Assembly: GCA_016196925.1 (NCBI GenBank)
Contig: JACPWS010000047.1
Location: 62,001 to 126,000, forward strand
Direction of reading: 5' to 3'
Source of the DNA: Burkholderiales bacterium
Lineage (GTDB): Bacteria; Pseudomonadota; Gammaproteobacteria; Burkholderiales; Burkholderiaceae_D
Length of the DNA: 64,000 bases
The notes under the pieces were generated by a model. That model was given only the letters and a program-made list of their open reading frames with translations, did no database searches and was not told the origin of the DNA. A program made the position numbers and the translations under genes. Shown piece after piece: positions 1 through 64,000 of this stretch. The first letter of the stretch is position 1. Each line of letters begins with the position of its first letter.

Positions 1-184
1 CCTTGCCGCGGTAATCGCGGTTCAGGCTGCGGCCTTCTTCGGCGGCGACGAAACGCAGCGTGAGTTCGGCCGGGAACAGCAAGGCGGCTTGTACGGTCTT
101 GCGCAGCAAGGGGCGCGGCAGCAGTTCCTGCAGGCGCGGGTCGGCGTATTGCACCGACAGGCTGAGTTTATTTTTTACGGCCAT
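1..184 (-). CDS. ybeY: YbeY endoribonuclease / 16S rRNA maturation factor (partial, N-terminus)
   Basis: This is the first part of YbeY, read leftwards and cut by the window edge after about 61 codons. The visible part ends in LNRDYRGK, the conserved YbeY block that comes before the metal-binding HxxxHxxxxxH motif. That motif lies outside the window, so the active site cannot be checked. YbeY acts with the ribosome in late 16S rRNA processing and 70S quality control. The ATG at 184 gives a normal N-terminus and overlaps the end of phoH by 17 bases. The order miaB-phoH-ybeY is standard in beta- and gammaproteobacteria, which supports the call. Confidence 0.88.
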   Translation of the reverse strand, partial: MAVKNKLSLSVQYADPRLQELLPRPLLRKTVQAALLFPAELTLRFVAAEEGRSLNRDYRGK

Positions 185-1250
185 GATGAGGTGAGCTGAA
201 AGGAGTGGCGGGCTTTAACATGCCGAGTGCGGCGTTGTGGGCGCTGGCGTTGGCGTTGGCGGTTTCGTAGGCGTCGACGATGCGGCCCACCAGCGGGTGG
301 CGCACCACGTCGCTGCTGGTGAAGCGGGTGAAGGCGATGCCGCGCACCTCGTTCAGTATCTGGCAGGCGTCGATCAGGCCGCTCTTCTGCCCGCGCTGCA
401 AGTCGATCTGGGTCACGTCGCCGGTCACCACGGCCTTGCTGCCGAAACCTATGCGGGTCAGGAACATCTTCATCTGTTCCGGCGTGGTGTTTTGCGCCTC
501 GTCCAGGATGATGAAGGCGTGGTTCAGGGTGCGGCCGCGCATATACGCCAGCGGGGCGATTTCTATCGCCTGCTTCTCGAACATTTTCTGGGTGCGGTCG
601 AAGCCGAGCAAGTCGTACAGCGCATCGTACAAGGGGCGCAGATAGGGGTCGACTTTTTGCGCCAGGTCGCCCGGCAGGAAACCGAGGCGTTCGCCGGCTT
701 CCACTGCCGGCCGCGTCAGCACGATGCGCTTGACGGCGTCGCGCTCCAGCGCATCGACTGCGCAAGCCACCGCCAGATAAGTCTTGCCGGTACCGGCCGG
801 ACCGATGCCAAAGGTGATGTCGTGTTCGACAATCGCTTTCAGGTAGTGGTTCTGGTGCGGGGTGCGGCCGCGCAGATCGCTGCGGCGGGTCTTCAGCACC
901 GGGCTTTCGATTTCTTCATCGCTGAGCACGGTCGGCGCCGGCGCATCTTCCGTCACCGGCGGCTGTTGCTTCAGGGCTTCATTGGCGCGCTGCTCGACCA
1001 GCGCCAGCTGCACTTCATCGATGGAGATGATTTTCTTGGCGAGTGCGTAAAAGTGCTCGAGGATTTCCAGTGCGCGCTCGGCGTTGTGGCCGCTGATGAT
1101 GAATTTATCGCCGCGCCGGAAGATGGTCACGTCCAGCGCCGCCGAAATCTGGCGCAGGTTTTCATCGAGCGGGCCGCACAAATGGGCCAGGCGCGTATTG
1201 TCCAGCGGCTGCGGGATGAAATGCACGACAGAGACGGGAGTTTTTGCCAT
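168..1250 (-). CDS. phoH: PhoH-like ATPase (YbeZ)
   Basis: A 360-residue P-loop ATPase of the PhoH/YbeZ family. Walker A is GPAGTGKT at residues 150-157 and Walker B is FIILDE at about 246-251, followed by the AQN sensor typical of PhoH. An N-terminal KH-like segment (about residues 15-80) precedes a charged linker. YbeZ is thought to assist YbeY in rRNA maturation, and the pair is almost always adjacent, as here. The start at 1250 overlaps the miaB stop by one base (TAATG), so translation is probably coupled. The length is usual for the family and nothing looks damaged. Confidence 0.95.
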   Translation of the reverse strand: MAKTPVSVVHFIPQPLDNTRLAHLCGPLDENLRQISAALDVTIFRRGDKFIISGHNAERALEILEHFYALAKKIISIDEVQLALVEQRANEALKQQPPVTEDAPAPTVLSDEEIESPVLKTRRSDLRGRTPHQNHYLKAIVEHDITFGIGPAGTGKTYLAVACAVDALERDAVKRIVLTRPAVEAGERLGFLPGDLAQKVDPYLRPLYDALYDLLGFDRTQKMFEKQAIEIAPLAYMRGRTLNHAFIILDEAQNTTPEQMKMFLTRIGFGSKAVVTGDVTQIDLQRGQKSGLIDACQILNEVRGIAFTRFTSSDVVRHPLVGRIVDAYETANANASAHNAALGMLKPATPFSSPHHGRKK

Positions 1251-2593
1251 TATGCCGCCGCCGCTGTCTGTTCCAGCAATTCACCGCGCAGCGAGTAATT
1301 GAAGGAGGCGGTGATACGGGTAGTCACCAGGGCGCCGATCAGTTCCTTGGGTCCGGCGAAATTCACTACGCGGTTGTTTTCAGTGCGCCCCTGCAACTCA
1401 TTGGCGTCCTTGACCGATGGCCCTTCCACCAGGATGCGCTGCACGGTGCCGACCATCGCATTGCTGTATTTTTTGGTATTCGCATCGATCGCGGCTTGCA
1501 GGGTTTGCAGGCGGCGCAGCTTGAGTTCGGCCGGGGTGTCGTCGGCCAGATTGGCGGCCGGGGTGCCGGGGCGCGGGCTGAAGATGAAGCTGTAACTATT
1601 GTCGAAACCGATGTCGGCTATCAGCTTCATCAGCGCATTGAAATCCTCGTCAGTCTCGCCGGGGAAGCCGACGATGAAATCGGACGACACCGAGATATCG
1701 GGCCGCACCTGCTTCAGGCGGCGCAGCACCGACTTGTATTCGAGCGAGGTATAGCCGCGCTTCATGGCGGCCAGGATGCGATCCGAGCCGTGCTGGGCCG
1801 GCAGGTACAAATGGCTGACCAGCTTGGGCAGCCTGGCGTAGGCGTCGATCAGGCGCTGGGTGAATTCTTTCGGGTGGCTGGTGACGAAGCGTATTCTTTC
1901 GATTTGCGGGAATTCGGCCACGTATTCGAGCAGCAAGGCGAAGTCGGCGATTTCGCCGTCGGCCATCACACCGCGATAGGCGTTCACATTTTGCCCGAGC
2001 AGCGAGATTTCTTTCACGCCCTGCGCCGCCAGCCCGGCCACTTCCGCCAGCACGTCGTCGAAGCGGCGCGAGACTTCTTCGCCACGGGTGTAAGGCACCA
2101 CGCAATAACTGCAATACTTGCTGCAGCCTTCCATGATGGAGACGAAGGCGGTCGCGCCTTCCACCTTGGCCGGCGGCAGATGATCGAATTTTTCGATTTC
2201 GGGAAAGCTGATGTCGACTTGCGACAAGCCGCTGGAGCGCCGCGCCGCCATCAGTTGCGGCAGCCGGTGCAGGGTCTGCGGGCCGAACACCACGTCCACG
2301 TAAGGCGCGCGCTTGATGATGGCGTCGCCTTCTTGCGAGGCGACGCAACCACCGACACCTATCAACAGATCGGGCTTGTCGCGCTTCAGTTCGCGCAGAC
2401 GGCCCAGGTCGGAAAACACTTTCTCGGAAGCCTTTTCGCGCACGCTGCAGGTGTTGAGCAAGATCACGTCGGCCTCTTCCGGCTTGTCGGTCTTGACCAT
2501 GCCATCGGCCAGGTTCAGCACATCGGCCATCTTGTCCGAGTCGTACTCGTTCATCTGGCAGCCGAAGGTTTTAATGAATACTTTTTTTTGCAT
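1250..2593 (-). CDS. miaB: tRNA-2-methylthio-N6-dimethylallyladenosine synthase MiaB
   Basis: MiaB is a radical-SAM methylthiotransferase that converts i6A37 to ms2i6A37 in tRNAs reading codons that start with U. All three parts are visible. The N-terminal MTTase domain carries Cys12, Cys49 and Cys83 for the auxiliary 4Fe-4S cluster. The radical-SAM core carries Cys157, Cys161 and Cys164 (CSKYCSYC). A C-terminal TRAM domain covers about residues 375-440. At 447 residues it has normal length. It heads the miaB-phoH-ybeY operon. The ATG at 2593 fits the conserved N-terminus [17 protein letters not shown], so the start is secure. Confidence 0.97.
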
Positions 2594-2601
2594 GAGACTA
2601 C

Positions 2602-2976
2602 TTAATTTGAGCTAGGGCTTTTGAAGATTTGCGGTGTCCAGGCTTCGGCCTTGGGCAGGGGCTTGCGCGCTTCCTGCGCCGTGACTATCCAGATTTTGTC
2701 GATTTCGCCAAAATCGTTTTCAGTGTAATGGACGTAAATGCGGCCGGCGCTCAGCGTGCCCGGCATCACGATCAGGTTTTCTTCGTTATAGATGCGCAGC
2801 ACGGGCAGCGCATGTTTTATTTTTCCATCGATCACGATATCGGGATACGCCGCCATATTCAGCACGCCGCGCCTGGTGTTGGCGGGAAAGCTACGCTCGG
2901 CCGCCATGACCGTCAAAGACATAGCGAGCAGCAAAAGCACCGGCAACAGGCGGCGCAAGGCGGTGAGCATCAGCAT
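2602..2976 (-). CDS. small exported protein of unknown function
   Basis: A 124-residue protein I do not recognise. It begins with a clear signal peptide: a basic start (LRR), a run of about 13 hydrophobic residues and an AxA-like cleavage site near VMAA, around residue 25. The mature part of about 100 residues is soluble, with no cysteines and no obvious domain. It ends 8 bases before miaB on the same strand and may be co-transcribed with it. Three in-frame Met codons at the 5' end (2976, 2970 and further in) leave the exact start uncertain. It is probably periplasmic. The coding frame is well supported, but the function is unknown. Confidence 0.72.
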
Positions 2977-3148
2977 AAGTTTCGCTTGGAAAATTGAGTA
3001 AAATCAATCACTTAATCGCCAGCAAACGTGCCTGGCAAGGGCGCAAGTTTAACACAGGCCGGCAGCGAGAACAGCACTCCGTAGTCAGGAACATGGGGTA
3101 GGCGGAAATCTGGGATAATGACAAAAGATTCTCAACCACTCTTACCGA

Positions 3149-3658
3149 ATGAACACCCGCTCCCCCCGCGCCGAACAACGTCATTTCGATGCCCGGCATT
3201 TCCGCCACGCACTGTCGCAATTTGCCACCGGCGTAACGGTGATCACCACGCGCCTGGCGGACGGCAGGTTTCTCGGCCTGACCGCCAGTTCCTTCAATTC
3301 GGTCTCGCTGGAGCCGCCACTGGTATTGTGGAGCCTGGCCAACGCCGCCAACAGCCTGCCCATCTTCAGCGGCAATTCGCACTATGTGGTGAATATTTTA
3401 TCGGCAGAGCAAGCCTGGCTGGCCGAACAGTTTTCCAGCCGCAAGACTGACCGCTTTGAGGGCGTCGCCTATCACCTGTCGCGCACCGGCCTGCCGGTGC
3501 TGGACGGCGTCTCAGCCTGGTTCGAATGCCACAACCGCAGCCGCTATCCGGAAGGCGATCACGTGATCTTCGTCGGCGAAGTCGAGCATTGCGAATTCAC
3601 GCCGCAGCCGCCGCTGGTATTCCATTCCGGCCAGTTTTTACTGCCCCCATCCAAATAG
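3149..3658 (+). CDS. flavin reductase family protein (FMN-binding split barrel)
   Basis: A 169-residue protein of the flavin-reductase-like family, which binds FMN or FAD and uses NAD(P)H to supply reduced flavin to a partner monooxygenase. The typical blocks are visible: FATGVTVITT near residue 26, the flavin-binding stretch GLTASSFNSVSLEPPLVLWSL (residues about 46-66), and HVIFVGEVE near the C-terminus. No partner oxygenase lies nearby, so the physiological acceptor is unknown. The gene is followed after 8 bases by the SemiSWEET gene and probably starts a three-gene rightward operon with it and the HAD hydrolase. Confidence 0.87.
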   Translation: MNTRSPRAEQRHFDARHFRHALSQFATGVTVITTRLADGRFLGLTASSFNSVSLEPPLVLWSLANAANSLPIFSGNSHYVVNILSAEQAWLAEQFSSRKTDRFEGVAYHLSRTGLPVLDGVSAWFECHNRSRYPEGDHVIFVGEVEHCEFTPQPPLVFHSGQFLLPPSK

Positions 3659-3666
3659 TTTTCCTG

Positions 3667-3927
3667 ATGACTACTTTATCCGCCGACCTGATCGGCTATT
3701 TCGCCGCCTGCCTGACCACCAGCGCCTTCATCCCGCAAGCCTGGCTGACCTGGCGCCGCAAACGCGCCGAAGGCGTGTCGCTGGGGATGTATGTGATCCT
3801 GGTCAGCGGCGTCGCGCTCTGGCTGACCTACGGCATCTTGCTGCATGCCTGGCCGGTGATCATCGCCAACCTGGTGACACTGATGCTGGCGCTGTTTATT
3901 CTTTGGATGAGGCTGGTGTATAAATGA
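3667..3927 (+). CDS. SemiSWEET-type small sugar transporter
   Basis: An 86-residue membrane protein with three predicted helices and the PQ-loop signature (AFIPQAW) in the first helix, as in bacterial SemiSWEETs. Members dimerise into a six-helix pore that moves mono- or disaccharides down their gradient. The ATG at 3667 was chosen because upstream in-frame codons lie inside the flavin reductase gene and lack any family resemblance. The stop overlaps the start of the next gene by four bases (ATGA). The substrate cannot be told from sequence. Confidence 0.88.
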   Translation: MTTLSADLIGYFAACLTTSAFIPQAWLTWRRKRAEGVSLGMYVILVSGVALWLTYGILLHAWPVIIANLVTLMLALFILWMRLVYK

Positions 3928-4580
3928 GGCAACATGGAATTCTGTGGGACAACGACGGCGTGCTGGTCGACACCGAGCGCCTGTTTTACCAGGCCAACCG
4001 CGAACTGTTTGCGGAATTCGGGATAGAGCTGACGCCGCAACATTTCTTCGACTGGTTTCTGGTCGAGAATTATGGCGCCTGGCATCTGCTAAGCGGGCAA
4101 GGCGTCAGCGACGAACAAATCAGACAACTGCGCGCAGAAAGAAACCGCCGCTACAGCGCCCGCCTCCATCTCGAAAACAGTCTGGCTATCGAACATATAG
4201 CGCCAGTTTTAGCCGAACTGGCAAGGCAAGCCAGAATGGGCATCGTGACTTCCGCCAGCCGCCAGCATTTCGACATCATTCATGCCAAGCATGAACTGTT
4301 GCAGCACTTCGAGTTCGTGGTGGCTGAAGAGGATTACGTGGAAAGCAAACCCTCGCCAGAACCGTATCTGCTGGGCTTGCAAAAACTGGGACTGCCGCCG
4401 GAGCAATGCCTGGTGATAGAAGACTCGCCACGCGGCTTGCAGGCCGCGCTGGCGGCTGGCCTGCGCTGTCTCGTGATCCGCAGCGAACTGACGCGCGGCC
4501 ACCAGTTCGCAGGCGCACATCAGGTGGTGGACAGCGTGCCGGAATTGCTGATGGCGATACAGGATCACTGGCGCAGTTGA
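3924..4580 (+). CDS. HAD-superfamily hydrolase (beta-phosphoglucomutase-like)
   Basis: A 218-residue HAD phosphatase with all four motifs: the nucleophile pair D9/D11 in WDNDGVLVD, T109 in VTSAS, K142 in SKPSPEPY and the acidic pair E166/D167 in IEDSPRG. The cap between motifs I and II is the small helical type, as in beta-phosphoglucomutase and phosphoglycolate phosphatase relatives. The substrate is not predictable from sequence, though the SemiSWEET gene overlapping its start suggests a sugar phosphate. Motif I has Asn between the two Asp residues rather than the common Met/Leu, which is tolerated in the family. Confidence 0.88.
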   Translation: MRQHGILWDNDGVLVDTERLFYQANRELFAEFGIELTPQHFFDWFLVENYGAWHLLSGQGVSDEQIRQLRAERNRRYSARLHLENSLAIEHIAPVLAELARQARMGIVTSASRQHFDIIHAKHELLQHFEFVVAEEDYVESKPSPEPYLLGLQKLGLPPEQCLVIEDSPRGLQAALAAGLRCLVIRSELTRGHQFAGAHQVVDSVPELLMAIQDHWRS

Positions 4581-4635
4581 ACGTCGAAAAGGCGTGGTCC
4601 ACGAAAGGCGCTAGAACCGTGACAATTCAGCTCGC

Positions 4636-4756
4636 TACCCTCCCCTTCCCCCGGGCAGGGGGGACGGTTGGGATGGGGTCGAACAGTCAAAAATACAAAT
4701 GCAGTTGATCGACGTTTTTACCCCCTCCCTAACCCTCCCCCTTAAAGTGGGAGGGA
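4636..4756. repeat. C-rich REP-like repeat pair (family B, copy 1)
   Basis: A non-coding interval after the HAD gene holds two C-rich units, CTACCCTCCCCTTCCCC and CCCTCCCTAACCCTCCCCC, the second followed by a G-rich complement (GTGGGAGGG). They frame a spacer of about 60 bases. The same units recur at 7533-7624. Each unit can fold on itself, as REP/BIME sequences do. The rest of 4581-4854 holds no gene that I can see. Confidence 0.65.
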
Positions 4757-4817
4757 ATACGCGGCGGATCTAAATGTACTTCCATTGCGAATTGAATTTA
4801 CTCAATGCGTCTTAGAT

Positions 4818-4845
4818 TTTTTCGTGCTTTTCGTGTTTTTCGTGG
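4818..4845. repeat. triple 9-bp tandem repeat (TTTTCGTG)
   Basis: Three consecutive units of TTTTCGTG with a 9-base period sit just downstream of the Sua5 gene stop. I see no promoter or terminator shape in them, and the role is unknown. Confidence 0.5.
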
Positions 4846-4854
4846 ACAAAAAAA

Positions 4855-5880
4855 TCACTCCGCCAGCATCTGCTGCAGTACTTCGCGCGAGTCAAACGCG
4901 GCGCGCCGCAAGCGGTCGTTCACGCCTTGCCAGGCGCTGTCTTGCGGCAGCGCTTCCACCACGATCAGGTCGGCGCTGGCGTGATCTAGTTCGCGCAAGC
5001 CGGCGTACAGGTCGTGCGCGTAAGCGACCGGCTCGTCCGGCAACTGGCGCCAGGCGGCAGTGCGGATGGCGGGGTGCGGCTGATAACTCATCAGCGCGAC
5101 TTGCTTGCCCCTGGCCTGCAACTGACTGAGCACGTTTTCCAGCTCTGTAGCCTCTACCAGCACCACCGGCGTCTGCGGCGCGTAGTGCGCATCGAGCGTG
5201 CCGGAAGCGCGCGGCGCGGCGGCGTCCGGGCTGGCCGGCCATACGCCCAGCACCTGCGCCAGCTGGGCCGCCGTGATGTGGCCGGGGCGCAGCAATACCG
5301 GGCCGTGTGTCGCCAGCCGCGTCAGGTCGAGGATCGTGGATTCTATGCCGACTTCGCTCTGGCCGCCATCCAGTACGGCGGCGATCATGCCGGCGGCAAG
5401 TTCTTCAGGAAATTCTTCACGCACATGGGCTGCGGTGGTCGGGCTGACGTGGCCGAATTTATTTGCCGACGGGGCTGCGATACCGCCCTTGCCTGCTTTA
5501 AACGCCGACAACAAGGCTTGCGCCACCGGATGCGAAGGGCAACGCAAGCCTATGCTGTCTTGCCCGCCCGAAACGGCGTCCGGTATCTGCGCGGCGCGCT
5601 TCAGGATCAGAGTCAGCGGGCCGGGCCAGAAAGCCGCGATCAATTGCTGCGCCTGTTCCGGGATATCGCAAGCCCAATAATTAATGTCCGCGCCCGGCGC
5701 CAGGTGCACGATCACCGGGTGATTGGCGGGGCGACCCTTGGCCGCATAAATGCTGGCGACTGCGGCCGGATTCTCTGCATCCGCGCCGAGGCCGTACACG
5801 GTCTCGGTAGGAAACGCGACCAGGCGGCCGGCTTCCAGCAAGGCGGCGGCGTGCGAAATTTCGGCGGCGGGAGTATTCAT
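4855..5880 (-). CDS. L-threonylcarbamoyladenylate synthase, Sua5 type
   Basis: A 341-residue Sua5-type protein, which makes threonylcarbamoyl-AMP from threonine, bicarbonate and ATP for the t6A37 tRNA modification. The N-terminal YrdC domain shows the family blocks FPTETVYGLGADA (about residues 23-35) and the K-R lysine in AAKGRPANHP (about 46-55). A Sua5 C-terminal domain fills the last roughly 125 residues, separating it from short TsaC proteins of about 190 residues. The ATG at 5880 was preferred over an upstream in-frame codon because only this start gives the family N-terminus. In relatives this gene follows purK; here it follows purC and a MITE. Confidence 0.93.
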   Translation of the reverse strand: MNTPAAEISHAAALLEAGRLVAFPTETVYGLGADAENPAAVASIYAAKGRPANHPVIVHLAPGADINYWACDIPEQAQQLIAAFWPGPLTLILKRAAQIPDAVSGGQDSIGLRCPSHPVAQALLSAFKAGKGGIAAPSANKFGHVSPTTAAHVREEFPEELAAGMIAAVLDGGQSEVGIESTILDLTRLATHGPVLLRPGHITAAQLAQVLGVWPASPDAAAPRASGTLDAHYAPQTPVVLVEATELENVLSQLQARGKQVALMSYQPHPAIRTAAWRQLPDEPVAYAHDLYAGLRELDHASADLIVVEALPQDSAWQGVNDRLRRAAFDSREVLQQMLAE

Positions 5881-5958
5881 GATTGTATTCGTAAAAGAGT
5901 TTGCCCCCGCTGGCGGCAGCGAGGGCAATTGGCATTACAACTTCAGCGATGCACTAAG

Positions 5959-6086
5959 CTAAGGAAACACGATTTAATCGGGTTTCGTCATCCCCGCGAA
6001 AGCGGGGATCCACCTCAATACTTAATTGACATGGATTCCCGCTTTCGCGGGAATGACGCCTTTTGATTTAATCAGCGCCTCCCTAA
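5959..6086 (+). mobile_element. MITE/REPIN-like element, copy 1
   Basis: A 128-bp non-coding element. The outer ends are CTAAGGAAACACGATTTAA and, at the right, GATTTAATC followed by a segment ending CCTCCCTAA; these are imperfect terminal inverted repeats. Inside are two REP hairpins in opposite orientation: GTCATCCCCGCG with its complement, then ATTCCCGCTTTCGCGGGAAT. The same plan occurs at 12845, 42971 and 45308. The right end lies two bases from the purC stop codon and the left end lies 79 bases upstream of the Sua5 gene. Confidence 0.85.
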
Positions 6087-6087
6087 A

Positions 6088-6966
6088 TCAGCTGGTCAGC
6101 AAACGCAGGGCTTCCGCGTATTTATCGGCCGTGGCTTGCGCCACTTCGGCCGGTACTGCCGGTGCAGGGGCTTTCTTGTTCCAGGGCTGGGTTTCCAGCC
6201 AGTCGCGCACATATTGCTTGTCGAAAGACGGTGGCGAGATGCCGACCTGGTAGCTGGCAGCCGGCCAGAAACGCGAAGAATCGGGCGTCAGGATTTCATC
6301 GATCAGGTGCACCACGCCGTTCGCATCGAGGCCGAATTCAAACTTGGTGTCGGCGATGATGATGCCCTTGGTGGCGGCGAACTCGGCCGCTGCGGAATAC
6401 AGCTGGATGGCCAGAGCGCGCACCTGGCGCGCTATGTCGGCGCCGACGATTTTTTCGGCTTCGGCAAACGAAATGTTTTCGTCATGCGCGCCCATCGGGG
6501 CCTTGGTCGAAGGCGTAAACAGCACTTCCGGCAGTTTTTGCGCTTCCTGCAAACCGGCCGGCAAGGCGATGCCGCAAATCGCGCCGGTCTTTTGGTAATC
6601 TTTCCAGCCGGAGCCGATGATATAGCCGCGCACGATCGCTTCTATGCCTAGCGGGGTGAATTTCTTGACGACGATGGCGCGGCCTTCGACTTGTTCGCGC
6701 TCTTCCGGCGCCACCAGCGCGACCGGGTCGATGTCGGTCATGTGATTCGGCATCAGATGACCGAATTTCTTGAACCAGAAATTCGACATCGCGGTCAGGA
6801 TTTTGCCCTTATTAGGGATGGGATCGTCGAGGATGACGTCGAATGCCGACAGGCGATCGGTTTGCACTACCAGCAATTTATCATCGCCGACGGCGTAAAT
6901 GTCGCGCACTTTTCCGCGGTGCAGGAAAGGCAGCGATTTCAGATTGGTTTCCAAGATACCGGACAT
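6088..6966 (-). CDS. purC: phosphoribosylaminoimidazole-succinocarboxamide synthase PurC
   Basis: SAICAR synthetase joins CAIR to aspartate with ATP in de novo purine synthesis. The 292-residue protein has the long (yeast/betaproteobacterial) form. It shows the ATP-binding [18 protein letters not shown] near residue 17, the [15 protein letters not shown] block, and the signature [12 protein letters not shown] followed by [14 protein letters not shown]. The start at 6966 gives the normal N-terminus and lies 14 bases after the purE stop. A MITE abuts its 3' end, where other Burkholderiales usually continue directly into more pur genes or sua5. Confidence 0.96.
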
Positions 6967-6980
6967 GGTATTTCCTTAAA

Positions 6981-7478
6981 TTAGTTCAATTCGGGCAAAA
7001 CGGTATTCCGCACTTTTTCCGCCTGGCTGGCGCGGAAGGCGAGCAATTTTTCTTTCAGGGCGGCGTCGTGCAGGGCCAGCATCGCCACCACCGAGAGGCC
7101 GGCATTGGCGGCGCCGGCTTCGCCGATCGCCAGGGTGGCGACCGGTATGCCTTTCGGCATCTGCACCGTCGCCAGCAAAGAATCCAGCCCCTTCATGTAT
7201 TTGGAAGGGATAGGCACGGCGAAGATAGGCAAGATGGTCTTGGAGGCGACCACACCGGCCAGATGGGCGGCGCCGCCGGCGCCGGCGATGAAGGCCTGGC
7301 AACCACGTTTTTCCATATCGGCCACCCAGTCTTCCACTTCTTCCGGGGTGCGATGGGCCGACAGCGCGCGCGCTTCATAGCTGATGCCGAAATCCTTGCA
7401 GACTTGCGCGGCTTCCTTCATCACTTCCCAGTCGGAAGTGGAGCCCATGACGATGCCGACTAATGTTTTTTCAGACAT
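6981..7478 (-). CDS. purE: N5-carboxyaminoimidazole ribonucleotide mutase PurE
   Basis: A 165-residue class I PurE, which moves the carboxylate of N5-CAIR to give CAIR. The substrate-binding motifs are intact: GSTSDW (about residues 12-17), SAHRTP (about 40-45), AGAGGAAHL, and DSLLATVQMPKGIPVATLAI near the C-terminus. Class I enzymes depend on PurK to make N5-CAIR from AIR. No purK is seen here or elsewhere in the window, although purK normally follows purE in this neighbourhood. The purE-purC order is compact, with 14 bases between the genes, so they are surely co-transcribed. Confidence 0.95.
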   Translation of the reverse strand: MSEKTLVGIVMGSTSDWEVMKEAAQVCKDFGISYEARALSAHRTPEEVEDWVADMEKRGCQAFIAGAGGAAHLAGVVASKTILPIFAVPIPSKYMKGLDSLLATVQMPKGIPVATLAIGEAGAANAGLSVVAMLALHDAALKEKLLAFRASQAEKVRNTVLPELN

Positions 7479-7532
7479 GATTGACTCTTATATTGCTGAT
7501 TAAGAACAGGTTGCTAGTGACGGCGCTCTTCT

Positions 7533-7624
7533 CCTCCCCTTTCAAGGGGGAGGCCGGGAGGGGGATGGGTTTCTTTTGCTGCAGAACCCCATCCCCACCC
7601 TAACCCTCCCCTTGAAAGGGAGGG
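7533..7624. repeat. C-rich REP-like inverted pair (family B, copy 2)
   Basis: Between fba and purE, the left arm CTCCCCTTTCAAGGGGGAGG plus GGGAGGGGGATGGG is answered by a right arm CCCATCCCCACCCTAACC plus CTCCCCTTGAAAGGGAGG. The whole can fold into a long imperfect hairpin around a loop of about 15 bases. It matches the units at 4636-4756. A role in transcript stability within the operon is possible but not shown. Confidence 0.7.
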
Positions 7625-7679
7625 AATTTCCGGCAGCTTTGCTGACTGCCACCTAGCGAGCTGAATAGATAGATTTTAA

Positions 7680-8744
7680 TTAATTAACGACCTGGGACAG
7701 GGCGCCCTTCTTGTATTGCTCGGCGATTTTTTCCAGCGCGACCGGCTTGATCTTGCCGGCCTGGCCTTCGCAGCCGAAAGCCAGGTAACGCGCCTTGCAC
7801 ACCAGTTTGGCGGCTTCGCGCGCCGGCTTCAGGTAATCGCGCGGGTCGAACTTGCCCGGATTTTCGAACAGGTAGCGGCGGATCGCAGCAGTCATCGCCA
7901 GGCGGATGTCGGTGTCGATATTGATTTTGCGCACGCCGTGCTTGATGCCGGTCACGATTTCTTCGACCGGCACGCCATAGGTTTCTTTCATGTCGCCGCC
8001 GAACTGGCGTATCTCGGCCAGCAACTCTTGCGGTACCGAAGAAGAGCCGTGCATCACCAGATGCGTGTTAGGGATGCGCGCGTGGATTTCCTTGATGCGG
8101 TCTATCGCCAGGATGTCGCCGGTCGGCTTCCTGGAAAACTTGTAAGCGCCGTGCGAAGTGCCGATCGCGATGGCCAGCGCGTCGCACTGGGTCAGCTTGA
8201 CGAAATCGGCGGCCTGGTTGACGTCGGTCAGCAATTGCTCGCGCGTCATCTTGCCGTCGGCGCCGTGGCCGTCTTCCTTGTCGCCCATCATGGTTTCCAG
8301 CGAACCGAGCACGCCCAGTTCGGCTTCCACCGTGACGCCGATCGAGTGCGCGAACTTGACCACTTCACGCGAAACCTCGACGTTGTAGTCATAGCTGGCG
8401 ACGCTCTTGCCGTCTTCCATCAGAGAGCCGTCCATCATCACCGAAGTGAAGCCGGACTTGATCGCCGCCATGCAGACCGCCGGCGACTGGCCGTGATCCT
8501 GGTGCATCACGACCGGGATGTGCGGATAGGCTTCCACCGCGGCTTCGATCAGGTGGCGCAGGAAGGCTTCGCCGGCGTATTTGCGGGCGCCGGCCGAGGC
8601 TTGCATGATGACAGGCGCGCCGACTTCATCGGCGGCCTGCATGATGGCGGTAACCTGTTCCAGGTTGTTGACGTTGAAGGCTGGCAGACCGTAGCCGTTT
8701 TCGGCGGCGTGGTCCAGCAATTGACGCATGGATACGAGAGGCAT
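7680..8744 (-). CDS. fba: class II fructose-1,6-bisphosphate aldolase
   Basis: A 354-residue zinc-dependent aldolase of the CbbA/FbaA type, splitting fructose-1,6-bisphosphate into DHAP and glyceraldehyde-3-phosphate. Residues D83 and H84 in [11 protein letters not shown] are the catalytic acid/base and a zinc ligand. The phosphate-binding GTSHGAYKF block, the second zinc region around [10 protein letters not shown] and the [11 protein letters not shown] signature are all present. It lies downstream of pgk and pyk on the same strand, the usual betaproteobacterial glycolytic run. The start ATG at 8744 follows an AG-rich stretch and matches the family N-terminus [15 protein letters not shown]. 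Confidence 0.96.
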
Positions 8745-8765
8745 AATGAACTCCAGATAAAAAAA

Positions 8766-10199
8766 TTAGTTATCGCCGACCTTGACGATCTTCAGCGCGT
8801 TGGTGCCGCCGACCTGGCCCATAGGCTCGCCCCAGGTCACGACTATCGTGTCGCCCTTGCCGACCACGCCTTTTTCCAGCAACAGGCTTTCGACCGATTG
8901 CAACACGGCGTCGCGGTCGTTCGAATACGGCATCTTGAACGTGCGCACATTGCGGTACAGCGCGACTTTGCGCTGGGTGGCGACGCTGGGCGTCAGCGCA
9001 AACAGCGGCACATCGATGCTGTGGCGGCTCATCCAGAGGGCGGTCGAGCCCGATTCGGTCAGCGCCACAATCGCCTTCACACGCAGATGATGGGCGGTGA
9101 ACAGGGCGCCATAGGCAATCGACTGGTCGATGCGGGTAAAGGTCTGGTTCAGAAAATCGGCGTCGAGTTTGCACTCCTGGAATTTTTCGGCTTCCAGGCA
9201 AATCGCCGCCATCGCTTCCACGGTTTCCACCGGGTATTTGCCGGACGCGGTTTCGGCCGAAGTCATCACGGCGTCGGTGCCGTCCAGCACGGCATTCGCC
9301 ACGTCGGACACTTCGGCGCGGGTCGGCACCGCATTCACGATCATCGATTCCATCATCTGGGTCGCGGTGATCGCCAGTTTATTCGAGGCGCGCGCCATCT
9401 TGATCATGCGCTTTTGCAAGGCCGGCACGGCGGCATTGCCGACTTCCACCGCCAGGTCGCCGCGCGCCACCATGATGCCGTCCGAGGCGTCCAATATCTC
9501 TTGCAACAGCGGTATCGCTTCGGCGCGCTCTATCTTGGCGATCAGCATAGGCTTGTGGCCGTGCGCTTCGCCGGCGATGTTTGACAGCTGGCGCGCCATC
9601 TCCATGTCGGTCGCGTTTTTCGGAAAAGACACCGCGATGTAATCGGCCTGGAACGACATCGCGGTCTTGATGTCTTCCATGTCCTTGGCCGTCAGCGCCG
9701 GCGCAGTCAGGCCGCCGCCCTGGCGGTTGATGCCCTTGTTGTTCGACAACTCGCCGCCTATCCTGACCGTGGTATGGATTTCATTGCCGACGATCTTGTC
9801 GACCACCAGCACGATCAGGCCGTCGTTCAGCAACAGCACATCGTCCGGCTTGACGTCGCGCGGCAAGGCCTTGTAATCGAGGCCGACGCGCTCCTGGTTG
9901 CCGATGCCGCAATCGGCGTCGAGAATGAACTTGTCGCCGTTTTCCAGCACGATGCGGCTGTGTTCAAACTTGCCGATACGGATTTTCGGGCCTTGCAAAT
10001 CGGCCATGATGGCGATTTCACGCCCGCATTCGGCCGCTGCCTGACGCACCAGCGCGGCGCGGTCGATATGGTCTTGCGCCTTGCCATGCGAAAAATTCAG
10101 GCGCACCACGTTGATACCCGCCTGCAACATGCGTTTCAGGGTATCCAGATCGCTGGAAGCGGGGCCTATGGTGGCGACTATCTTGGTGGCGCGTGACAT
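8766..10199 (-). CDS. pyk: pyruvate kinase
   Basis: A 477-residue pyruvate kinase converting PEP and ADP to pyruvate and ATP. The N-terminus MSRATKIVATIGPASSD, the LNFSHG block and the active-site segment PMLIAKIERAEAI (lysine and glutamate) followed by GIMVARGDLAVE are intact, and the C-terminal allosteric domain is present. The ATG at 10199 was chosen over an upstream in-frame codon at 10268 because it gives the family N-terminus and is preceded by AGGAGA at good spacing. It ends 21 bases before fba. A relict REP lies about 85 bases upstream of the start, between pgk and pyk. Confidence 0.96.
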   Translation of the reverse strand: MSRATKIVATIGPASSDLDTLKRMLQAGINVVRLNFSHGKAQDHIDRAALVRQAAAECGREIAIMADLQGPKIRIGKFEHSRIVLENGDKFILDADCGIGNQERVGLDYKALPRDVKPDDVLLLNDGLIVLVVDKIVGNEIHTTVRIGGELSNNKGINRQGGGLTAPALTAKDMEDIKTAMSFQADYIAVSFPKNATDMEMARQLSNIAGEAHGHKPMLIAKIERAEAIPLLQEILDASDGIMVARGDLAVEVGNAAVPALQKRMIKMARASNKLAITATQMMESMIVNAVPTRAEVSDVANAVLDGTDAVMTSAETASGKYPVETVEAMAAICLEAEKFQECKLDADFLNQTFTRIDQSIAYGALFTAHHLRVKAIVALTESGSTALWMSRHSIDVPLFALTPSVATQRKVALYRNVRTFKMPYSNDRDAVLQSVESLLLEKGVVGKGDTIVVTWGEPMGQVGGTNALKIVKVGDN

Positions 10200-10257
10200 C
10201 GATTCTCCTGAATATGGTTCAACAATGCTAGAGGTTGCGAGCATGATGCAGTTTATA

Positions 10258-10342
10258 GATGAAATCACGGACTCATTCGGATTTCGTCATTCCCGCGAAA
10301 GCGGGAATGACGCTTTATTTAGTTACCCCGTGCTTACTTAAT
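10258..10342. repeat. solo REP palindrome, probable relict of the MITE
   Basis: A perfect 26-base palindrome occupies 10286-10311, with half-site GTCATTCCCGCG. Flanking traces AAATCACGGA on the left and CCGTGCTTACTTA on the right resemble the MITE ends. It looks like an internally deleted fifth copy carrying one hairpin instead of two. It sits between pgk and pyk. Confidence 0.65.
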
Positions 10343-10357
10343 TATTTTTTATACGAC

Positions 10358-11551
10358 TTATTTTGCGGCGCGTTGCAGCAAAATTTCGACCGCCGGCAAG
10401 GTCTTTCCTTCCAGGAATTCCAGGAAAGCGCCGCCGCCGGTGGAGATATAGCCGACTTGTTCGGTGATCTGGTATTTGGCGATCGCCGCCAGCGTATCGC
10501 CGCCGCCGGCGATAGAGAAACCGGCCGAGTCGGCAATCGCCTGCGCCAGCAGCTTGGTGCCGTTGCCGAATTGGTCGAATTCAAACACGCCGACCGGGCC
10601 GTTCCAGACGATGGTGCCGGCTTGCTTGATCTGGGCCGCCAGCGTGGCCGCGGTTTGCGGGCCGATATCGAGGATCATGTCGTCGTCCTGCACGTCAGCG
10701 ACGGCTTTCACGGTCGCCACCGCGGTCGGCGAGAATTCTTTGGCGCACACCACGTCGGTAGGGATAGGCACCGAAGCGCCGCGCTGCGCCATCATGTCTA
10801 TAATCGCCTTGGCTTCCTCGACCAGATCGGCTTCCGCCAGCGACTTACCGATTTTCAGGCCGGAAGCCAGCATGAAGGTATTCGCGATGCCGCCGCCAAC
10901 GATCAGATTGTCGACCTTGTCCGCCAGCGACTTGAGGATGGTCAGTTTGCTCGACACCTTGGAACCGGCCACGATCGCCACCAAAGGACGGGCCGGCTGG
11001 CCCAGCGCCTTGCCGAGCGCATCGAGTTCGGCCGACAGCAGCGGGCCGGCGCAGGCGACCGGCGCGAACTTGGCGATACCGTGGGTAGTCGCTTCGGCGC
11101 GATGCGCGGTGCCGAACGCGTCGTTCACATACACGTCGCACAAGGCCGCCATTTTTTGCGCCAGCGCATCGTCGTTTTTCTTTTCGCCTTTATTGACGCG
11201 GCAGTTTTCCAGCAAGGCCACCTGGCCCGGCGCGACGTCCACGCCGTCGACCCAGTTCTGCTGCAATTTCACATTTACGCCGAGCAACTCGGACAAGCGC
11301 GCAGCGACCGGCGCCAGCGTGTCGGCCGGCTTGAATTCGCCTTCGGTCGGGCGCCCCAGGTGCGAAGTCACCATCACGGCCGCGCCGGCTTGCAAGGCTT
11401 GCCGTATCGCCGGCACCGAGGCGCGGATGCGGGTGTCTTCAGTGATGTTGCCGTGTTCGTCTTGCGGAACATTGAGATCGGCGCGGATGAAAACGCGTTT
11501 ACCGTGGAGCTGATTGCCTGCGACCAGGTCGCTGAGTCGATTGAATTGCAT
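10358..11551 (-). CDS. pgk: phosphoglycerate kinase
   Basis: A 397-residue phosphoglycerate kinase, which makes ATP from 1,3-bisphosphoglycerate. The substrate-binding RADLNVPQD (about residues 23-31), [10 protein letters not shown], the basic [13 protein letters not shown] patch and the C-terminal GGGDTLAAI nucleotide loop are all seen. The length is normal. It is the first gene of the leftward run pgk-pyk-fba-purE-purC. The start at 11551 gives the family N-terminus MQFNRLSDL. Upstream lies the end of the AzlD gene, so a promoter is expected in 11552-11693, but I could not assign -35/-10 boxes with confidence. Confidence 0.97.
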
Positions 11552-11693
11552 TGTGGTAAGGAGATGACAAGGTTGAAGGGGCCGGCGCAGTATGCGACAA
11601 GAACGGGCAAGTCCGCTATTCTACCAAAGCCCCCGTTTCAGCCATATCTTTTACAGCGTTTTTGCCGCCGCAAGCGAGAAATTGATGTGGAAA

Positions 11694-12017
11694 TTACAAA
11701 CCTAGGCGCAGGTAAGTGTAAACCGCCATGCCGAAGAAGATGGTTTGCAGCATGTTCTTGCGCACCAGGAAAAACGCCGTAGCCAGCAAGCCGGCCAGCA
11801 AGCGCGGGTTGGCCAGACTGATATCGAGCCGGCCTTCGCTCAAGACTAAATCCGGGACGATGATCGCCGCCAGCGCGCAGGCCGGCGCGTAGCGCAGCGC
11901 TTCCTGCACCCGCTTCGGCAAATGGATATGCTGCCCGACCAGCCAAAAGCCGCTGCGGGCGATCAAGGTCGCCAGCGCCAGCAAGCCTATCACCAGCCAG
12001 ATTTCTGCGTCGCTCAT
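11694..12017 (-). CDS. azlD: AzlD-family branched-chain amino acid export subunit
   Basis: A 107-residue membrane protein with about four hydrophobic helices, matching the small AzlD subunit that pairs with AzlC to export branched-chain amino acids or analogues. Family features include ARSGFWLVG near residue 21 and the RYAPACALAAIIVPDL helix. The ATG at 12017 overlaps the azlC stop by three bases (ATGA context), so the two are translationally coupled. A longer in-frame start exists upstream inside azlC but adds only polar residues and was rejected. The substrate is inferred from the family, not from sequence. Confidence 0.9.
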   Translation of the reverse strand: MSDAEIWLVIGLLALATLIARSGFWLVGQHIHLPKRVQEALRYAPACALAAIIVPDLVLSEGRLDISLANPRLLAGLLATAFFLVRKNMLQTIFFGMAVYTYLRLGL

Positions 12018-12739
12018 GCCGCCTCCTTCGCCGCCGCGCTGGCGCGCACTTCCAGTTTCTCTTCCAGCCACATGGCGCTGCCCATGCCCAGCAAGACCGC
12101 CAGCAACAGCCCCAATTTATACGGCAAGCCGAACGCCAGCACGGCAACCGCGCCGGCCACGGCCACACCGAGCAAGGCCGCGCGACCCGCGATCAGCGGC
12201 AAGGTGATGCAGAGTATCGCCAGCGTGCCGGCGAAGCCCAGGCCCCAGCGCGTCGGCACTTGGCTGCCGAGCAAGATGCCGATCACGGAACCGATCTGCC
12301 AGGCGCCCCAGTTCGGAAAGATCAGCGCTTTCAGATAAGCCAGCTTGCCTTTTTCTTCGCCGAATTCGGGATAACGCTGCATGAACAGGCCGACCGAGAT
12401 ATCGCCGGTCAGAAAACCGAGCCAGGCGCGCGTGCGCCACGGCAGATGCGAGAAATGCGGCGCCAGGATTGCTGAAAAAATCACAAAACGTAAATTCACC
12501 ACCAGCGCCGTGGCAAAAATCACCCAGACCGGCGCCTGCGCCGCGATCAGGGGCAGCGCCGCCAGTTGCGCCGAGCCGGCGAACACGATCAGGGTCATGC
12601 CGAGCGCCTGCGTCAGCGTCAGGCCGGCCTTGATCATGGCCACCCCGACCACCAGGCCCCAGGCGGCCACGCCGAACCAGGTCGGGGCGCCGACTCTCAG
12701 CCCTTCTTTGTAGGCGGCGCGGTCGATATCGGAATGCAT
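12014..12739 (-). CDS. azlC: AzlC-family branched-chain amino acid exporter, large subunit
   Basis: A membrane protein of about 241 residues with several hydrophobic helices and the AzlC family start region GAPTWFGVAAWGLVVGVAM, followed by GSAQLAALPLIAAQAP. With AzlD it forms a two-component exporter (LIV-E family) for branched-chain amino acids. The start is uncertain: an ATG at 12739 and an in-frame TTG at 12757 are both possible and neither has a strong ribosome binding site. I prefer the ATG. A divergent gene and a MITE lie upstream, so the promoter region has been altered by the repeat. Confidence 0.88.
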   Translation of the reverse strand: MHSDIDRAAYKEGLRVGAPTWFGVAAWGLVVGVAMIKAGLTLTQALGMTLIVFAGSAQLAALPLIAAQAPVWVIFATALVVNLRFVIFSAILAPHFSHLPWRTRAWLGFLTGDISVGLFMQRYPEFGEEKGKLAYLKALIFPNWGAWQIGSVIGILLGSQVPTRWGLGFAGTLAILCITLPLIAGRAALLGVAVAGAVAVLAFGLPYKLGLLLAVLLGMGSAMWLEEKLEVRASAAAKEAA

Positions 12740-12844
12740 GTTCAGGATTTCTTGCAAGGAAAGCCGCCCATTTTACCGGCGAACGCAAATCGCTGCTGGC
12801 GGCGGACGCCGCGTATCCGTTAGAATCACGGGATAGCAGAGCCC

Positions 12845-12972
12845 CTTAGGAAGCACGGATTTAATTGGGTCGTCATCCCCGCGAAAGCGGGGATCCACCT
12901 AAGGGTTCGATTTACATGGATTCCCGCTTTCGCGGGAATGACGCTTTTTGAATTAATCTGCGTTTCCCTTAG
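12845..12972 (+). mobile_element. MITE/REPIN-like element, copy 2
   Basis: A 128-bp element in the same orientation as copy 1, bounded by CTTAGGAAGCACGGATTTAA and, at the right, TTAATCTGCGTTTCCCTTAG. The two internal hairpins are ATCCCCGCGAAAGCGGGGAT and ATTCCCGCTTTCGCGGGAAT. It lies between the divergent azlC and zinc-finger genes and ends 14 bases before the ATG at 12987, leaving only the GGAG ribosome binding site outside the element. Promoter elements of the rightward gene must therefore lie in or beyond it. Confidence 0.87.
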
Positions 12973-12986
12973 ATACGGAGCCTCAC

Positions 12987-13178
12987 ATGTCCAATACCAA
13001 GAACAACATCGTCGAATTGCAAGCCGGGGATTTGCCGGCGTATTGCCCGAATCCTTCCATGCCGCTCTGGTCTTCCCATCCGCGCGTCTATCTCGATTTG
13101 TCGCACGGCCCGGCCACTTGCGCCTATTGCGGCACCCGCTACCAGCTGGCGCCGGGCGCCGTGCTCAAGGGCCACTGA
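12987..13178 (+). CDS. CHCC zinc-finger domain protein (NDUFS6-like)
   Basis: A 63-residue protein with the zf-CHCC pattern: Cys20, His31, then Cys46 and Cys49 in CAYCGTRYQL. This domain is shared with the mitochondrial complex I subunit NDUFS6 and occurs as a small stand-alone protein in many proteobacteria, where its role is not established. The GGAG ahead of the ATG is well spaced. The gene is followed 9 bases later by the NTF2-like gene, so the two probably start a rightward operon with the YheT hydrolase. Confidence 0.88.
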   Translation: MSNTKNNIVELQAGDLPAYCPNPSMPLWSSHPRVYLDLSHGPATCAYCGTRYQLAPGAVLKGH

Positions 13179-13187
13179 TCCCCGCCC

Positions 13188-13631
13188 ATGCCTGCGACGC
13201 CGCCCATGAGCCATCCATTTAACGGCAGTGCCGAAGAAGTCGAAAGCGCGTTTTACGATGCGCTGAGCCGGGCCGACCTCGACGCCCTGATGGCGCTGTG
13301 GGCCGACGACGAAGAAATCGTCTGCGTTCATCCGGGCGCGCCGCGCCTGATCGGCCATGCCGCCATCCGCACTTCGTGGGAAGCGATCTTCGAACGCGGC
13401 GCCGTGCTGATACGGCCGCGGCAACTGCACGCCACCCACAATATGCTGAGCTCGGTGCACAGCATCGTGGAAGACGTGCAGCGCAGCGAGGAGAGCGCGC
13501 AAGACGTGCATATCCTGGCCACCAATGTGTATGTCAAGACGCCGCACGGCTGGCGCATCGCGCTGCACCACGCCTCGGTCGCGGCCGGCAAGGCGCCGCT
13601 CGATTTATTCAAAGCCAGCGTTTTACATTGA
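13188..13631 (+). CDS. NTF2-like / SnoaL-fold protein
   Basis: A 147-residue protein of the nuclear-transport-factor-2 fold (DUF4440/SnoaL type). It has the usual start pattern, EVESAFYDALSRADLDALMALWADDEEIVCVHPGAPRLIG in residues about 15-55, and the C-terminal strand GWRIALHHAS. Proteins with this layout are small conserved betaproteobacterial proteins of unknown activity that may bind a small molecule. An internal ATG at 13206 would give a protein six residues shorter and is equally plausible. The stop overlaps the ATG of the next gene by one base (TGATG). Confidence 0.82.
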   Translation: MPATPPMSHPFNGSAEEVESAFYDALSRADLDALMALWADDEEIVCVHPGAPRLIGHAAIRTSWEAIFERGAVLIRPRQLHATHNMLSSVHSIVEDVQRSEESAQDVHILATNVYVKTPHGWRIALHHASVAAGKAPLDLFKASVLH

Positions 13632-14587
13632 TGAATTACCTGTCGCCGCGCTGGTTGCCGGGCGGCCATCTGCAAACCATTTATCCGGCGCTGTGGCTGC
13701 CTAAGCCCGCCGTCGCGTTCCGGCGCGAACGCTGGGATACGCCGGATGGCGACTTTATCGACCTCGACTTTCTCGACGGCGAGGCTGGCCAGCCTTTCGT
13801 GCTCTTGTTCCATGGCCTGGAAGGCTCGAGCGACAGCCACTATGCGCGCGCCCTGATGGCCGCCTTGCGGCGGCGCGGCTGGTCCGGCGCGGTAGCGCAT
13901 TTTCGCGGCTGCTCGGGCGAGCTGAACCGGGCGCCGCGCTTTTACCATTCGGGCGACGCCGAAGAAATCGGCTGGATCGTACGGCGCTTGCAACAAGAAT
14001 ATCGCCGCCGCCATCCAGCGGGGAAATTTTTCGCGGCCGGCGTTTCGCTCGGCGGCAACGCCTTGCTGCGCTGGCTGGGCGAAACACAGCATCGAGCGGA
14101 AATCGTCGACGCCGCCTGCGCGGTATCGGCCCCGCTCGATCTGGTGCAGGGCGGCGCGGCGCTCGCCAGCGGCCTCAACCGGCTGTACACGCGCATGTTT
14201 TTGCAAACCCTGAAGCCGAAATGCCTGCAAAAACTGGAACAATTTCCGGGCCTGTTCGCGCGCGACGCCTTGCTGTGTTGCCGCAACCTGTATCAGTTCG
14301 ACAATGTCGTGACCGCGCCGCTGCACGGTTACCGCGACACCGACGATTACTGGCAACGCGCCAGCGCCCGCCATATACTGCCCGATATCACGGTCCCCAC
14401 CCTGGTGCTGAATGCGCAAAACGATCCGTTTCTGCCGGGCCACCATTTGCCGCAGCGGGCGGCGTCTTGCGTCACGCTCGATTACCCGCGGCAGGGCGGC
14501 CACCTCGGCTTCGCCAGCGGCAGCCTGCCCGGCAAACTGGATTGGTTGCCGGAAAAAATCCTGGCATTCTTTGAGGGGAAGTTCTGA
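13631..14587 (+). CDS. YheT-family alpha/beta hydrolase
   Basis: A 318-residue alpha/beta-fold hydrolase of the YheT (ABHD1/3) group. The N-terminal signature LPGGHLQTIYPAL is followed by the oxyanion HGLEGSSDSHYA, the FRGCSGE block, the nucleophile elbow GVSLGGNAL (Ser at about residue 139), an acidic residue in NAQNDPFLP and the catalytic His in GGHLGFASG. Family members are esterase or lipase-like, but the natural substrate is not known. Translation is coupled to the NTF2-like gene upstream, and the stop overlaps the next ATG. Confidence 0.92.
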   Translation: MNYLSPRWLPGGHLQTIYPALWLPKPAVAFRRERWDTPDGDFIDLDFLDGEAGQPFVLLFHGLEGSSDSHYARALMAALRRRGWSGAVAHFRGCSGELNRAPRFYHSGDAEEIGWIVRRLQQEYRRRHPAGKFFAAGVSLGGNALLRWLGETQHRAEIVDAACAVSAPLDLVQGGAALASGLNRLYTRMFLQTLKPKCLQKLEQFPGLFARDALLCCRNLYQFDNVVTAPLHGYRDTDDYWQRASARHILPDITVPTLVLNAQNDPFLPGHHLPQRAASCVTLDYPRQGGHLGFASGSLPGKLDWLPEKILAFFEGKF

Positions 14588-15186
14588 TGGACGAGATCGT
14601 CAAGGCGGCGCTGGCCAAGTGGCCGGCCGTACCGCACTGCTACGGCTGGCTGCGGCTCGATGCGCGCGGCAACTGGCGCATGCGCGACGCCCGCGCACAG
14701 GCGCTGAACTTGCCGGGCGATCCCATCCGCAACGCCGCCCTGCTGGCTTTCATCCATCGCAATTATCTGGTCGACGCAAGAGGCTGCTGGTATTTCCAAA
14801 ACGGCCCGCAGCGCGTGTATGCCGATCTGGAAGCGACACCCTACATCGCCCGCAGCACGCCATCCGGCTTCGTCTTACATAGCGGCGCGCCGCTGCCGGC
14901 GCCGCAATCAGCCTGTTTCGACCCGTCCGGCAATTTGCTGCTGCAAGCGGACGCTATCCTGGCCCAGCTGGACGACCGCGATCTGGCCGCATGCCTGAAT
15001 TTACTCGAGTCGGGGCGCCAACCGGTCGGCGACGATGCCTTGCTGGCCTGGCTGGAAGCGCCGCTGCAGCCCGCCCCCTTGTTTCTGCGCTGGCCAGGCG
15101 CGGGCGATGTGCGCATCCCGGTAAGGCGCATGACGAGCGACGCCCTGATGCAGGAATACGGCTACAGTCGCGAACCGCGCGCCTGA
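14587..15186 (+). CDS. conserved hypothetical protein (DUF2946-like, family number uncertain)
   Basis: A 199-residue soluble protein that regularly accompanies the YheT hydrolase in betaproteobacteria as far as I recall. I do not know its function. It has no signal peptide, membrane helix or catalytic motif that I recognise. The first half is rich in Arg, Trp and Tyr (GWLRLDARGNWRMRDARAQ, then GCWYFQNGPQRVYADLE); the second half is Leu-rich. The ATG at 14587 overlaps the hydrolase stop, so it is the last gene of this rightward operon. Confidence 0.75.
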   Translation: MDEIVKAALAKWPAVPHCYGWLRLDARGNWRMRDARAQALNLPGDPIRNAALLAFIHRNYLVDARGCWYFQNGPQRVYADLEATPYIARSTPSGFVLHSGAPLPAPQSACFDPSGNLLLQADAILAQLDDRDLAACLNLLESGRQPVGDDALLAWLEAPLQPAPLFLRWPGAGDVRIPVRRMTSDALMQEYGYSREPRA

Positions 15187-15275
15187 CGCCGCCGTCGCCC
15201 GGGCCTGAATTTGATGTTTTATGGGGAGTATGCGACATTTTCGTGCTATCGTCAGCGTATTTAAAGGCTCGCCAT

Positions 15276-15296
15276 AAATACTCCCCCCTAGTATTT
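15276..15296. promoter_or_regulatory. C-tract palindrome, AAATACT-N7-AGTATTT
   Basis: A perfect 7-bp inverted repeat around a CCCCCCT core, located between two convergent gene ends. The same design (ATACT, seven C-rich bases, AGTAT) appears at 42548-42564 upstream of a membrane-protein gene. A GC tract flanked by AT-rich inverted repeats resembles CsoR/RcnR/FrmR-type operators. This copy has no adjacent gene start, so its function is unclear. Confidence 0.4.
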
Positions 15297-15334
15297 TCAC
15301 GGCGACGAACCGGCCGGGAAGCGCCGGACCGCCC

Positions 15335-16870
15335 TCACTTGCGTTTCTTTTCTTCCGCCAGTTCTTCCTTGTGCTTTTCTTTCCACTCGCGCTCGCGGGC
15401 GTCGATCACGGCCAGGTCGTAATACTGGGCGTCGGTTTCGCGCCGTGCGATGTCGAGTTGTTGCAGCGCGGCCGGCAAGCCGCCTTGCAAGGCATAGGCC
15501 TCGGCCAGCGCGATGTGTTGCTGCGCCTGCTTGCCCTGGGCCGCATAGGCTTTCGCCAGCAAGCTGTGCAGCTCGGCTTCTTGCCGGTACAAGACGATCT
15601 GGTCACGCAAAAAGGCGGCGACCTTTTCGTGTTGCCCATCCTCCAGCAAGGCTTCGGCATATTGATGGGCGATGCCGCGCGACAGCGGCAATTGTTGCAA
15701 CGCTTTTTCCGCCGCCGCGACCGCTTGCCCGGGACGCTTGGCGGCGAGCTGTATCTCTATCGCCAGGCTGGCGAAGGCGCTGCTCTGCTTCAATAGCGGC
15801 TTGTATAACGCCGACTGCTCGACTTGTCTGAGGACGCGCTCGAGCAGGGTCTGCGCCTTGGAAAAATCGAGCTGCTTGCAAGCGACCAGGGCCAGTCCGT
15901 AGCGGGCGGCGATTTTATCGGTTTCCTGTTCCGATTTTTCTTGTTCTTCGAAAGCCGCTTGCGCATCCATCAAGCCCTGCGTGCCGAAGTCTTGCAAGAC
16001 GCGCACGCGTGCCTTGGTCAGGAAGAATTCCAGGCTGTCGGCATGCTGGCGGTAACGCTGATCGAGCATGCGCGCCTGGATGTCGGCGATGCGTTCGCTG
16101 GTCAGCGGATGGCTGCGCAAGAACGAGGGGGCGTTGTCGGTGTAATTGCGGGTCGAGGTCTGCAGGCGGCCGAAAAACGCCACCATGCCGGAAGTCTCGA
16201 AACCGGCGTCGCGCAAGATCTGGAAACCGACGCGGTCGGCTTCGCGTTCGGCGTCGCGGCTGAAGTTCAGCTGACGCTGGATCGCCAAGCCCTGGCCGCC
16301 GGTCGCCAGCGCCATCGCCGCATCGGGGCTGGAGCGCGCGGCCAGCACCGCCAGCGCCAGCGCCGCCAGCGGGATCAGTGCATCGTATTTCTGACTGCTC
16401 AGCATGCGCGCGATATGGCGCTGTTCGACGTGGCCAATTTCATGCCCCATCACGGAAGCCAGCTCGGACTCGGTCTGCGCCGCCAGGATCAGGCCGGAAT
16501 GCATGCCGATGAAACCGCCGGGGAAAGCGAAGGCATTCAGCACAGGATCGCGCACCGCGAAAAATTCAAAATCGTAGGCCGCTTCGCCGCGCGCCTCGGG
16601 CCGCGTCGCCAGCAGCGTATTGCCGAGCCGGTTCAGGTATTCCGAGACCGGCCCGTCGTCCAGATAATCGGGATCGCGCCGCACCGTGTGCATGATTTGC
16701 TCGCCAAGCTTGCGCTCTTGCAGCGGCGACAGTTCTTCGCGCGCGGTGTCGCCGAGGGTGGGCAGGTTTTGCGCCAGCACAAGGGCAGGCGCACCGGCAG
16801 ACGCTATTATGCACGCCGCCAGCGCCACACGCAGGCTGGCCCGTCGCAAAGAAAAGAGTTTTGTATTCAC
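15335..16870 (-). CDS. M48-family periplasmic metalloprotease with TPR region (BepA/YfgC-like)
   Basis: A protein of about 511 residues resembling BepA/YfgC, which helps outer-membrane protein assembly or degrades stalled substrates. A signal peptide (basic start, hydrophobic stretch, cleavage near VLA-QN) is followed by the M48 peptidase domain with the zinc motif HEIGH (residues 143-147) and a downstream glutamate in READRVGFQIL. The C-terminal half is helical with TPR-like repeats. The GTG at 16870 gives the clean signal peptide; an upstream in-frame TTG at 16915 is less likely. It is divergent from moaC. Confidence 0.9.
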   Translation of the reverse strand: MNTKLFSLRRASLRVALAACIIASAGAPALVLAQNLPTLGDTAREELSPLQERKLGEQIMHTVRRDPDYLDDGPVSEYLNRLGNTLLATRPEARGEAAYDFEFFAVRDPVLNAFAFPGGFIGMHSGLILAAQTESELASVMGHEIGHVEQRHIARMLSSQKYDALIPLAALALAVLAARSSPDAAMALATGGQGLAIQRQLNFSRDAEREADRVGFQILRDAGFETSGMVAFFGRLQTSTRNYTDNAPSFLRSHPLTSERIADIQARMLDQRYRQHADSLEFFLTKARVRVLQDFGTQGLMDAQAAFEEQEKSEQETDKIAARYGLALVACKQLDFSKAQTLLERVLRQVEQSALYKPLLKQSSAFASLAIEIQLAAKRPGQAVAAAEKALQQLPLSRGIAHQYAEALLEDGQHEKVAAFLRDQIVLYRQEAELHSLLAKAYAAQGKQAQQHIALAEAYALQGGLPAALQQLDIARRETDAQYYDLAVIDAREREWKEKHKEELAEEKKRK

Positions 16871-16936
16871 GGTGCTATGATGTCCGATAGCGGAATATGT
16901 TCCGGATTTCCTCAATTTATCGCCTTACACTAAGAA

Positions 16937-17437
16937 ATGACTAACGATACCCATCCCAGCGAGCTGACCCATTTCGACGCCGGCGGCCAGGCCCACATGG
17001 TCGATGTGGCTAGAAAAAACGACAGCCACCGCAGCGCCGTCGCCAGCGGCAAGATACGCATGCAGCCCGAGACGCTGGCGATTATCCTGCAAGGCACGGC
17101 AAAAAAAGGCGACGTGCTCGGCATCGCACGCATCGCCGCCATCATGGCCGCCAAACGCACCAGCGACCTGATCCCGCTGTGCCACCCGCTGGCGCTGACC
17201 CGGGTCACGGTGGATTTTAGCATTGACGTCGACAGCGCCACCGTCAACTGCAACGCCCAGGTGGAAACCGTAGGCAAGACCGGCGTCGAGATGGAAGCCC
17301 TGACCGCCGTGCAAGTCGGCCTGCTGACCATCTACGACATGTGCAAGGCGGTCGACCGCGGCATGGTGATGAGCGATATCCGCGTGCTGGAAAAGCATGG
17401 CGGCAAATCGGGCGACTGGGTCAGCCTGATCGACTAA
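16937..17437 (+). CDS. moaC: cyclic pyranopterin monophosphate synthase MoaC
   Basis: A 166-residue MoaC, which with MoaA makes cyclic pyranopterin monophosphate, the first molybdenum-cofactor intermediate. The N-terminal [28 protein letters not shown] (active-site His) and the C-terminal [26 protein letters not shown] block are intact. No other mo genes are near, apart from a TupBC-like oxyanion transporter some 27 kb away. The ATG at 16937 is the only sensible start. The gene ends by overlapping the converging pglL gene end by four bases. Confidence 0.97.
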
Positions 17438-19155
17438 GGTGCTTCGCGCGACGGCATACGCTGAAATACGACACGGTAGCGCGCATCCAGCGCCGCTTTT
17501 GCCTGCCAGTAATCGTAATATTCCGGGTAGTCGAAAGGATGCAGCCGCTGCAGGGTCAGCATGACACGGCCGGCCTGTTGCGGCTGGCCGTTCAAGACAT
17601 ACACCTCGGCCAGCTTGTTGAGAATATGCACGAAGCCGAAGCGCCGGCTCCAGCGCTCCACATAAGCAATTTCATCCTGCGCCATGCCTGCACGCGGCAC
17701 GACTTTCATCAGCCTGAAGTATTCGTAAAACTGCGGGAAGAGGGTATACGCCGGCATTTGCATGCTCTCCGGCGCCACCTGGTAACCGGCTAGCTCTTGC
17801 CCGAGAGCGCGAAAGCCTTGCACCACGCGCCGGTAATCCCAGCTTATCGCCCAGCCCAGCGCAGCCGCCAGCACCAGCGCCGCAATCGCGGCTGCGGGTT
17901 CGACGCCGACCCGCACGCCGGCGGCCGGCCAGCGCAACTGATGCAGCATCCCCAGCAAGACCCCGACCGGTATCAGCACATACGCATACCACAGCGGGAA
18001 TTCGACCATGCTGTGCACCAGCACCGCCGCCAGGCACAGGCTGGCAAAACGTAGCGTCGGACTCTGCGCGGGAAGCACGCAAGTCTGCCACAGCCACCAT
18101 CCCAGTCCGCCGATAAACAAGAGCGTGGCCGGCCAGCCGAGTTCGGCGGCGAAATTCAAGATCAGGTTATGCGCATGTTCGGCATAGGTGCCGGCGCTGA
18201 AATCAGCCGCTATCTTCACCTGCTCCGCCCCGTAACCGCCCCAGCCCACGCCCAGCCACGGATGCTGCGCCGCCATGCGCCAGGCTTGCTGCCACAAGGC
18301 CATCCGTTCCGAACGCCCGCCCACGTGCTCCGCCAGCGATCCGCCGGCAAAGCCTAGCGCCTGCGCCAGATACGGCAAGCCCAGGACAAAAGCCGCGTAC
18401 AGTAAGACCAGGACTGACATTCCTACACGGGAGACGGCTCGCCCTGCGGCAACCGGCATAAGGCACAACACGGCAAACGCCGGAACGATGATCCAGCCTA
18501 TGCGCGATTGCGTCAAAGCCAGCCCCCATAACAGCGTCGCCGCCAGGGCCAGCACCGCCCGCCCGTGCATGCGCCCTTGCTGGTGCAGCCACCATAAGGA
18601 TGCCAGCGCCAGACACAGCAACAGGGCCAGCTGATTCGGCTGCGCCACATTGGCGTACGGGCGCAGGAAAGTGTGGGCGTTGTGAGCGATACCCATGACG
18701 AACGGCGTCGCATCCAGCCCCGCCAGCTGCACGCACTGCAGCGCGACCGAAATCAGGCCGGCAGCCAAATGCGCCAGGGCCAGGCTCAGGCAAATCTTGT
18801 CAGCGCCATCCGGCTGATCCGCCCAGCTGGAACCTAGCGTCAGCGCCAGTATCAGAAATAAAAAATACAAAACAGGGAAGCTCAGCGCGCCAGCCCCGGG
18901 AATGAGGCCCAGGCTTAACTGCAAACTAAGCAGCAACAACAGGATAAGCGGCAAGACCAGCAAACTGCTCAGGCGCATGCAGCGCCGCTGGTAAATGGTA
19001 AGCGCCCAGGCCAGCGACAAACCGAGCAAGACCAAGGCATCCTGGTAATAACTGCGATAGGGGTGGGTGCGGTAGGGGTGGAGATAAGCGGCCAAGAGTC
19101 CCAGGCCGAATACGGCGAGCGCGCCGTTAAAACGTTTATTGGCGATGATTGTCAT
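17434..19155 (-). CDS. pglL: PglL/Wzy-type O-oligosaccharyltransferase (pilin glycosylation)
   Basis: A 573-residue polytopic membrane protein with about a dozen hydrophobic helices and the Wzy_C/PglL signature. The large periplasmic loop holds [11 protein letters not shown] and the catalytic-region [19 protein letters not shown]-terminal soluble region of roughly 120 residues follows the last helix, as in PglL_A proteins. Such enzymes transfer a lipid-linked glycan to serine or threonine of pilin. In related genomes it follows pilA and tfpZ, the order found here on the same strand, which favours pilin over O-antigen ligation. A 2-kb insertion separates it from tfpZ. Confidence 0.85.
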
Positions 19156-19223
19156 GCCGGAATTTTACCGGCATCCCGGATCACAAGCCGAATAGTATGA
19201 AATACTTTTTGAAGGCCATCATC

Positions 19224-19574
19224 ATGGACATCAAACCGATACGTACCGAGGCCGACCACCGGGCGGCGCTGAAAGAAATCGAGACGCTGATGACGGCGGA
19301 ACTCGGTACGCCGGAACGCGATAAGCTGGACATCCTGGCGACTCTGGTGCAGGCGTATGAGCAAAAACACTTCCCGTTAGACTTACCCGATCCGGTTGCG
19401 GCGATTAAATTCCGCATGGAGCAATCGGGTTTAACGATCAAAGACCTGGAGCCTATGATGGGACGTGCAAATCGCATCTATGAGATACTCGACCATGTGC
19501 CCCCCCTGACCTTGCCGATGATACGCAGGCGGCATAGCAGCTTAGGCATAGGCGAGCGGCATTTGAATTTTTGA
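19224..19574 (+). CDS. HigA-like helix-turn-helix antitoxin, altered C-terminus
   Basis: A 116-residue protein of the HigA-type antitoxin family, seen from the start MDIKPIRTEADHRAALKEIE and the DNA-binding core IKFRMEQSGLTIKDLEPMMG with RANRIYEIL. No HigB-type toxin is visible upstream. After LGI the normal tail is replaced by GERHLNF because sequence homology with the downstream copy stops at 19549. The gene reads toward the nucleotidyltransferase gene, with 8 bases between the two stops. It may still bind DNA, but it is an orphan and its C-terminus is a junction product. Confidence 0.72.
   Translation: MDIKPIRTEADHRAALKEIETLMTAELGTPERDKLDILATLVQAYEQKHFPLDLPDPVAAIKFRMEQSGLTIKDLEPMMGRANRIYEILDHVPPLTLPMIRRRHSSLGIGERHLNF
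19262..19549 (+). repeat. direct repeat, HigA-like segment, left copy
   Basis: This stretch matches 21007-21293 at roughly 92 percent by eye (about 22 differences and one indel). The two copies flank a 1.46-kb segment carrying a single nucleotidyltransferase gene. The left copy keeps the gene start and the right copy keeps the gene end. Confidence 0.85.
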
Positions 19575-19582
19575 TGGCAAAT

Positions 19583-20854
19583 CTATTGATCGCGGCCCAG
19601 CGCTTTTTGCTGCGTCGATCGCACAACGCCGTCTTTCGAGATCGTCACATCAGCCCCAGCATCGAGAGGCGCACCCCGCAATACAGATCGATCCCAAACG
19701 ACATGCTTGCCACGTCCGATGTATTGAATTACCTCAGTCTGCGTTACCACCTTAATGACGCCACTGTGCTCGTCAAAAGCCGGCACAGCTTTAAATTGTT
19801 CGGCGATTGATGGCTCACGGGCACGGTTTGGATCAAGGATGTCGAATACTTTTTCATTGCGTAAGCTTTCGGGCAAATAACGAATGCTGTCAAAGCTCAA
19901 AAGCGGCATCCTCTCTTGCACCAGGTGGTAGACCGATTGCGCCTGCGCGATATCGCGAGGCGCTTTGATCGGGTCCCGATCTTCTTTTTGCGCGAGATAT
20001 ACCTTGTATAACGCAAAGGCGCGCGGATCGACTGTAATCATTTCGGCCATCTTGCCACTGGAACCGACGATGACTTGCTTGAACTTTGGTGCACTGAGCA
20101 ACCAGTCCATGTTGCGAATTTTGCTCGCCCAAAAATCGTCAGGATGATTATCAAGCAACTGCTGCTTTTCGCGATCGTCGAAGAGCGACACGGGGCGGCG
20201 TTTGATGAGGTCGATCATGTAGCCCTGATCATTGGATGCACGGGTTTTCACTTCGTCCAGCTCAAATGTCGGGTCGAATTTTTGGAGTATGCCGATCAAT
20301 CCGGCCTTGTTGAAATCATTGCCGGCATCCGCGAGTAAGGTAATACGCTTGCGCGAATCCCATAGCAAATCCATATCGGAGGTCGCCGTCACGTCCCCGT
20401 GAAAGCGCACCCCGGCATGGGTCTCGTAAGCGTAGAGCGCGTTGGTTCCAATGACCAGCAAGTGGTCTTGCAAGCCGGCTTTTCGGATTTCTTCCAGTAA
20501 ACCAATGACGACATTAGGAGTCCGGCCAACACGTAATGCAGAATTGAGCCGTTCCTGTGTGACTAGCGCGGCGCTTAGCTGTTTAAGCCGGTTTTCCGCC
20601 GCCTTTTTGCCGGTTTTAAATTCGTTGAAAATATTTTCTGCTTCTGGCGAGCGCGCCCCTATGTACTTGCGCTGGCCCCTGCTGTATTCACGATGGAGAT
20701 AGTCATGTCCATTGGATTTTTGCCAATACATGCTGCCGCGATAGTTAATCGCGCGCTGTTCTGCTTGCAGCCAAGACTTTCTAACTTGCTCACTATCAAT
20801 AAATTGACGCCTCTGATTGTCGTCAATGTCGTAATAATATTTGGAATCAGTCAT
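19583..20854 (-). CDS. GSU2403-like predicted nucleotidyltransferase with KfrB-like C-terminal tail
   Basis: A 423-residue soluble protein. The central part (about residues 85-330) resembles the NTP_transf_8/GSU2403 fold: LLVIGTNALYAYETHAGVRF followed by TSDMDLLWD, giving a G-N and D-x-D nucleotidyltransferase pattern, and later a helical domain with VDPRAFALYKVYLA. The last roughly 45 residues (VIQYIGRGKHVVWDRSVL, then LDAGADVTISKDG) look like a KfrB domain, otherwise known from plasmid proteins. It sits in a 2-kb insertion within the pilin locus, and two tandem palindromes cover its promoter. A toxin or DNA-maintenance role is possible but unproven. Confidence 0.7.
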   Translation of the reverse strand: MTDSKYYYDIDDNQRRQFIDSEQVRKSWLQAEQRAINYRGSMYWQKSNGHDYLHREYSRGQRKYIGARSPEAENIFNEFKTGKKAAENRLKQLSAALVTQERLNSALRVGRTPNVVIGLLEEIRKAGLQDHLLVIGTNALYAYETHAGVRFHGDVTATSDMDLLWDSRKRITLLADAGNDFNKAGLIGILQKFDPTFELDEVKTRASNDQGYMIDLIKRRPVSLFDDREKQQLLDNHPDDFWASKIRNMDWLLSAPKFKQVIVGSSGKMAEMITVDPRAFALYKVYLAQKEDRDPIKAPRDIAQAQSVYHLVQERMPLLSFDSIRYLPESLRNEKVFDILDPNRAREPSIAEQFKAVPAFDEHSGVIKVVTQTEVIQYIGRGKHVVWDRSVLRGAPLDAGADVTISKDGVVRSTQQKALGRDQ

Positions 20855-20858
20855 GGCA

Positions 20859-20899
20859 GTTGTGGGGAAAAACAGCGATTCTCAATTTTGTCCCACAAC
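20859..20899. promoter_or_regulatory. palindrome 1 upstream of the nucleotidyltransferase gene
   Basis: GTTGTGGGGAAAA is followed 14 bases later by TTTTGTCCCACAAC, an imperfect inverted repeat with one bulge and one mismatch. It begins 4 bases ahead of the gene start, over its leader, so a bound protein or an RNA hairpin would affect expression. It shares its arm sequence with palindrome 2. Confidence 0.65.
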
Positions 20900-20920
20900 T
20901 TATTAACGGTCAAGAAGCCA

Positions 20921-20959
20921 TTGTGGGGAAAATAGGCGAATCCTTAATTTTCCCCACAA
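20921..20959. promoter_or_regulatory. palindrome 2 upstream of the nucleotidyltransferase gene
   Basis: TTGTGGGGAAAAT and ATTTTCCCCACAA form a perfect 13-bp inverted repeat with a 13-base spacer. Together with palindrome 1 the region presents four copies of a TTGTGGG half-site over about 100 bases, the layout of a repressor operator. Confidence 0.7.
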
Positions 20960-21000
20960 GCAGATAACTTTAACGAATAAGATTCGTGACTATTCAGCGC

Positions 21001-21330
21001 CTACCAGGCGGCGCTGAAAGAAATCGAGACGCTGATGACGGCGGAATTTGGTACGCCGGAAGGCGATAAGCTGGACATCCTGGCGACCCTGGTGCAGGCC
21101 TATGAACAAAAACACTTACCGTTAGACTTACCCGATCCGGTTGCGGCGATTAAATTCCGCATGGAGCAGTCGGGTTTAACGATCAAAGACCTAAAGCCCA
21201 TGATAGGGCGGGCAAATCGCATCTATGAGATATTCAAGCATGTACGCCCCTGACCTTGCCGATGATACGCAGGCTGCATAGCGCTTTAGGCATCCCGGTG
21301 GAAAGCCTGATCAAAGAGTACCGGCCCTGA
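21001..21330 (+). pseudogene. HigA-like pseudogene (start lost, frameshift)
   Basis: A second HigA-like copy without a start: its homology begins at the codons for AALKEIETLMTAEFG, with unrelated sequence upstream. After FKHVRP one C is missing compared with the left copy, which creates an in-frame stop. Beyond it the reading continues in another frame as LTLPMIRRLHSALGIPVESLIKEYRP, the normal family C-terminus, up to the stop at 21330. It therefore holds the end that the left copy lost. It is almost certainly non-functional. Confidence 0.82.
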
Positions 21331-21410
21331 ACAGAGGAAATTCGACATTGTGGACAATTCGATAGGACACAGGCTGGAGGGCGATGCATGCTGTTCCTGC
21401 GCAGCCAGAT

Positions 21411-22178
21411 TCAGGGCCAGGGTTTCAGCTCGCTGACCTCTAAAATATCGGCGGACGAGCGATTCACGATGACCGTCAAATTATGGTATCTGGCTTTTAA
21501 AGGCAAATACCCGACAGCGATGCCGGCGGCTTGATATTTTTTTTCCATCTCATCCAGCTGTTGCAGACGATCTCGATTCAAAGGTTTTAACTTATCCAAA
21601 GGCTGGATGGCGCTCAACACACCGCCGGATAAATTTTTATACGGAACGAAATACTGCGGCAGCGTCTTCACATCGGGGCCGCCGCTCACCGACGACATAA
21701 TCAGCCCCATGAGTTCCCTTTCATCCTCAGGCAACTTGACAGCAACCAGCCTGGGGCCGAAATACGGTAGAGAGCGATACTCGGCAAGCGCCGCCTTTTC
21801 CCGGTTTTTTTCAGAAATTTCATGGGCATAGGTCAGATCGAATTGCCCTGCATTAAACACCAGATAAACAGGGCGCACGATAAACACCGTATGCAAGCCA
21901 TACAACAAGGCCAGCACTTGCATCAGCCCGACGATGCTCAGATCGCGCTTCAATTCCTTTTTTTGCGGATTATAAATAATCAGGGTGATGACAGGGCCCA
22001 TCACCACATCCACCAGCATCAGCAATAAAAAAATATTCGTGACATTCGAGGCGTACGCGTACAGGCCCGGATACCAGAGCAGGAACACGACTGCAGACAA
22101 GCTCAGGGCCAGGCTAGCGGAAATGGCGAGATGAATGCCGAAGGCTAGATAGCGGTTAAGTGCTTTAATCGATAACAT
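21411..22178 (-). CDS. tfpZ: TfpX/TfpZ-family type IV pilin accessory protein
   Basis: A 255-residue protein of the TfpX/TfpZ group, encoded next to pilA in several beta- and gammaproteobacteria. About four hydrophobic helices occupy the first half (residues about 10-100, including WYPGLYAYASNVTNIFLLLMLVDVVMGP), followed by a soluble domain of roughly 140 residues. Family members assist expression, stability or assembly of their cognate pilin, and each is specific to its pilin. It lies 76 bases downstream of pilA on the same strand, beyond a hairpin terminator, so it is probably expressed at a lower level by read-through. Confidence 0.9.
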   Translation of the reverse strand: MLSIKALNRYLAFGIHLAISASLALSLSAVVFLLWYPGLYAYASNVTNIFLLLMLVDVVMGPVITLIIYNPQKKELKRDLSIVGLMQVLALLYGLHTVFIVRPVYLVFNAGQFDLTYAHEISEKNREKAALAEYRSLPYFGPRLVAVKLPEDERELMGLIMSSVSGGPDVKTLPQYFVPYKNLSGGVLSAIQPLDKLKPLNRDRLQQLDEMEKKYQAAGIAVGYLPLKARYHNLTVIVNRSSADILEVSELKPWP

Positions 22179-22189
22179 GATGGCTAGAT

Positions 22190-22214
22190 GAAAAACGCCC
22201 GCATTGCGGGCGTC
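22190..22214 (-). terminator. hairpin terminator between pilA and tfpZ
   Basis: On the minus strand, GACGCCCGCAATGCGGGCGTTTTTC forms an 8-bp GC stem with a tight loop and a T run. It follows the pilA stop and precedes tfpZ, so it likely sets the high pilin-to-accessory expression ratio. Confidence 0.8.
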
Positions 22215-22254
22215 GATTTAAAACGATGCGCTGGCCGCGCTTAAACTAGCCGGA

Positions 22255-22797
22255 TTAACGGCATTCTGCCGGTGCGTATTTTGCTGGCAAGGTACCGGCA
22301 ACCATACCGGTCAATTGACGCGCTGTCGCGGTAGCATTCGAAGTCGTCGCACAAGCCCAGTCGATCGCCCCGGTGATGCCGGCAACAATCGGCGCCTGTT
22401 GGACATTAGGTGTGAATACGATCGTTTTGCCCAATGCATCGCTTGGCAAACCTGTGTTAGCAGCGACAGTTGCCGTCGTAACGGTAATCGCACCGGTAGT
22501 ATTGCTTACAACTACATCAGAAACAAACTTGGAAGTTTTTTCTGCCGCAGCTTTGGCATTGAATGCATCCGCGGCAGCCGTCACACCAACCAAGTTATCC
22601 GTCTGAAATGCTTCGCTGATCAGCGCCTTAGGTGCAGTCGCAGCCAAGACCGCCTCACTTACCTTACCGCGCACGGTGTAATCCTGATAGGCAGGCAGAG
22701 CCACCGCCGCCAAAATACCGATGATCGCGATGACGATCATCAATTCAATCAGCGTAAAACCTTGCTGCGCTTTTTTAGCAAATTTAATCGACTTCAT
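22255..22797 (-). CDS. pilA: type IV major pilin PilA
   Basis: A 180-residue type IVa prepilin. A short basic leader ends at Gly13 and the mature protein starts FTLIE with the essential Glu at +5, followed by the hydrophobic assembly helix to about residue 40. Two cysteines near the C-terminus (WACATT and AECR) can form the disulfide-bonded D-region. PilD would cleave and methylate the N-terminus. A near-consensus sigma-54 promoter lies 50-64 bases upstream. The downstream tfpZ and PglL-type transferase suggest a glycosylated pilin. Length is somewhat above the common 140-160. Confidence 0.95.
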
Positions 22798-22846
22798 GAT
22801 ATATCTCCCTGAGAATTGTTAAGGGTGTCACCCCACTCATTACCGA

Positions 22847-22861
22847 GCAATCTGCGTGCCA
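22847..22861 (-). promoter_or_regulatory. sigma-54 promoter of pilA
   Basis: On the minus strand TGGCACGCAGATTGC matches the -24/-12 consensus (TGGCAC, five bases, TTGC) exactly. It lies about 50 bases ahead of the pilA start, so PilS/PilR-type control through RpoN is expected, as for pilins in Pseudomonas. Confidence 0.9.
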
Positions 22862-22914
22862 GTTGACAAACAATTCTTTTTATGCGAGAAATTTTATTAT
22901 TTCGACTAAATTTG

Positions 22915-22929
22915 GGTCAAATTTTGACC
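22915..22929. promoter_or_regulatory. palindrome upstream of the pilA sigma-54 promoter
   Basis: GGTCAAATTTTGACC, a 7-bp inverted repeat with one central base, lies 53 bases beyond the -24 element. Position and symmetry fit an activator site, but the motif is not the published PilR site that I recall, so the binding protein is unknown. Confidence 0.5.
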
Positions 22930-22973
22930 AGGAAAATGTCAAAAGCTGCCGTACGCGCCAAATTTTGTCATGC

Positions 22974-23585
22974 TTATGCGCCGCCCAGCGTAAATAACAT
23001 CTGCGTCCCCGCCAGCGTTATCACGTCGCCGTCGGCCAGGATGTGCGCCTGCGTCCCGATATTCTTTCCATTCACCGTCGGCAAACTGGCGCCCTCCACC
23101 TGCGCCAGCAGATAGTGTTGACCCTGGCGGGTGATGGCGACCACCTGTACGCCCGGGCTGCCCATGGTGGTGACCGGCTTGCTGAGTATTAATTCCCGTC
23201 CGGCATTGGCGCCGCTTAAGACCTTGATCTTAGCGATGACGGTCGAAGGCGCCGCCGCTACAGGCGCGGACGGTGCCGCCGGCTTGGGGGCGGCGGCCGA
23301 CTCCAGCAAAAACCGCAGCTGGTATTTACCGATGCTGATTACATCGTCATGTTGCAGCAGATGTTTCTTGACCGGCTGGCCATTCACCATGGTGCCGTTG
23401 GTGCTGCCGAGGTCGACGATGAAGCAACCGCTGCCCGAGGTATCGATCGCGGCATGCTGGCCGCTGACCGTCAGGTGATCGATCACCAGGTCGTTGGTCG
23501 GCCGCCGCCCTATACTCAGGCGCGACTTGTTGAAAGTGAGTTCCTGTTGTACCAGGCCGTTAAAGCTGACGATAATTTTCGCCAT
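22974..23585 (-). CDS. FHA-domain protein
   Basis: A 203-residue cytoplasmic protein with an N-terminal forkhead-associated domain (residues about 20-95). The conserved SIGRRPTNDLVIDHLTVSGQH and DLGSTNGTMVNG motifs bind phosphothreonine. After an Ala/Pro linker (residues about 95-115), a second degenerate FHA-like half contains LPTVNGKNIG but lacks the GR and SxxH motifs. It lies 69 bases downstream of the PP2C phosphatase gene on the same strand, so the two likely form a phosphothreonine signalling pair; no Ser/Thr kinase is visible in the window. Confidence 0.9.
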   Translation of the reverse strand: MAKIIVSFNGLVQQELTFNKSRLSIGRRPTNDLVIDHLTVSGQHAAIDTSGSGCFIVDLGSTNGTMVNGQPVKKHLLQHDDVISIGKYQLRFLLESAAAPKPAAPSAPVAAAPSTVIAKIKVLSGANAGRELILSKPVTTMGSPGVQVVAITRQGQHYLLAQVEGASLPTVNGKNIGTQAHILADGDVITLAGTQMLFTLGGA

Positions 23586-23654
23586 AAATCTCTCGTAAAT
23601 TGTTAATTTCCGACATTAGCGGGCGGGCATCTGTTGCAGCGAAATCAGTATCCG

Positions 23655-24446
23655 TCAGTGCGTCGGCTTAAACAAAATGACAGTAATGTTGTCCATGCCG
23701 CCGTGCCGGTTGGCACTGGCTATCAGCGCGCGACAACAAGCGCTCAGATCGCTGCTATGCAGATGCAGTATCGTCTGAATTTCATCATGATTGAGCATAT
23801 CGGTCAATCCATCGGAGCACATCAGGTAAATGTCGCCTTGCCGCATACTATGTGCATGCAACTCCACTTCCAGCATTTCCTGGCTGCCGACCGCCCGGGT
23901 AATCAGGTTTTTAATGGAAGAAAAGCGCGCCTCCTGTTCTGAAATATGTCCCGCATCGATTTGCTCTTGCAACACCGAATGATCCGTGGTGATGCGGGTC
24001 AGACAGGCATCGCGGTAACGATACGCCCGGGAATCGCCGACGTGGGCCAGCAACAACTTATCCTGAACGCAGCAGGCGACCACGACGGTGGTGCCCATGC
24101 CGAAATAATCGGACTCGGTTTGCGCGGCTTGCAGCACCCGCCGGTTGGCGAGTTCTACCGCCTCCACCATCCAGCGTGCCAGATTGCGCGGCCACAATGA
24201 AAAAGCGGGAAGCCAGGCAGCGTCCATTTTCAAACACAAATACTGGGCGATGATTTCCACCGCCATCGCACTCGCCACTTCGCCGGCCTGGTAGCCCCCC
24301 ATGCCATCCGCCAACACGGCGCAGCCGTAATCGGCGCATACCAGCATGGCGTCTTCATTATGCGCTCGCACCAGCCCGGTATCGGTCAGTGCTGCGAATT
24401 CCAGTACGCGCTTATTTGCCATCGATTTAGTGTTATGTACGGTCAT
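23655..24446 (-). CDS. PP2C-type serine/threonine phosphatase
   Basis: A 263-residue PPM/PP2C phosphatase. The metal-binding motifs are present: RAHNEDAM (first Asp), LADGMGGYQAGEVAS (DG..GG), the HVGDSRAYRYRD block, and the final DNITVILF with its metal-ligand Asp. It removes phosphate from Ser/Thr residues, probably opposing a kinase whose product the adjacent FHA protein reads. The start is uncertain between ATG codons at 24446 and 24422; neither has a strong ribosome binding site. A longer in-frame extension upstream was rejected because it adds no conserved sequence. Confidence 0.9.
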   Translation of the reverse strand: MTVHNTKSMANKRVLEFAALTDTGLVRAHNEDAMLVCADYGCAVLADGMGGYQAGEVASAMAVEIIAQYLCLKMDAAWLPAFSLWPRNLARWMVEAVELANRRVLQAAQTESDYFGMGTTVVVACCVQDKLLLAHVGDSRAYRYRDACLTRITTDHSVLQEQIDAGHISEQEARFSSIKNLITRAVGSQEMLEVELHAHSMRQGDIYLMCSDGLTDMLNHDEIQTILHLHSSDLSACCRALIASANRHGGMDNITVILFKPTH

Positions 24447-24565
24447 AAACGCTGACGGGAAGTCACTAATGCGCAACCCAGTCTGGCTTACGCCGGTTTT
24501 CTGTAATGGTTCAAGCTTAACATTAAGGAAATGTGTTTGCACCGGATATACGAGGTATCCAGATC

Positions 24566-24597
24566 AAAAAAGAGCCGCGATCTACGCGGCTCTTTTG
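24566..24597 (-). terminator. Rho-independent terminator after sucD
   Basis: A 12-bp stem AAAAGAGCCGCG / CGCGGCTCTTTT with a 5-base loop lies 25 bases after the sucD stop. The A/T arms make it work on either strand. Confidence 0.85.
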
Positions 24598-24621
24598 TTA
24601 CGGCTTATTGCGAAGCTTCGT

Positions 24622-25503
24622 TTACAGCATGGCTTTCAGCAAACGCGCCATTTCGGACGGGTTCTTGGTGGTTTTGATGCCGCAGGCTTCCATGATGTCG
24701 AGCTTGGCTTGCGCGGTATCGGCGCCACCGGAGATCAGTGCGCCGGCATGGCCCATGCGCTTGCCCGGAGGCGCAGTCACACCGGCGATGAAGCCGACCA
24801 CCGGCTTCTTCATGTTGTCGCGGATCCAGTAAGCGGCATTTGCTTCATCCGGGCCGCCGATCTCGCCGATCATGATGACGGCGTCGGTATCAGGATCGTC
24901 GTTGAACATTCTCATGACGTCGATGTGCTTCAGACCGTTGATCGGGTCGCCGCCGATACCGACTGCGGAAGACTGGCCCAGGCCCAGTGCGGACAACTGA
25001 CCGACCGCTTCGTAAGTCAGGGTGCCGGAGCGGGAAACCACGCCGATACGGCCTTTCTTGTGGATGTGGCCAGGCATGATGCCGATCTTGATTTCGTCGG
25101 GTGTGATCAGGCCAGGGCAGTTAGGGCCGAGCAGCAGAGTCTTGCTGCCGGCTTTGGCCATGCGGTCTTTCAACATCATCATGTCGCGCACCGGGATGCC
25201 TTCGGTGATGCAGATCGCCAGATCGAGGTCGGCTTCCACCGCTTCCCAGATCGCGGCGGCAGCGCCGGCCGGCGGTACGTAGATCACGGAAACGGTGGCG
25301 CCGGTGGCGGCTTTCGCTTCGGAGACGTTCGCGAAAATCGGGATGCCTTCGAAATCTTCGCCGGCTTTCTTAGGATTCACGCCAGCCACGAAGCAATTCT
25401 TGCCGTTCGCGTAATCGCGGCAACCGCGAGTGTGGAACTGGCCGGTCTTGCCGGTGATGCCTTGGGTGATGACTTTGGTGTCTTTGTTGATCAGGATGCT
25501 CAT
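24622..25503 (-). CDS. sucD: succinate-CoA ligase alpha subunit SucD
   Basis: A 293-residue alpha subunit of succinyl-CoA synthetase, which binds CoA and carries the phosphohistidine for substrate-level phosphorylation in the TCA cycle. The CoA-binding Rossmann start ITQGITGKTGQFH, the GPNCPGLITPDE block and the active-site GKRMGHAGALISGG with the phospho-His (about residue 248) are intact. AGAGGAA precedes the ATG. The gene is normally directly coupled to sucC; here a 370-bp REP-bounded cassette with a GIY-YIG gene lies between them, and only 18 bases of native leader remain. Confidence 0.97.
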   Translation of the reverse strand: MSILINKDTKVITQGITGKTGQFHTRGCRDYANGKNCFVAGVNPKKAGEDFEGIPIFANVSEAKAATGATVSVIYVPPAGAAAAIWEAVEADLDLAICITEGIPVRDMMMLKDRMAKAGSKTLLLGPNCPGLITPDEIKIGIMPGHIHKKGRIGVVSRSGTLTYEAVGQLSALGLGQSSAVGIGGDPINGLKHIDVMRMFNDDPDTDAVIMIGEIGGPDEANAAYWIRDNMKKPVVGFIAGVTAPPGKRMGHAGALISGGADTAQAKLDIMEACGIKTTKNPSEMARLLKAML

Positions 25504-25521
25504 ATTATTTCCTCTTTACTT

Positions 25522-25891
25522 GTCGTTCCCGCGAAGGCGGGAACCTAGTGTCTTTACGCCGTAAAATTTAAATACAGGTCGTTCCAATATGGATTAGCGC
25601 TTTCGATCAAGCGGATTTTCCAGTCGCGATGCCATTTCTTGATTTGCTTTTCACGAAGAATGGCGCTTCCCACATCTACGTGTTGCTCAAACCAAACCAA
25701 CTTATCGACCTCATGCTGACTGGCAAACCCTGGGACAAATTTATTCTTGTGTTGCCATACTCTGGCCGGCAACGCGGAAGTCACGCCTATATACAAGGTA
25801 CCGTTACGCTGGCTGGCCAGCATATAGACGTAATAATATTTGTCCATCGTTCATACGACGCTAGGTTCCCGCCTGAAGCCGCGGGAACGAC
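25522..25891 (-). mobile_element. REP-bounded GIY-YIG cassette inserted in sucCD
   Basis: The left boundary is GTCGTTCCCGCG, AAGGC, then GGGAACCTAGTGTC (25522-25552). The right boundary, read on the other strand, is GTCGTTCCCGCG, GCTTCA, then GGCGGGAACCTAGCGTC (25857-25891). They are inverted copies of one sequence, and each is itself a hairpin. Between them is exactly one gene, whose stop lies one base inside the left repeat. The cassette begins 5 bases past the sucC stop and ends 18 bases before sucD. Confidence 0.75.
25554..25847 (-). CDS. single-domain GIY-YIG nuclease
   Basis: A 97-residue stand-alone GIY-YIG protein. The family motif is seen as YVYML (about residues 6-10) plus LYIGVTS (18-24), followed by the catalytic-region R29 in ARVWQHK, the metal-ligand Glu66 in ILREKQIKKW, and the C-terminal ANPYWNDL. 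Small proteins of this kind are common and usually annotated as UvrC-like endonucleases, but their function is unknown. It is co-oriented with sucC and sucD, ends one base from a REP-like hairpin and starts 9 bases from another. This placement suggests a mobile gene. Confidence 0.9.
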   Translation of the reverse strand: MDKYYYVYMLASQRNGTLYIGVTSALPARVWQHKNKFVPGFASQHEVDKLVWFEQHVDVGSAILREKQIKKWHRDWKIRLIESANPYWNDLYLNFTA

Positions 25892-25896
25892 AATGT

Positions 25897-27063
<1,167 letters not shown>

Positions 27064-27109
27064 ACGACTTCCCTTCAGACACTGAGGTATAAATAATTAA
27101 ACAAACAAA

Positions 27110-27694
27110 CTAGCTGGGTGATTTTGCGTCGGGCGATGGACTCGCCCAGCGCGGGTAAAATTGCACAACCGCCGGCCCATCCAGGCGCAGCGCATGGCAA
27201 CGATGAAGTTGAAATGGTTGCGTGGTTTCGTCAGAATCGCTGGCGCCGTCACGGGTATCGATCACGTCGCCGGCGAAGGCCTGCACGGCGGCCGTCGGTA
27301 AAATTTGCGCGAGTTCGGTCAGATGGGTGCAGCCCTGGATGCCGGACATTCTTTCTTTGACGCCCTGACGGAATTGCCGCAACAAATTCAGGCCGACCAG
27401 TTTTTTGTAGTCGGGGGCGATCGCTTCACAATAACCGGGATAGGGAACGGCATCGGATACCGCGTTGACATCGACTACATTCATTTGCAGGTCTATGGTC
27501 ACGCGCAGCGTGAGATCGTGCAGGGCTGCGCCGGCCGGGCGCACGCCGGAAGCGAGCGTAATGTCGCGCGGTTTGTGATCGGTAATGCGGGCGTCGAGAT
27601 CCCACAATCCATCATCGCGTGCGAATGCTTCGATACGGATTGCACGCGTGTGTTTCAGCGTACGTCGGGTTGTGGACGAAGATAAGGGCATCAT
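27110..27694 (-). CDS. DUF2889-family protein
   Basis: A 194-residue protein matching the DUF2889 pattern: an early TRRTLKHTRAIRIEAFARDDGLWDLDARITDHKP block, a central Asp-rich strand region and a Cys in GIQGCTHLTELA near the middle. The function is unknown; it is a cytoplasmic protein without membrane helices. It lies 46 bases upstream of sucC on the same strand but probably has its own promoter. The stretch 27695-27904 upstream holds no gene that I can see, apart from a small GC hairpin near 27770. Confidence 0.82.
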   Translation of the reverse strand: MMPLSSSTTRRTLKHTRAIRIEAFARDDGLWDLDARITDHKPRDITLASGVRPAGAALHDLTLRVTIDLQMNVVDVNAVSDAVPYPGYCEAIAPDYKKLVGLNLLRQFRQGVKERMSGIQGCTHLTELAQILPTAAVQAFAGDVIDTRDGASDSDETTQPFQLHRCHALRLDGPAVVQFYPRWASPSPDAKSPS

Positions 27695-27904
27695 GCCTGT
27701 TGGCGGCTAATTCGGATAAAAGAGCCACAATTGCGCGTCGTTACCGCAGCTTCTACGATAACAGCCGCTCTTGCGGCGCTGCAAAAAACCACGAGAGTTT
27801 AGCACAGCTGACCGACTAACTCATCTATAGCGCTGAATTTTGGACGATTTCAATAGATTGTTTCACCAAGTACAACATCCACAAAATCAAATACTTAGCT
27901 GCGG

Positions 27905-28360
27905 CTATTCGAGTAAATCACGCGGGGTACGCAGCGCCGCTTGTATGGCCCGGCTGGAAAATCCGCGTTGCTGCAAGAATGCCGCCTGCTTCATTTTTTC
28001 CTTGCGGTCGGTCGGTGCGGCCGGAAATTTTCTGTGCAATACTTCTATCGCTCTTGCCAATTCAGAGGCCAACAAATCCTCTTTGACCTGTTCTATCTCA
28101 TGCTGTTCCAGGCCATGACTTTGCAATTCGGCCAGAATGCGATTATTGCCGAAACGCGCCTGACGACGGTTGACCAGCGACTCGGAAAAACGCTCGCCGG
28201 ACAGATATTTCGCAGACTCCAGCGCATCCAGCAAGGCATCGACGTCGTCGCCCTCTTCCGCGTAACGCGCCAGCTTGCGTCCCAGTTCGACCCGGCTATG
28301 CTCGCGCATGGAAAGGTAGCGCAGCGCCCGCGCTTTCAGGCTGATTTGCGGTTTAGCCAT
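27905..28360 (-). CDS. recX: regulatory protein RecX
   Basis: A 151-residue helical protein that binds RecA filaments and limits their growth. The family pattern is visible: [42 protein letters not shown] and KRGFSSRAI-like [14 protein letters not shown] at the C-terminus. The ATG at 28360 was preferred over an in-frame TTG at 28384, which would lie inside the terminator hairpin. recX follows recA by 67 bases across a Rho-independent terminator, so it is expressed by partial read-through, as in E. coli. Confidence 0.93.
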
Positions 28361-28370
28361 GTATTCACGT

Positions 28371-28410
28371 AAAAAAGCCGGCAATTCCAGATAGTTAATG
28401 GAACGCCGGC
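28371..28410 (-). terminator. attenuating terminator between recA and recX
   Basis: On the minus strand GCCGGCGTTCCA pairs with TGGAATTGCCGGC around a 9-base loop and is followed by six T. It sits between recA and recX and likely gives the usual excess of RecA over RecX. Confidence 0.85.
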
Positions 28411-28427
28411 CATGTTTATTGAGATGC

Positions 28428-29465
28428 TTACTCGGCAGCCAAAGTCGGCAGCAGCGGCACGCCTAAGTGAGCCCTAACCTTGTTCTCGATTTCGTGCGCC
28501 AGTTCCGGACGCTCTCTCAGGTAATTACGCGCATTGTCCTTGCCTTGGCCTATGCGCTCACCGTTGTAGCTATACCAGGCGCCGGCTTTTTCTATGATCT
28601 TGGCGTCCGCGCCCAGATCGAGGATCTCGCCTTCGCGCGAGGTGCCTTCGCCGTACATGATGTCGAAATGTGCTTCCTTGAACGGCGGCGCCACCTTATT
28701 CTTGACGACCTTGACCTTGGTTTCATTGCCGACCACTTCGTCGCCGGATTTGATGGAACCGGTGCGGCGGATATCCAGGCGCACCGAAGCGTAGAACTTC
28801 AAGGCGTTACCGCCGGTCGTGGTCTCGGGGCTGCCGAACATCACGCCTATCTTCATGCGAATCTGGTTAATGAAAATCACCAGGGTATTAGTGCGCTTGA
28901 TGCTGCCGGTCAGCTTGCGCAGCGCTTGCGACATCAGGCGTGCCTGCAGGCCGGGCAGGGAATCGCCCATGTCGCCTTCGATTTCGGCGCGCGGCGTCAG
29001 GGCGGCGACCGAGTCGATCACCACCAGATCGACGCTGCCGGAACGCACCAGCGCATCGGTGATCTCCAGCGCCTGTTCGCCGGTATCGGGCTGCGAGATC
29101 AGCAGATCGGACAGATTGACGCCGAGTTTTTGCGCATAACCGACGTCCAGCGCGTGCTCGGCGTCGATAAAGGCGCAAGTGCCGCCCAGTTTTTGCATTT
29201 CCGCAATCGCCTGCAAGGTCAGCGTGGTCTTGCCTGAGGATTCCGGCCCGTAAATTTCGACCACACGGCCACGCGGCAAGCCGCCGACGCCAAGCGCAAT
29301 GTCCAGCCCGAGCGAGCCGGTAGAGACGACTTGCACCTCTTCCACCACCTCGCCGTCGGCCAGGCGCATGACCGAACCCTTACCGAATTGTTTTTCGATT
29401 TGCGCCAGCGCTGCGGCCAGCGCCTTGCTCTTTTCGGAACTGTTATCAGATTTTCTATCGTCCAT
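28428..29465 (-). CDS. recA: recombinase RecA
   Basis: A 345-residue RecA, which forms filaments on single-stranded DNA for strand exchange and triggers LexA cleavage. The N-terminus [16 protein letters not shown] matches relatives; Walker A is GPESSGKTT, Walker B lies in [12 protein letters not shown], and the DNA-binding loops ([44 protein letters not shown]) are intact. The ATG at 29465 was chosen over one four codons upstream because it matches the family start. A LexA box lies about 70 bases upstream, so it belongs to the SOS regulon. Confidence 0.97.
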
Positions 29466-29531
29466 AAATTCTTTCATTCAATGAGCGGCTTGGTGGAAAC
29501 GGCTTTTAACTTGTATTACAGTGTTTTGCAG

Positions 29532-29551
29532 TACTGTATAAAAAAACAGTG
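29532..29551 (-). promoter_or_regulatory. LexA (SOS) box of recA
   Basis: TACTGTATAAAAAAACAGTG contains CTGT, eight bases, ACAG, the LexA consensus. It lies 67-86 bases upstream of the recA start and is read toward recA. Confidence 0.9.
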
Positions 29552-29646
29552 ATTTATGCAAGCGACTTTTTTACCACAGGTCCATTTGAGACAAAAATAC
29601 ATAAACCCAATAGACTACAGCAAGAGACAACACCAACCACACTATC

Positions 29647-30363
29647 ATGCGCATCTTGCTTGCAGAAGACGACAGCGTTCTGGCCGACGGTCTGACCCGT
29701 TCGCTGCGCCAATCCGGTTATGCCACCGATTGCGTCAGTAACGGCCAGGACGCCGATACCGCCTTGTCGACCCAGGATTTCGATTTGTTGATACTCGACC
29801 TCGGCTTGCCGAAACTCAGCGGCCTGGAAGTATTGCGACGCATGCGCGCACGTAATTCGCATCTGCCGGTGCTGATACTGACCGCGGCCGATTCGGTCGA
29901 GCAGCGCGTCAAGGGCCTGGATCTCGGCGCCGACGACTATATGGCGAAGCCGTTCGCGCTGTCCGAACTGGAAGCGCGGGTCAGGGCGCTGACCCGGCGC
30001 GGCGCCGGCGGCGGGCCGACCGTCATCAAGCATGGGCCGCTGACTTACGATCAGGTCGGCCGCATCGCTTACATACACGAACAGATGCTGGACTTGTCGG
30101 CGCGCGAACTGGGATTGCTGGAAGTATTGTTGCAACGTACCGGAAGACTGGTCTCGAAAGAGCAACTGGTCGATCACCTGTGCGAATGGGGCGAGGAAGT
30201 CAGCAATAATGCGATTGAAGTTTACGTGCATCGTCTGCGCAAGAAAATCGAAGTCGATGGCGTACGCATTGCCACGGTGCGCGGCCTCGGATATTGCCTG
30301 GAAAAATTTTTCGTCGCCCCCACACCGTCTGCAACGCCAGCGGCCGGCACTGAACGACCATGA
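29647..30363 (+). CDS. OmpR/PhoB-family response regulator (TctD/QseB-like)
   Basis: A 238-residue response regulator. The receiver domain has the acidic pocket (E7, D8, D9), phospho-acceptor D51 in LILDLGLPK, T83 region (LTAADS) and K in YMAKPF. The C-terminal winged helix (residues about 130-220) has the ARELGLLEVLL and VHRLRKKI patterns. A short Pro/Ala/Thr tail follows. The gene overlaps the start of its kinase by four bases and precedes the DUF4212/symporter genes, so it probably regulates carboxylate uptake in response to an external signal. Confidence 0.93.
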   Translation: MRILLAEDDSVLADGLTRSLRQSGYATDCVSNGQDADTALSTQDFDLLILDLGLPKLSGLEVLRRMRARNSHLPVLILTAADSVEQRVKGLDLGADDYMAKPFALSELEARVRALTRRGAGGGPTVIKHGPLTYDQVGRIAYIHEQMLDLSARELGLLEVLLQRTGRLVSKEQLVDHLCEWGEEVSNNAIEVYVHRLRKKIEVDGVRIATVRGLGYCLEKFFVAPTPSATPAAGTERP

Positions 30364-31892
30364 CAGAAAAAAGCGGAGCAAAGGAGTTCGTCGCACCGCC
30401 AGCGCCCGAATCGGGGCTGCATAATCAGCCCCAGGAAAAAAACCAGCGTTCGCTGTTTGGCGAAATTCTGGACTGGATGCTCGTTCCGCTGCTGTTGTTG
30501 TGGCCGATGAGTATCGCCATCACCTATCTGGTCGCCAAATCGATCGCCAATCAACCGTTCGACCGCGCACTGGAAAACCATGTGCTGGTCTTGTCGCAAC
30601 AGGTAAAGCAAACCGACGGCAAAGTCGTGGCATTGCTGCCGCATCCGGCGCGCGACATCCTGCGCGCCGACGATCTCGACAGTATTTATTTTCAGATCAG
30701 GGACGAGGCCGGCGAACTGGTCGATGGCGAGCGCGACTTGCCGGCGCCGGCCGAGCAAGACCCGCCGGCGCCCGGCAATGTGCTTATCCGTAACGACAGC
30801 CTGCGCGGCAGCGAGATCCGGGTCGCTTACGGCTATATCGATCTGAACCGTGGCGACCGGCGCCAGGCTGGGGCGGCGCCGCGTCTGGCATTGATACAGG
30901 TAGCGGAAACCCTGGAAAAACGTGCATTGCTGGCCAATGAAATCATCAAGGGCGTGATCTTGCCCCAATTCATTATCTTACCGGTCGCCCTGGCATTGGT
31001 CTGGTTTGCCCTGAGCCGTGGCCTGGCGCCGCTGGCGGAATTGCAGCAAAGGATACGCGCACGGCGGCCGGACGATCTGAGCCCGATAGACTCGCGCCAG
31101 GTGCCGGAGGAAATCACTCCTCTGGTCAGTTCACTCAATGAAATGCTGGAGAGGCTGGCACAAACGATAGATAGTCAAAAACGCTTTATCGCCGACGCCG
31201 CGCACCAGATGAAGACGCCGCTGGCGGGGATGCGCATGCAGTCCGAACTGGCCTTGCGCCAGACCGAACAGGAAGAAATTCATCGCTCCCTGCTGCAGCT
31301 TGCAAAAAGTTCGGAAGCCGCAACCCGCCTGGTGAACCAGTTGCTGACGCTGGCCAGAACGGAAAACCAGCTCCCCGCCACCCGCCCGCTGGCACCGGTG
31401 GAGTTAAATGAGCTGGCGCGCGATGTCGTACAGGATTGGATACCGGCTTCGTTCGCACAAAAAATCGATCTGGGATTCGAACCGGCAGCCATGCCGGTCA
31501 CTATCTTCGGCAATCCTCTGATGTTGCGCGAAATGCTCAGCAATCTGATCGACAACGCCCTGCGTTACACCCCGCAAGGCCACAGCGTGACGGTCAGAGT
31601 CGTCGTCAACGCCGCCCAGGAACTGGCGATCCTGGAAGTAGAAGACTATGGTCCCGGCATACCGCTTGCGGAGCGCGAACATGTATTCGAACGCTTTTAC
31701 CGCATACTCGGCAGCGACGTGCAGGGTAGCGGCCTCGGTCTCGCTATCGTGCGCGAGATCGCGCAGCAGCATCATGCGCAAATAGAAATTTCTGATAATC
31801 CACACCGGCACGACCCGGCGTTTCCTGGCTGCGTATTTCGCATCTCGTTCAGGATGAACCCGCATGCCGAAGTTATTGATGGGACGGACTGA
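30360..31892 (+). CDS. sensor histidine kinase with 2CSK_N-type sensor domain
   Basis: A 510-residue membrane kinase. Two transmembrane helices (about residues 40-60 and 200-220) enclose a periplasmic sensor of about 140 residues. A HAMP-like segment precedes the H box with phospho-acceptor His282 (IADAAHQMKTPLAG). The catalytic domain has the N box NLIDNALRYTP, the G1 box DYGPGIP and the G2 box GSGLGLAIV. It pairs with the overlapping response regulator. The TctE-like layout and the symporter genes directly downstream suggest that it senses a carboxylate. Confidence 0.93.
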   Translation: MTEKSGAKEFVAPPAPESGLHNQPQEKNQRSLFGEILDWMLVPLLLLWPMSIAITYLVAKSIANQPFDRALENHVLVLSQQVKQTDGKVVALLPHPARDILRADDLDSIYFQIRDEAGELVDGERDLPAPAEQDPPAPGNVLIRNDSLRGSEIRVAYGYIDLNRGDRRQAGAAPRLALIQVAETLEKRALLANEIIKGVILPQFIILPVALALVWFALSRGLAPLAELQQRIRARRPDDLSPIDSRQVPEEITPLVSSLNEMLERLAQTIDSQKRFIADAAHQMKTPLAGMRMQSELALRQTEQEEIHRSLLQLAKSSEAATRLVNQLLTLARTENQLPATRPLAPVELNELARDVVQDWIPASFAQKIDLGFEPAAMPVTIFGNPLMLREMLSNLIDNALRYTPQGHSVTVRVVVNAAQELAILEVEDYGPGIPLAEREHVFERFYRILGSDVQGSGLGLAIVREIAQQHHAQIEISDNPHRHDPAFPGCVFRISFRMNPHAEVIDGTD

Positions 31893-31893
31893 C

Positions 31894-32145
31894 ATGTCGG
31901 CAAATAAAGCGCGCAATCTCTACTGGAGGCAGACCAAAAGGCTGAGCGCAACGCTGCTGGCTAGCTGGTTTTTATTAAATTTCTGCATTTTGTTCTTCGC
32001 ACGGGAACTGTCCAATTTCAGTTTTTTTGGCTGGCCGTTTTCTTTCTATATGGCGGCACAGGGACTGACGCTGATCTACGTTCTGATCCTCGCCATCTAT
32101 TCTCTTTGCATGCGCAAAATTCTGCGCGCCAATCAGGAGCTTTAA
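31894..32145 (+). CDS. DUF4212 small subunit of a sodium/solute symporter
   Basis: An 83-residue protein with two transmembrane helices (about residues 21-41 and 55-75). It matches the DUF4212 family, always encoded next to a VC_2705-type sodium:solute symporter and thought to be its small subunit. The ATG at 31894 overlaps nothing and lies one base after the kinase stop; upstream in-frame Met codons fall inside the kinase gene. It ends 3 bases before the symporter start, so the four genes from the response regulator onward are one operon. Confidence 0.87.
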   Translation: MSANKARNLYWRQTKRLSATLLASWFLLNFCILFFARELSNFSFFGWPFSFYMAAQGLTLIYVLILAIYSLCMRKILRANQEL

Positions 32146-32148
32146 GAT

Positions 32149-34185
32149 ATGGCGCAAACTCGTTTTACGCACAAACTGACACGGTATTATCTGTGGTACA
32201 CGCTGTTTTTTTTCTTATTCCTGATCGGCCTCGCCGTGCTGGAAAAAGAAGGCATGCCGCGCGCATGGATAGGCTATCTGTTCATGTTTTCCACCATCGT
32301 GGTGTATGCAGGCATAGGCGTGGTGAGCCGCACTTCGGATATTGCGGAATACTATGTTGCCGGGCGGCGGGTCCCGGCGGTGTTCAACGGCATGGCTACC
32401 GCCGCCGACTGGATGTCCGCCGCCAGCTTTCTGAGTCTGGCGGGCGGTTTGTATTTGCAAGGCTTCGAAGGCTTGGCTTACATCATAGGCTGGACCGGTG
32501 GCTTCTGTCTGGTCGCCTTGCTGATTGCACCGTATATACGCAAGTTCGGCCAATACACGATACCGGATTTTCTCGGCGCCCGTTTCGCCGGTGCAGAAGG
32601 CAACAAGCTCGTGCGCATACTGGCGGTGATTGCGACGATTATCATTTCTTTCACTTATGTCGTAGCGCAAATTTACGGCGTCGGCCTGATTACTTCTCGC
32701 TTTACCGGTGTCGACTTTTCGGTCGGTATTTTCCTGGGATTGGCCAGCATTCTGGTTTGTTCATTTCTGGGCGGAATGCGCGCCATCACCTGGACCCAGG
32801 TCGCACAATACATCATCATCATCATCGCCTACATGATCCCGGTCACCTGGCTGTCGGTAAAGCATACGCACTTCCCCGTTCCGCAAGTGTCATATGGAGC
32901 GATATTGCCGGAACTGGTTAAAAAGGAAAAATTGTTCGCGGCCGATCCGAAAGAACAGCAAGTGCGTGCAATTTATCAGCAAAGGGCCGACGATTTCAAA
33001 AACAAAATACAGCAGCTGCCGCAGTCATGGGCAGACGGACGCTATGAATTGCAACATACGCTCGATGAATTGAAGTCGGGGAATGCCTCGCTGATAGATA
33101 TCAAGACAGCCGCGCGCAATCTGAGCGCTTACCCCAAGACGCCGCCAGAGGCGCAACTACACTGGACTGAAGCGCGGAATGCCAACCTGGCCAAGGCGCA
33201 GCCTGGATTTTCGCAGTACACCCCGTATGCGGCCAGGGACAAAAACGAATCCGATATCAAACGCAATAATTTCATGGCGCTGGTGCTATGCCTGATGATG
33301 GGCACCGCAGCCCTGCCGCATATCCTGATACGCTACTACACCACGCCTTCGGTCAGCGCAAGCCGCGACTCCGTTTTCTGGTCGCTGTTTTTTATCATGC
33401 TGCTCTACATCACGATTCCGGCGCTGGCGATCCTGGTCAAATACGATATTTACACGGCCCTGGTCGGCAGCGAATTTCTCCAATTACCGTCCTGGGTGAC
33501 TTACTGGGCCAGCGTGGATAAAATCAACCCGCTGGTGAATATCACGGACATCAACCGCGACGGCATCGTGCAGCTGGCCGAGATCGCCATCGATGGCGAT
33601 ATCGTCGTCCTGGCGACGCCGGAAATTGCCGGGCTGCCGTATGTCATTTCCAGCCTGGTTGCCGCCGGCGGCCTGGCTGCGGCGCTATCTACCGCCGACG
33701 GCTTGCTGCTGACGATCTCCAATTCCCTGTCGCACGATATTTATTACAAAATCATCGATCCGAGCGCTTCCACGCAAAAGCGGGTGACGATCTCTAAATT
33801 ACTGTTGCTGGTGGTGGCGCTGGTGGCGGCCTATGTCGCCTCCCTGAAACCGGCCGACATTTTATCGCTGGTCGGCGCCGCGTTTTCGCTGGCCGCCTCG
33901 GCATTATTCCCGGCCCTGGTATTGGGCATTTTCTGGAAACGCGCGAACCGGCAGGGAGCAGTGGCGGGCATCGTTACCGGTTTTATGGTTTGTGTTTTTT
34001 ATATGATGAACACTCACCCCTTGTTCGGCGGCAGCGCCAGCAGGCAATGGTGGAATATCGCACCGATTTCTGCGGGGGTATTCGGTGTCCCGGCCGGCTT
34101 TTTAAGCATGCTGATCGTCAGCTGGCTGACGCCGCGTCCCGACGCAGGCACCATAGAATTAATAGACTACATCCGGGAGCCATAA
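32149..34185 (+). CDS. VC_2705-family sodium:solute symporter
   Basis: A 678-residue SSS-family transporter with about 13 transmembrane helices. The family start SRTSDIAEYYVAGRRVPAVFNGMATAADWMSAASFL and the sodium-site region TADGLLLTISNSLSHDIYY are intact. Compared with acetate permease ActP it has two insertions typical of the group: a polar loop of about 120 residues (about 250-370, rich in charged residues) and an EF-hand-like loop DINRDGIVQLAE near residue 465. The likely substrate is a short carboxylate such as acetate or pyruvate, inferred from relatives. Confidence 0.92.
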   Translation: MAQTRFTHKLTRYYLWYTLFFFLFLIGLAVLEKEGMPRAWIGYLFMFSTIVVYAGIGVVSRTSDIAEYYVAGRRVPAVFNGMATAADWMSAASFLSLAGGLYLQGFEGLAYIIGWTGGFCLVALLIAPYIRKFGQYTIPDFLGARFAGAEGNKLVRILAVIATIIISFTYVVAQIYGVGLITSRFTGVDFSVGIFLGLASILVCSFLGGMRAITWTQVAQYIIIIIAYMIPVTWLSVKHTHFPVPQVSYGAILPELVKKEKLFAADPKEQQVRAIYQQRADDFKNKIQQLPQSWADGRYELQHTLDELKSGNASLIDIKTAARNLSAYPKTPPEAQLHWTEARNANLAKAQPGFSQYTPYAARDKNESDIKRNNFMALVLCLMMGTAALPHILIRYYTTPSVSASRDSVFWSLFFIMLLYITIPALAILVKYDIYTALVGSEFLQLPSWVTYWASVDKINPLVNITDINRDGIVQLAEIAIDGDIVVLATPEIAGLPYVISSLVAAGGLAAALSTADGLLLTISNSLSHDIYYKIIDPSASTQKRVTISKLLLLVVALVAAYVASLKPADILSLVGAAFSLAASALFPALVLGIFWKRANRQGAVAGIVTGFMVCVFYMMNTHPLFGGSASRQWWNIAPISAGVFGVPAGFLSMLIVSWLTPRPDAGTIELIDYIREP

Positions 34186-34214
34186 GCCTTGCCGGCGTCA
34201 GGCAAAGCAGGCAA

Positions 34215-34766
34215 TTACTTGTTGCGCCAGGCGCAGTCGGCCGCGTGATCCTGCACCATGCCTATCGCCTGCATGTAAGCGTAAATGATGGTGGAACCGA
34301 CAAACTTAAAGCCGCGTTTGCTCAAGTCTTTTGAAATACGGTCCGACAATTCGCTTGTTATGATGCGCTCGCCGTTATTGACTAGCGGCCTGCCATCCAC
34401 GTAAGCCCACAGATAGGCATCCAGCCCGCCGACTTCCTCGCACAAGCGCAAATACGCTAGTGCATTGCCGATAACGGCGGCGACCTTCAGGCGATTGCGC
34501 ACTATGCCGGGGTTCGCCAGCAGAGCCGCCACCTTGTCCGCGTCGTACAATGCGATTTTTCCCGCGTCCCACTGGTCGAATGCGCTGCGATAATTTTCGC
34601 GCTTATTCAGGATAGTTTCCCAACTCAAGCCGGCCTGCGCCCCTTCCAGATTCAACATCTCGAACAAACGCCTTTCATCGTGACAAGGTACGCCCCATTC
34701 GTGATCGTGATAGGCGAGGTAAAGCGGATTGGCGGGGTTGGCCCAGGTACAACGTTGGATACTCAT
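34215..34766 (-). CDS. tag: DNA-3-methyladenine glycosylase I
   Basis: A 183-residue Tag glycosylase, which removes 3-methyladenine from DNA in base excision repair. Family signatures are CTWANPANPLYLAYHDHEWGVP (zinc Cys and His ligands) and LEGAQAGLSWETILNKRENYRSAF with the catalytic Glu, and the C-terminal zinc-site region ending DHAADCAW. The ATG at 34766 gives the normal N-terminus MSIQRCTWAN; an upstream extension of 38 residues is not conserved and was dropped. It stands alone on the minus strand, converging with the symporter gene. Confidence 0.94.
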   Translation of the reverse strand: MSIQRCTWANPANPLYLAYHDHEWGVPCHDERRLFEMLNLEGAQAGLSWETILNKRENYRSAFDQWDAGKIALYDADKVAALLANPGIVRNRLKVAAVIGNALAYLRLCEEVGGLDAYLWAYVDGRPLVNNGERIITSELSDRISKDLSKRGFKFVGSTIIYAYMQAIGMVQDHAADCAWRNK

Positions 34767-34848
34767 GTTTTTTTCAAAATACCGAAATTGAACGTGCTCG
34801 ATGTGCAGAAAGACTTGCGCTTCCAGGACTCGCCTCAGAGTACTCAGC

Positions 34849-34877
34849 AAAAAAAACTGGGGGTTGCCCCCCCAGTT
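34849..34877 (-). terminator. Rho-independent terminator of the S41 protease/lipoprotein operon
   Basis: On the minus strand ACTGGGGG pairs with CCCCCAGT around a short G-rich loop and is followed by seven T. It lies 23 bases after the lipoprotein gene stop. Confidence 0.85.
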
Positions 34878-34899
34878 CAAGTTTTTAGTGCTTCAAATT

Positions 34900-35277
34900 T
34901 TACTCAGCAACGCACTCGGCATGCTGCAATAGTGTTTGCTGCCCCGTGTTTTGATAGATTAACCAACACTCCTGTCCCCGGATTTGCAGCCTGAAGACAT
35001 GTGCCGGCTCGATCACCCTGCCTTGCAGCAATTGCCCGGACGAGTCACGACGTGGCGTGCGCGCGTAGGAAAATTGACTGCTATCGGTGAGCGTATTCTC
35101 TGCCAGAGTCACTGCGCCTACGCCCAAGCTCTTGGCAACAATATCCTGCAACTGCTGCCGTACTTCTTTGCTGGGGGATCGCAGGCGCGCGGGTGCCTGC
35201 GCAGGCGGAGTCACCGCCTGGCAAGCACCTACGGACATGCCACAGATTAAGTAAAGAATTTGACGTATGGTCTTCAT
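34900..35277 (-). CDS. putative lipoprotein of unknown function
   Basis: A 125-residue protein with a lipoprotein signal peptide: a hydrophobic stretch ending VGAC, so Cys19 would be acylated. After a Pro/Ala-rich linker comes a compact domain with a region LQDIVAKSLGVGAVTLAENTLTDSS and an even pair of Cys residues (QECWL and HAECV) that could form a disulfide. I do not recognise the family. The start overlaps the end of the S41 protease gene by four bases (ATGA), so the two are translationally coupled and probably act together in the cell envelope. Confidence 0.75.
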   Translation of the reverse strand: MKTIRQILYLICGMSVGACQAVTPPAQAPARLRSPSKEVRQQLQDIVAKSLGVGAVTLAENTLTDSSQFSYARTPRRDSSGQLLQGRVIEPAHVFRLQIRGQECWLIYQNTGQQTLLQHAECVAE

Positions 35278-36791
35278 TTCAATTTACTGTAAATCGCAAT
35301 TTCCTTCGCTACCGGGCGCACCATTTGGAATTTTTGCGGAAGATTCTCCGCTTGTAATTGTATTCCTGTGGTGGCGGCAGGGCAGGTTTTTGTATTCCTG
35401 TAACTTAAAGCCGCTGCCAACTGGCCTTCATTTTTGTCGCCGAGCGCATGGGTAAAATCATCGGCAACGTTACAGGTGGCAGGAATACCGTCGGCGTAAT
35501 CACCAAAGCCCTTGTTATTGACACCTTTGAACTGAATGGCAAAATAAGTCGTGCCGCAATTAGGCGTAGGGTAAAAACCATATGGCTTGCCGCAAGTCTG
35601 GCCGCCAATCAGATTTACTTCCACATCGACACCCTGCAAGCCATTGATGATCGCTTCGCTGGCAGAACAGGTTCCTGAGCTGGTTAAAATGGTAACTTTT
35701 TTCAAGCCAAGATATGGCAGCGCTTGCCCTTTTTGTGCGGAAAAACCGTAAGCCGTCGACAAGAAAGGAGTCGGCGCGTCCGGTTTGAACTTGTCGTTAA
35801 ATTGCGTTTGTTCAAAGGTTTTTCCAGTCGTCTGCTCCGGTCCGGCGATCATATAAGCGAGTTCGCTAGCGACATACAATAAACCGCCGCCGTTGTAACG
35901 CAAGTCCAGCACCAGATCGCTGATACCGGCAGTTTTAAGTTGCGTAATAGAGTCAATCAGCTTTGCTTCGGAAACCGCATTGTGATCGTTGAAGGTCAGG
36001 TAACCGACTTTGCCGCTAGGCGTATCGATAGTCGTAGTGTTTTGCACCGGTGCAGCAACGACATTGGCGGCAGCGACCGTGACCGTGACATTGACATTGT
36101 TACGCGTGACAACCAACTTATGGCTCTCACCTTCTTTTTCAGGGAAAAGGCCGGCGTTAATAGCGGCGATAGTCGCCTTATCGTTACCATTGAGGAAATC
36201 GGCATCATCCACGGAAAATAACTGATCTCCACGCTGCAAGCCCGCCAGTTTTGCTGGCGATCCAGGCTCTACGATAGCCACGACCCATTTGCGGGGCAAG
36301 GTCTTAGTCGCGACCCGCCCCCAACTGATGCCATAACCAAGTTCCACGCCCTGCTGCGACATGGCATTCCATGCTGCGGTCGGGTAAGTAAAGTGGAATC
36401 TGTCCTTGGCATTGCCAGAAGCTGTCTTCGCCGAAGTTTTCAATACATCGAAGTAATCAATCGCGGTGGCATAACTTTCCGGATTGAGCGTGGTCGGCAC
36501 TTCCTTGTACCACAGATAAGTTTCATCTATCCACGAGCGCAACCAGGTTTTTTCATTCGCCAGCGTACCTTGTTTATCAGGAAAGGCTTGATTGTTGTTG
36601 AAAGGATCGGTTCCGGTTCTTGGAGTCTGGCAAAGGTTTGCCAATGTGTCGGATGCCGGCAAAGTAGAGGTAACCGGTGGCGTCACAGGAGGGGTCGTCC
36701 CCGACGTGCCTGAAGTAACACCGCTATTTCCGCCACCGCCACCGCATCCTGCCAGCAGAGCCAGCAAGCCAAACGAAATAATTTTTTTCAT
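35274..36791 (-). CDS. S41-family serine protease lipoprotein with PDZ domain
   Basis: A 505-residue envelope protease. A lipoprotein signal (LLALLAGC) is followed by a Gly/Thr/Pro-rich linker to residue 45, an N-terminal cap, a PDZ domain (about residues 150-235, VAIVEPGSPAKLAGLQRGDQL) and an S41 catalytic domain with the nucleophile Ser in TSSGTCSASEAI and the general-base Lys in GGQTCGKPYG. This is the tail-specific or C-terminal processing protease type. Extra cysteines (CSAS, TCGKP, PNCG, ATCN, TCPA) suggest disulfides. It is the first gene of a two-gene operon with a small lipoprotein. Confidence 0.9.
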   Translation of the reverse strand: MKKIISFGLLALLAGCGGGGGNSGVTSGTSGTTPPVTPPVTSTLPASDTLANLCQTPRTGTDPFNNNQAFPDKQGTLANEKTWLRSWIDETYLWYKEVPTTLNPESYATAIDYFDVLKTSAKTASGNAKDRFHFTYPTAAWNAMSQQGVELGYGISWGRVATKTLPRKWVVAIVEPGSPAKLAGLQRGDQLFSVDDADFLNGNDKATIAAINAGLFPEKEGESHKLVVTRNNVNVTVTVAAANVVAAPVQNTTTIDTPSGKVGYLTFNDHNAVSEAKLIDSITQLKTAGISDLVLDLRYNGGGLLYVASELAYMIAGPEQTTGKTFEQTQFNDKFKPDAPTPFLSTAYGFSAQKGQALPYLGLKKVTILTSSGTCSASEAIINGLQGVDVEVNLIGGQTCGKPYGFYPTPNCGTTYFAIQFKGVNNKGFGDYADGIPATCNVADDFTHALGDKNEGQLAAALSYRNTKTCPAATTGIQLQAENLPQKFQMVRPVAKEIAIYSKLK

Positions 36792-36964
36792 TGCAATATT
36801 TTGTAAAGTTAATATTTATCTGGCATATAAAATGCCCGCTCCAAAGCATTACTATGCTAACAATAAAAATTGTGTATGGCAAATTTACATATATTCCTTG
36901 ACAAGCAAATCTGGCATTCTAGAAGGCTGTTTCTAAATAACCGCGACCTCTTTTCATGCCGCCG

Positions 36965-36999
36965 CAAAAAAAACGCAGCTCAAAAGCTGCGTTTTTTTC
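36965..36999 (-). terminator. Rho-independent terminator downstream of purM
   Basis: A stem AAAAAAACGCAGCT / AGCTGCGTTTTTTT with loop CAAA, flanked by A and T runs, lies about 50 bases after the purM stop. It could act on both strands. The rest of 36792-37049 shows no gene. Confidence 0.9.
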
Positions 37000-37049
37000 A
37001 TGGCGTTACATAGCGCTATTTAAGGTTATTTTTAACTATTCAGCGCTAA

Positions 37050-38093
<1,044 letters not shown>

Positions 38094-38247
38094 GATATTC
38101 GGCAATAAGGGCTTGAGGCGGTAAAATAGAGGAATTGCCAAACGACTGGCAAAACCGGTATTTTAACAAATCGACCCGCATCACATCCTGCTTTTTGGCT
38201 GGCGCGATGCTAATCAGGCCAGCAATTCATAAAAAACATCCATTTAG

Positions 38248-39333
38248 ATGCCCAATTTATTTACCTCGGAGCAAAAACAGACCGCTATCTGGCTGCTGGT
38301 GGCCTTCGCGTTGCTGCTGCTGTTTGCGTTGCTGGGGCCGGTACTGATGCCGTTTATCGTCGCGGCCATCCTCTCTTACATCCTGAATCCCGGTGTCGAT
38401 AAGCTGTGCAGCTGGAAATTTAAGCGATTTTCCCTGCCGCGCGCCGTGGCCGCGAGCTTGTTAATGGTCATGCTGGTCGCTGTGCTATTGGCGCTGATCC
38501 TGATCATGACGCCTATCCTGCAAAAAGAAATCCCGCAGCTGCAAGACCAGATCCCGCGCTTTCTGGACAAGCTCAATGAAATGCTGGCGCCCCTGCTGCG
38601 AGATCTGGGCATCCACATCAGGCTGGACAGCGCCGGCATCAAAACCATGCTGAGCAAGCAGCTGGCCAGCAGCGGCGACGTGATAGGCAAGGCCGTGTTG
38701 TCCTCCGTCAAGGTCGGTGGCGCCGCCGTGCTGGGCATGATCGCGAATTTGCTGCTGATCCCTATCGTGCTGTTTTATCTGTTGCTGGACTGGCATGCGC
38801 TGCTGGCCCGGCTCGAGTATTTCATCCCGCGCCGCTGGGCCAGCAAGAGCGTCGCCGCCATCAATGAAGTGGACGATATCCTGGCGCAATACCTGCGCGG
38901 CCAGATCATGGTGATGCTGGTGCTGGCGGCCTATTATTCGGTCGCTCTCAGCATTGCGCGCTTCGATCTGGCGCTGCCGGTCGGCATCATCACCGGTTTG
39001 CTGGTATTCATCCCCTACCTCGGCTACGGCCTCGGCCTGGTGCTGGCGCTGATCGGCGCGATCCTGCAGTTCGAGGGGTTTAGCGGGCTGCTGGCGGTCG
39101 CCATCATCTATGGCGTAGGGCAAATGCTGGAAGGTTTTTTCCTGACGCCGCGCCTGGTCGGCGAGCGCATAGGCTTGCATCCGCTGACCGTGATTTTTGC
39201 CCTGATGGCTTTCGGCCAGTTGTTCGGCTTCATCGGCATCCTGGTGGCCTTGCCGGCCTCCGCCATCGTCTCAGTTGCCGTCAAGCATATGCGCAGCTCG
39301 TATTTAAATAGTTCTTTTTATCGTCAGTCATGA
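38248..39333 (+). CDS. AI-2E family transporter / PerM-like permease
   Basis: A 361-residue membrane protein with about eight helices in the AI-2E exporter (PerM/YhhT/TqsA) arrangement: an N-terminal pair, a large periplasmic helical loop around residues 85-150 and the conserved C-terminal LIGAILQFEGFSGLLAVAIIYGVGQMLEGFFLTPRLVGERIGLHPLTVIFALMAFGQLFG. In betaproteobacteria it sits between purM (divergent) and hda, as here. The substrate of this member is unknown; the autoinducer label is by family only. The stop overlaps the hda start by four bases. Confidence 0.92.
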   Translation: MPNLFTSEQKQTAIWLLVAFALLLLFALLGPVLMPFIVAAILSYILNPGVDKLCSWKFKRFSLPRAVAASLLMVMLVAVLLALILIMTPILQKEIPQLQDQIPRFLDKLNEMLAPLLRDLGIHIRLDSAGIKTMLSKQLASSGDVIGKAVLSSVKVGGAAVLGMIANLLLIPIVLFYLLLDWHALLARLEYFIPRRWASKSVAAINEVDDILAQYLRGQIMVMLVLAAYYSVALSIARFDLALPVGIITGLLVFIPYLGYGLGLVLALIGAILQFEGFSGLLAVAIIYGVGQMLEGFFLTPRLVGERIGLHPLTVIFALMAFGQLFGFIGILVALPASAIVSVAVKHMRSSYLNSSFYRQS

Positions 39334-40001
39334 GGCAATTACTGCTGGATCTCGATGCGCAAAAATTGCCATCGCTCGACACTTTTGTAGTCGGCCAAAA
39401 CGCCGAGCTGGCGCAATTGCTGGGTTTGTTCGCGCTACGCACGCCCAGCCAGTACGGCGAGCGCTCGGTGTACCTGTGGGGCGAAGCCGGCGCCGGCAAG
39501 ACCCATTTGCTGCATGCGCTGGCAGACAGCGCTTCGGCGCGCTATATCGCGGCCGACGCGCCTGACAGCGAATTTGAATTCAGCCCCGAAGTCAGCCTGT
39601 ACCTGCTGGACGACTGCGAACAGCTGTCCGCCAGCGCGCAGATCGCCGCCTTCAACCTGTTCAACGAAGCGCGTGCGCACGGCGGCTTCCTGGTGGCGGC
39701 CGGCAACCATCCGCCGATGATACTGGGCGTGCGCGACGATTTGCGCACGCGCCTCGGCTGGGGCTTGATTTACCAGGTGCACGGCCTGACCGATGAGGAT
39801 AAAATCGACGCGCTCGAGCGCGCCGCCCATGCGCGCGGCATCCATTTGTCGGCCGGCGTGTTACCCTATCTGATTACGCATTACCGGCGCGACATGAGCT
39901 CTTTGTCGGACATGCTGGACCGGCTCGATCATTATTCGCTGGAAACCAAGCGCGCCATCACCTTGCCGCTGCTGCGCGAACTGCTGCTGCAACAACCCTG
40001 A
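39330..40001 (+). CDS. hda: DnaA regulatory inactivator Hda
   Basis: A 223-residue AAA+ protein related to DnaA domain III, lacking the DNA-binding domain. The N-terminal QLLLDL clamp-binding motif (residues 3-8) would dock on the DNA polymerase sliding clamp, then Walker A GEAGAGKTH is at 51-59 and Walker B-like LYLLDDCEQ follows. With the beta clamp it stimulates ATP hydrolysis by DnaA to prevent re-initiation. The gene order AI-2E permease, hda, HAD phosphatase and pcnB is standard for Burkholderiales. Confidence 0.94.
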   Translation: MRQLLLDLDAQKLPSLDTFVVGQNAELAQLLGLFALRTPSQYGERSVYLWGEAGAGKTHLLHALADSASARYIAADAPDSEFEFSPEVSLYLLDDCEQLSASAQIAAFNLFNEARAHGGFLVAAGNHPPMILGVRDDLRTRLGWGLIYQVHGLTDEDKIDALERAAHARGIHLSAGVLPYLITHYRRDMSSLSDMLDRLDHYSLETKRAITLPLLRELLLQQP

Positions 40002-40016
40002 ACGCCTTCTGAACGC

Positions 40017-40694
40017 ATGAGCAATATCGCCCTATTCGACCTCGATCACACGCTGATCCCGATAGACTCCGATTATGAATGGGGTCAGTTCCTGTGCCGC
40101 ATAGGCGCAGTCGATGCCGAGGAATTTGCCCGCCGCAACGCCGATTTTTTCGCGCAATACCAGGCCGGCACGCTCGATGCTGTCGAATATCTGGAGTTTG
40201 CGCTCGGCACGCTGGCGCAATTTCCGCGCAATCGACTCGACGAGATCCACGCCCAGTTCATGCGGGAAGTGATACAGCCGGTGCTGCTGCCGGCGGCGTA
40301 TGACTTGATCAAGCGCCATCAGGACCAGGGCGATCTGATCGCCATCATCACCGCCACCAACCGTTTCGTCACGGCGCCGATCGCGCGCGCGCTGGGCGTC
40401 GCGCACTTGCTGGCGGCCGAGCCGGAACTCGATGCGGCCGGCAATCTCACCGGCAGACTGCTGGGAATGCCGACTTCGGGCGCCGGCAAGGTCAGCCACT
40501 TGCGTCTATGGCTGGCGCAGCAAGGCTTGCAACTGGAAGACTTCAACCAAAGCCATTTTTACAGCGATTCGCAAAACGACATCCCCTTATTGGAACTGGT
40601 GACCCATCCGGTCGCCACCAATCCTAACGCCAGACTCAGCGCGCATGCCCAGGCGCGCGGCTGGCCACAAATCAACCTGTTTGACAAGCAATGA
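40017..40694 (+). CDS. HAD-IB family hydrolase (phosphoserine phosphatase-like)
   Basis: A 225-residue HAD phosphatase. Motif I is LFDLDHTLI with D8 and D10, motif II is ITATNRF, motif III a Lys in GAGKVSHL and motif IV SDSQNDIPLLE. The HAD-IB cap and length place it near SerB-like and histidinol-phosphate phosphatase-like enzymes of the hda-pcnB neighbourhood. Its natural substrate is not known from sequence. It starts 15 bases after hda and overlaps the pcnB start by four bases. Confidence 0.88.
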   Translation: MSNIALFDLDHTLIPIDSDYEWGQFLCRIGAVDAEEFARRNADFFAQYQAGTLDAVEYLEFALGTLAQFPRNRLDEIHAQFMREVIQPVLLPAAYDLIKRHQDQGDLIAIITATNRFVTAPIARALGVAHLLAAEPELDAAGNLTGRLLGMPTSGAGKVSHLRLWLAQQGLQLEDFNQSHFYSDSQNDIPLLELVTHPVATNPNARLSAHAQARGWPQINLFDKQ

Positions 40695-42040
40695 TCAAGA
40701 AATTCATACGAAAAATACTCGGCGTTAAAAATCAAGCCGAAGGCGGCGCCAATCGCAAACCCAAGGTGCTGGGGCCAAAAGAGCATGGCATCGATCCGCA
40801 ATTGCTGTCGGCCAACGCGATCCGCGTCACCCAGACCCTGCAAGAACACGGTTTCAAGGCCTTTGTGGTCGGCGGCGCGGTGCGCGACTTGCTGACCGGT
40901 GTCAAGCCCAAGGATTTCGACATCGCCACCAACGCCACGCCTGAGCAAGTCAAACGTCTGTTCCGGCGCGCCTTCATCATAGGCAAGCGCTTCCAGATCG
41001 TGCATGTGATGTTCGGCCAGGATTTGCTGGAAGTCACCACCTTCCGCGGCGCTTCCAGCGAAGGCGCGCCGAAAGATGAGCATGGCCGCGTGTTGCGCGA
41101 CAATACCTTCGGCGAACAGCACGAAGATGCGGCGCGGCGCGACTTCACCGTGAACGCCATGTACTACGATCCGGCCAACCAGACCGTGCTCGATTACCAC
41201 GGCGGCATCGCCGATATCCGCAAAAAAGTCTTGCGCATCATCGGTGTGCCGGAAGCGCGCTACCGCGAAGACCCGGTGCGCATGCTGCGCGTGGTGCGCT
41301 TTGCCGCCAAGCTGGAATTTTCCATAGACCCGGCCACGCGCGCCCCGATCACGGTGATGGCGCCGCTGATCAACAATGTGCCGGCCGCGCGCGTGTTCGA
41401 CGAAATGCTGAAGCTGCTGACCAGCGGCCACGCCATGGCTTGCCTGCAGCAATTGCGCAAGGAAGGCTTGCATCACGGCTTGCTGCCCTTGCTCGACGTG
41501 GTGCTGGAACAGCCGATGGGCGAGAAATTCGTCACCCTGGCGCTGACCAACACCGATCAGCGCGTGCATCAGGGTAAGCGGATTTCGCCAGGCTTCCTGT
41601 TCGCCGCCCTGCTGTGGCATCAGGTGCTGGAAAAATGGGAAGCCTACAAGGTCGCCGGCGAATTCCCGATACCGGCGCTGCACCTGGCGGCCGACGATGT
41701 CTTACACGCGCAGACCGACGCGCTGGCGATACAGCGTAAGATAGGCTCGGACATGCGCGACATCTGGGCCATGCAGCCGCGCTTCGACAAGCGCGCCGGC
41801 AAGACGCCCTACAAGATGCTGGAGCATGAACGCATGCGCGCCGGCTACGATTTCCTGCTGCTGCGCTGCGCTTCCGGCGAAATCGACGCCGAAATCGGCG
41901 CATGGTGGACCGCCTTCATGGAAGGCGACAGCGAACAGCGCGAAGCCCTGATCAACAGCAAGCCTAAGGCCGGCAGCGGCGAAGCCGCCAAGAAGCGCCG
42001 CCGGCGCGCCCCGCGCAAAGCGGCGGCTTCCGAAGCGTGA
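40691..42040 (+). CDS. pcnB: poly(A) polymerase I PcnB
   Basis: A 449-residue class II nucleotidyltransferase that adds poly(A) tails to RNA and so promotes decay. The head domain contains AFVVGGAVRDLLTGVKPKDFDIATNATPEQV (Gly-Gly and the DxD metal site), then FTVNAMYYD and the RYREDPVRMLRVVRFAAKL block that distinguishes polymerase from CCA-adding enzyme together with context. A very basic C-terminal tail (KKRRRRAPRKAAASEA) is typical of PcnB. The stop shares bases with the folK start. Confidence 0.93.
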   Translation: MIKKFIRKILGVKNQAEGGANRKPKVLGPKEHGIDPQLLSANAIRVTQTLQEHGFKAFVVGGAVRDLLTGVKPKDFDIATNATPEQVKRLFRRAFIIGKRFQIVHVMFGQDLLEVTTFRGASSEGAPKDEHGRVLRDNTFGEQHEDAARRDFTVNAMYYDPANQTVLDYHGGIADIRKKVLRIIGVPEARYREDPVRMLRVVRFAAKLEFSIDPATRAPITVMAPLINNVPAARVFDEMLKLLTSGHAMACLQQLRKEGLHHGLLPLLDVVLEQPMGEKFVTLALTNTDQRVHQGKRISPGFLFAALLWHQVLEKWEAYKVAGEFPIPALHLAADDVLHAQTDALAIQRKIGSDMRDIWAMQPRFDKRAGKTPYKMLEHERMRAGYDFLLLRCASGEIDAEIGAWWTAFMEGDSEQREALINSKPKAGSGEAAKKRRRRAPRKAAASEA

Positions 42041-42516
42041 TGCAAGCGGCCTACATAGGCATAGGCGCCAATCTCGGCGCTGCGCGCGCGAGCGTGGAGC
42101 AAGCCATCCTGCGCCTGGCGGCCCTGCCGCAGACGCGCCTGTGCGCCCGCTCCAGCCTGTACGGCAGCGCCCCGGTCGACGCCGGCGGCGACGATTACGT
42201 GAACGCCGTGGCACTGCTGGAAACCGCGCTGGACGCGTCCGCCTTGCTACACGAACTGCAGCAGATCGAGCTGGCTTTCGGGCGCGCACGGCCGTATCGC
42301 AATGCGCCGCGCACGCTGGACCTGGATTTGCTGTTATACGGCGAGCAGCAGATCGCCAGCGCCGAACTCAGCGTGCCGCACCCGCGCCTGAGCGAGCGCG
42401 CCTTCGTGCTGCTGCCCTTGCTCGAGCTGGCGCCGCAATTGCAGATACCTGGCAAAGGCGCGGCGCAAGCTTTTGTCGCCGCAGTGGCGGCACAGCGCAT
42501 CCACCGGCTCGCTTGA
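42040..42516 (+). CDS. folK: 2-amino-4-hydroxy-6-hydroxymethyldihydropteridine pyrophosphokinase FolK
   Basis: A 158-residue HPPK, which transfers pyrophosphate from ATP to the pterin in folate synthesis. The start AYIGIGANLGA, the substrate-site YGSAPVDAGGDDYVNAV, the ARPYRNAPRTLDLDLLLY signature (Mg-binding Asp pair) and VPHPRLSERAFVLLPL are intact. The ATG at 42040 was chosen; the codon just before it is GTG, also possible. Translation is coupled to pcnB by overlap. It closes the hda-HAD-pcnB-folK run. Confidence 0.95.
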   Translation: MQAAYIGIGANLGAARASVEQAILRLAALPQTRLCARSSLYGSAPVDAGGDDYVNAVALLETALDASALLHELQQIELAFGRARPYRNAPRTLDLDLLLYGEQQIASAELSVPHPRLSERAFVLLPLLELAPQLQIPGKGAAQAFVAAVAAQRIHRLA

Positions 42517-42547
42517 GTTGCGCTTCAGACATGCCTCACCTCAAAAC

Positions 42548-42564
42548 ATACTCCCCTCCAGTAT
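42548..42564. promoter_or_regulatory. C-tract palindrome ATACT-N7-AGTAT upstream of the DUF486 gene
   Basis: ATACT, CCCCTCC, AGTAT is a 5-bp inverted repeat around a C tract, ending 55 bases before the DUF486 start. It shares design and most bases with 15276-15296. The layout resembles CsoR/RcnR/FrmR-type operators, whose binding proteins sense metals or aldehydes. Confidence 0.45.
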
Positions 42565-42619
42565 TTTAAAACATCGCAACTATTCCGCTGATGATCAGGC
42601 AGTTTTTGCATATACTCCC

Positions 42620-42967
42620 ATGAAAATACCCATAATCGGACAAACCATCGGGCTCCTGATGATGTCCAATATCTTCATGACCGTGGCCTGGTATGGTCAC
42701 CTGAAAAATCTGTCGAGCAAGTCCTGGTGGATCGCGGCGCTGCTGAGCTGGGGCATTGCCCTGTTCGAATACCTGCTGCAAGTCCCCGCCAACCGTATCG
42801 GCTACACTGTGTACAGCCTGGCGCAATTAAAAATCTTGCAAGAAGCGCTGACCCTGATTATCTTCGTGCCGTTTGCGATGTTTTACATGCAGCAACCGTT
42901 CAAGCTCGACTATGTCTGGGCCGGCTTATGCCTGATCGGCGCGGTATATTTTATTTTCAGAAGTTAA
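42620..42967 (+). CDS. DUF486 (DMT-like) small membrane protein
   Basis: A 115-residue membrane protein with four predicted helices. The family pattern includes SNIFMTVAWYGHLK, the central WIAALLSWGIALFEYLLQVPANRIGY and a C-terminal YVWAGLCLIGAVYFIFRS. DUF486 proteins are drug/metabolite-transporter-like halves that probably dimerise; the substrate is unknown. The ATG at 42620 gives a start just before the first helix; a longer reading frame upstream adds polar, unconserved residues. A C-tract palindrome lies 55 bases upstream and a MITE begins 4 bases after the stop. Confidence 0.87.
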   Translation: MKIPIIGQTIGLLMMSNIFMTVAWYGHLKNLSSKSWWIAALLSWGIALFEYLLQVPANRIGYTVYSLAQLKILQEALTLIIFVPFAMFYMQQPFKLDYVWAGLCLIGAVYFIFRS

Positions 42968-42970
42968 CAG

Positions 42971-43099
42971 CTAGGGAAACGCAGATTAAATCAAAAGGCG
43001 TCATTCCCGCGAAAGCGGGAATCCATGTAACTCAAACAGGTAGGTGGATCCCCGCTTTCGCGGGGATGACGAAATTCGGTTAAATCCGTGCTTCCCTAG
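42971..43099 (-). mobile_element. MITE/REPIN-like element, copy 3 (inverted)
   Basis: A 129-bp element in opposite orientation to the other copies, bounded by CTAGGGAAACGCAGATTAAA and, at the right, AAATCCGTGCTTCCCTAG. Both outer ends read CTAG, a palindrome, in this best-preserved copy. The two internal hairpins are the same as elsewhere in reverse order. It lies between the DUF486 gene and panB and ends 42 bases before the panB start. Confidence 0.88.
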
Positions 43100-43140
43100 T
43101 GCGAACCATACACATGCCCACCACCCCGGAGAAAAAATCT

Positions 43141-43953
43141 ATGGCTGAATATTTGCAAGACCGTAAAGCTGTCAGCATCCCTGGCCTGCTCGCGCAGCGC
43201 CAGCAAGGCGACAAGATCACCATGCTGACTTGCTACGACGCCAGCTTTGCGGCGTTGATGGACCGCTGCGGCGTCGAGATGCTGCTGGTCGGCGATTCGC
43301 TAGGCATGGTGTGCCAGGGTCACGACTCTACCCTGCCGGTCACGATAGGCGAGATCGCCTACCACACCGCCAGCGTGGCGCGCGGCAACCAGAAAGCCTT
43401 GCTGCTGGCCGACATGCCTTTCGGCAGCTACGCCACGCCGGAAGCGGCGTTCGACAACGCGGCGCAGCTGATACGGGCCGGCGCGCAGATGGTGAAACTG
43501 GAAGGCGGCAGCTGGCTGCTGCCGACCATCAAGTTCCTGAGCGAGCGCTCGATCCCGGTGTGCGCCCATCTCGGCCTGACGCCGCAATCGGTGCATCAGC
43601 TCGGCGGTTACAAGGTGCAGGGCAAGACCGGCGCCGCGGCCGACTTGCTGAAAGCCGAAGCACTGGCGGTACAGGCCGCCGGCGCCGCCGTGCTGGTGCT
43701 GGAGGCGATTCCGGCCGCACTCGGCAAGGAAGTCACCGCCTCGCTCAGCATTCCGACCATAGGCATAGGGGCCGGCCCCGATTGCTCGGGCCAGGTGCTG
43801 GTGATGCACGATCTGCTGGGCGTGTTCCCCGGCCGCAAGGCACGCTTCGTCAAGAATTTCATGGAAGGCCAGAGCAGCATCGATGCCGCCGTGCTGGCCT
43901 ATGTCGCGGCGGTCAAGGAGCGCTCGTTCCCGGCGCCCGAACACTGCTTCTGA
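43141..43953 (+). CDS. panB: 3-methyl-2-oxobutanoate hydroxymethyltransferase PanB
   Basis: A 270-residue PanB, which forms ketopantoate from 2-oxoisovalerate and methylenetetrahydrofolate for pantothenate and CoA. Seen are [30 protein letters not shown] (metal Asp), [22 protein letters not shown], the [10 protein letters not shown] loop and a conserved [21 protein letters not shown]. The ATG at 43141 was chosen because GGAG precedes it at good spacing; upstream in-frame Met codons fall partly inside the MITE. The ABC permease gene follows after 6 bases. Confidence 0.96.
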
Positions 43954-43959
43954 CGCCGC

Positions 43960-44663
43960 ATGCCTATCAGCGCCGCCATCCGCGAGGCCTTCGCCCTGCT
44001 GCTGGCGGGCGATGGCGCGCTGTGGCAAATCGTCTGGGTTACCCTGAAAACCTCGGTGCTCGGGCTGGCGCTGGCGACCCCGCCGGCGCTCTTGTGCGGC
44101 TATCTGATCGCCAGCCATAAATTCCTTGGCCGCAGGCTGCTGATCTGGCTGCTGCAGGCGGCGCTCTCGCTGCCTACCGTGCTGACAGGCTTGCTGTTGT
44201 ATCTGCTGCTGAGCCGCCAGGGCGCGCTGGGCGGCTGGCACTGGCTGTTCAGCCAATCCGGCATCATCCTCGGCCAGGCCCTGATCGCACTGCCGGTGCT
44301 GGCCGCCTTCACCCTCGCCGCAGTGCAGGCGGCCGATCCGCGTCTGGCGGAAACCGCCATCACACTCGGTGCCGGCCGCTGGCGCGTGATGGTGACCGTG
44401 CTGCATGAAGTGCGTTTCGGCGTGATGGCGGCCCTGATCAACGGCTTCGGCCGCGTGCTGTCGGAAGTCGGTTGCGCGCTGATGGTGGGCGGCAATATCG
44501 CCGGCGTCACCCGCACCATCACCACCGCCATCGCGCTGGAAACCAGCAAGGGCGAATTCGCGCAAGGCATCGCGCTGGGCGTGGTGCTGATCGCCCTGGC
44601 CTTGCTGCTGAATGCGCTGCTGATGCTGCTGCAAGGCGATACCCGCAATGCGGAGCTGCTGCG

Positions 44664-44667
<4 letters not shown>
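43960..44667 (+). CDS. TupB-like oxyanion ABC transporter permease
   Basis: A 235-residue inner-membrane permease with about five helices and the ABC contact motif EA-like block ADPRLAETAITLGAGRWRVMVTVLHEVRFG (residues about 125-155). It matches TupB (tungstate) or related molybdate/sulfate permeases: LSLPTVLTGLLLYLLLSRQGALGG and EVGCALMVGGNIAGVTRTITTAIALETSKG are typical. It forms a unit with the ATPase gene that overlaps its end by four bases. No periplasmic binding protein gene is found beside them. It directly follows panB. Confidence 0.85.
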
Positions 44668-45307
<640 letters not shown>

Positions 45308-45311
<4 letters not shown>

Positions 45312-45437
45312 TGAAGCACGGATTTATTTTAATTTCGTCATCCCCGCGAAAGCGGGGATCCACCTAAGTGCTTGATTCACATGGATTCCCGCCTTCGCGG
45401 GAATGACGCCTTCTGATTTAATCTGCGTTTCCTTAAG
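45308..45437 (+). mobile_element. MITE/REPIN-like element, copy 4
   Basis: An element of about 130 bp in the orientation of copies 1 and 2. The left end TTAATGAAGCACGGATTTA overlaps the TAA of the ABC ATPase gene; the right end TCTGCGTTTCCTTAAG provides the TAA of the converging carbonic anhydrase gene (45433-45435). The inner hairpins are ATCCCCGCGAAAGCGGGGAT and ATTCCCGCCTTCGCGGGAAT. Confidence 0.85.
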
Positions 45438-46101
45438 ACTCGTAACGCGCCAGACTGCGCTCTACGTGCGTCGCCAGCATCTCGGGCGAACTAACCGTCA
45501 TGCCGAGTTCGCTCAGCAAACCGTCTTGCAAACCGTAGACCCAGCCGTGCACGGTCACCTGCTGGCCGCGCTCCCAGGCGTCCTGGATGATGGTGGTCTG
45601 GCACAGGTTCACCACTTGCTCGATCACGTTCAATTCGCACAGGCGCTCGCTGCGCTGTCTGAGCGGCAAAGTCTCGCCCAGATAGCGCTCATGCTTTTGA
45701 TGGACGTCTTGCACGTGGCGCAGCCAGTTGTCGGCCAGACCGACGCGGCGCTTGGTCAGTGCGGCATGCACGCCGGAACAGCCGTAATGGCCGCAAATAA
45801 TGACGTGCTTGACGCCCAGCACGTCGATCGCAAACTGCAGCACCGACAGGCAATTCAGGTCGGTGTGCACCACCACGTTGGCGATATTGCGATGGACGAA
45901 TAATTCGCCGGGCAGCATGCCCAGCAATTCATTGGCCGGCACACGGCTGTCGGAACAGCCTATCCACAGGTATTCCGGGCTTTGTTGCGATGCCAGTTTT
46001 CTGAAATAATCGGCGTCGTCCGCCCGCATCGCATCGGCCCATAGCCGGTTATTTTCAAACAACTGTGCTGGCGTCAACTCGGTTTTGTTTTGCGCGGTCA
46101 T
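45433..46101 (-). CDS. can: beta-class carbonic anhydrase
   Basis: A 222-residue zinc enzyme that interconverts carbon dioxide and bicarbonate. Zinc ligands are Cys and Asp in WIGCSDSRVPAN (residues about 47-58) and His and Cys in ICGHYGCSGV (about 99-108). The length is that of the E. coli Can group. The stop codon is formed within the right end of MITE copy 4, so the last residue or two may differ from relatives. It is single and convergent with the ABC transporter genes. Confidence 0.95.
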   Translation of the reverse strand: MTAQNKTELTPAQLFENNRLWADAMRADDADYFRKLASQQSPEYLWIGCSDSRVPANELLGMLPGELFVHRNIANVVVHTDLNCLSVLQFAIDVLGVKHVIICGHYGCSGVHAALTKRRVGLADNWLRHVQDVHQKHERYLGETLPLRQRSERLCELNVIEQVVNLCQTTIIQDAWERGQQVTVHGWVYGLQDGLLSELGMTVSSPEMLATHVERSLARYES

Positions 46102-46217
46102 GCTCTGCCCCTGGTTTTGCGTCAGGCGTGATTCTACCCCGAGGCGTGAGCGGGCGGAACAAGAGCAGGCGCAGGGGCGCTATGCCGCTGCGCCTGGTCC
46201 AAGCGGAGCGTGGGTGA

Positions 46218-46829
46218 TTAACGGTAATTGCTGCGGTTATCGTCGGTGTCCGCCAGCATGGCTTTCTTCAAACCGTGATCGACCGGCTTGTCGCCGAGCC
46301 AGATGCGCAGCAGCGCGTTATTGAAGGCGATATCCGGATACGGCTCCCCCATTTTCTTGCCGTTCAGGGCCACCACGGTGCCGACGCCGGGTATCCAGTC
46401 GTTGGTCATGATGTCGCCTTTTTTCAATTCTGGGACAGAAGCGAACAATTCGCCGAAACGCAGGAACTGGGAAGTCAGCTTGGCTTTTTCCGATTTTTCG
46501 GTATTTTGCTGGATGCCGCTCATGAAACCGCGGCCGAATTCTTCATTGCTGACGTCGCGCAGCATGACTATGGTGACGCGGCGCGGGCCGGTGGTCGCCA
46601 GCACTTCCGGCACCGTGGTTTTTTTATCTTTCAGGTATAGGCCGGCCACATACACTTTAAAAATCGCCTTATAGCGTATGCCGGCGCCGTTCAGCTTCAG
46701 GTCGGCATTCGCCAGATGGATGGTATCGTCGAGCTTGACGCCCGCCACCTCCACCGTCCCTGCCTGCGCCGTCAGACTGGCTGCCATGGCCAGCACGGCC
46801 AGGCAACGCTTACTCAAATTCCAATTCAT
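46218..46829 (-). CDS. chalcone-isomerase-like periplasmic protein
   Basis: A 203-residue exported protein of the Chalcone_3 (chalcone isomerase-like) family. A signal peptide ends near LTAQA-GTVEVAG (about residue 24), followed by the family core LNGAGIRYKAIFKVYVAGLYLKDKKTTVPEVL and a C-terminal WIPGVGTVVALNGKKMGEPYPDIAFNNALLRIWLGDKPVD. The natural function in bacteria is unknown; it is not expected to act on flavonoids. The ATG at 46829 was chosen because GGAGAGG precedes it and it starts the signal peptide; a longer frame upstream has no leader. Confidence 0.9.
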   Translation of the reverse strand: MNWNLSKRCLAVLAMAASLTAQAGTVEVAGVKLDDTIHLANADLKLNGAGIRYKAIFKVYVAGLYLKDKKTTVPEVLATTGPRRVTIVMLRDVSNEEFGRGFMSGIQQNTEKSEKAKLTSQFLRFGELFASVPELKKGDIMTNDWIPGVGTVVALNGKKMGEPYPDIAFNNALLRIWLGDKPVDHGLKKAMLADTDDNRSNYR

Positions 46830-46933
46830 CTGCCTCTCCATTTCTATTTTTATCGAGCGCTTGCTTGCCGCATCGCAACGATTTGCTAGCTTACCCGAAT
46901 TTTGCCTGCAGGGCTGTCGGTTTTTTCCGCTGA

Positions 46934-49867
46934 CTAAGCGGGCGTGAGCATTTGCTCGAATTCGTCTATGGGAATCGGTTTGCAAAACAGGTAGCCCTGA
47001 TAAGCCTGACAACCCGATTCCAATAAAAACTCTCTTTGCTGTTCGGTTTCCACCCCTTCGGCAATCACTCCCAAATCGAGGCTGGCGCCGAGGTTGATGA
47101 TGGTGCGGACGATATTGGCATTGCTGGCGTCGTCCGGCAGGTTTTGCACGAAGGAACGGTCGATTTTTAACTGATGCAAGGGCAAACGCTGCAAATACGA
47201 CAAAGAGGAATACCCGGTGCCGAAATCATCCATGGAAAAACCTATGCCCATGGCTTTGATCACCTGCATTTTTTCTATGACCGTCGCGACGTCTTCCAGC
47301 ACCACGCTCTCGGTCAGCTCCAGCTTCAGCAAGACCGGATTGGCGCCGGTTTCCCACAATATCCGTTTGATGTCATCGACAAACCCGCTATGGCGGAATT
47401 GCCTGGCGCTGACATTGACCGCCAGTTGCATCGCGCACTTGCCCGGCTGATCCGCCCACAGGCTGATTTGCCGGCAAGCGCTTTCCAGCACCCACAAACC
47501 TATAGGCAAGATCAGTCCGGTTTCTTCCGCCAACGGGATGAAGTCCAGCGGCGACACCATGCCGCGGACCGGGTGACGCCAGCGCAATAAAACTTCCGCA
47601 CCGATGGGGTCGCCCAGCGCGCTCACTTGCAACTGGTAATACAGGACGAATTCCTGATTGCCGAGCGCCTGGCGCAAATCGTTTTCGAGCGCGGTACGCG
47701 ATTCCAGCGCAGCCTGCATGCTGGGGTCAAAGAAGCGCAAATTGTTTTTCCCCAAAGCCTTGGCCTGATACATGGCCATGTCGGCGCGCCGCAGCAATTC
47801 ATCGATGCCGACCTCTTCGTTGCCGAACATGGTGATGCCGATACTGCCGGAACTGTCGTAATTGAGATGGCCGAGGTTGATGGTCTGGCTCAGCGCCTGG
47901 CGGATTTTTTCGCCGACGTTTTCGGCCAGCGCGGCGGCCTGATTCATATCGGCGTGCAAGCTCTCGAGCACCACCACGAATTCGTCGCCGCCGGTGCGCG
48001 CTACGGTATCGTCGGAGCGCACACAAGACTGGATGCGCTTGCCGACTTGCATCAACAGCTGATCCCCCATGTTGTGGCCCTGGGTGTCGTTCAAGGTTTT
48101 AAAATTATCGAGATCGATCATCAGGATAGCGCCGTAACGCAGATGCCGGTCGCTGGCCGTCAGCGCCCGGCCTAGCCTGTCGAGCAACAGGCGCCGGTTC
48201 GGCAGATCGGTCAGGGGATCGAAGAACGCCAGTTGATGGATGCGCTCTTCGGAAACTTTATAATCGGTGATGTCGTTGAAGGAACCGACATAATTCGTCA
48301 CGCTGCCGTCCGCCGCCGTCACCGCCGAAATCGCCAGCCGCTCCGAGTAAATTTCCCCGTTTTTGCGGCGGTTCCATATCTCTCCCTGCCAGCAGCGGTT
48401 CTTGCCGATTTCTTCCCACATCTGTTGATAGAAGGCTTCATCATGCCGCCCCGATTTCAATATCCTGGTAGGCTGACCCAGCACTTCACTCGCTTCATAC
48501 CCGGTAATCCGGGTGAACGCCCGGTTGACGCGCAGGATGTTCAGGTCGGGGTCGGTAATCATGATCCCCTCCTGCGTTTCAAAGGCCATGGCGGCCACTT
48601 CCAACTCTTGCTCCGCCAGTTTTTTCTCGGTGATATCCCGGAGCAAGGCGACATACAGCTGCAAATTACCGGCAGCATCGCGCACCGGCGTCAGCAGCAA
48701 TTCCAGCCAGATCAGCCGGCCGCCGTCTTCCGCGCTGCGACTGATCTCGTGTTGCCGGGTTTCCGCATTTCCGCATTGCGGGTCCAGCATGCTCGCCACC
48801 GGCTCGCCAAACAGTTCGCCCAGATATTTGCCGGACAGGTGTTGTTGCGGGAAACCGCTGAGATGGCACGCAGCCTGATTGACATAATTGATGCGGCCGT
48901 CCCTGGCCGCGATGATGATGCCTTGCGAAGTGGCGCTCAGCGCTTCATTTCTCAAGCGCAGCAAGGCCTCGCTCTGCTGTAGCGCGCGCTCGTTTTCCGC
49001 ATGTTGACGCCGGCGCAATATCCATTGGTAAGTCATGACGGCCACCAGCAAGCTCAGGGCCACGCCGAAAAACTCTATGATACGGGTCAGCCTGGTGACG
49101 CCTTGCCAGCCGCCCAGGGGTTCGGCCGCCATTTCCCAGCTGCCGCCCGGTAAGACTATCGTATGGGTAACGGCATCGTCGTTGAATAATGCCGCATCGC
49201 CGAGAAACACTTCCCCCGCGCTACCGGCGCCGTCTTTGCCGCGTACGGCGAAATTCAATTGTTTTTGCGCTTGAGGAATCCCGGCATCGGCTAACAGGAG
49301 ATCGTAATTGACCACCATGGCGATCGAGCCGAGAAAGCGGGCTTTGTCCGAGGTCTGATAGACGGGAATGCGCACCACCAATCCGATCCCGCCTTGCACC
49401 AGCTGTAAGGGGCCGGCAATTTGTATGCTTTTTTCAGCCATCATGCGGCGATACAGCGGCCATTGCTGGGGCAAATTCTTATAATTCAAGCCAAGTATGG
49501 CTTCATTGCCGGCCAGCGGATACACATAGGTCGCCACCGTCTCCCGGACCAAGACTATATTGCGTATAGTCGGGTTGGAAGCCGTCACTTCGGCCGCGAG
49601 ATTGGTGAATTCCTCTTTCGGCAATTCGGGATGGGTGGCAAAACTGGCCGCCAGCACCCTGGCCGCCGAGACGGTGGAGGTCATGCCGCCGCCCAGTTTG
49701 GCGCGCAATGCCGCCAGTTTTTCTATGACTTCGATGCGTTGTTTTTGTATGTTCAGCCTGCGCTCATTGCGGTCGAGGCCCCACAGGAAAAACAGCATGA
49801 ACAACGCCGCCCCCATAGCGATCAGCTTGGGATATTTGAATAACCATCCGGAATCAGGCGTCCCCAT
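46934..49867 (-). CDS. CHASE-PAS-GGDEF-EAL membrane protein (c-di-GMP turnover)
   Basis: A protein of about 977 residues. An N-terminal transmembrane helix, a periplasmic CHASE domain (about residues 60-260) and a second helix (about 275-295) are followed by two PAS domains (about 310-550), then GGDEF (RTGGDEFVVVLES) and EAL. The GGDEF site is intact, so it can make c-di-GMP. The EAL motif reads EVL in IGAEVLLRWRHP, while the other catalytic blocks (NVSARQF, LELTES, DDFGTGYSSL, LKIDRSF) are conserved, so phosphodiesterase activity remains likely. The start is uncertain: ATG at 49867 or TTG at 49900. Confidence 0.9.
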   Translation of the reverse strand: MGTPDSGWLFKYPKLIAMGAALFMLFFLWGLDRNERRLNIQKQRIEVIEKLAALRAKLGGGMTSTVSAARVLAASFATHPELPKEEFTNLAAEVTASNPTIRNIVLVRETVATYVYPLAGNEAILGLNYKNLPQQWPLYRRMMAEKSIQIAGPLQLVQGGIGLVVRIPVYQTSDKARFLGSIAMVVNYDLLLADAGIPQAQKQLNFAVRGKDGAGSAGEVFLGDAALFNDDAVTHTIVLPGGSWEMAAEPLGGWQGVTRLTRIIEFFGVALSLLVAVMTYQWILRRRQHAENERALQQSEALLRLRNEALSATSQGIIIAARDGRINYVNQAACHLSGFPQQHLSGKYLGELFGEPVASMLDPQCGNAETRQHEISRSAEDGGRLIWLELLLTPVRDAAGNLQLYVALLRDITEKKLAEQELEVAAMAFETQEGIMITDPDLNILRVNRAFTRITGYEASEVLGQPTRILKSGRHDEAFYQQMWEEIGKNRCWQGEIWNRRKNGEIYSERLAISAVTAADGSVTNYVGSFNDITDYKVSEERIHQLAFFDPLTDLPNRRLLLDRLGRALTASDRHLRYGAILMIDLDNFKTLNDTQGHNMGDQLLMQVGKRIQSCVRSDDTVARTGGDEFVVVLESLHADMNQAAALAENVGEKIRQALSQTINLGHLNYDSSGSIGITMFGNEEVGIDELLRRADMAMYQAKALGKNNLRFFDPSMQAALESRTALENDLRQALGNQEFVLYYQLQVSALGDPIGAEVLLRWRHPVRGMVSPLDFIPLAEETGLILPIGLWVLESACRQISLWADQPGKCAMQLAVNVSARQFRHSGFVDDIKRILWETGANPVLLKLELTESVVLEDVATVIEKMQVIKAMGIGFSMDDFGTGYSSLSYLQRLPLHQLKIDRSFVQNLPDDASNANIVRTIINLGASLDLGVIAEGVETEQQREFLLESGCQAYQGYLFCKPIPIDEFEQMLTPA

Positions 49868-50011
49868 CTCGGTAGTTTGTATCTTGGAATCGGAGCTCAA
49901 CTCTAAGAGGCTGTAGTGAAGTCGTCGTTTTTATATAGTAGCAGAACGAGCGCAGGGCCAAGCCCGGATCGGTACCCGGCAGCCGGAACAAGGACCAGGC
50001 ATACGCAACGC

Positions 50012-50055
50012 AAACAAAACAAAGCCCCCGGGCGCAAGCATTGCGCGCCGGGGGC
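50012..50055 (-). terminator. Rho-independent terminator after dnaJ
   Basis: On the minus strand GCCCCCGGCGCGC pairs with GCGCCCGGGGGC around a short loop, followed by TTTGTTTTGTTT. It lies about 20 bases after the dnaJ stop and ends the heat-shock operon. Confidence 0.85.
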
Positions 50056-50076
50056 TGCGTTATTTCTCAAAAACGC

Positions 50077-51189
50077 TTATTCAAAGAAATTTTTGACTTT
50101 ATCCATCCAACTCTTGCTCTGCGGATTGTGTTTGGCGCCGCCTTCCACCGTCAATCGCTCAAAATCGCGCAACAAGTCTTTCTGCTTATCGGTCAGTTTT
50201 ACCGGAGTCTCTATCACCACATGGCAAAACAGATCGCCGGCATAACCTGAGCGCACGCCCTTCACGCCCTTGCTACGCAAGCGGAAAGTCTTGCCCGACT
50301 GGGTGCCTTCCGGCACCGTGAACGAGGCCTTGCCGCTCAGGGTAGGCACTTCGATATCGCCGCCCAACGCCGCTTTCACGAAGGAAATCGGGATTTCGCA
50401 ATGCAAGTCGTCGCCTTCGCGCTGAAATACCGGATGCTGCTTGATGTGGATTTCCACATACAAGTCGCCCGGCGGCCCGCCGTTCATGCCCGGTTCGCCG
50501 TTACCGGAAGAACGGATGCGCATGCCGTCGTCGATGCCGGCCGGTATCTTGACTTCCAGCGTCTTGTTGCGCTTGATGCGCCCGACGCCCGAGCAAGTGG
50601 TGCAAGGCTCGGGGATCATCTTGCCGGTGCCGTGGCACTTAGGACAAGTCTGCTGTATGCTGAACAAACCCTGCTGCATGCGCACCTGGCCATGCCCGCC
50701 GCAAGTGGCGCAAGTGACCGGCGCAGTGCCCGGTTTGGCGCCAGAGCCATGGCAAGTCTCGCAAGAGTCCCAGCTCGGCACGCGTATCGTGGTATCGAAA
50801 CCATTCGCGGCCTGCTCCAGCGAAATCTCCAGGTTGTAGCGCAGATCGGCGCCGCGATACACTTGCGGCCCGCTGTTGCGGCGGCCGCCGCCGAAAATAT
50901 CGCCGAAGATGTCACCGAAAGCGTCGGCAAAACCGCCGCCGCCCGCGCCGCCGCCCATGTTCGGATCGACGCCGGCATGGCCATAGCGATCGTAGGCATC
51001 GCGCTTCTGGCTGTCGGATAGCATCTCGTAGGCCTCTTTGACCTCCTTGAATTTTTCTTCCGATGCCTTGCTGTCCGGATTGCGATCCGGATGGTGTTTC
51101 ATTGCCAGCTTGCGATAAGCCTTTTTGATTTCCTCCTCGGAAGCGTTCTTGCCTACCCCGAGTATTTCGTAAAAATCACGCTTTGCCAT
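50077..51189 (-). CDS. dnaJ: chaperone DnaJ
   Basis: A 370-residue class I Hsp40 that delivers substrates to DnaK and stimulates its ATPase. The J domain has HPD (MKHHPDRNP, about residues 30-38), then a Gly-rich region (GGGAGGGGF), the zinc domain with four CxxCxGxG repeats ([32 protein letters not shown]) and the C-terminal substrate domains. The length and all motifs are normal. It is the last gene of grpE-dnaK-dnaJ, 96 bases after dnaK. Confidence 0.97.
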
Positions 51190-51285
51190 CTCTTATTAAC
51201 CTCTTTGTTAAGCGCAAACGCCGGATGGGCACCGCAAACGCGGCCACCACCCGGCGTAACGGCGGATCAGTCCGCCAATTCAGGA

Positions 51286-53226
51286 TTACTTGTTGTCCTT
51301 GACTTCTTTGAAGTCGGCATCGACCACGTCGTCATCCTTGGCGTGCGCCTCGCCGGCACCGGCCGCACCGGCCGCACCGGCACCGGCTGCCGCCTGCTGC
51401 GCCTGCATGTCGGCATAGACTTTCTCGCCGAGTTTCTGCGATGCCGTCGACAGGGCCGCCAGCTTGGTGTCGATCTCGACCTTGTCGCCGCTCTTCAGCA
51501 CGTCTTCCAGCTCCTTGATGGCCGCTTCGATTTTCTCTTTCTCGCCGGCTTCCAGCTTGTCGCCATGCTCGCCCAGGGCTTTCTTGGTCGAATGCACCAG
51601 CGCGTCGCCCTGATTGCGCGATTCAGCCAGTTCTTTCGCCTTGTGATCTTCTTCGGCGTTCAGTTCTGCGTCTTTCACCATCTTCTGGATTTCTTCTTCG
51701 GTCAGACCGGAGTTAGCCTTGATGGTGATCTTGTTTTCCTTGCCGGTCGCCTTGTCTTTCGCGCCGACGTGCAGGATGCCGTTGGCGTCGATGTCGAAGG
51801 TCACTTCGATCTGCGGCGTGCCGCGTGCTGCCGGCGGAATGCCTTCCAGATTGAATTCGCCCAGGCCCTTATTGCCGGCGGCGATTTCACGCTCGCCCTG
51901 ATACACCTTGATGGTCACCGCAGGCTGGTTGTCGTCGGCGGTCGAGAATACCTGGCTGAACTTGGTCGGGATCGTGGTGTTTTTCTGGATCATCTTGGTC
52001 ATCACCCCGCCCAGGGTTTCGATACCGAGCGACAAAGGTGTCACGTCCAGCAACAACAAATCTTTACGGTCGCCCGACAAGACGGCGCCCTGGATCGCGG
52101 CACCAACCGCGACAGCTTCGTCAGGATTGACGTCCTTGCGCGGTTCCTTGCCGAAGAATTCCTTGACCGTTTCCTGCACCTTAGGCATGCGGGTCATACC
52201 GCCGACCAGGATGATGTCGTGGATGTCGGACGCCTTCACGCCGGCGTCGCGGATCGCGATACGGCAAGGCTCGATAGTCTTCGCGATCAGCTCTTCCACC
52301 AGCGATTCCAGCTTGGCGCGCGTCATCTTCATGTTCAAATGCACCGGCGCGCCGTTCGCCATCGCGATGTAAGGCTCGTTGATCTCGGTTTGCTGGGAAG
52401 ACGACAGTTCGATCTTGGCGCGCTCGGCGGAAGCCTTGATACGCTGCAAGGCGATCGGATCTTTCTTCAGATCGAGGCCGTTGATTTTCTTGAATTCGTC
52501 GATGATGAAATCGATGATGCGCTGGTCGAAATCTTCGCCGCCGAGGAAGGTGTCGCCGTTGGTGGACAGCACTTCAAATTGCTTTTCGCCATCGACGTCG
52601 GCGATTTCAATGATGGAGATATCGAAAGTACCACCGCCCAAGTCATACACGGCAATCTTGCGGTCGCCTTTTTCCGCCTTGTCCAGGCCGAAAGCCAGCG
52701 CAGCTGCGGTAGGTTCGTTGATGATGCGCTTGACATCCAGACCGGCGATGCGGCCGGCATCCTTGGTCGCCTGGCGCTGGGAATCGTTGAAGTAAGCCGG
52801 CACGGTGATCACCGCTTCCGTCACTTCTTCGCCGAGATAATCTTCGGCGGTTTTCTTCATCTTGCGCAATACTTCGGCGGAAATCTGCGGCGGCGCCAGC
52901 TTCTTGTCGCGCACCAACACCCAGGCGTCGCCGTTATCGGCCTTGGAAATGCTGTAAGGCATCAGTCCGATGTCTTTCTGCACTTCTTTTTCTTCGAACT
53001 TGCGGCCGATCAGACGCTTGACCGCGTACAGGGTATTCCTGGGATTGGTGACCGCCTGACGTTTGGCCGAAGCGCCGACCAGAATCTCGCCGTCTTCCTG
53101 ATACGCGATGATGGAAGGCGTGGTACGCGCACCTTCAGCATTTTCGATAACCTTAGGCTGGCCGCCTTCCATGATGGCGACGCAGGAGTTGGTCGTACCC
53201 AGATCGATACCGATCATTTTGCCCAT
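51286..53226 (-). CDS. dnaK: chaperone DnaK (Hsp70)
   Basis: A 646-residue Hsp70. The N-terminal ATPase begins [17 protein letters not shown], with the phosphate-2 motif [15 protein letters not shown] and the adenosine motif [13 protein letters not shown]; the substrate-binding domain and helical lid follow, ending in the Gly/Ala-rich tail and the [12 protein letters not shown] motif. It refolds proteins with DnaJ and GrpE. A heat-shock-type promoter lies upstream, in addition to that of grpE. No lesion is seen. Confidence 0.98.
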
Positions 53227-53314
53227 GATATTTCCCTCAATATGGTGTTTTATTTGTCAAATATTAGTGAGTCGGGCTGAATTTTTACAATCTTGCGCGA
53301 CTCGTCTATTTCGG

Positions 53315-53342
53315 ATATAGGGTGAAAAAAACGCTTTTCAAG
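53315..53342 (-). promoter_or_regulatory. sigma-32-like promoter of dnaK
   Basis: On the minus strand CTTGAAA is followed after 13 bases by CCCTATAT, close to the heat-shock consensus CTTGAAA, 13-15 bases, CCCCATNT. It lies between grpE and dnaK, about 90 bases ahead of the dnaK start. Confidence 0.72.
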
Positions 53343-53370
53343 CTGTTTTTGCCCGTATCTTCAGCTTTTT

Positions 53371-53943
53371 CTACTTGCCTTGCGCCACTGTCACCAAAGC
53401 GGGGCGCAACAGGCGGTCTGCGATGGTGTAACCTTTTTGCAACACTGTCACGATAGTATTCGCGTCTTGCTCTGCCGGCACCATGGAAATCGCCTGATGT
53501 TTCATCGGATCGAGCTTTTCACCGGGCACAGGATTAACTTCCAACAAGCGATTTTTTTCGAAAGCGGCACTCAATTGTTTGAGCGTCATCTCTACGCCTT
53601 CTTTCAGCGATTCGATAGAAGGCGTCTCGATTTTAAGCGCCATTTCCAGGCTATCCCTGACCGGCACCATGGCCTCGGCAAAGCCTTCGATCGCAAACTT
53701 GTGCGCCTTGGCAATATCTTCCTGGGCGCGGCGGCGGATATTTTCACCATCAGCCTTGGCGCGCATGAAGGCGTCTTGCAATTCAGCTACTTTCGCTTCC
53801 AACTGCGCCACGACCTGGTCCGCCGACGGCGCGGTCTGCGCAGCGGCTGCTTCGGCCTGAACCGCCGCGTCCGCCACCGGTTCAGGTGCGACAGTTTCTG
53901 CCGATACCAGGTCTTCCGCTTGCTGATTTTCTTGCTCTTGCAT
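53371..53943 (-). CDS. grpE: nucleotide exchange factor GrpE
   Basis: A 190-residue GrpE, the exchange factor that releases ADP from DnaK. An acidic, Ala-rich N-terminus precedes the long coiled-coil ([55 protein letters not shown]) and the beta domain with [10 protein letters not shown] and [21 protein letters not shown]. The ATG at 53943 was chosen because GGAGAG lies ahead of it; an in-frame start 8 codons upstream lacks support. It heads grpE-dnaK-dnaJ and has a consensus heat-shock promoter. Confidence 0.95.
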
Positions 53944-53978
53944 TATTACTCTCCAAATCAAATACACATTACCTGTCG

Positions 53979-54007
53979 AAATGGGGGCTTAACCATATCA
54001 TTTCAAG
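53979..54007 (-). promoter_or_regulatory. sigma-32 (RpoH) promoter of grpE
   Basis: On the minus strand CTTGAAA, 14 bases, CCCCATTT is a full match to the heat-shock consensus. It lies about 36 bases ahead of the grpE start. No CIRCE element was found, so control is probably RpoH rather than HrcA. Confidence 0.9.
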
Positions 54008-54167
54008 GGGAATTAATGAACTTTTTCATAGTCATTCTGTCATTCGGAATTAAGTTCGACGGCAAATGCATTTCGTCACCATATTATTTGGCTTGATACT
54101 GGAAATTTCCCCGTAGAGAGCCATTATACAAACAAAGCAATTTATTTTTTTGCAAGATTGGGCGACG

Positions 54168-54257
54168 ATGAAAACCTCTCTGATAACGCTGATCGTGCTT
54201 ACTTATACGCTTGCTACAGTTGCCTGGATTTGCTTTAGTCAGGCAGATTTTCTTTGA
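54168..54257 (+). CDS. candidate 29-residue single-pass membrane protein
   Basis: An ATG at 54168 opens a 29-codon frame reading MKTSLITLIVLTYTLATVAW and then ICFSQADFL. It has a short basic start and one hydrophobic segment of about 17 residues, the layout of small stress-induced membrane proteins. GGGCGA precedes the ATG at plausible spacing. It lies in the roughly 450-base gap between the divergent grpE and rmlB genes. There is no homologue that I recognise, and a chance frame of this length is possible. Confidence 0.35.
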   Translation: MKTSLITLIVLTYTLATVAWICFSQADFL

Positions 54258-54396
54258 ATTAAGTGTGCGGCAATAGTTACAACAAAGAATAAAGTCCTCT
54301 TCCCGTACATAAACAACGCCAATCTCAACGAAATTCCCGTCTTCTCAAGTAAAATCGCCTGTTCTCAGCAATTTAGCGATAAAACAGGAGTCAGAC

Positions 54397-55464
54397 ATGA
54401 TTTTCGTGACAGGCGGTGCGGGGTTTATCGGCGCCAATTTTGTGCTGGACTGGCTGGCGCAAAGCGATGAGCCGGTTCTCACTTACGACAAACTCACTTA
54501 TGCCGGCAATCTGAACAATCTTGCCAGTTTGCGCAACGATGCGCGCCATATCTTCGTACAGGGCGATATCAACGACGGCGAACTGTTCGCCGCCCTGCTG
54601 AGCAAGCACCAACCGCGCGCCATCCTGCACTTCGCCGCTGAAAGCCATGTGGACCGCTCCATCCATGGACCGGCGGCCTTTATCGCCACCAATATCAACG
54701 GCACTTTCAGCTTGCTGGAAGCGACGCGCGCCTATTGGCAAACGCTGGATGCGTCGCAGCAAGCCGCATTTCGCTTCCTGCATGTCTCCACCGATGAAGT
54801 GTATGGCACGCTGGGCGCGGAAGACCCGCCTTTCAGCGAAAGCACGGCTTACGCGCCGAACAGCCCGTATTCGGCCTCCAAGGCAGCCTCGGATCATCTG
54901 GTGCGCGCCTATCATCACACCTATGGCTTGCCGGTGCTGACCACCAATTGCTCGAATAATTACGGCCCTTATCATTTCCCGGAAAAACTGATACCGCTGA
55001 TCATCGCCAATGCACGCGCCGGCAAAGACTTGCCGGTGTACGGCGACGGGCTGCAAGTGCGCGACTGGCTATATGTGAGCGACCACTGCGCCGCGATCCG
55101 CCGCGTGCTCGAAGCCGGCCGCCCTGGCGCAAGCTATAACGTCGGCGGCTGGAACGAAAAAACCAACCTGAGCGTGGTGCATACCTTGTGCGATTTGCTC
55201 AACGAACTACAGCCGAAAAGCGGCGGCAGCTATCGCGACCAGATCAGACATATCAGCGACCGGCCCGGCCACGACCGCCGCTATGCGATCGACGCCCGCA
55301 AAATCGAAAGAGAACTGGGCTGGAAACCGGCTGAAACTTTCGAGACCGGCTTGCGTAAAACCGTGGCATGGTATCTGGCCAACGATGCCTGGGTGCAGCA
55401 GGTGCAGTCAGGCGAATATCAGCAATGGGTAGATTTGCAATACAAGAATAAGGAACAGGCATGA
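54397..55464 (+). CDS. rfbB: dTDP-glucose 4,6-dehydratase RmlB
   Basis: A 355-residue extended short-chain dehydrogenase that converts dTDP-glucose to dTDP-4-keto-6-deoxyglucose. The NAD-binding [11 protein letters not shown] is at the N-terminus; [10 protein letters not shown] carries the catalytic Thr/Asp/Glu and YSASKAASD the Tyr-Lys pair. [15 protein letters not shown] is the substrate loop. An AGGAG lies ahead of the ATG. It is the first gene of the polysaccharide cluster, and its product is the branch point for the rhamnose route (RmlC/D) and the 3-amino-sugar route (isomerase/aminotransferase) below. Confidence 0.97.
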
Positions 55465-56354
55465 ATCGTTCAAGCACACGTAAAGGCATCATCCTGGCCG
55501 GCGGCTCCGGCACCCGCCTGTACCCGGTCACGCAATCGGTTTCCAAGCAATTGTTGCCGGTGTACGACAAGCCCATGATTTATTACCCGCTGACTTCCCT
55601 GATGCTGGCCGGCATACGCGACATCCTGATCATTTCGACGCCGCAAGACACCCCGCGTTTCGCCGAATTACTCGGCGACGGCGCGCAATGGGGCATTAAC
55701 CTGCGCTACGCAGTGCAGCCCTCGCCGGACGGTCTGGCGCAAGCCTTCATCATAGGCCGCGAATTCGTCGGCGACTCGCCTTCCGCCCTGATTCTGGGCG
55801 ACAATATTTATTACGGCCACGATTTCGAAACGCAGTTGCGCGCAGCCGATGCGCGGCAAGACGGCGCGACCGTGTTCGCTTATCATGTGCACGATCCGGA
55901 ACGCTATGGCGTGGTGGAATTCAACGCCCAGCGCCAAGCCGTCAGCATAGAAGAAAAACCAATACAGCCAAAATCCAATTACGCCGTGACCGGCCTGTAT
56001 TTCTACGACCAGCAAGTGTGCGATATCGCGGCCGCGATCCGCCCTTCCGCGCGCGGCGAACTGGAAATCACCGACGTCAACAACGTCTATCTGAAACAGG
56101 GCGAACTGAATGTGGAATTGATGGGGCGCGGCATGGCCTGGCTCGATACCGGCGCCCACGAATCCTTGCTGGAAGCCGGGCATTTCATCGCCACCATAGA
56201 AAAGCGCCAGGGCTTGAAAGTCGCCTGCCCGGAAGAAATCGCGTATCGCAAGGGCTATATCGGCGATGCCGAGCTGGAAAAACTGGCACAAGCGCTGAAG
56301 AAAAACGAATACGGCAAATACCTGCTGCAATTACTGAATCACAAGGCATATTGA
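55461..56354 (+). CDS. rfbA: glucose-1-phosphate thymidylyltransferase RmlA
   Basis: A 297-residue nucleotidyltransferase that makes dTDP-glucose from dTTP and glucose-1-phosphate. The signature [17 protein letters not shown], the substrate motif KPMIYYPL, the metal-binding [11 protein letters not shown] and [20 protein letters not shown] are intact. It overlaps rmlB by four bases and lies 3 bases before rmlC. Order rmlBACD is common in proteobacterial O-antigen loci. The enzyme of this family is usually feedback-inhibited by dTDP-rhamnose. Confidence 0.97.
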
Positions 56355-56357
56355 AGT

Positions 56358-56903
56358 ATGAAAGCCATCCCTACCAATTTGCCGGAAGTATTGATGCTGG
56401 AACCGAAGGTATACGGCGACGAGCGCGGTTTTTTTTATGAAAGCTTCAATCAGAAAAATTTTGCCGAACTGACCGGACTCGACGTGCAATTCGTACAAGA
56501 CAATCACTCCCTGTCGGCAAAAAACGTGTTGCGCGGTTTGCACTATCAAATCCGCCAGGCGCAAGGCAAACTGGTGCGGGTTACCTCTGGCAGCGTATTT
56601 GATGTGGTGGTCGACATTCGAAAAAGCTCGCCCAATTTCGGGCAGGCAACCTGCGTTGAATTGTCTGCGGAAAACCGGCGCCAGCTGTGGATACCCCCCG
56701 GTTTCGCGCACGGCTTTTTGGTTAGCAGCGACAGTGCCGAATTTCTGTACAAAACGACAGATTACTGGGCGCCCGAACACGAGCGCTGCCTGCAATGGAA
56801 CGATCCGGCCATCGGCATCCTATGGCCGTTAAGCGAGGCTCCTATCATGTCGGCCAAAGATCAACAGGGCAAGCTGCTGGCCGAAGCCGAGGTGTTTGCA
56901 TGA
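56358..56903 (+). CDS. rfbC: dTDP-4-dehydrorhamnose 3,5-epimerase RmlC
   Basis: A 181-residue cupin epimerase acting on dTDP-4-keto-6-deoxyglucose at C3 and C5. The cupin core shows DERGFFYESFNQ, FVQDNHSLS, the catalytic His in RGLHYQIRQAQGKLVRV, and WIPPGFAHGFLV followed by a Tyr/Lys segment FLYKTTDYWAPEHER. The length is standard. The stop overlaps the rmlD start by four bases. With RmlD it commits the pathway to dTDP-L-rhamnose. Confidence 0.97.
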   Translation: MKAIPTNLPEVLMLEPKVYGDERGFFYESFNQKNFAELTGLDVQFVQDNHSLSAKNVLRGLHYQIRQAQGKLVRVTSGSVFDVVVDIRKSSPNFGQATCVELSAENRRQLWIPPGFAHGFLVSSDSAEFLYKTTDYWAPEHERCLQWNDPAIGILWPLSEAPIMSAKDQQGKLLAEAEVFA

Positions 56904-57844
56904 AGATTCTGCTGACCGGCGTCAGCGGCCAGCTCGGCCACGCTTTGCAAAAGCAGTTAGCCGGCGCACATACGCTGATCACGCCGACGCGCGCGCAGAT
57001 GGACTTGAGCCAGCCGTGGCAGATCGAGGACACAATACGCAGCGTGCGCCCCGACCTGATCATCAATCCGGCCGCCTACACCGCGGTCGATCTGGCGGAA
57101 AGCGAGCCGGAACTGGCGCTGCAAATCAACGCCGTCGCCCCCGCCGTCATGGCGGCGGAGGCCAAAGCTTTGGGCATAGGCTTAATCCATTATTCCACCG
57201 ACTATGTATTCGATGGCGGCAAGGCCGATGCAGACGGTAACTGGCTGGCCTACACCGAGCAGGACCGCACCGCGCCGCTGAACGTGTACGGCGAAACCAA
57301 GCTGGCCGGCGAACAGGCGATACGCGCCAGCGGCTGCGCCCACCTGATTTTCAGAACCAGTTGGGTGTATTCCTTACACGGAAAGAATTTTCTTTTGACG
57401 ATGTTAAAACTAGCTTCTGAGCGCGATCAATTGCGTGTCGTCGACGATCAATGGGGTGTGCCGAATTCAGCCGACTGGCTGGCAAGTGTCAGCGTTGAAA
57501 TTCTTGCTCAAGCGGGAGCCGCATCATCCTCGCCACGATGGTGGCAGGAATTCAGCGGTCTGTATCATTTAAGCGCATCCGGGCGAACCAACTGGTGTGA
57601 ATTTGCGCGCAGCATCATGCGCAATGCTGAAAAATTGGGCTTATTGCAGACAGCGGCACCCCAGATAACCGGCATAGCCTCCAGCGAATACCCGACCGCC
57701 GCCCGCAGGCCACAAAATTCCTTGTTAAACAGCGCCTGTTTGCAGCAACGCTTTAACGTTCTCCTGCCGGACTGGGAACAAAATTTGCGCCGGTGTTTGC
57801 AGAAAATGCAGACACAACGCCCACTTCAGGATGTCGTGAATTGA
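56900..57844 (+). CDS. rfbD: dTDP-4-dehydrorhamnose reductase RmlD
   Basis: A 314-residue reductase that completes dTDP-L-rhamnose. The Rossmann start is KILLTGVSGQLGHAL, the substrate segment INPAAYTAVDLAESE, the catalytic STDYVFDGG (Ser/Thr) and YGETKLAGE (Tyr-Lys) are intact. The ATG at 56900 gives this start; an upstream frame inside rmlC is not coding. The stop TGA at 57842 overlaps the TTG start of the following isomerase gene, so the rhamnose and amino-sugar branches are translated as one operon. Confidence 0.96.
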   Translation: MKILLTGVSGQLGHALQKQLAGAHTLITPTRAQMDLSQPWQIEDTIRSVRPDLIINPAAYTAVDLAESEPELALQINAVAPAVMAAEAKALGIGLIHYSTDYVFDGGKADADGNWLAYTEQDRTAPLNVYGETKLAGEQAIRASGCAHLIFRTSWVYSLHGKNFLLTMLKLASERDQLRVVDDQWGVPNSADWLASVSVEILAQAGAASSSPRWWQEFSGLYHLSASGRTNWCEFARSIMRNAEKLGLLQTAAPQITGIASSEYPTAARRPQNSLLNSACLQQRFNVLLPDWEQNLRRCLQKMQTQRPLQDVVN

Positions 57845-58239
57845 AACCAAGATTGATAGAGTTAGACATACTGGGTGACGAACGCGGCAGCCTGGTGGCA
57901 CTGGAAGCGCAGCAGAACATCCCGTTTCCTATCGCCCGCGTGTATTACATCTTCGGCACCAAGCCCGGGGTAGAACGCGGCTTTCATGCCCATAGATCAC
58001 TGCAACAAGTCGCGGTAGCGGTCAGCGGCGCCTGCACCATGGTATTCGACGACGGCAAAGAGAGAAGCGAAGTGCGACTGGACGATCCGTCCAGGGGCGT
58101 ATATATCGGCAATATGATCTGGCGCGAAATGAAGGATTTCACGGCAGACTGCGTGCTGCTGGTGCTGGCCGACCGCCATTACGACGAGAGCGATTACCTG
58201 CGCAATTACGCTGAATTTCTGGAGCAGTTGAATGGCTGA
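57841..58239 (+). CDS. dTDP-4-keto-6-deoxyglucose 3,4-ketoisomerase (FdtA/QdtA type)
   Basis: A 132-residue cupin protein of the WxcM-like ketoisomerase family. It moves the keto group of the RmlB product from C4 to C3, the first step to dTDP-3-amino-3,6-dideoxy sugars. Family blocks are LIELDILGDERGSLVALE, RVYYIFGTKPGVERGFHAH (active-site His), and the C-terminal DRHYDESDYLRNYAEF. FdtA (galacto) and QdtA (gluco) products cannot be told apart from sequence here. I take TTG at 57841 as start because it yields the family N-terminus KPRLIELD; a GTG at 57793 is less likely. Confidence 0.88.
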   Translation: MKPRLIELDILGDERGSLVALEAQQNIPFPIARVYYIFGTKPGVERGFHAHRSLQQVAVAVSGACTMVFDDGKERSEVRLDDPSRGVYIGNMIWREMKDFTADCVLLVLADRHYDESDYLRNYAEFLEQLNG

Positions 58240-58981
58240 CAAACCTGCAGTTCACCCGACCGCTATCGTGTCGCCAAAAGCTAGGCTCGGCGCAAACATA
58301 GAGATAGGCCCATTTTGCATCGTGCATGACAATGTGGAAATTGAAGATCACTGTGTATTTGGGAGCCATTGCGAAATTGGTGTGCCGACATCGCTGTCGA
58401 ACGGCAGTCCATTGCGCATAGCTGCGCACAGTTTAATTCGTTCGCATTCGATATTTTATGAAGCGTCGCAATTCGGAGAAAGACTAGTCACTGGACACCG
58501 GGTCACGGTACGAGAACATACTCAGGCTGGAAAAAATCTGCAAATAGGTACGCTGTCTGATATTCAAGGCGACTGCAGAATTGGCGATTACGTACGCTTA
58601 CATTCGAACGTACACATCGGGAAGCAATCGGTCATCGGCGATTTTGTCTGGATCTTCCCCTATGTGGTGCTGACCAACGATCCAACTCCGCCCAGCGATA
58701 CCCTGCTCGGCTGTGAGGTCGGCGATTACAGTGCACTTGCCACCATGTCGGTGATTTTGCCGGGAGTTAAAATCGGCCAACACTGTCTGGTCGGCGCCCA
58801 TGCCTGTGTCGGCAAGAACGTTCCAGATCACATGATCGCCGCCGGGGTCCCAGCCAAGATCATCGGCCCAACCAGCAATATCAAGTTAAGGGACAGCAGC
58901 GGTGCCAGCGCCTACCCGTGGACTTCGCATTTCACTCGCGGCTATCCAGATGAAGTAACTGCCTTATGGAAAAACAGTTGA
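58232..58981 (+). CDS. hexapeptide-repeat N-acetyltransferase of the amino-sugar pathway
   Basis: A 249-residue left-handed beta-helix acyltransferase, recognisable by isoleucine-rich hexapeptide turns such as [20 protein letters not shown] and the final [20 protein letters not shown]. Placed between the ketoisomerase and aminotransferase genes, it probably N-acetylates the dTDP-3-amino sugar to give dTDP-Fuc3NAc or dTDP-Qui3NAc (FdtC/QdtC role). It overlaps the gene before it by 8 bases and precedes the aminotransferase by one base. Another acyl donor or position cannot be excluded. Confidence 0.85.
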
Positions 58982-58982
58982 C

Positions 58983-60098
58983 ATGAAACCCATCCCGTTT
59001 CTCGAACTCCAGTCACAACACCAGGATTTACGCGCCGAATTGAACCTGGCCTTTAACGAAGTGCTGGATAGCGGCTGGTTTATTCAGGGCCGGCAACTGG
59101 AAGCCTTTGAACAGGAATACGCAGCCTATTGCGGCAGCAAATATTGCATAGGAGTCGGCAACGGTCTCGATGCGCTACACCTGATCTTGCGCGCGTACGG
59201 CATAGGCGCCGGCGATGAAGTCATCGTGCCTTCGAATACCTATATCGCCAGCTGGCTGGCCGTCTCGTATGCGGGTGCGCGGCCGGTGCCGGTCGAACCC
59301 GATCTGCGTACCTACAACATCGATCCGGAAAGAGTAGCGGCCGCCATCACACCGCGTACCAAGGCCATCATGGCGGTCCATCTGTATGGTCAGACCGCCG
59401 AGATGGATGCGCTGCGTGCACTGGCCGGACAGCACGGTCTGAAGCTGATCGAAGATGCGGCGCAATCGCAGGGCGCGACTTACCAGGGTAAACGTTCCGG
59501 CAACCTGGGCGACGCCGCCGGCCACAGTTTTTATCCCGGCAAAAACCTGGGTGCAATGGGCGACGCCGGCGCCGTCACGACCGATGACGCCGGACTCGCG
59601 CACAAGCTGCGCGGCTTGCGCAATTACGGTTCGCACATCAAATACCACAATGAAGTCAAAGGCTATAACTCGCGCCTGGATGAATTGCAAGCCGCGCTGT
59701 TGCGCGTTAAGTTGAAAAAACTGCCGGAATGGAACCGGCAAAGGCAGGCGCTGGCGCAACGCTACCAGCAAGGCTTGCAGGATTTACCGGGGCTGACTTT
59801 GCCCTATGTGCCGGCCTGGGCCGAGCCGGTCTGGCATCTGTACGTGGTGCGCCACGCACAGCGCGACGCTTTGCAACAGCATCTGCAGGCGGCCGGCATA
59901 GGCAGCATGATCCACTACCCGATTCCACCGCATCTGCAAGGCGCTTACCGGGAAATGGGCTTGGCCGCAGGCAGCCTGCCGCTGTCCGAGCAAATCCACG
60001 CCGAAGTGCTGAGCTTGCCGCTCGACCCTTATCTGCCTGCGGAAAGCGTAGAGCGCGTGATCGCCGCGGTGCGCGAATTCGCCATCGGGGCCAGATGA
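58983..60098 (+). CDS. DegT/DnrJ/EryC1/StrS aminotransferase (FdtB/QdtB type)
   Basis: A 371-residue PLP-dependent sugar aminotransferase. The cofactor lysine lies in [18 protein letters not shown] (about residues 180-197), with [13 protein letters not shown] and the [11 protein letters not shown] block ahead of it and [15 protein letters not shown] after it. It would place an amino group on C3 of the keto sugar made by the upstream isomerase, using glutamate. The gene overlaps the flippase start by four bases. Length and residues are typical. Confidence 0.93.
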
Positions 60099-61342
60099 GC
60101 CTGATCCGCACCAGCCTGCTGAATGCAATCGCCGTCTTGGTCAGGATGCTGACCATGCTGGGTCTCAACAAACTGCTGGCAGTCTACGTAGGGCCGGCCG
60201 GCTATGCGGTGATCGGGCAGTTTCAAAATGCCGTGACGATGATCTTGTCGTTTGCCAGCGGTGCCATCTCCACCGGCGTCACCAAGTACACGGCTGAGTA
60301 TACCGATGATGTCTCTGCACAGCACAGAGTCTGGAGCACCGCCGCCAGATTGTCGCTGGCGAGTTCACTGCTGGTATCGCTGCTGATCGCCGTTTTTCAT
60401 GAAGTCCTCGCGCTACGTCTATTGCAGGACGCTGCCTTGTCCGGCGTATTCCTGTGGCTGGCTGCCGGTTTGACGCTATTCGTACTGAATACCTTGCTGC
60501 TGGCCATCCTGAACGGTAAGAAAGCAGTCGCCGCCTATGTGGCCGCCAACATCGCCACCAGTCTGGTCACGCTGCTGGCGACCTGGCTGCTGGCCAGATA
60601 CTGGGGTTTGTACGGCGCCTTGGTGGCGCTGGCGATCAACCAATCGGTGGTGGCCTTGCTTACCCTGGCGCTGAGTCTGCGCAACGGCTGGTTCGCATGG
60701 CGGCATTTTTTCGGACCGGCAGACACGGCTATGCTGCGCAAGTTGGGAAGCTATGCCTTAATGTCCATGGTGACGGCACTGGTGATACCGGTCAGCCAGT
60801 TGCTGATCCGCGAACATCTGGCGCGCAATTTCGGCTGGAGCAATGCAGGTTACTGGCAGGCAGTAACGCGCATCAGCGATATGTACCTGATGCTGATCAC
60901 CTCCACTCTGACGGTTTACTATCTGCCGCGTTTGTCGGAAATCAAACAGGCTGCCGAACTGAAAAGAGAAATCTGGCACGTGTATAAGTTTGTCTTGCCG
61001 CTGACGGTGCTAGGTGCCGTGCTGGTGTATCTGCTACGCGACTGGATGTTGTGGCTGGTGTTTACCGAAGACTTCCGGCCGATGCTAAAGTTACTGGCGT
61101 GGCAATTGACAGGCGACGTGATCAAGATAGGAAGCTGGGTGCTCAGTTTTGTCATGCTGGGGCGCGCAATGACCAAGCCGTATGTCATCACCGAAATCGC
61201 CTTCAGCGCCAGCCTGGTATTGCTGACCTATGTCTTGACACCGTATTTTGGTTTACCAGGTGCGGTACTGGCATTCGCGATCAACTATCTGTTGTATTGG
61301 CTCAGCATGGCTCACATAATGAATAAATATGCCTACCGCTGA
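60095..61342 (+). CDS. wzx: O-antigen translocase Wzx (flippase)
   Basis: A 415-residue polytopic membrane protein with about 12 helices of the Wzx/RfbX class (MATE/MVF superfamily). The start [38 protein letters not shown] and the middle [39 protein letters not shown] are typical of WzxE-like translocases for acetamido-dideoxy-sugar lipids. It flips undecaprenyl-linked oligosaccharide to the periplasm. The ATG at 60095 overlaps the aminotransferase stop. Its 3' end overlaps the next gene by 14 bases. Confidence 0.9.
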
Positions 61343-62765
61343 ACTGCATCAATTCATACAAAGCTGCAGTGCGCGCATATTGCGCACAACGGATCTTGAA
61401 CAAGCTATGCGGCGCGCACGTTTTCTCGGCGAGCTGCTCTGGAAAAACAATCTGGGCATATATCAGCTGGCAGAATTGGAAACGCAGCTGCTGCAACGAT
61501 ATGCCGGGTTGTTCACGCTACCGTATCAGTCCGCGCCGCGCCGCGCTTACCTGCACGTACTCAGCAAAGCCTATGACAGCGGCGGCCACACACGCATCGC
61601 AGAACATCTGTTGCACAGCGAACTGTTGCAAGACGCCGGCGTACTGGTCAGTGAAAAAGCGCAAACACTGAGTTTAAATAAGTTGCAAAGGGCCAAGCAC
61701 GGCTGCGTAGTCTTGCCGAGAATGCGGAACAGCCGGCAAAAGATACAGCGATTATTGGAGCATTTTGCGCAATATACGACGCTGCTGCTGCATATTCATC
61801 CGCATGACATAGAGACTGTCATGGCGGCGGCAATGGCGAAAAAATTCTGCGGGACTAGCGTGTATCTATACAATCATGCAGACCACGTGTTCTCGTATGG
61901 TTACGGCGTCATGGACAAGGTGCTGGAAATCAGTTATTTCGGCTGGGATTTGCGCGCAGCGCGCGGCACGCTGGATAAGTCGGTGTACGTCGGCATCCCG
62001 TTGAAACTGGCGGCAGCAGAGAAAAACCAAGCACCGCGTACGGCACTTCCCGAGGGGCACATCGCGACGGCCGGCACCGCCTACAAATACCGGCCCAGCC
62101 TCGGCTATTCCTTCCCGGAATTTGCACAGCAACTAGTCGCAACATCAAAAAAGGACTTGGTGCTGATAGGCCCACGCCTGCTGCTTGACTGGTGGTGGTG
62201 GCGCGCCGCCAGACAGATGGGCCAGCACGCGCATTTTCATCCGCGCATGCCTTACCAGCAATACCTGGATTTCATGGCGCACGCCAGTCTGTATGTGGAC
62301 AGCTTTCCCATGACCGGCGGCACCGCCTTTGCGGAGGTCGTCAGCCAGGGCTTGCCCTGCTTCGGCATACTGACCGGGGCGCACGGCTATTCTCCCGCCG
62401 ATCAATTAAAATCGCCGAGCCAGGCCGCACTCTTGCAAGACATCCTAGCCTATCTGCAAAACCCCGTCAGGCCAAGCGTGGATCAGGCGGCAGTCATACA
62501 ACAAGTCAGGCAGGTACATGCCGTGGAACAGGTTGCGCTCAGGATCAGCCGCGCCGGACTCATGAGTAAAGAGGAAAGCGCTCCGACCTGGGCTAATCCG
62601 GCAGCGATACGCGTCGATTTTTATGAGAAAATCTCGGCCTCAGCCAAGGTATTTGCCCCGACTGTGCATTGCCGCCCGGACTGGAAACTGAGCCTGCTGT
62701 TTTTGCGCTTCTGGATACAAAGCCGGAAGCACTCTGCCTTAATCAAAAATAAGATCAATCTATGA
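61329..62765 (+). CDS. putative GT-B glycosyltransferase (unusual family)
   Basis: A 478-residue cytoplasmic protein that I cannot place in a named family. The N-terminal half has SGGHTRIAEHLL (residues about 84-95), like the acceptor-side loop of GT-B enzymes. The C-terminal half carries YVDSFPMTGGTAFAEVVSQGLP (322-343), resembling the donor-binding segment of OGT/GT41-like and other GT-B transferases. Between are HIHPHDIETVMAAAMAKK and an acidic AHASLY. It lies between the flippase gene and a GT2 gene, overlapping both. The context supports a glycan-assembly role, but acceptor and donor are unknown. Confidence 0.65.
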   Translation: MPTAELHQFIQSCSARILRTTDLEQAMRRARFLGELLWKNNLGIYQLAELETQLLQRYAGLFTLPYQSAPRRAYLHVLSKAYDSGGHTRIAEHLLHSELLQDAGVLVSEKAQTLSLNKLQRAKHGCVVLPRMRNSRQKIQRLLEHFAQYTTLLLHIHPHDIETVMAAAMAKKFCGTSVYLYNHADHVFSYGYGVMDKVLEISYFGWDLRAARGTLDKSVYVGIPLKLAAAEKNQAPRTALPEGHIATAGTAYKYRPSLGYSFPEFAQQLVATSKKDLVLIGPRLLLDWWWWRAARQMGQHAHFHPRMPYQQYLDFMAHASLYVDSFPMTGGTAFAEVVSQGLPCFGILTGAHGYSPADQLKSPSQAALLQDILAYLQNPVRPSVDQAAVIQQVRQVHAVEQVALRISRAGLMSKEESAPTWANPAAIRVDFYEKISASAKVFAPTVHCRPDWKLSLLFLRFWIQSRKHSALIKNKINL

Positions 62766-63553
62766 TCCACATCGCCATCGTCAGCCACGGCCATGAAAAC
62801 CTGTTGATCACAGGTGGACTGGGCGGTTTGCTGGAAGCCGACGCACAACTGAAGGTCTGGCTCAAGGACAATAAGCCGAGCGTGGCGTTAAAACAGTTTT
62901 GCGCGCAGCACGCGGTTGCCTACACTGACGCCAGCCCCGGCCTCGGTTTTGGCGACAACAATAATTTCCTGTTCGAACAGATAGGCAGAGAAGCCGGCTT
63001 TCAGGCCGGCGACAGTTTCATCGTGATGAACCCGGATATCGCGACCGATGCCGCCACCCTGCGTCAGCTGGTGCGGCAGATGCGGCAAGACGCCTTTCCG
63101 CTGGCCACGCTGAACCTGTACCGCGACGCCGGCTACCGGCAAGCCGATACCAATATCCGCCGTTTCCCCGATCTGTGGACGCCCTTGCGCGCCTTGCGCG
63201 ATCGTTCGCTGACGCGGCCCTACGACAAGGCCGCGCTCGTCGAGGCTTGCCACGTCGACTGGGCCTCGGGTGCCTTGCTGGCTTTCGATGCGGCGCATTA
63301 CCAAGCCTTGCAAGGTTTCGATCCGCACTATTTCATGTATTTCGAAGACGTCGATCTGTGTTACCGCTCGCGCCAGTTGCTCGGCAAGGGCGTGCGCTAT
63401 TATCCACAACTGCGCGCCATCCATGCTGCGGCGCGCCAGAATCGCCAGCTCGGTTCGCGCCATGCATCCTGGTTCTTCCGCAGTTTCCTGACTTTCCTGG
63501 CGCGCCGCTATTTCGTTTACGGCCGGCGCCAGCCGCGCCCGCAGGCAGTATGA
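62762..63553 (+). CDS. family 2 glycosyltransferase (rhamnosyltransferase-like)
   Basis: A 263-residue GT-A fold protein of family 2. The start IAIVSHGHENLL, the central GFGDNNNFLFE, the VMNPDIA metal/donor motif (about residues 90-96), CHVDWASGALLAFDAAHY and FDPHYFMYFEDVDLCYR resemble WbbL-type rhamnosyltransferases. A dTDP-rhamnose donor would fit the rmlBACD genes of the cluster. It overlaps the gene before it and the epimerase gene after it by four bases each, so the cluster is tightly packed. Confidence 0.85.
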   Translation: MIHIAIVSHGHENLLITGGLGGLLEADAQLKVWLKDNKPSVALKQFCAQHAVAYTDASPGLGFGDNNNFLFEQIGREAGFQAGDSFIVMNPDIATDAATLRQLVRQMRQDAFPLATLNLYRDAGYRQADTNIRRFPDLWTPLRALRDRSLTRPYDKAALVEACHVDWASGALLAFDAAHYQALQGFDPHYFMYFEDVDLCYRSRQLLGKGVRYYPQLRAIHAAARQNRQLGSRHASWFFRSFLTFLARRYFVYGRRQPRPQAV

Positions 63554-64000
63554 ACGCCATGAACAAAACTATCGTATTGACCGGCGCCAGCGGCTTCGTC
63601 GGCGGCGCCATCGCACGCGCCTTGCTGCGGCAGGGCGAACATCTGGTCTGCCCCAGCCGTCAGCCGCTGTCCTGGCAAGCAGAACAGATGCGCAATCCGC
63701 CGATGACTGAGCTGGCGCCTGACTCCGACTGGTCGGACTGCCTGCGCGCTGCGGAGATCGTGATCCACTGCGCGGCACGCGTGCATGTGATGCAGGAAGC
63801 GGCGCTCGATCCCCTGGCGGAATTCCGCCGTGTCAATGTCGCCGCCACACTTAACCTGGCGCGCCAGGCCGCCGCGGCCGGGGTCAGGCAATTCGTGTTT
63901 TTAAGTTCGGTCAAAGTCAACGGCGAGGCGACCCTGCCCGGTCAGCCATTTACCGAAAACAGCCCACCGCAACCGCAGGACGCCTACGGCGTCTCTAAGC
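63550..64000 (+). CDS. NAD-dependent epimerase/dehydratase (partial, N-terminal part)
   Basis: The first 150 codons of an extended short-chain dehydrogenase, cut by the window edge. The Rossmann motif is VLTGASGFVGGAIARALLR (about residues 9-27), then HCAARVHVM and FVFLSSVKVNGEAT (with the active-site Ser region) and the start of the YGVSK Tyr-Lys motif at the edge. The SSVKVNGE form is typical of UDP-sugar 4-epimerase/reductases of the WbpV-type next to a lipid-carrier sugar transferase. The ATG at 63550 overlaps the upstream stop; Met4 at 63559 is an alternative. Confidence 0.85.
   Translation, partial: MNAMNKTIVLTGASGFVGGAIARALLRQGEHLVCPSRQPLSWQAEQMRNPPMTELAPDSDWSDCLRAAEIVIHCAARVHVMQEAALDPLAEFRRVNVAATLNLARQAAAAGVRQFVFLSSVKVNGEATLPGQPFTENSPPQPQDAYGVSK

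Follow-up and report, generated by a model that had tools for sequence, protein, structure and literature searches.

A GIY-YIG nuclease gene between inverted CGTC-type REPs: a candidate mobile unit located between sucC and sucD and at unrelated bacterial loci

In the genome of a Burkholderiales bacterium, sucC and sucD are separated by a small nuclease gene bracketed by inverted repeats. This raises the question of whether the segment is a mobile unit and, if so, which enzyme would move it. The window analyzed here is the stretch of 64,000 nucleotides that contains it. A preliminary description had proposed a minimal mobile unit, composed of a nuclease gene and terminal REPs. This reading is supported by empty sites and by recurrence between other genes, such as sufB and sufC, while movement of the unit by its own enzyme is what we infer.

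The unit between sucC and sucD

Measured by its outer tags, from TGTC (25521) to GACA (25892), the unit comprises 372 bp (25521..25892). The upstream neighbor sucC (25897..27063, minus strand) and the downstream neighbor sucD (24622..25503, minus strand) are both open, in agreement with the proposal of an insertion that leaves the two genes intact, and both have the same orientation as the gene between them. The ends, first described as inverted and near-identical, consist of outer arms of 14 nt (25520-25533/25880-25893, 100%) and inner arms of 18 nt (25535-25552/25857-25874, 94%). Moreover, each end forms a hairpin with an 8-bp stem (DNA folding energies of -9.7 and -8.9 kcal/mol; z scores of -4.0 and -2.4). 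The REP 5' to the gene, towards sucC (25857..25892, minus strand), has an 8-nt loop and the tail CCTAGCGTC. The REP on the 3' side, towards sucD (25521..25555, plus strand), has a 4-nt loop and the tail CCTAGTGTCTTTA. In both, the TGTC tag points outward.

The gene (25554..25847, minus strand) is intact and is the single ORF of the unit, encoding a product of 97 aa that contains the GIY-YIG domain alone. As noted previously, its stop codon reaches into the inner tail of the sucD-side REP and its ATG lies 9 bases off the sucC-side REP. The ORF matches Pfam PF01541 (GIY-YIG) with 51.8 bits, over a cut-off of 22.6, along residues 4-78, and the AlphaFold2 model of the protein has a mean pLDDT of 91.5. 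The catalytic-type residues of GIY-YIG enzymes are two Tyr, Arg, Glu and Asn. In an alignment of the clade (41 rows), Y19, H33, E66 and N85 are invariant, and Y8 and R29 are found in at least 90% of the rows. The product is a member of the GIY-YIG superfamily and a predicted nuclease, and the earlier claim of one intact single-domain gene holds. The catalytic fold and the conserved residues are shared with homing endonucleases of the I-TevI type and with the nuclease domains of Slx1 and UvrC. However, the protein found here is a lone 97-aa domain flanked by REPs, and an intron, an intein and a distinct domain for DNA binding are all absent. Penelope-like retroelements also use a GIY-YIG endonuclease in their mobility, but no reverse transcriptase is present in the window unit. 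A DDE-type insertion sequence was considered and rejected, as the sole ORF is GIY-YIG and the ends have no consistent direct repeats.

The hairpins were compared with the CGTC REPs of Di Nocera et al. (2013; PMC3733652). In the passages cited here, these are described as mainly intergenic repeats, mostly inverted dimers, with a CGTC or TGTC tag, a stem of 8-9 bp, a loop of 4-5 nt and a CCA-like tail, and the survey that defined them found them in 5 phyla. An unpaired TGTC tag, which is within the definition of the superfamily (PMC3733652), is present at both outer ends of the unit. The stems are of 8 bp, the loops of 4 and 8 nt, and the tail is CCT in both. In tag and stem the window hairpins fit CGTC-tagged REPs, a superfamily that includes dRS3 of Neisseria; the 8-nt loop, compared with 4-5 nt in the published families, and the CCT tails would be variants. 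Another difference is the GIY-YIG gene between the window REPs. In the same passages, the survey reports CGTC repeats without transposase-gene association and with apparently no dedicated transposase, and leaves their mobilization to future work. No link between GIY-YIG proteins and REPs was recognized among the literature matches listed, preprints being outside the scope, and the passages of PMC12306157 and PMC9465073 considered here contain none.

The arrangement is similar to that of REPtrons (REPIN-RAYT systems), in which inverted REPs also bracket the gene of an enzyme that processes DNA and the host genomes contain inverted REP dimers without a gene as well. However, the REPtron enzyme is a Y1 HUH transposase, to which GIY-YIG is unrelated, and the tag here is CGTC/TGTC and not GTAG. 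Membership of the window unit among REPtrons was rejected, as the gene between its REPs is GIY-YIG and no Y1 HUH gene is found there or beside it.

Recurrence of the unit and matching between REPs and protein

A scan of genome contigs returned 58 loci with relatives of the 97-aa protein, mostly proteobacterial. Relatives were also present in records of Nitrospirae, Atribacteria, Omnitrophota, Parendomicrobium, Gastranaerophilales, Patescibacteria, Magasanikbacteria and Flavivirga, although MAG labels can err. The preliminary description looked to homologues elsewhere for the same inverted ends, and at 34 of the 57 loci with enough flank to be scored the two 200-bp flanks share a strong inverted repeat, versus 8.5% of mixed flank pairs. 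By eye, a GTC tag is visible in the matched stretch in about 25 of these 34 loci, and about 9 have degenerate or other palindromes without a clear GTC tag, the Legionella type included. Below the threshold were 23 of the 57, among them Flavivirga, Magasanikbacteria and both Atribacteria loci. Many loci follow a common plan, CGTC-hairpin-CCAGTGTCTTT, gene, AAAGACACTGG-hairpin-GACG, in which the stems differ and left matches right. In some, such as those of Azospirillum lipoferum and N. gonorrhoeae, a whole REP dimer replaces the single REP on one or both sides of the gene.

A sample of 397 genomes of the phylum returned 30 loci, of which 26 were scored (2 were already counted and 2 were incomplete). 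The inverted-flank score was reached by 22 of them, not all CGTC-type, versus 16% of mixed pairs. Plasmid loci reached it in 7 of 10 cases, with L158, L163 and L166 below. Among the hosts of CGTC REPs named in PMC3733652, in the passages cited, A. lipoferum, S. meliloti, N. aromaticivorans and Neisseria carry a gene of the GIY clade. In plasmid pNL2 of N. aromaticivorans the gene is flanked by a perfect 29-nt inverted CGTC pair, and in N. gonorrhoeae both of its sides carry repeats of the dRS3 type, some of them as dimers. The flanks in S. meliloti are a mosaic of other palindromes, without demonstrated CGTC identity.

REPs and protein vary together. Units in which two REPs were detected were selected (31), and the left and right REP of such a unit differ at 17% of 36 positions, versus 40% in mixed pairs. 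Protein distance correlates with REP distance (Mantel r 0.40, p 0.0008, n 31, host kinship ignored), and the correlation is 0.38 over 462 pairs more than 25% apart. Presence of the gene is also associated with REP number at the genome level, where counts comprise the 4-nt-loop type only and leave out other CGTC families. In the phylum sample, at least 10 CGTC REPs were found in 37/113 clade-positive and 11/284 clade-negative genomes, ignoring host kinship, and at least one in 61/113 and 38/284, respectively, with the unit's own repeats counted. In a family sample of 195 genomes the corresponding values were 11/39 versus 12/156 for at least 10 REPs, and 31/39 versus 39/156 for at least one, host kinship again being ignored. 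REP-rich genomes without the gene and clade-positive genomes without detected REPs are counted against our best explanation. The 4-nt-loop pattern is absent from 52 of the 113 clade-positive genomes, and a relaxed search for GIY relatives in 11 REP-rich clade-negative genomes gave weak or partial matches in only 3.

Empty sites, traces of movement and gene-less REPs

Empty sites in relatives, on which the preliminary description had placed the decision, were found. In a sample of 30 genomes of the genus (2 unparsed), the sucC-sucD gap is empty, with 10-32 bp, in 27 of the 28 parsed, and only the source genome has the unit. Two more members of the genus, found by another search, carry it at this site (G132, 404 bp; G165, 373 bp). 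The tree scatters the sucC-sucD rows, and an AU test is compatible with one clade (p 0.20 with 7 rows and 0.31 with 4 rows). Since a single sucC-sucD clade is not rejected, repeated insertion at this site is not claimed. The Undibacterium amnicola copy between sucC and sucD (L018, L076) has an in-frame TAA and intact REPs.

The source genome has a second GIY copy, between purH and ruvC (L002 1441-1890), with an in-frame TAG and with its 3' REP damaged by an insertion inside it. Among the 28 purH-ruvC loci of the genus, 2 unparsed, the gene is present in 7 of 26, and in 19 of 26 there is neither the gene nor a match to the narrow REP pattern. Two of these 19 gaps have possible remnants by eye, namely the first part of a GIY gene with no REP (L236) and a bare REP end, CTGGAATGACA (L252). 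In Azospirillum lipoferum 4B the gene is found between sufB and sufC, and it is absent there in three related strains, whose gaps showed no CGTC REP. In Sphingobium plasmids, two of four gene-less strains (L171 and L172) have at the unit's spot a solo palindrome with a CGTC tag at both ends, which is perhaps an excision footprint or a target. No exact junction was seen via polymorphic REPs in the four 50-kb Sphingobium plasmid stretches compared, and plasmid searches found no close empty site in Rhizobium and Shinella plasmids.

Copies at unrelated places were compared in 12 pairs. In the three that are more than 85% identical, the matching ends are 0-14 nt from the outer tags; with the other nine (72-76% identical) included, the match stops no more than 8 nt from the tags at both ends in just 2 pairs, and this rarity of copy-pair ends at the tags is another point against our best explanation. 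The preliminary description had seen no target duplication by eye, and a search with offsets of 0-3 on each side and lengths of 2-9 reached the same result. Among 38 REP pairs of more than 250 bp, taken as gene-bearing by their length, the best of 16 offsets gave 2/38 at 4 nt and 1/38 at 5-6 nt; the 48 small dimers gave 1/48 at 4 nt and none longer. With best-offset counts this low, there is no consistent target duplication. The outer bases are complementary (at least 6 of 8) in 6/38 long pairs versus 1.5% of mixed pairs, and in 1/48 small dimers versus 2.3%, which is suggestive of insertion into the center of longer palindromes, a possibility that plays no part in our explanation.

The source genome harbors 87 copies of the exact palindrome pattern TTCCCGCNNNNGCGGGAA and none of the reversed control. 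Allowing up to 3 mismatches, the window contains 8 REP-like matches, which fall at 6 places, more than chance would give (0.11 on average over 100 shuffles). Four gene-less REP dimers with outward tags were found in the window, at 5986..6058, 12871..12943, 42999..43071 and 45336..45408, each within a MITE-like repeat (5960-6080, 12846-12965, 42970-43095 and 45311-45430, respectively), as well as a solo palindrome tagged at both ends, CGTCATTCCCGCGAAAGCGGGAATGACG (10285..10312). The MITE-like repeat has about 125 bp and arms GGAAGCACGGATTTAAT / ATTAATCTGCGTTTCC, with the CGTC REP dimer at its middle, and is also present at loci L004, L008, L009, L014, L015 and L016. A 5-bp CTNAG is directly repeated at both ends in 2 of 10 aligned copies (window 12846 and L009), the others being looser. 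At L006, L011, L012 and L017, CGTC REP dimers are enclosed by a long inverted repeat of a second kind, GGTCCACGAAAAACACGAAAAGCACGAAAA.

The dimers read were those of the window and of 15 of this genome's loci, out of the 87 palindrome sites. By eye, 15 of 17 sit in longer inverted repeats, 11 in the MITE-like family and 4 in the second. Therefore, the number of dimers need not reflect GIY activity, and this too is counted against our best explanation. One locus (L005) has a plain gene-less REP dimer of about 80 bp, whose inner tails, CCAGCGGCTTT / AAAGACGCTGG, resemble the tails of GIY units; it looks like a gene-deleted derivative of such a unit.

Possible mechanism and competing explanations

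We consider that the window segment is probably a gene-bearing, autonomous-type CGTC REP unit, with a REP-recognizing GIY-YIG nuclease that would act on REPs. Two REP hairpins with outward tags bracket the gene of this putative enzyme, which most likely recognizes hairpin and tag, either on an extruded cruciform or within single-stranded DNA, and would then cut at the ends of the unit; such cutting may be what causes its movement. GIY-YIG enzymes are hydrolases, so that with a lone GIY-YIG domain the sealing would have to come from the host, and this is a further difficulty for our best explanation. Host replication or repair may join the unit, or its copy, at another place between genes. That no consistent target duplication was found fits a single-strand or repair-based insertion of this kind. 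Gene-less REP dimers could be non-autonomous derivatives, on which the enzyme would act in trans.

A nuclease of this type could also promote homing, by cutting gene-less REP sites so that double-strand-break repair copies the gene between the repeats, which serve as homology arms. Gene-less sites do exist, and two of the four in Sphingobium hold a solo palindrome; however, this could equally remain after deletion between repeats. Homing is weakened because the empty sites of the genus show no REP (27/28 for sucC-sucD and, by pattern, 19/26 for purH-ruvC, two of these with possible remnants), and the three Azospirillum gaps have no CGTC REP either, which makes it unlikely. Other transposases, or recombination among dispersed REPs, might instead spread the unit, the nuclease having an unrelated job, for example in repair or defense. 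Exchange between REPs could indeed shift a REP-bounded gene, and 15 of the 17 dimers read are centered in longer inverted repeats, one family of which has direct repeats at the ends of some copies. However, the window unit, the only unit checked in this respect, sits outside any longer inverted repeat, unlike most REP dimers read in the genome. An unrelated job is at odds with the co-variation of protein and REP; no PADLOC or PHROG family match indicated a defense or phage function, and one weak phage record was found. This explanation is distinctly unlikely.

RAYT transposases (HUH, Y1) might move CGTC REPs as well, with the GIY-YIG gene as cargo or bystander. Of the 24 genomes examined, 19 have a Y1_Tnp match, the source genome (one match) among them, and some REP-rich genomes have no GIY clade. 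However, none of the 15 Y1_Tnp stretches examined, out of 34 matched, had an adjoining CGTC REP of the 4-nt-loop pattern (the nearest was about 940 bp away, in one case), a further difference from REPtrons. Other inverted flanks lay beside Y1_Tnp in 5 of the 15, one of GTAG type by eye. The match of the source genome lies on a different contig, and the 2.6 kb read around it contain no CGTC REP pattern. Three REP-rich clade-positive genomes (G244, G401 and G122) have no Y1_Tnp match, a counter-argument limited by two REP-rich clade-negative ones (G572 and G355) with neither a Y1_Tnp nor a GIY match. Furthermore, Di Nocera et al. (2013) did not find CGTC repeats flanking any tyrosine transposase gene, in the passages of PMC3733652 cited. 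We regard mobilization by RAYTs as very unlikely. Finally, REPs are mostly intergenic (PMC3733652, in the same passages), and a small gene between genes could often be flanked on both sides by coincidence. Such flanks were present in 53/94 units, but in 0/9 other GIY-YIG genes from REP-rich genomes (21 taken, 12 with too little flank to score) and in 4/254 other ORFs, which comprise every M-to-stop frame of at least 80 aa in the same loci, many of them spurious. Coincidence is strongly disfavored and would be extraordinary.

The best reading of this comparative analysis is that the GIY clade would be the cognate mobility enzyme of CGTC REPs, in the role that RAYTs have for GTAG REPs, although it is a nuclease unrelated to them. 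Whether the entire CGTC REP superfamily has the lone GIY-YIG clade as its dedicated mobility enzyme, in a second, independently evolved system of REP mobilization, is in our judgment evenly balanced. The chances are no better and no worse that this would span dRS3 in Neisseria, alpha-, beta- and gammaproteobacterial repeats and those of several other phyla, with a hairpin-cutting hydrolase in place of the HUH transposase. If true, a mobility unit of about 370 bp would be run by a single-domain nuclease of 97 residues, and a function would be given to proteins labeled only as 'GIY-YIG nuclease family protein' or 'excinuclease ABC subunit C'. CGTC REPs are widespread and were transposase-less in the 2013 survey (PMC3733652, in the passages cited), and the proposal of a specific enzyme family makes their mobilization testable at once.
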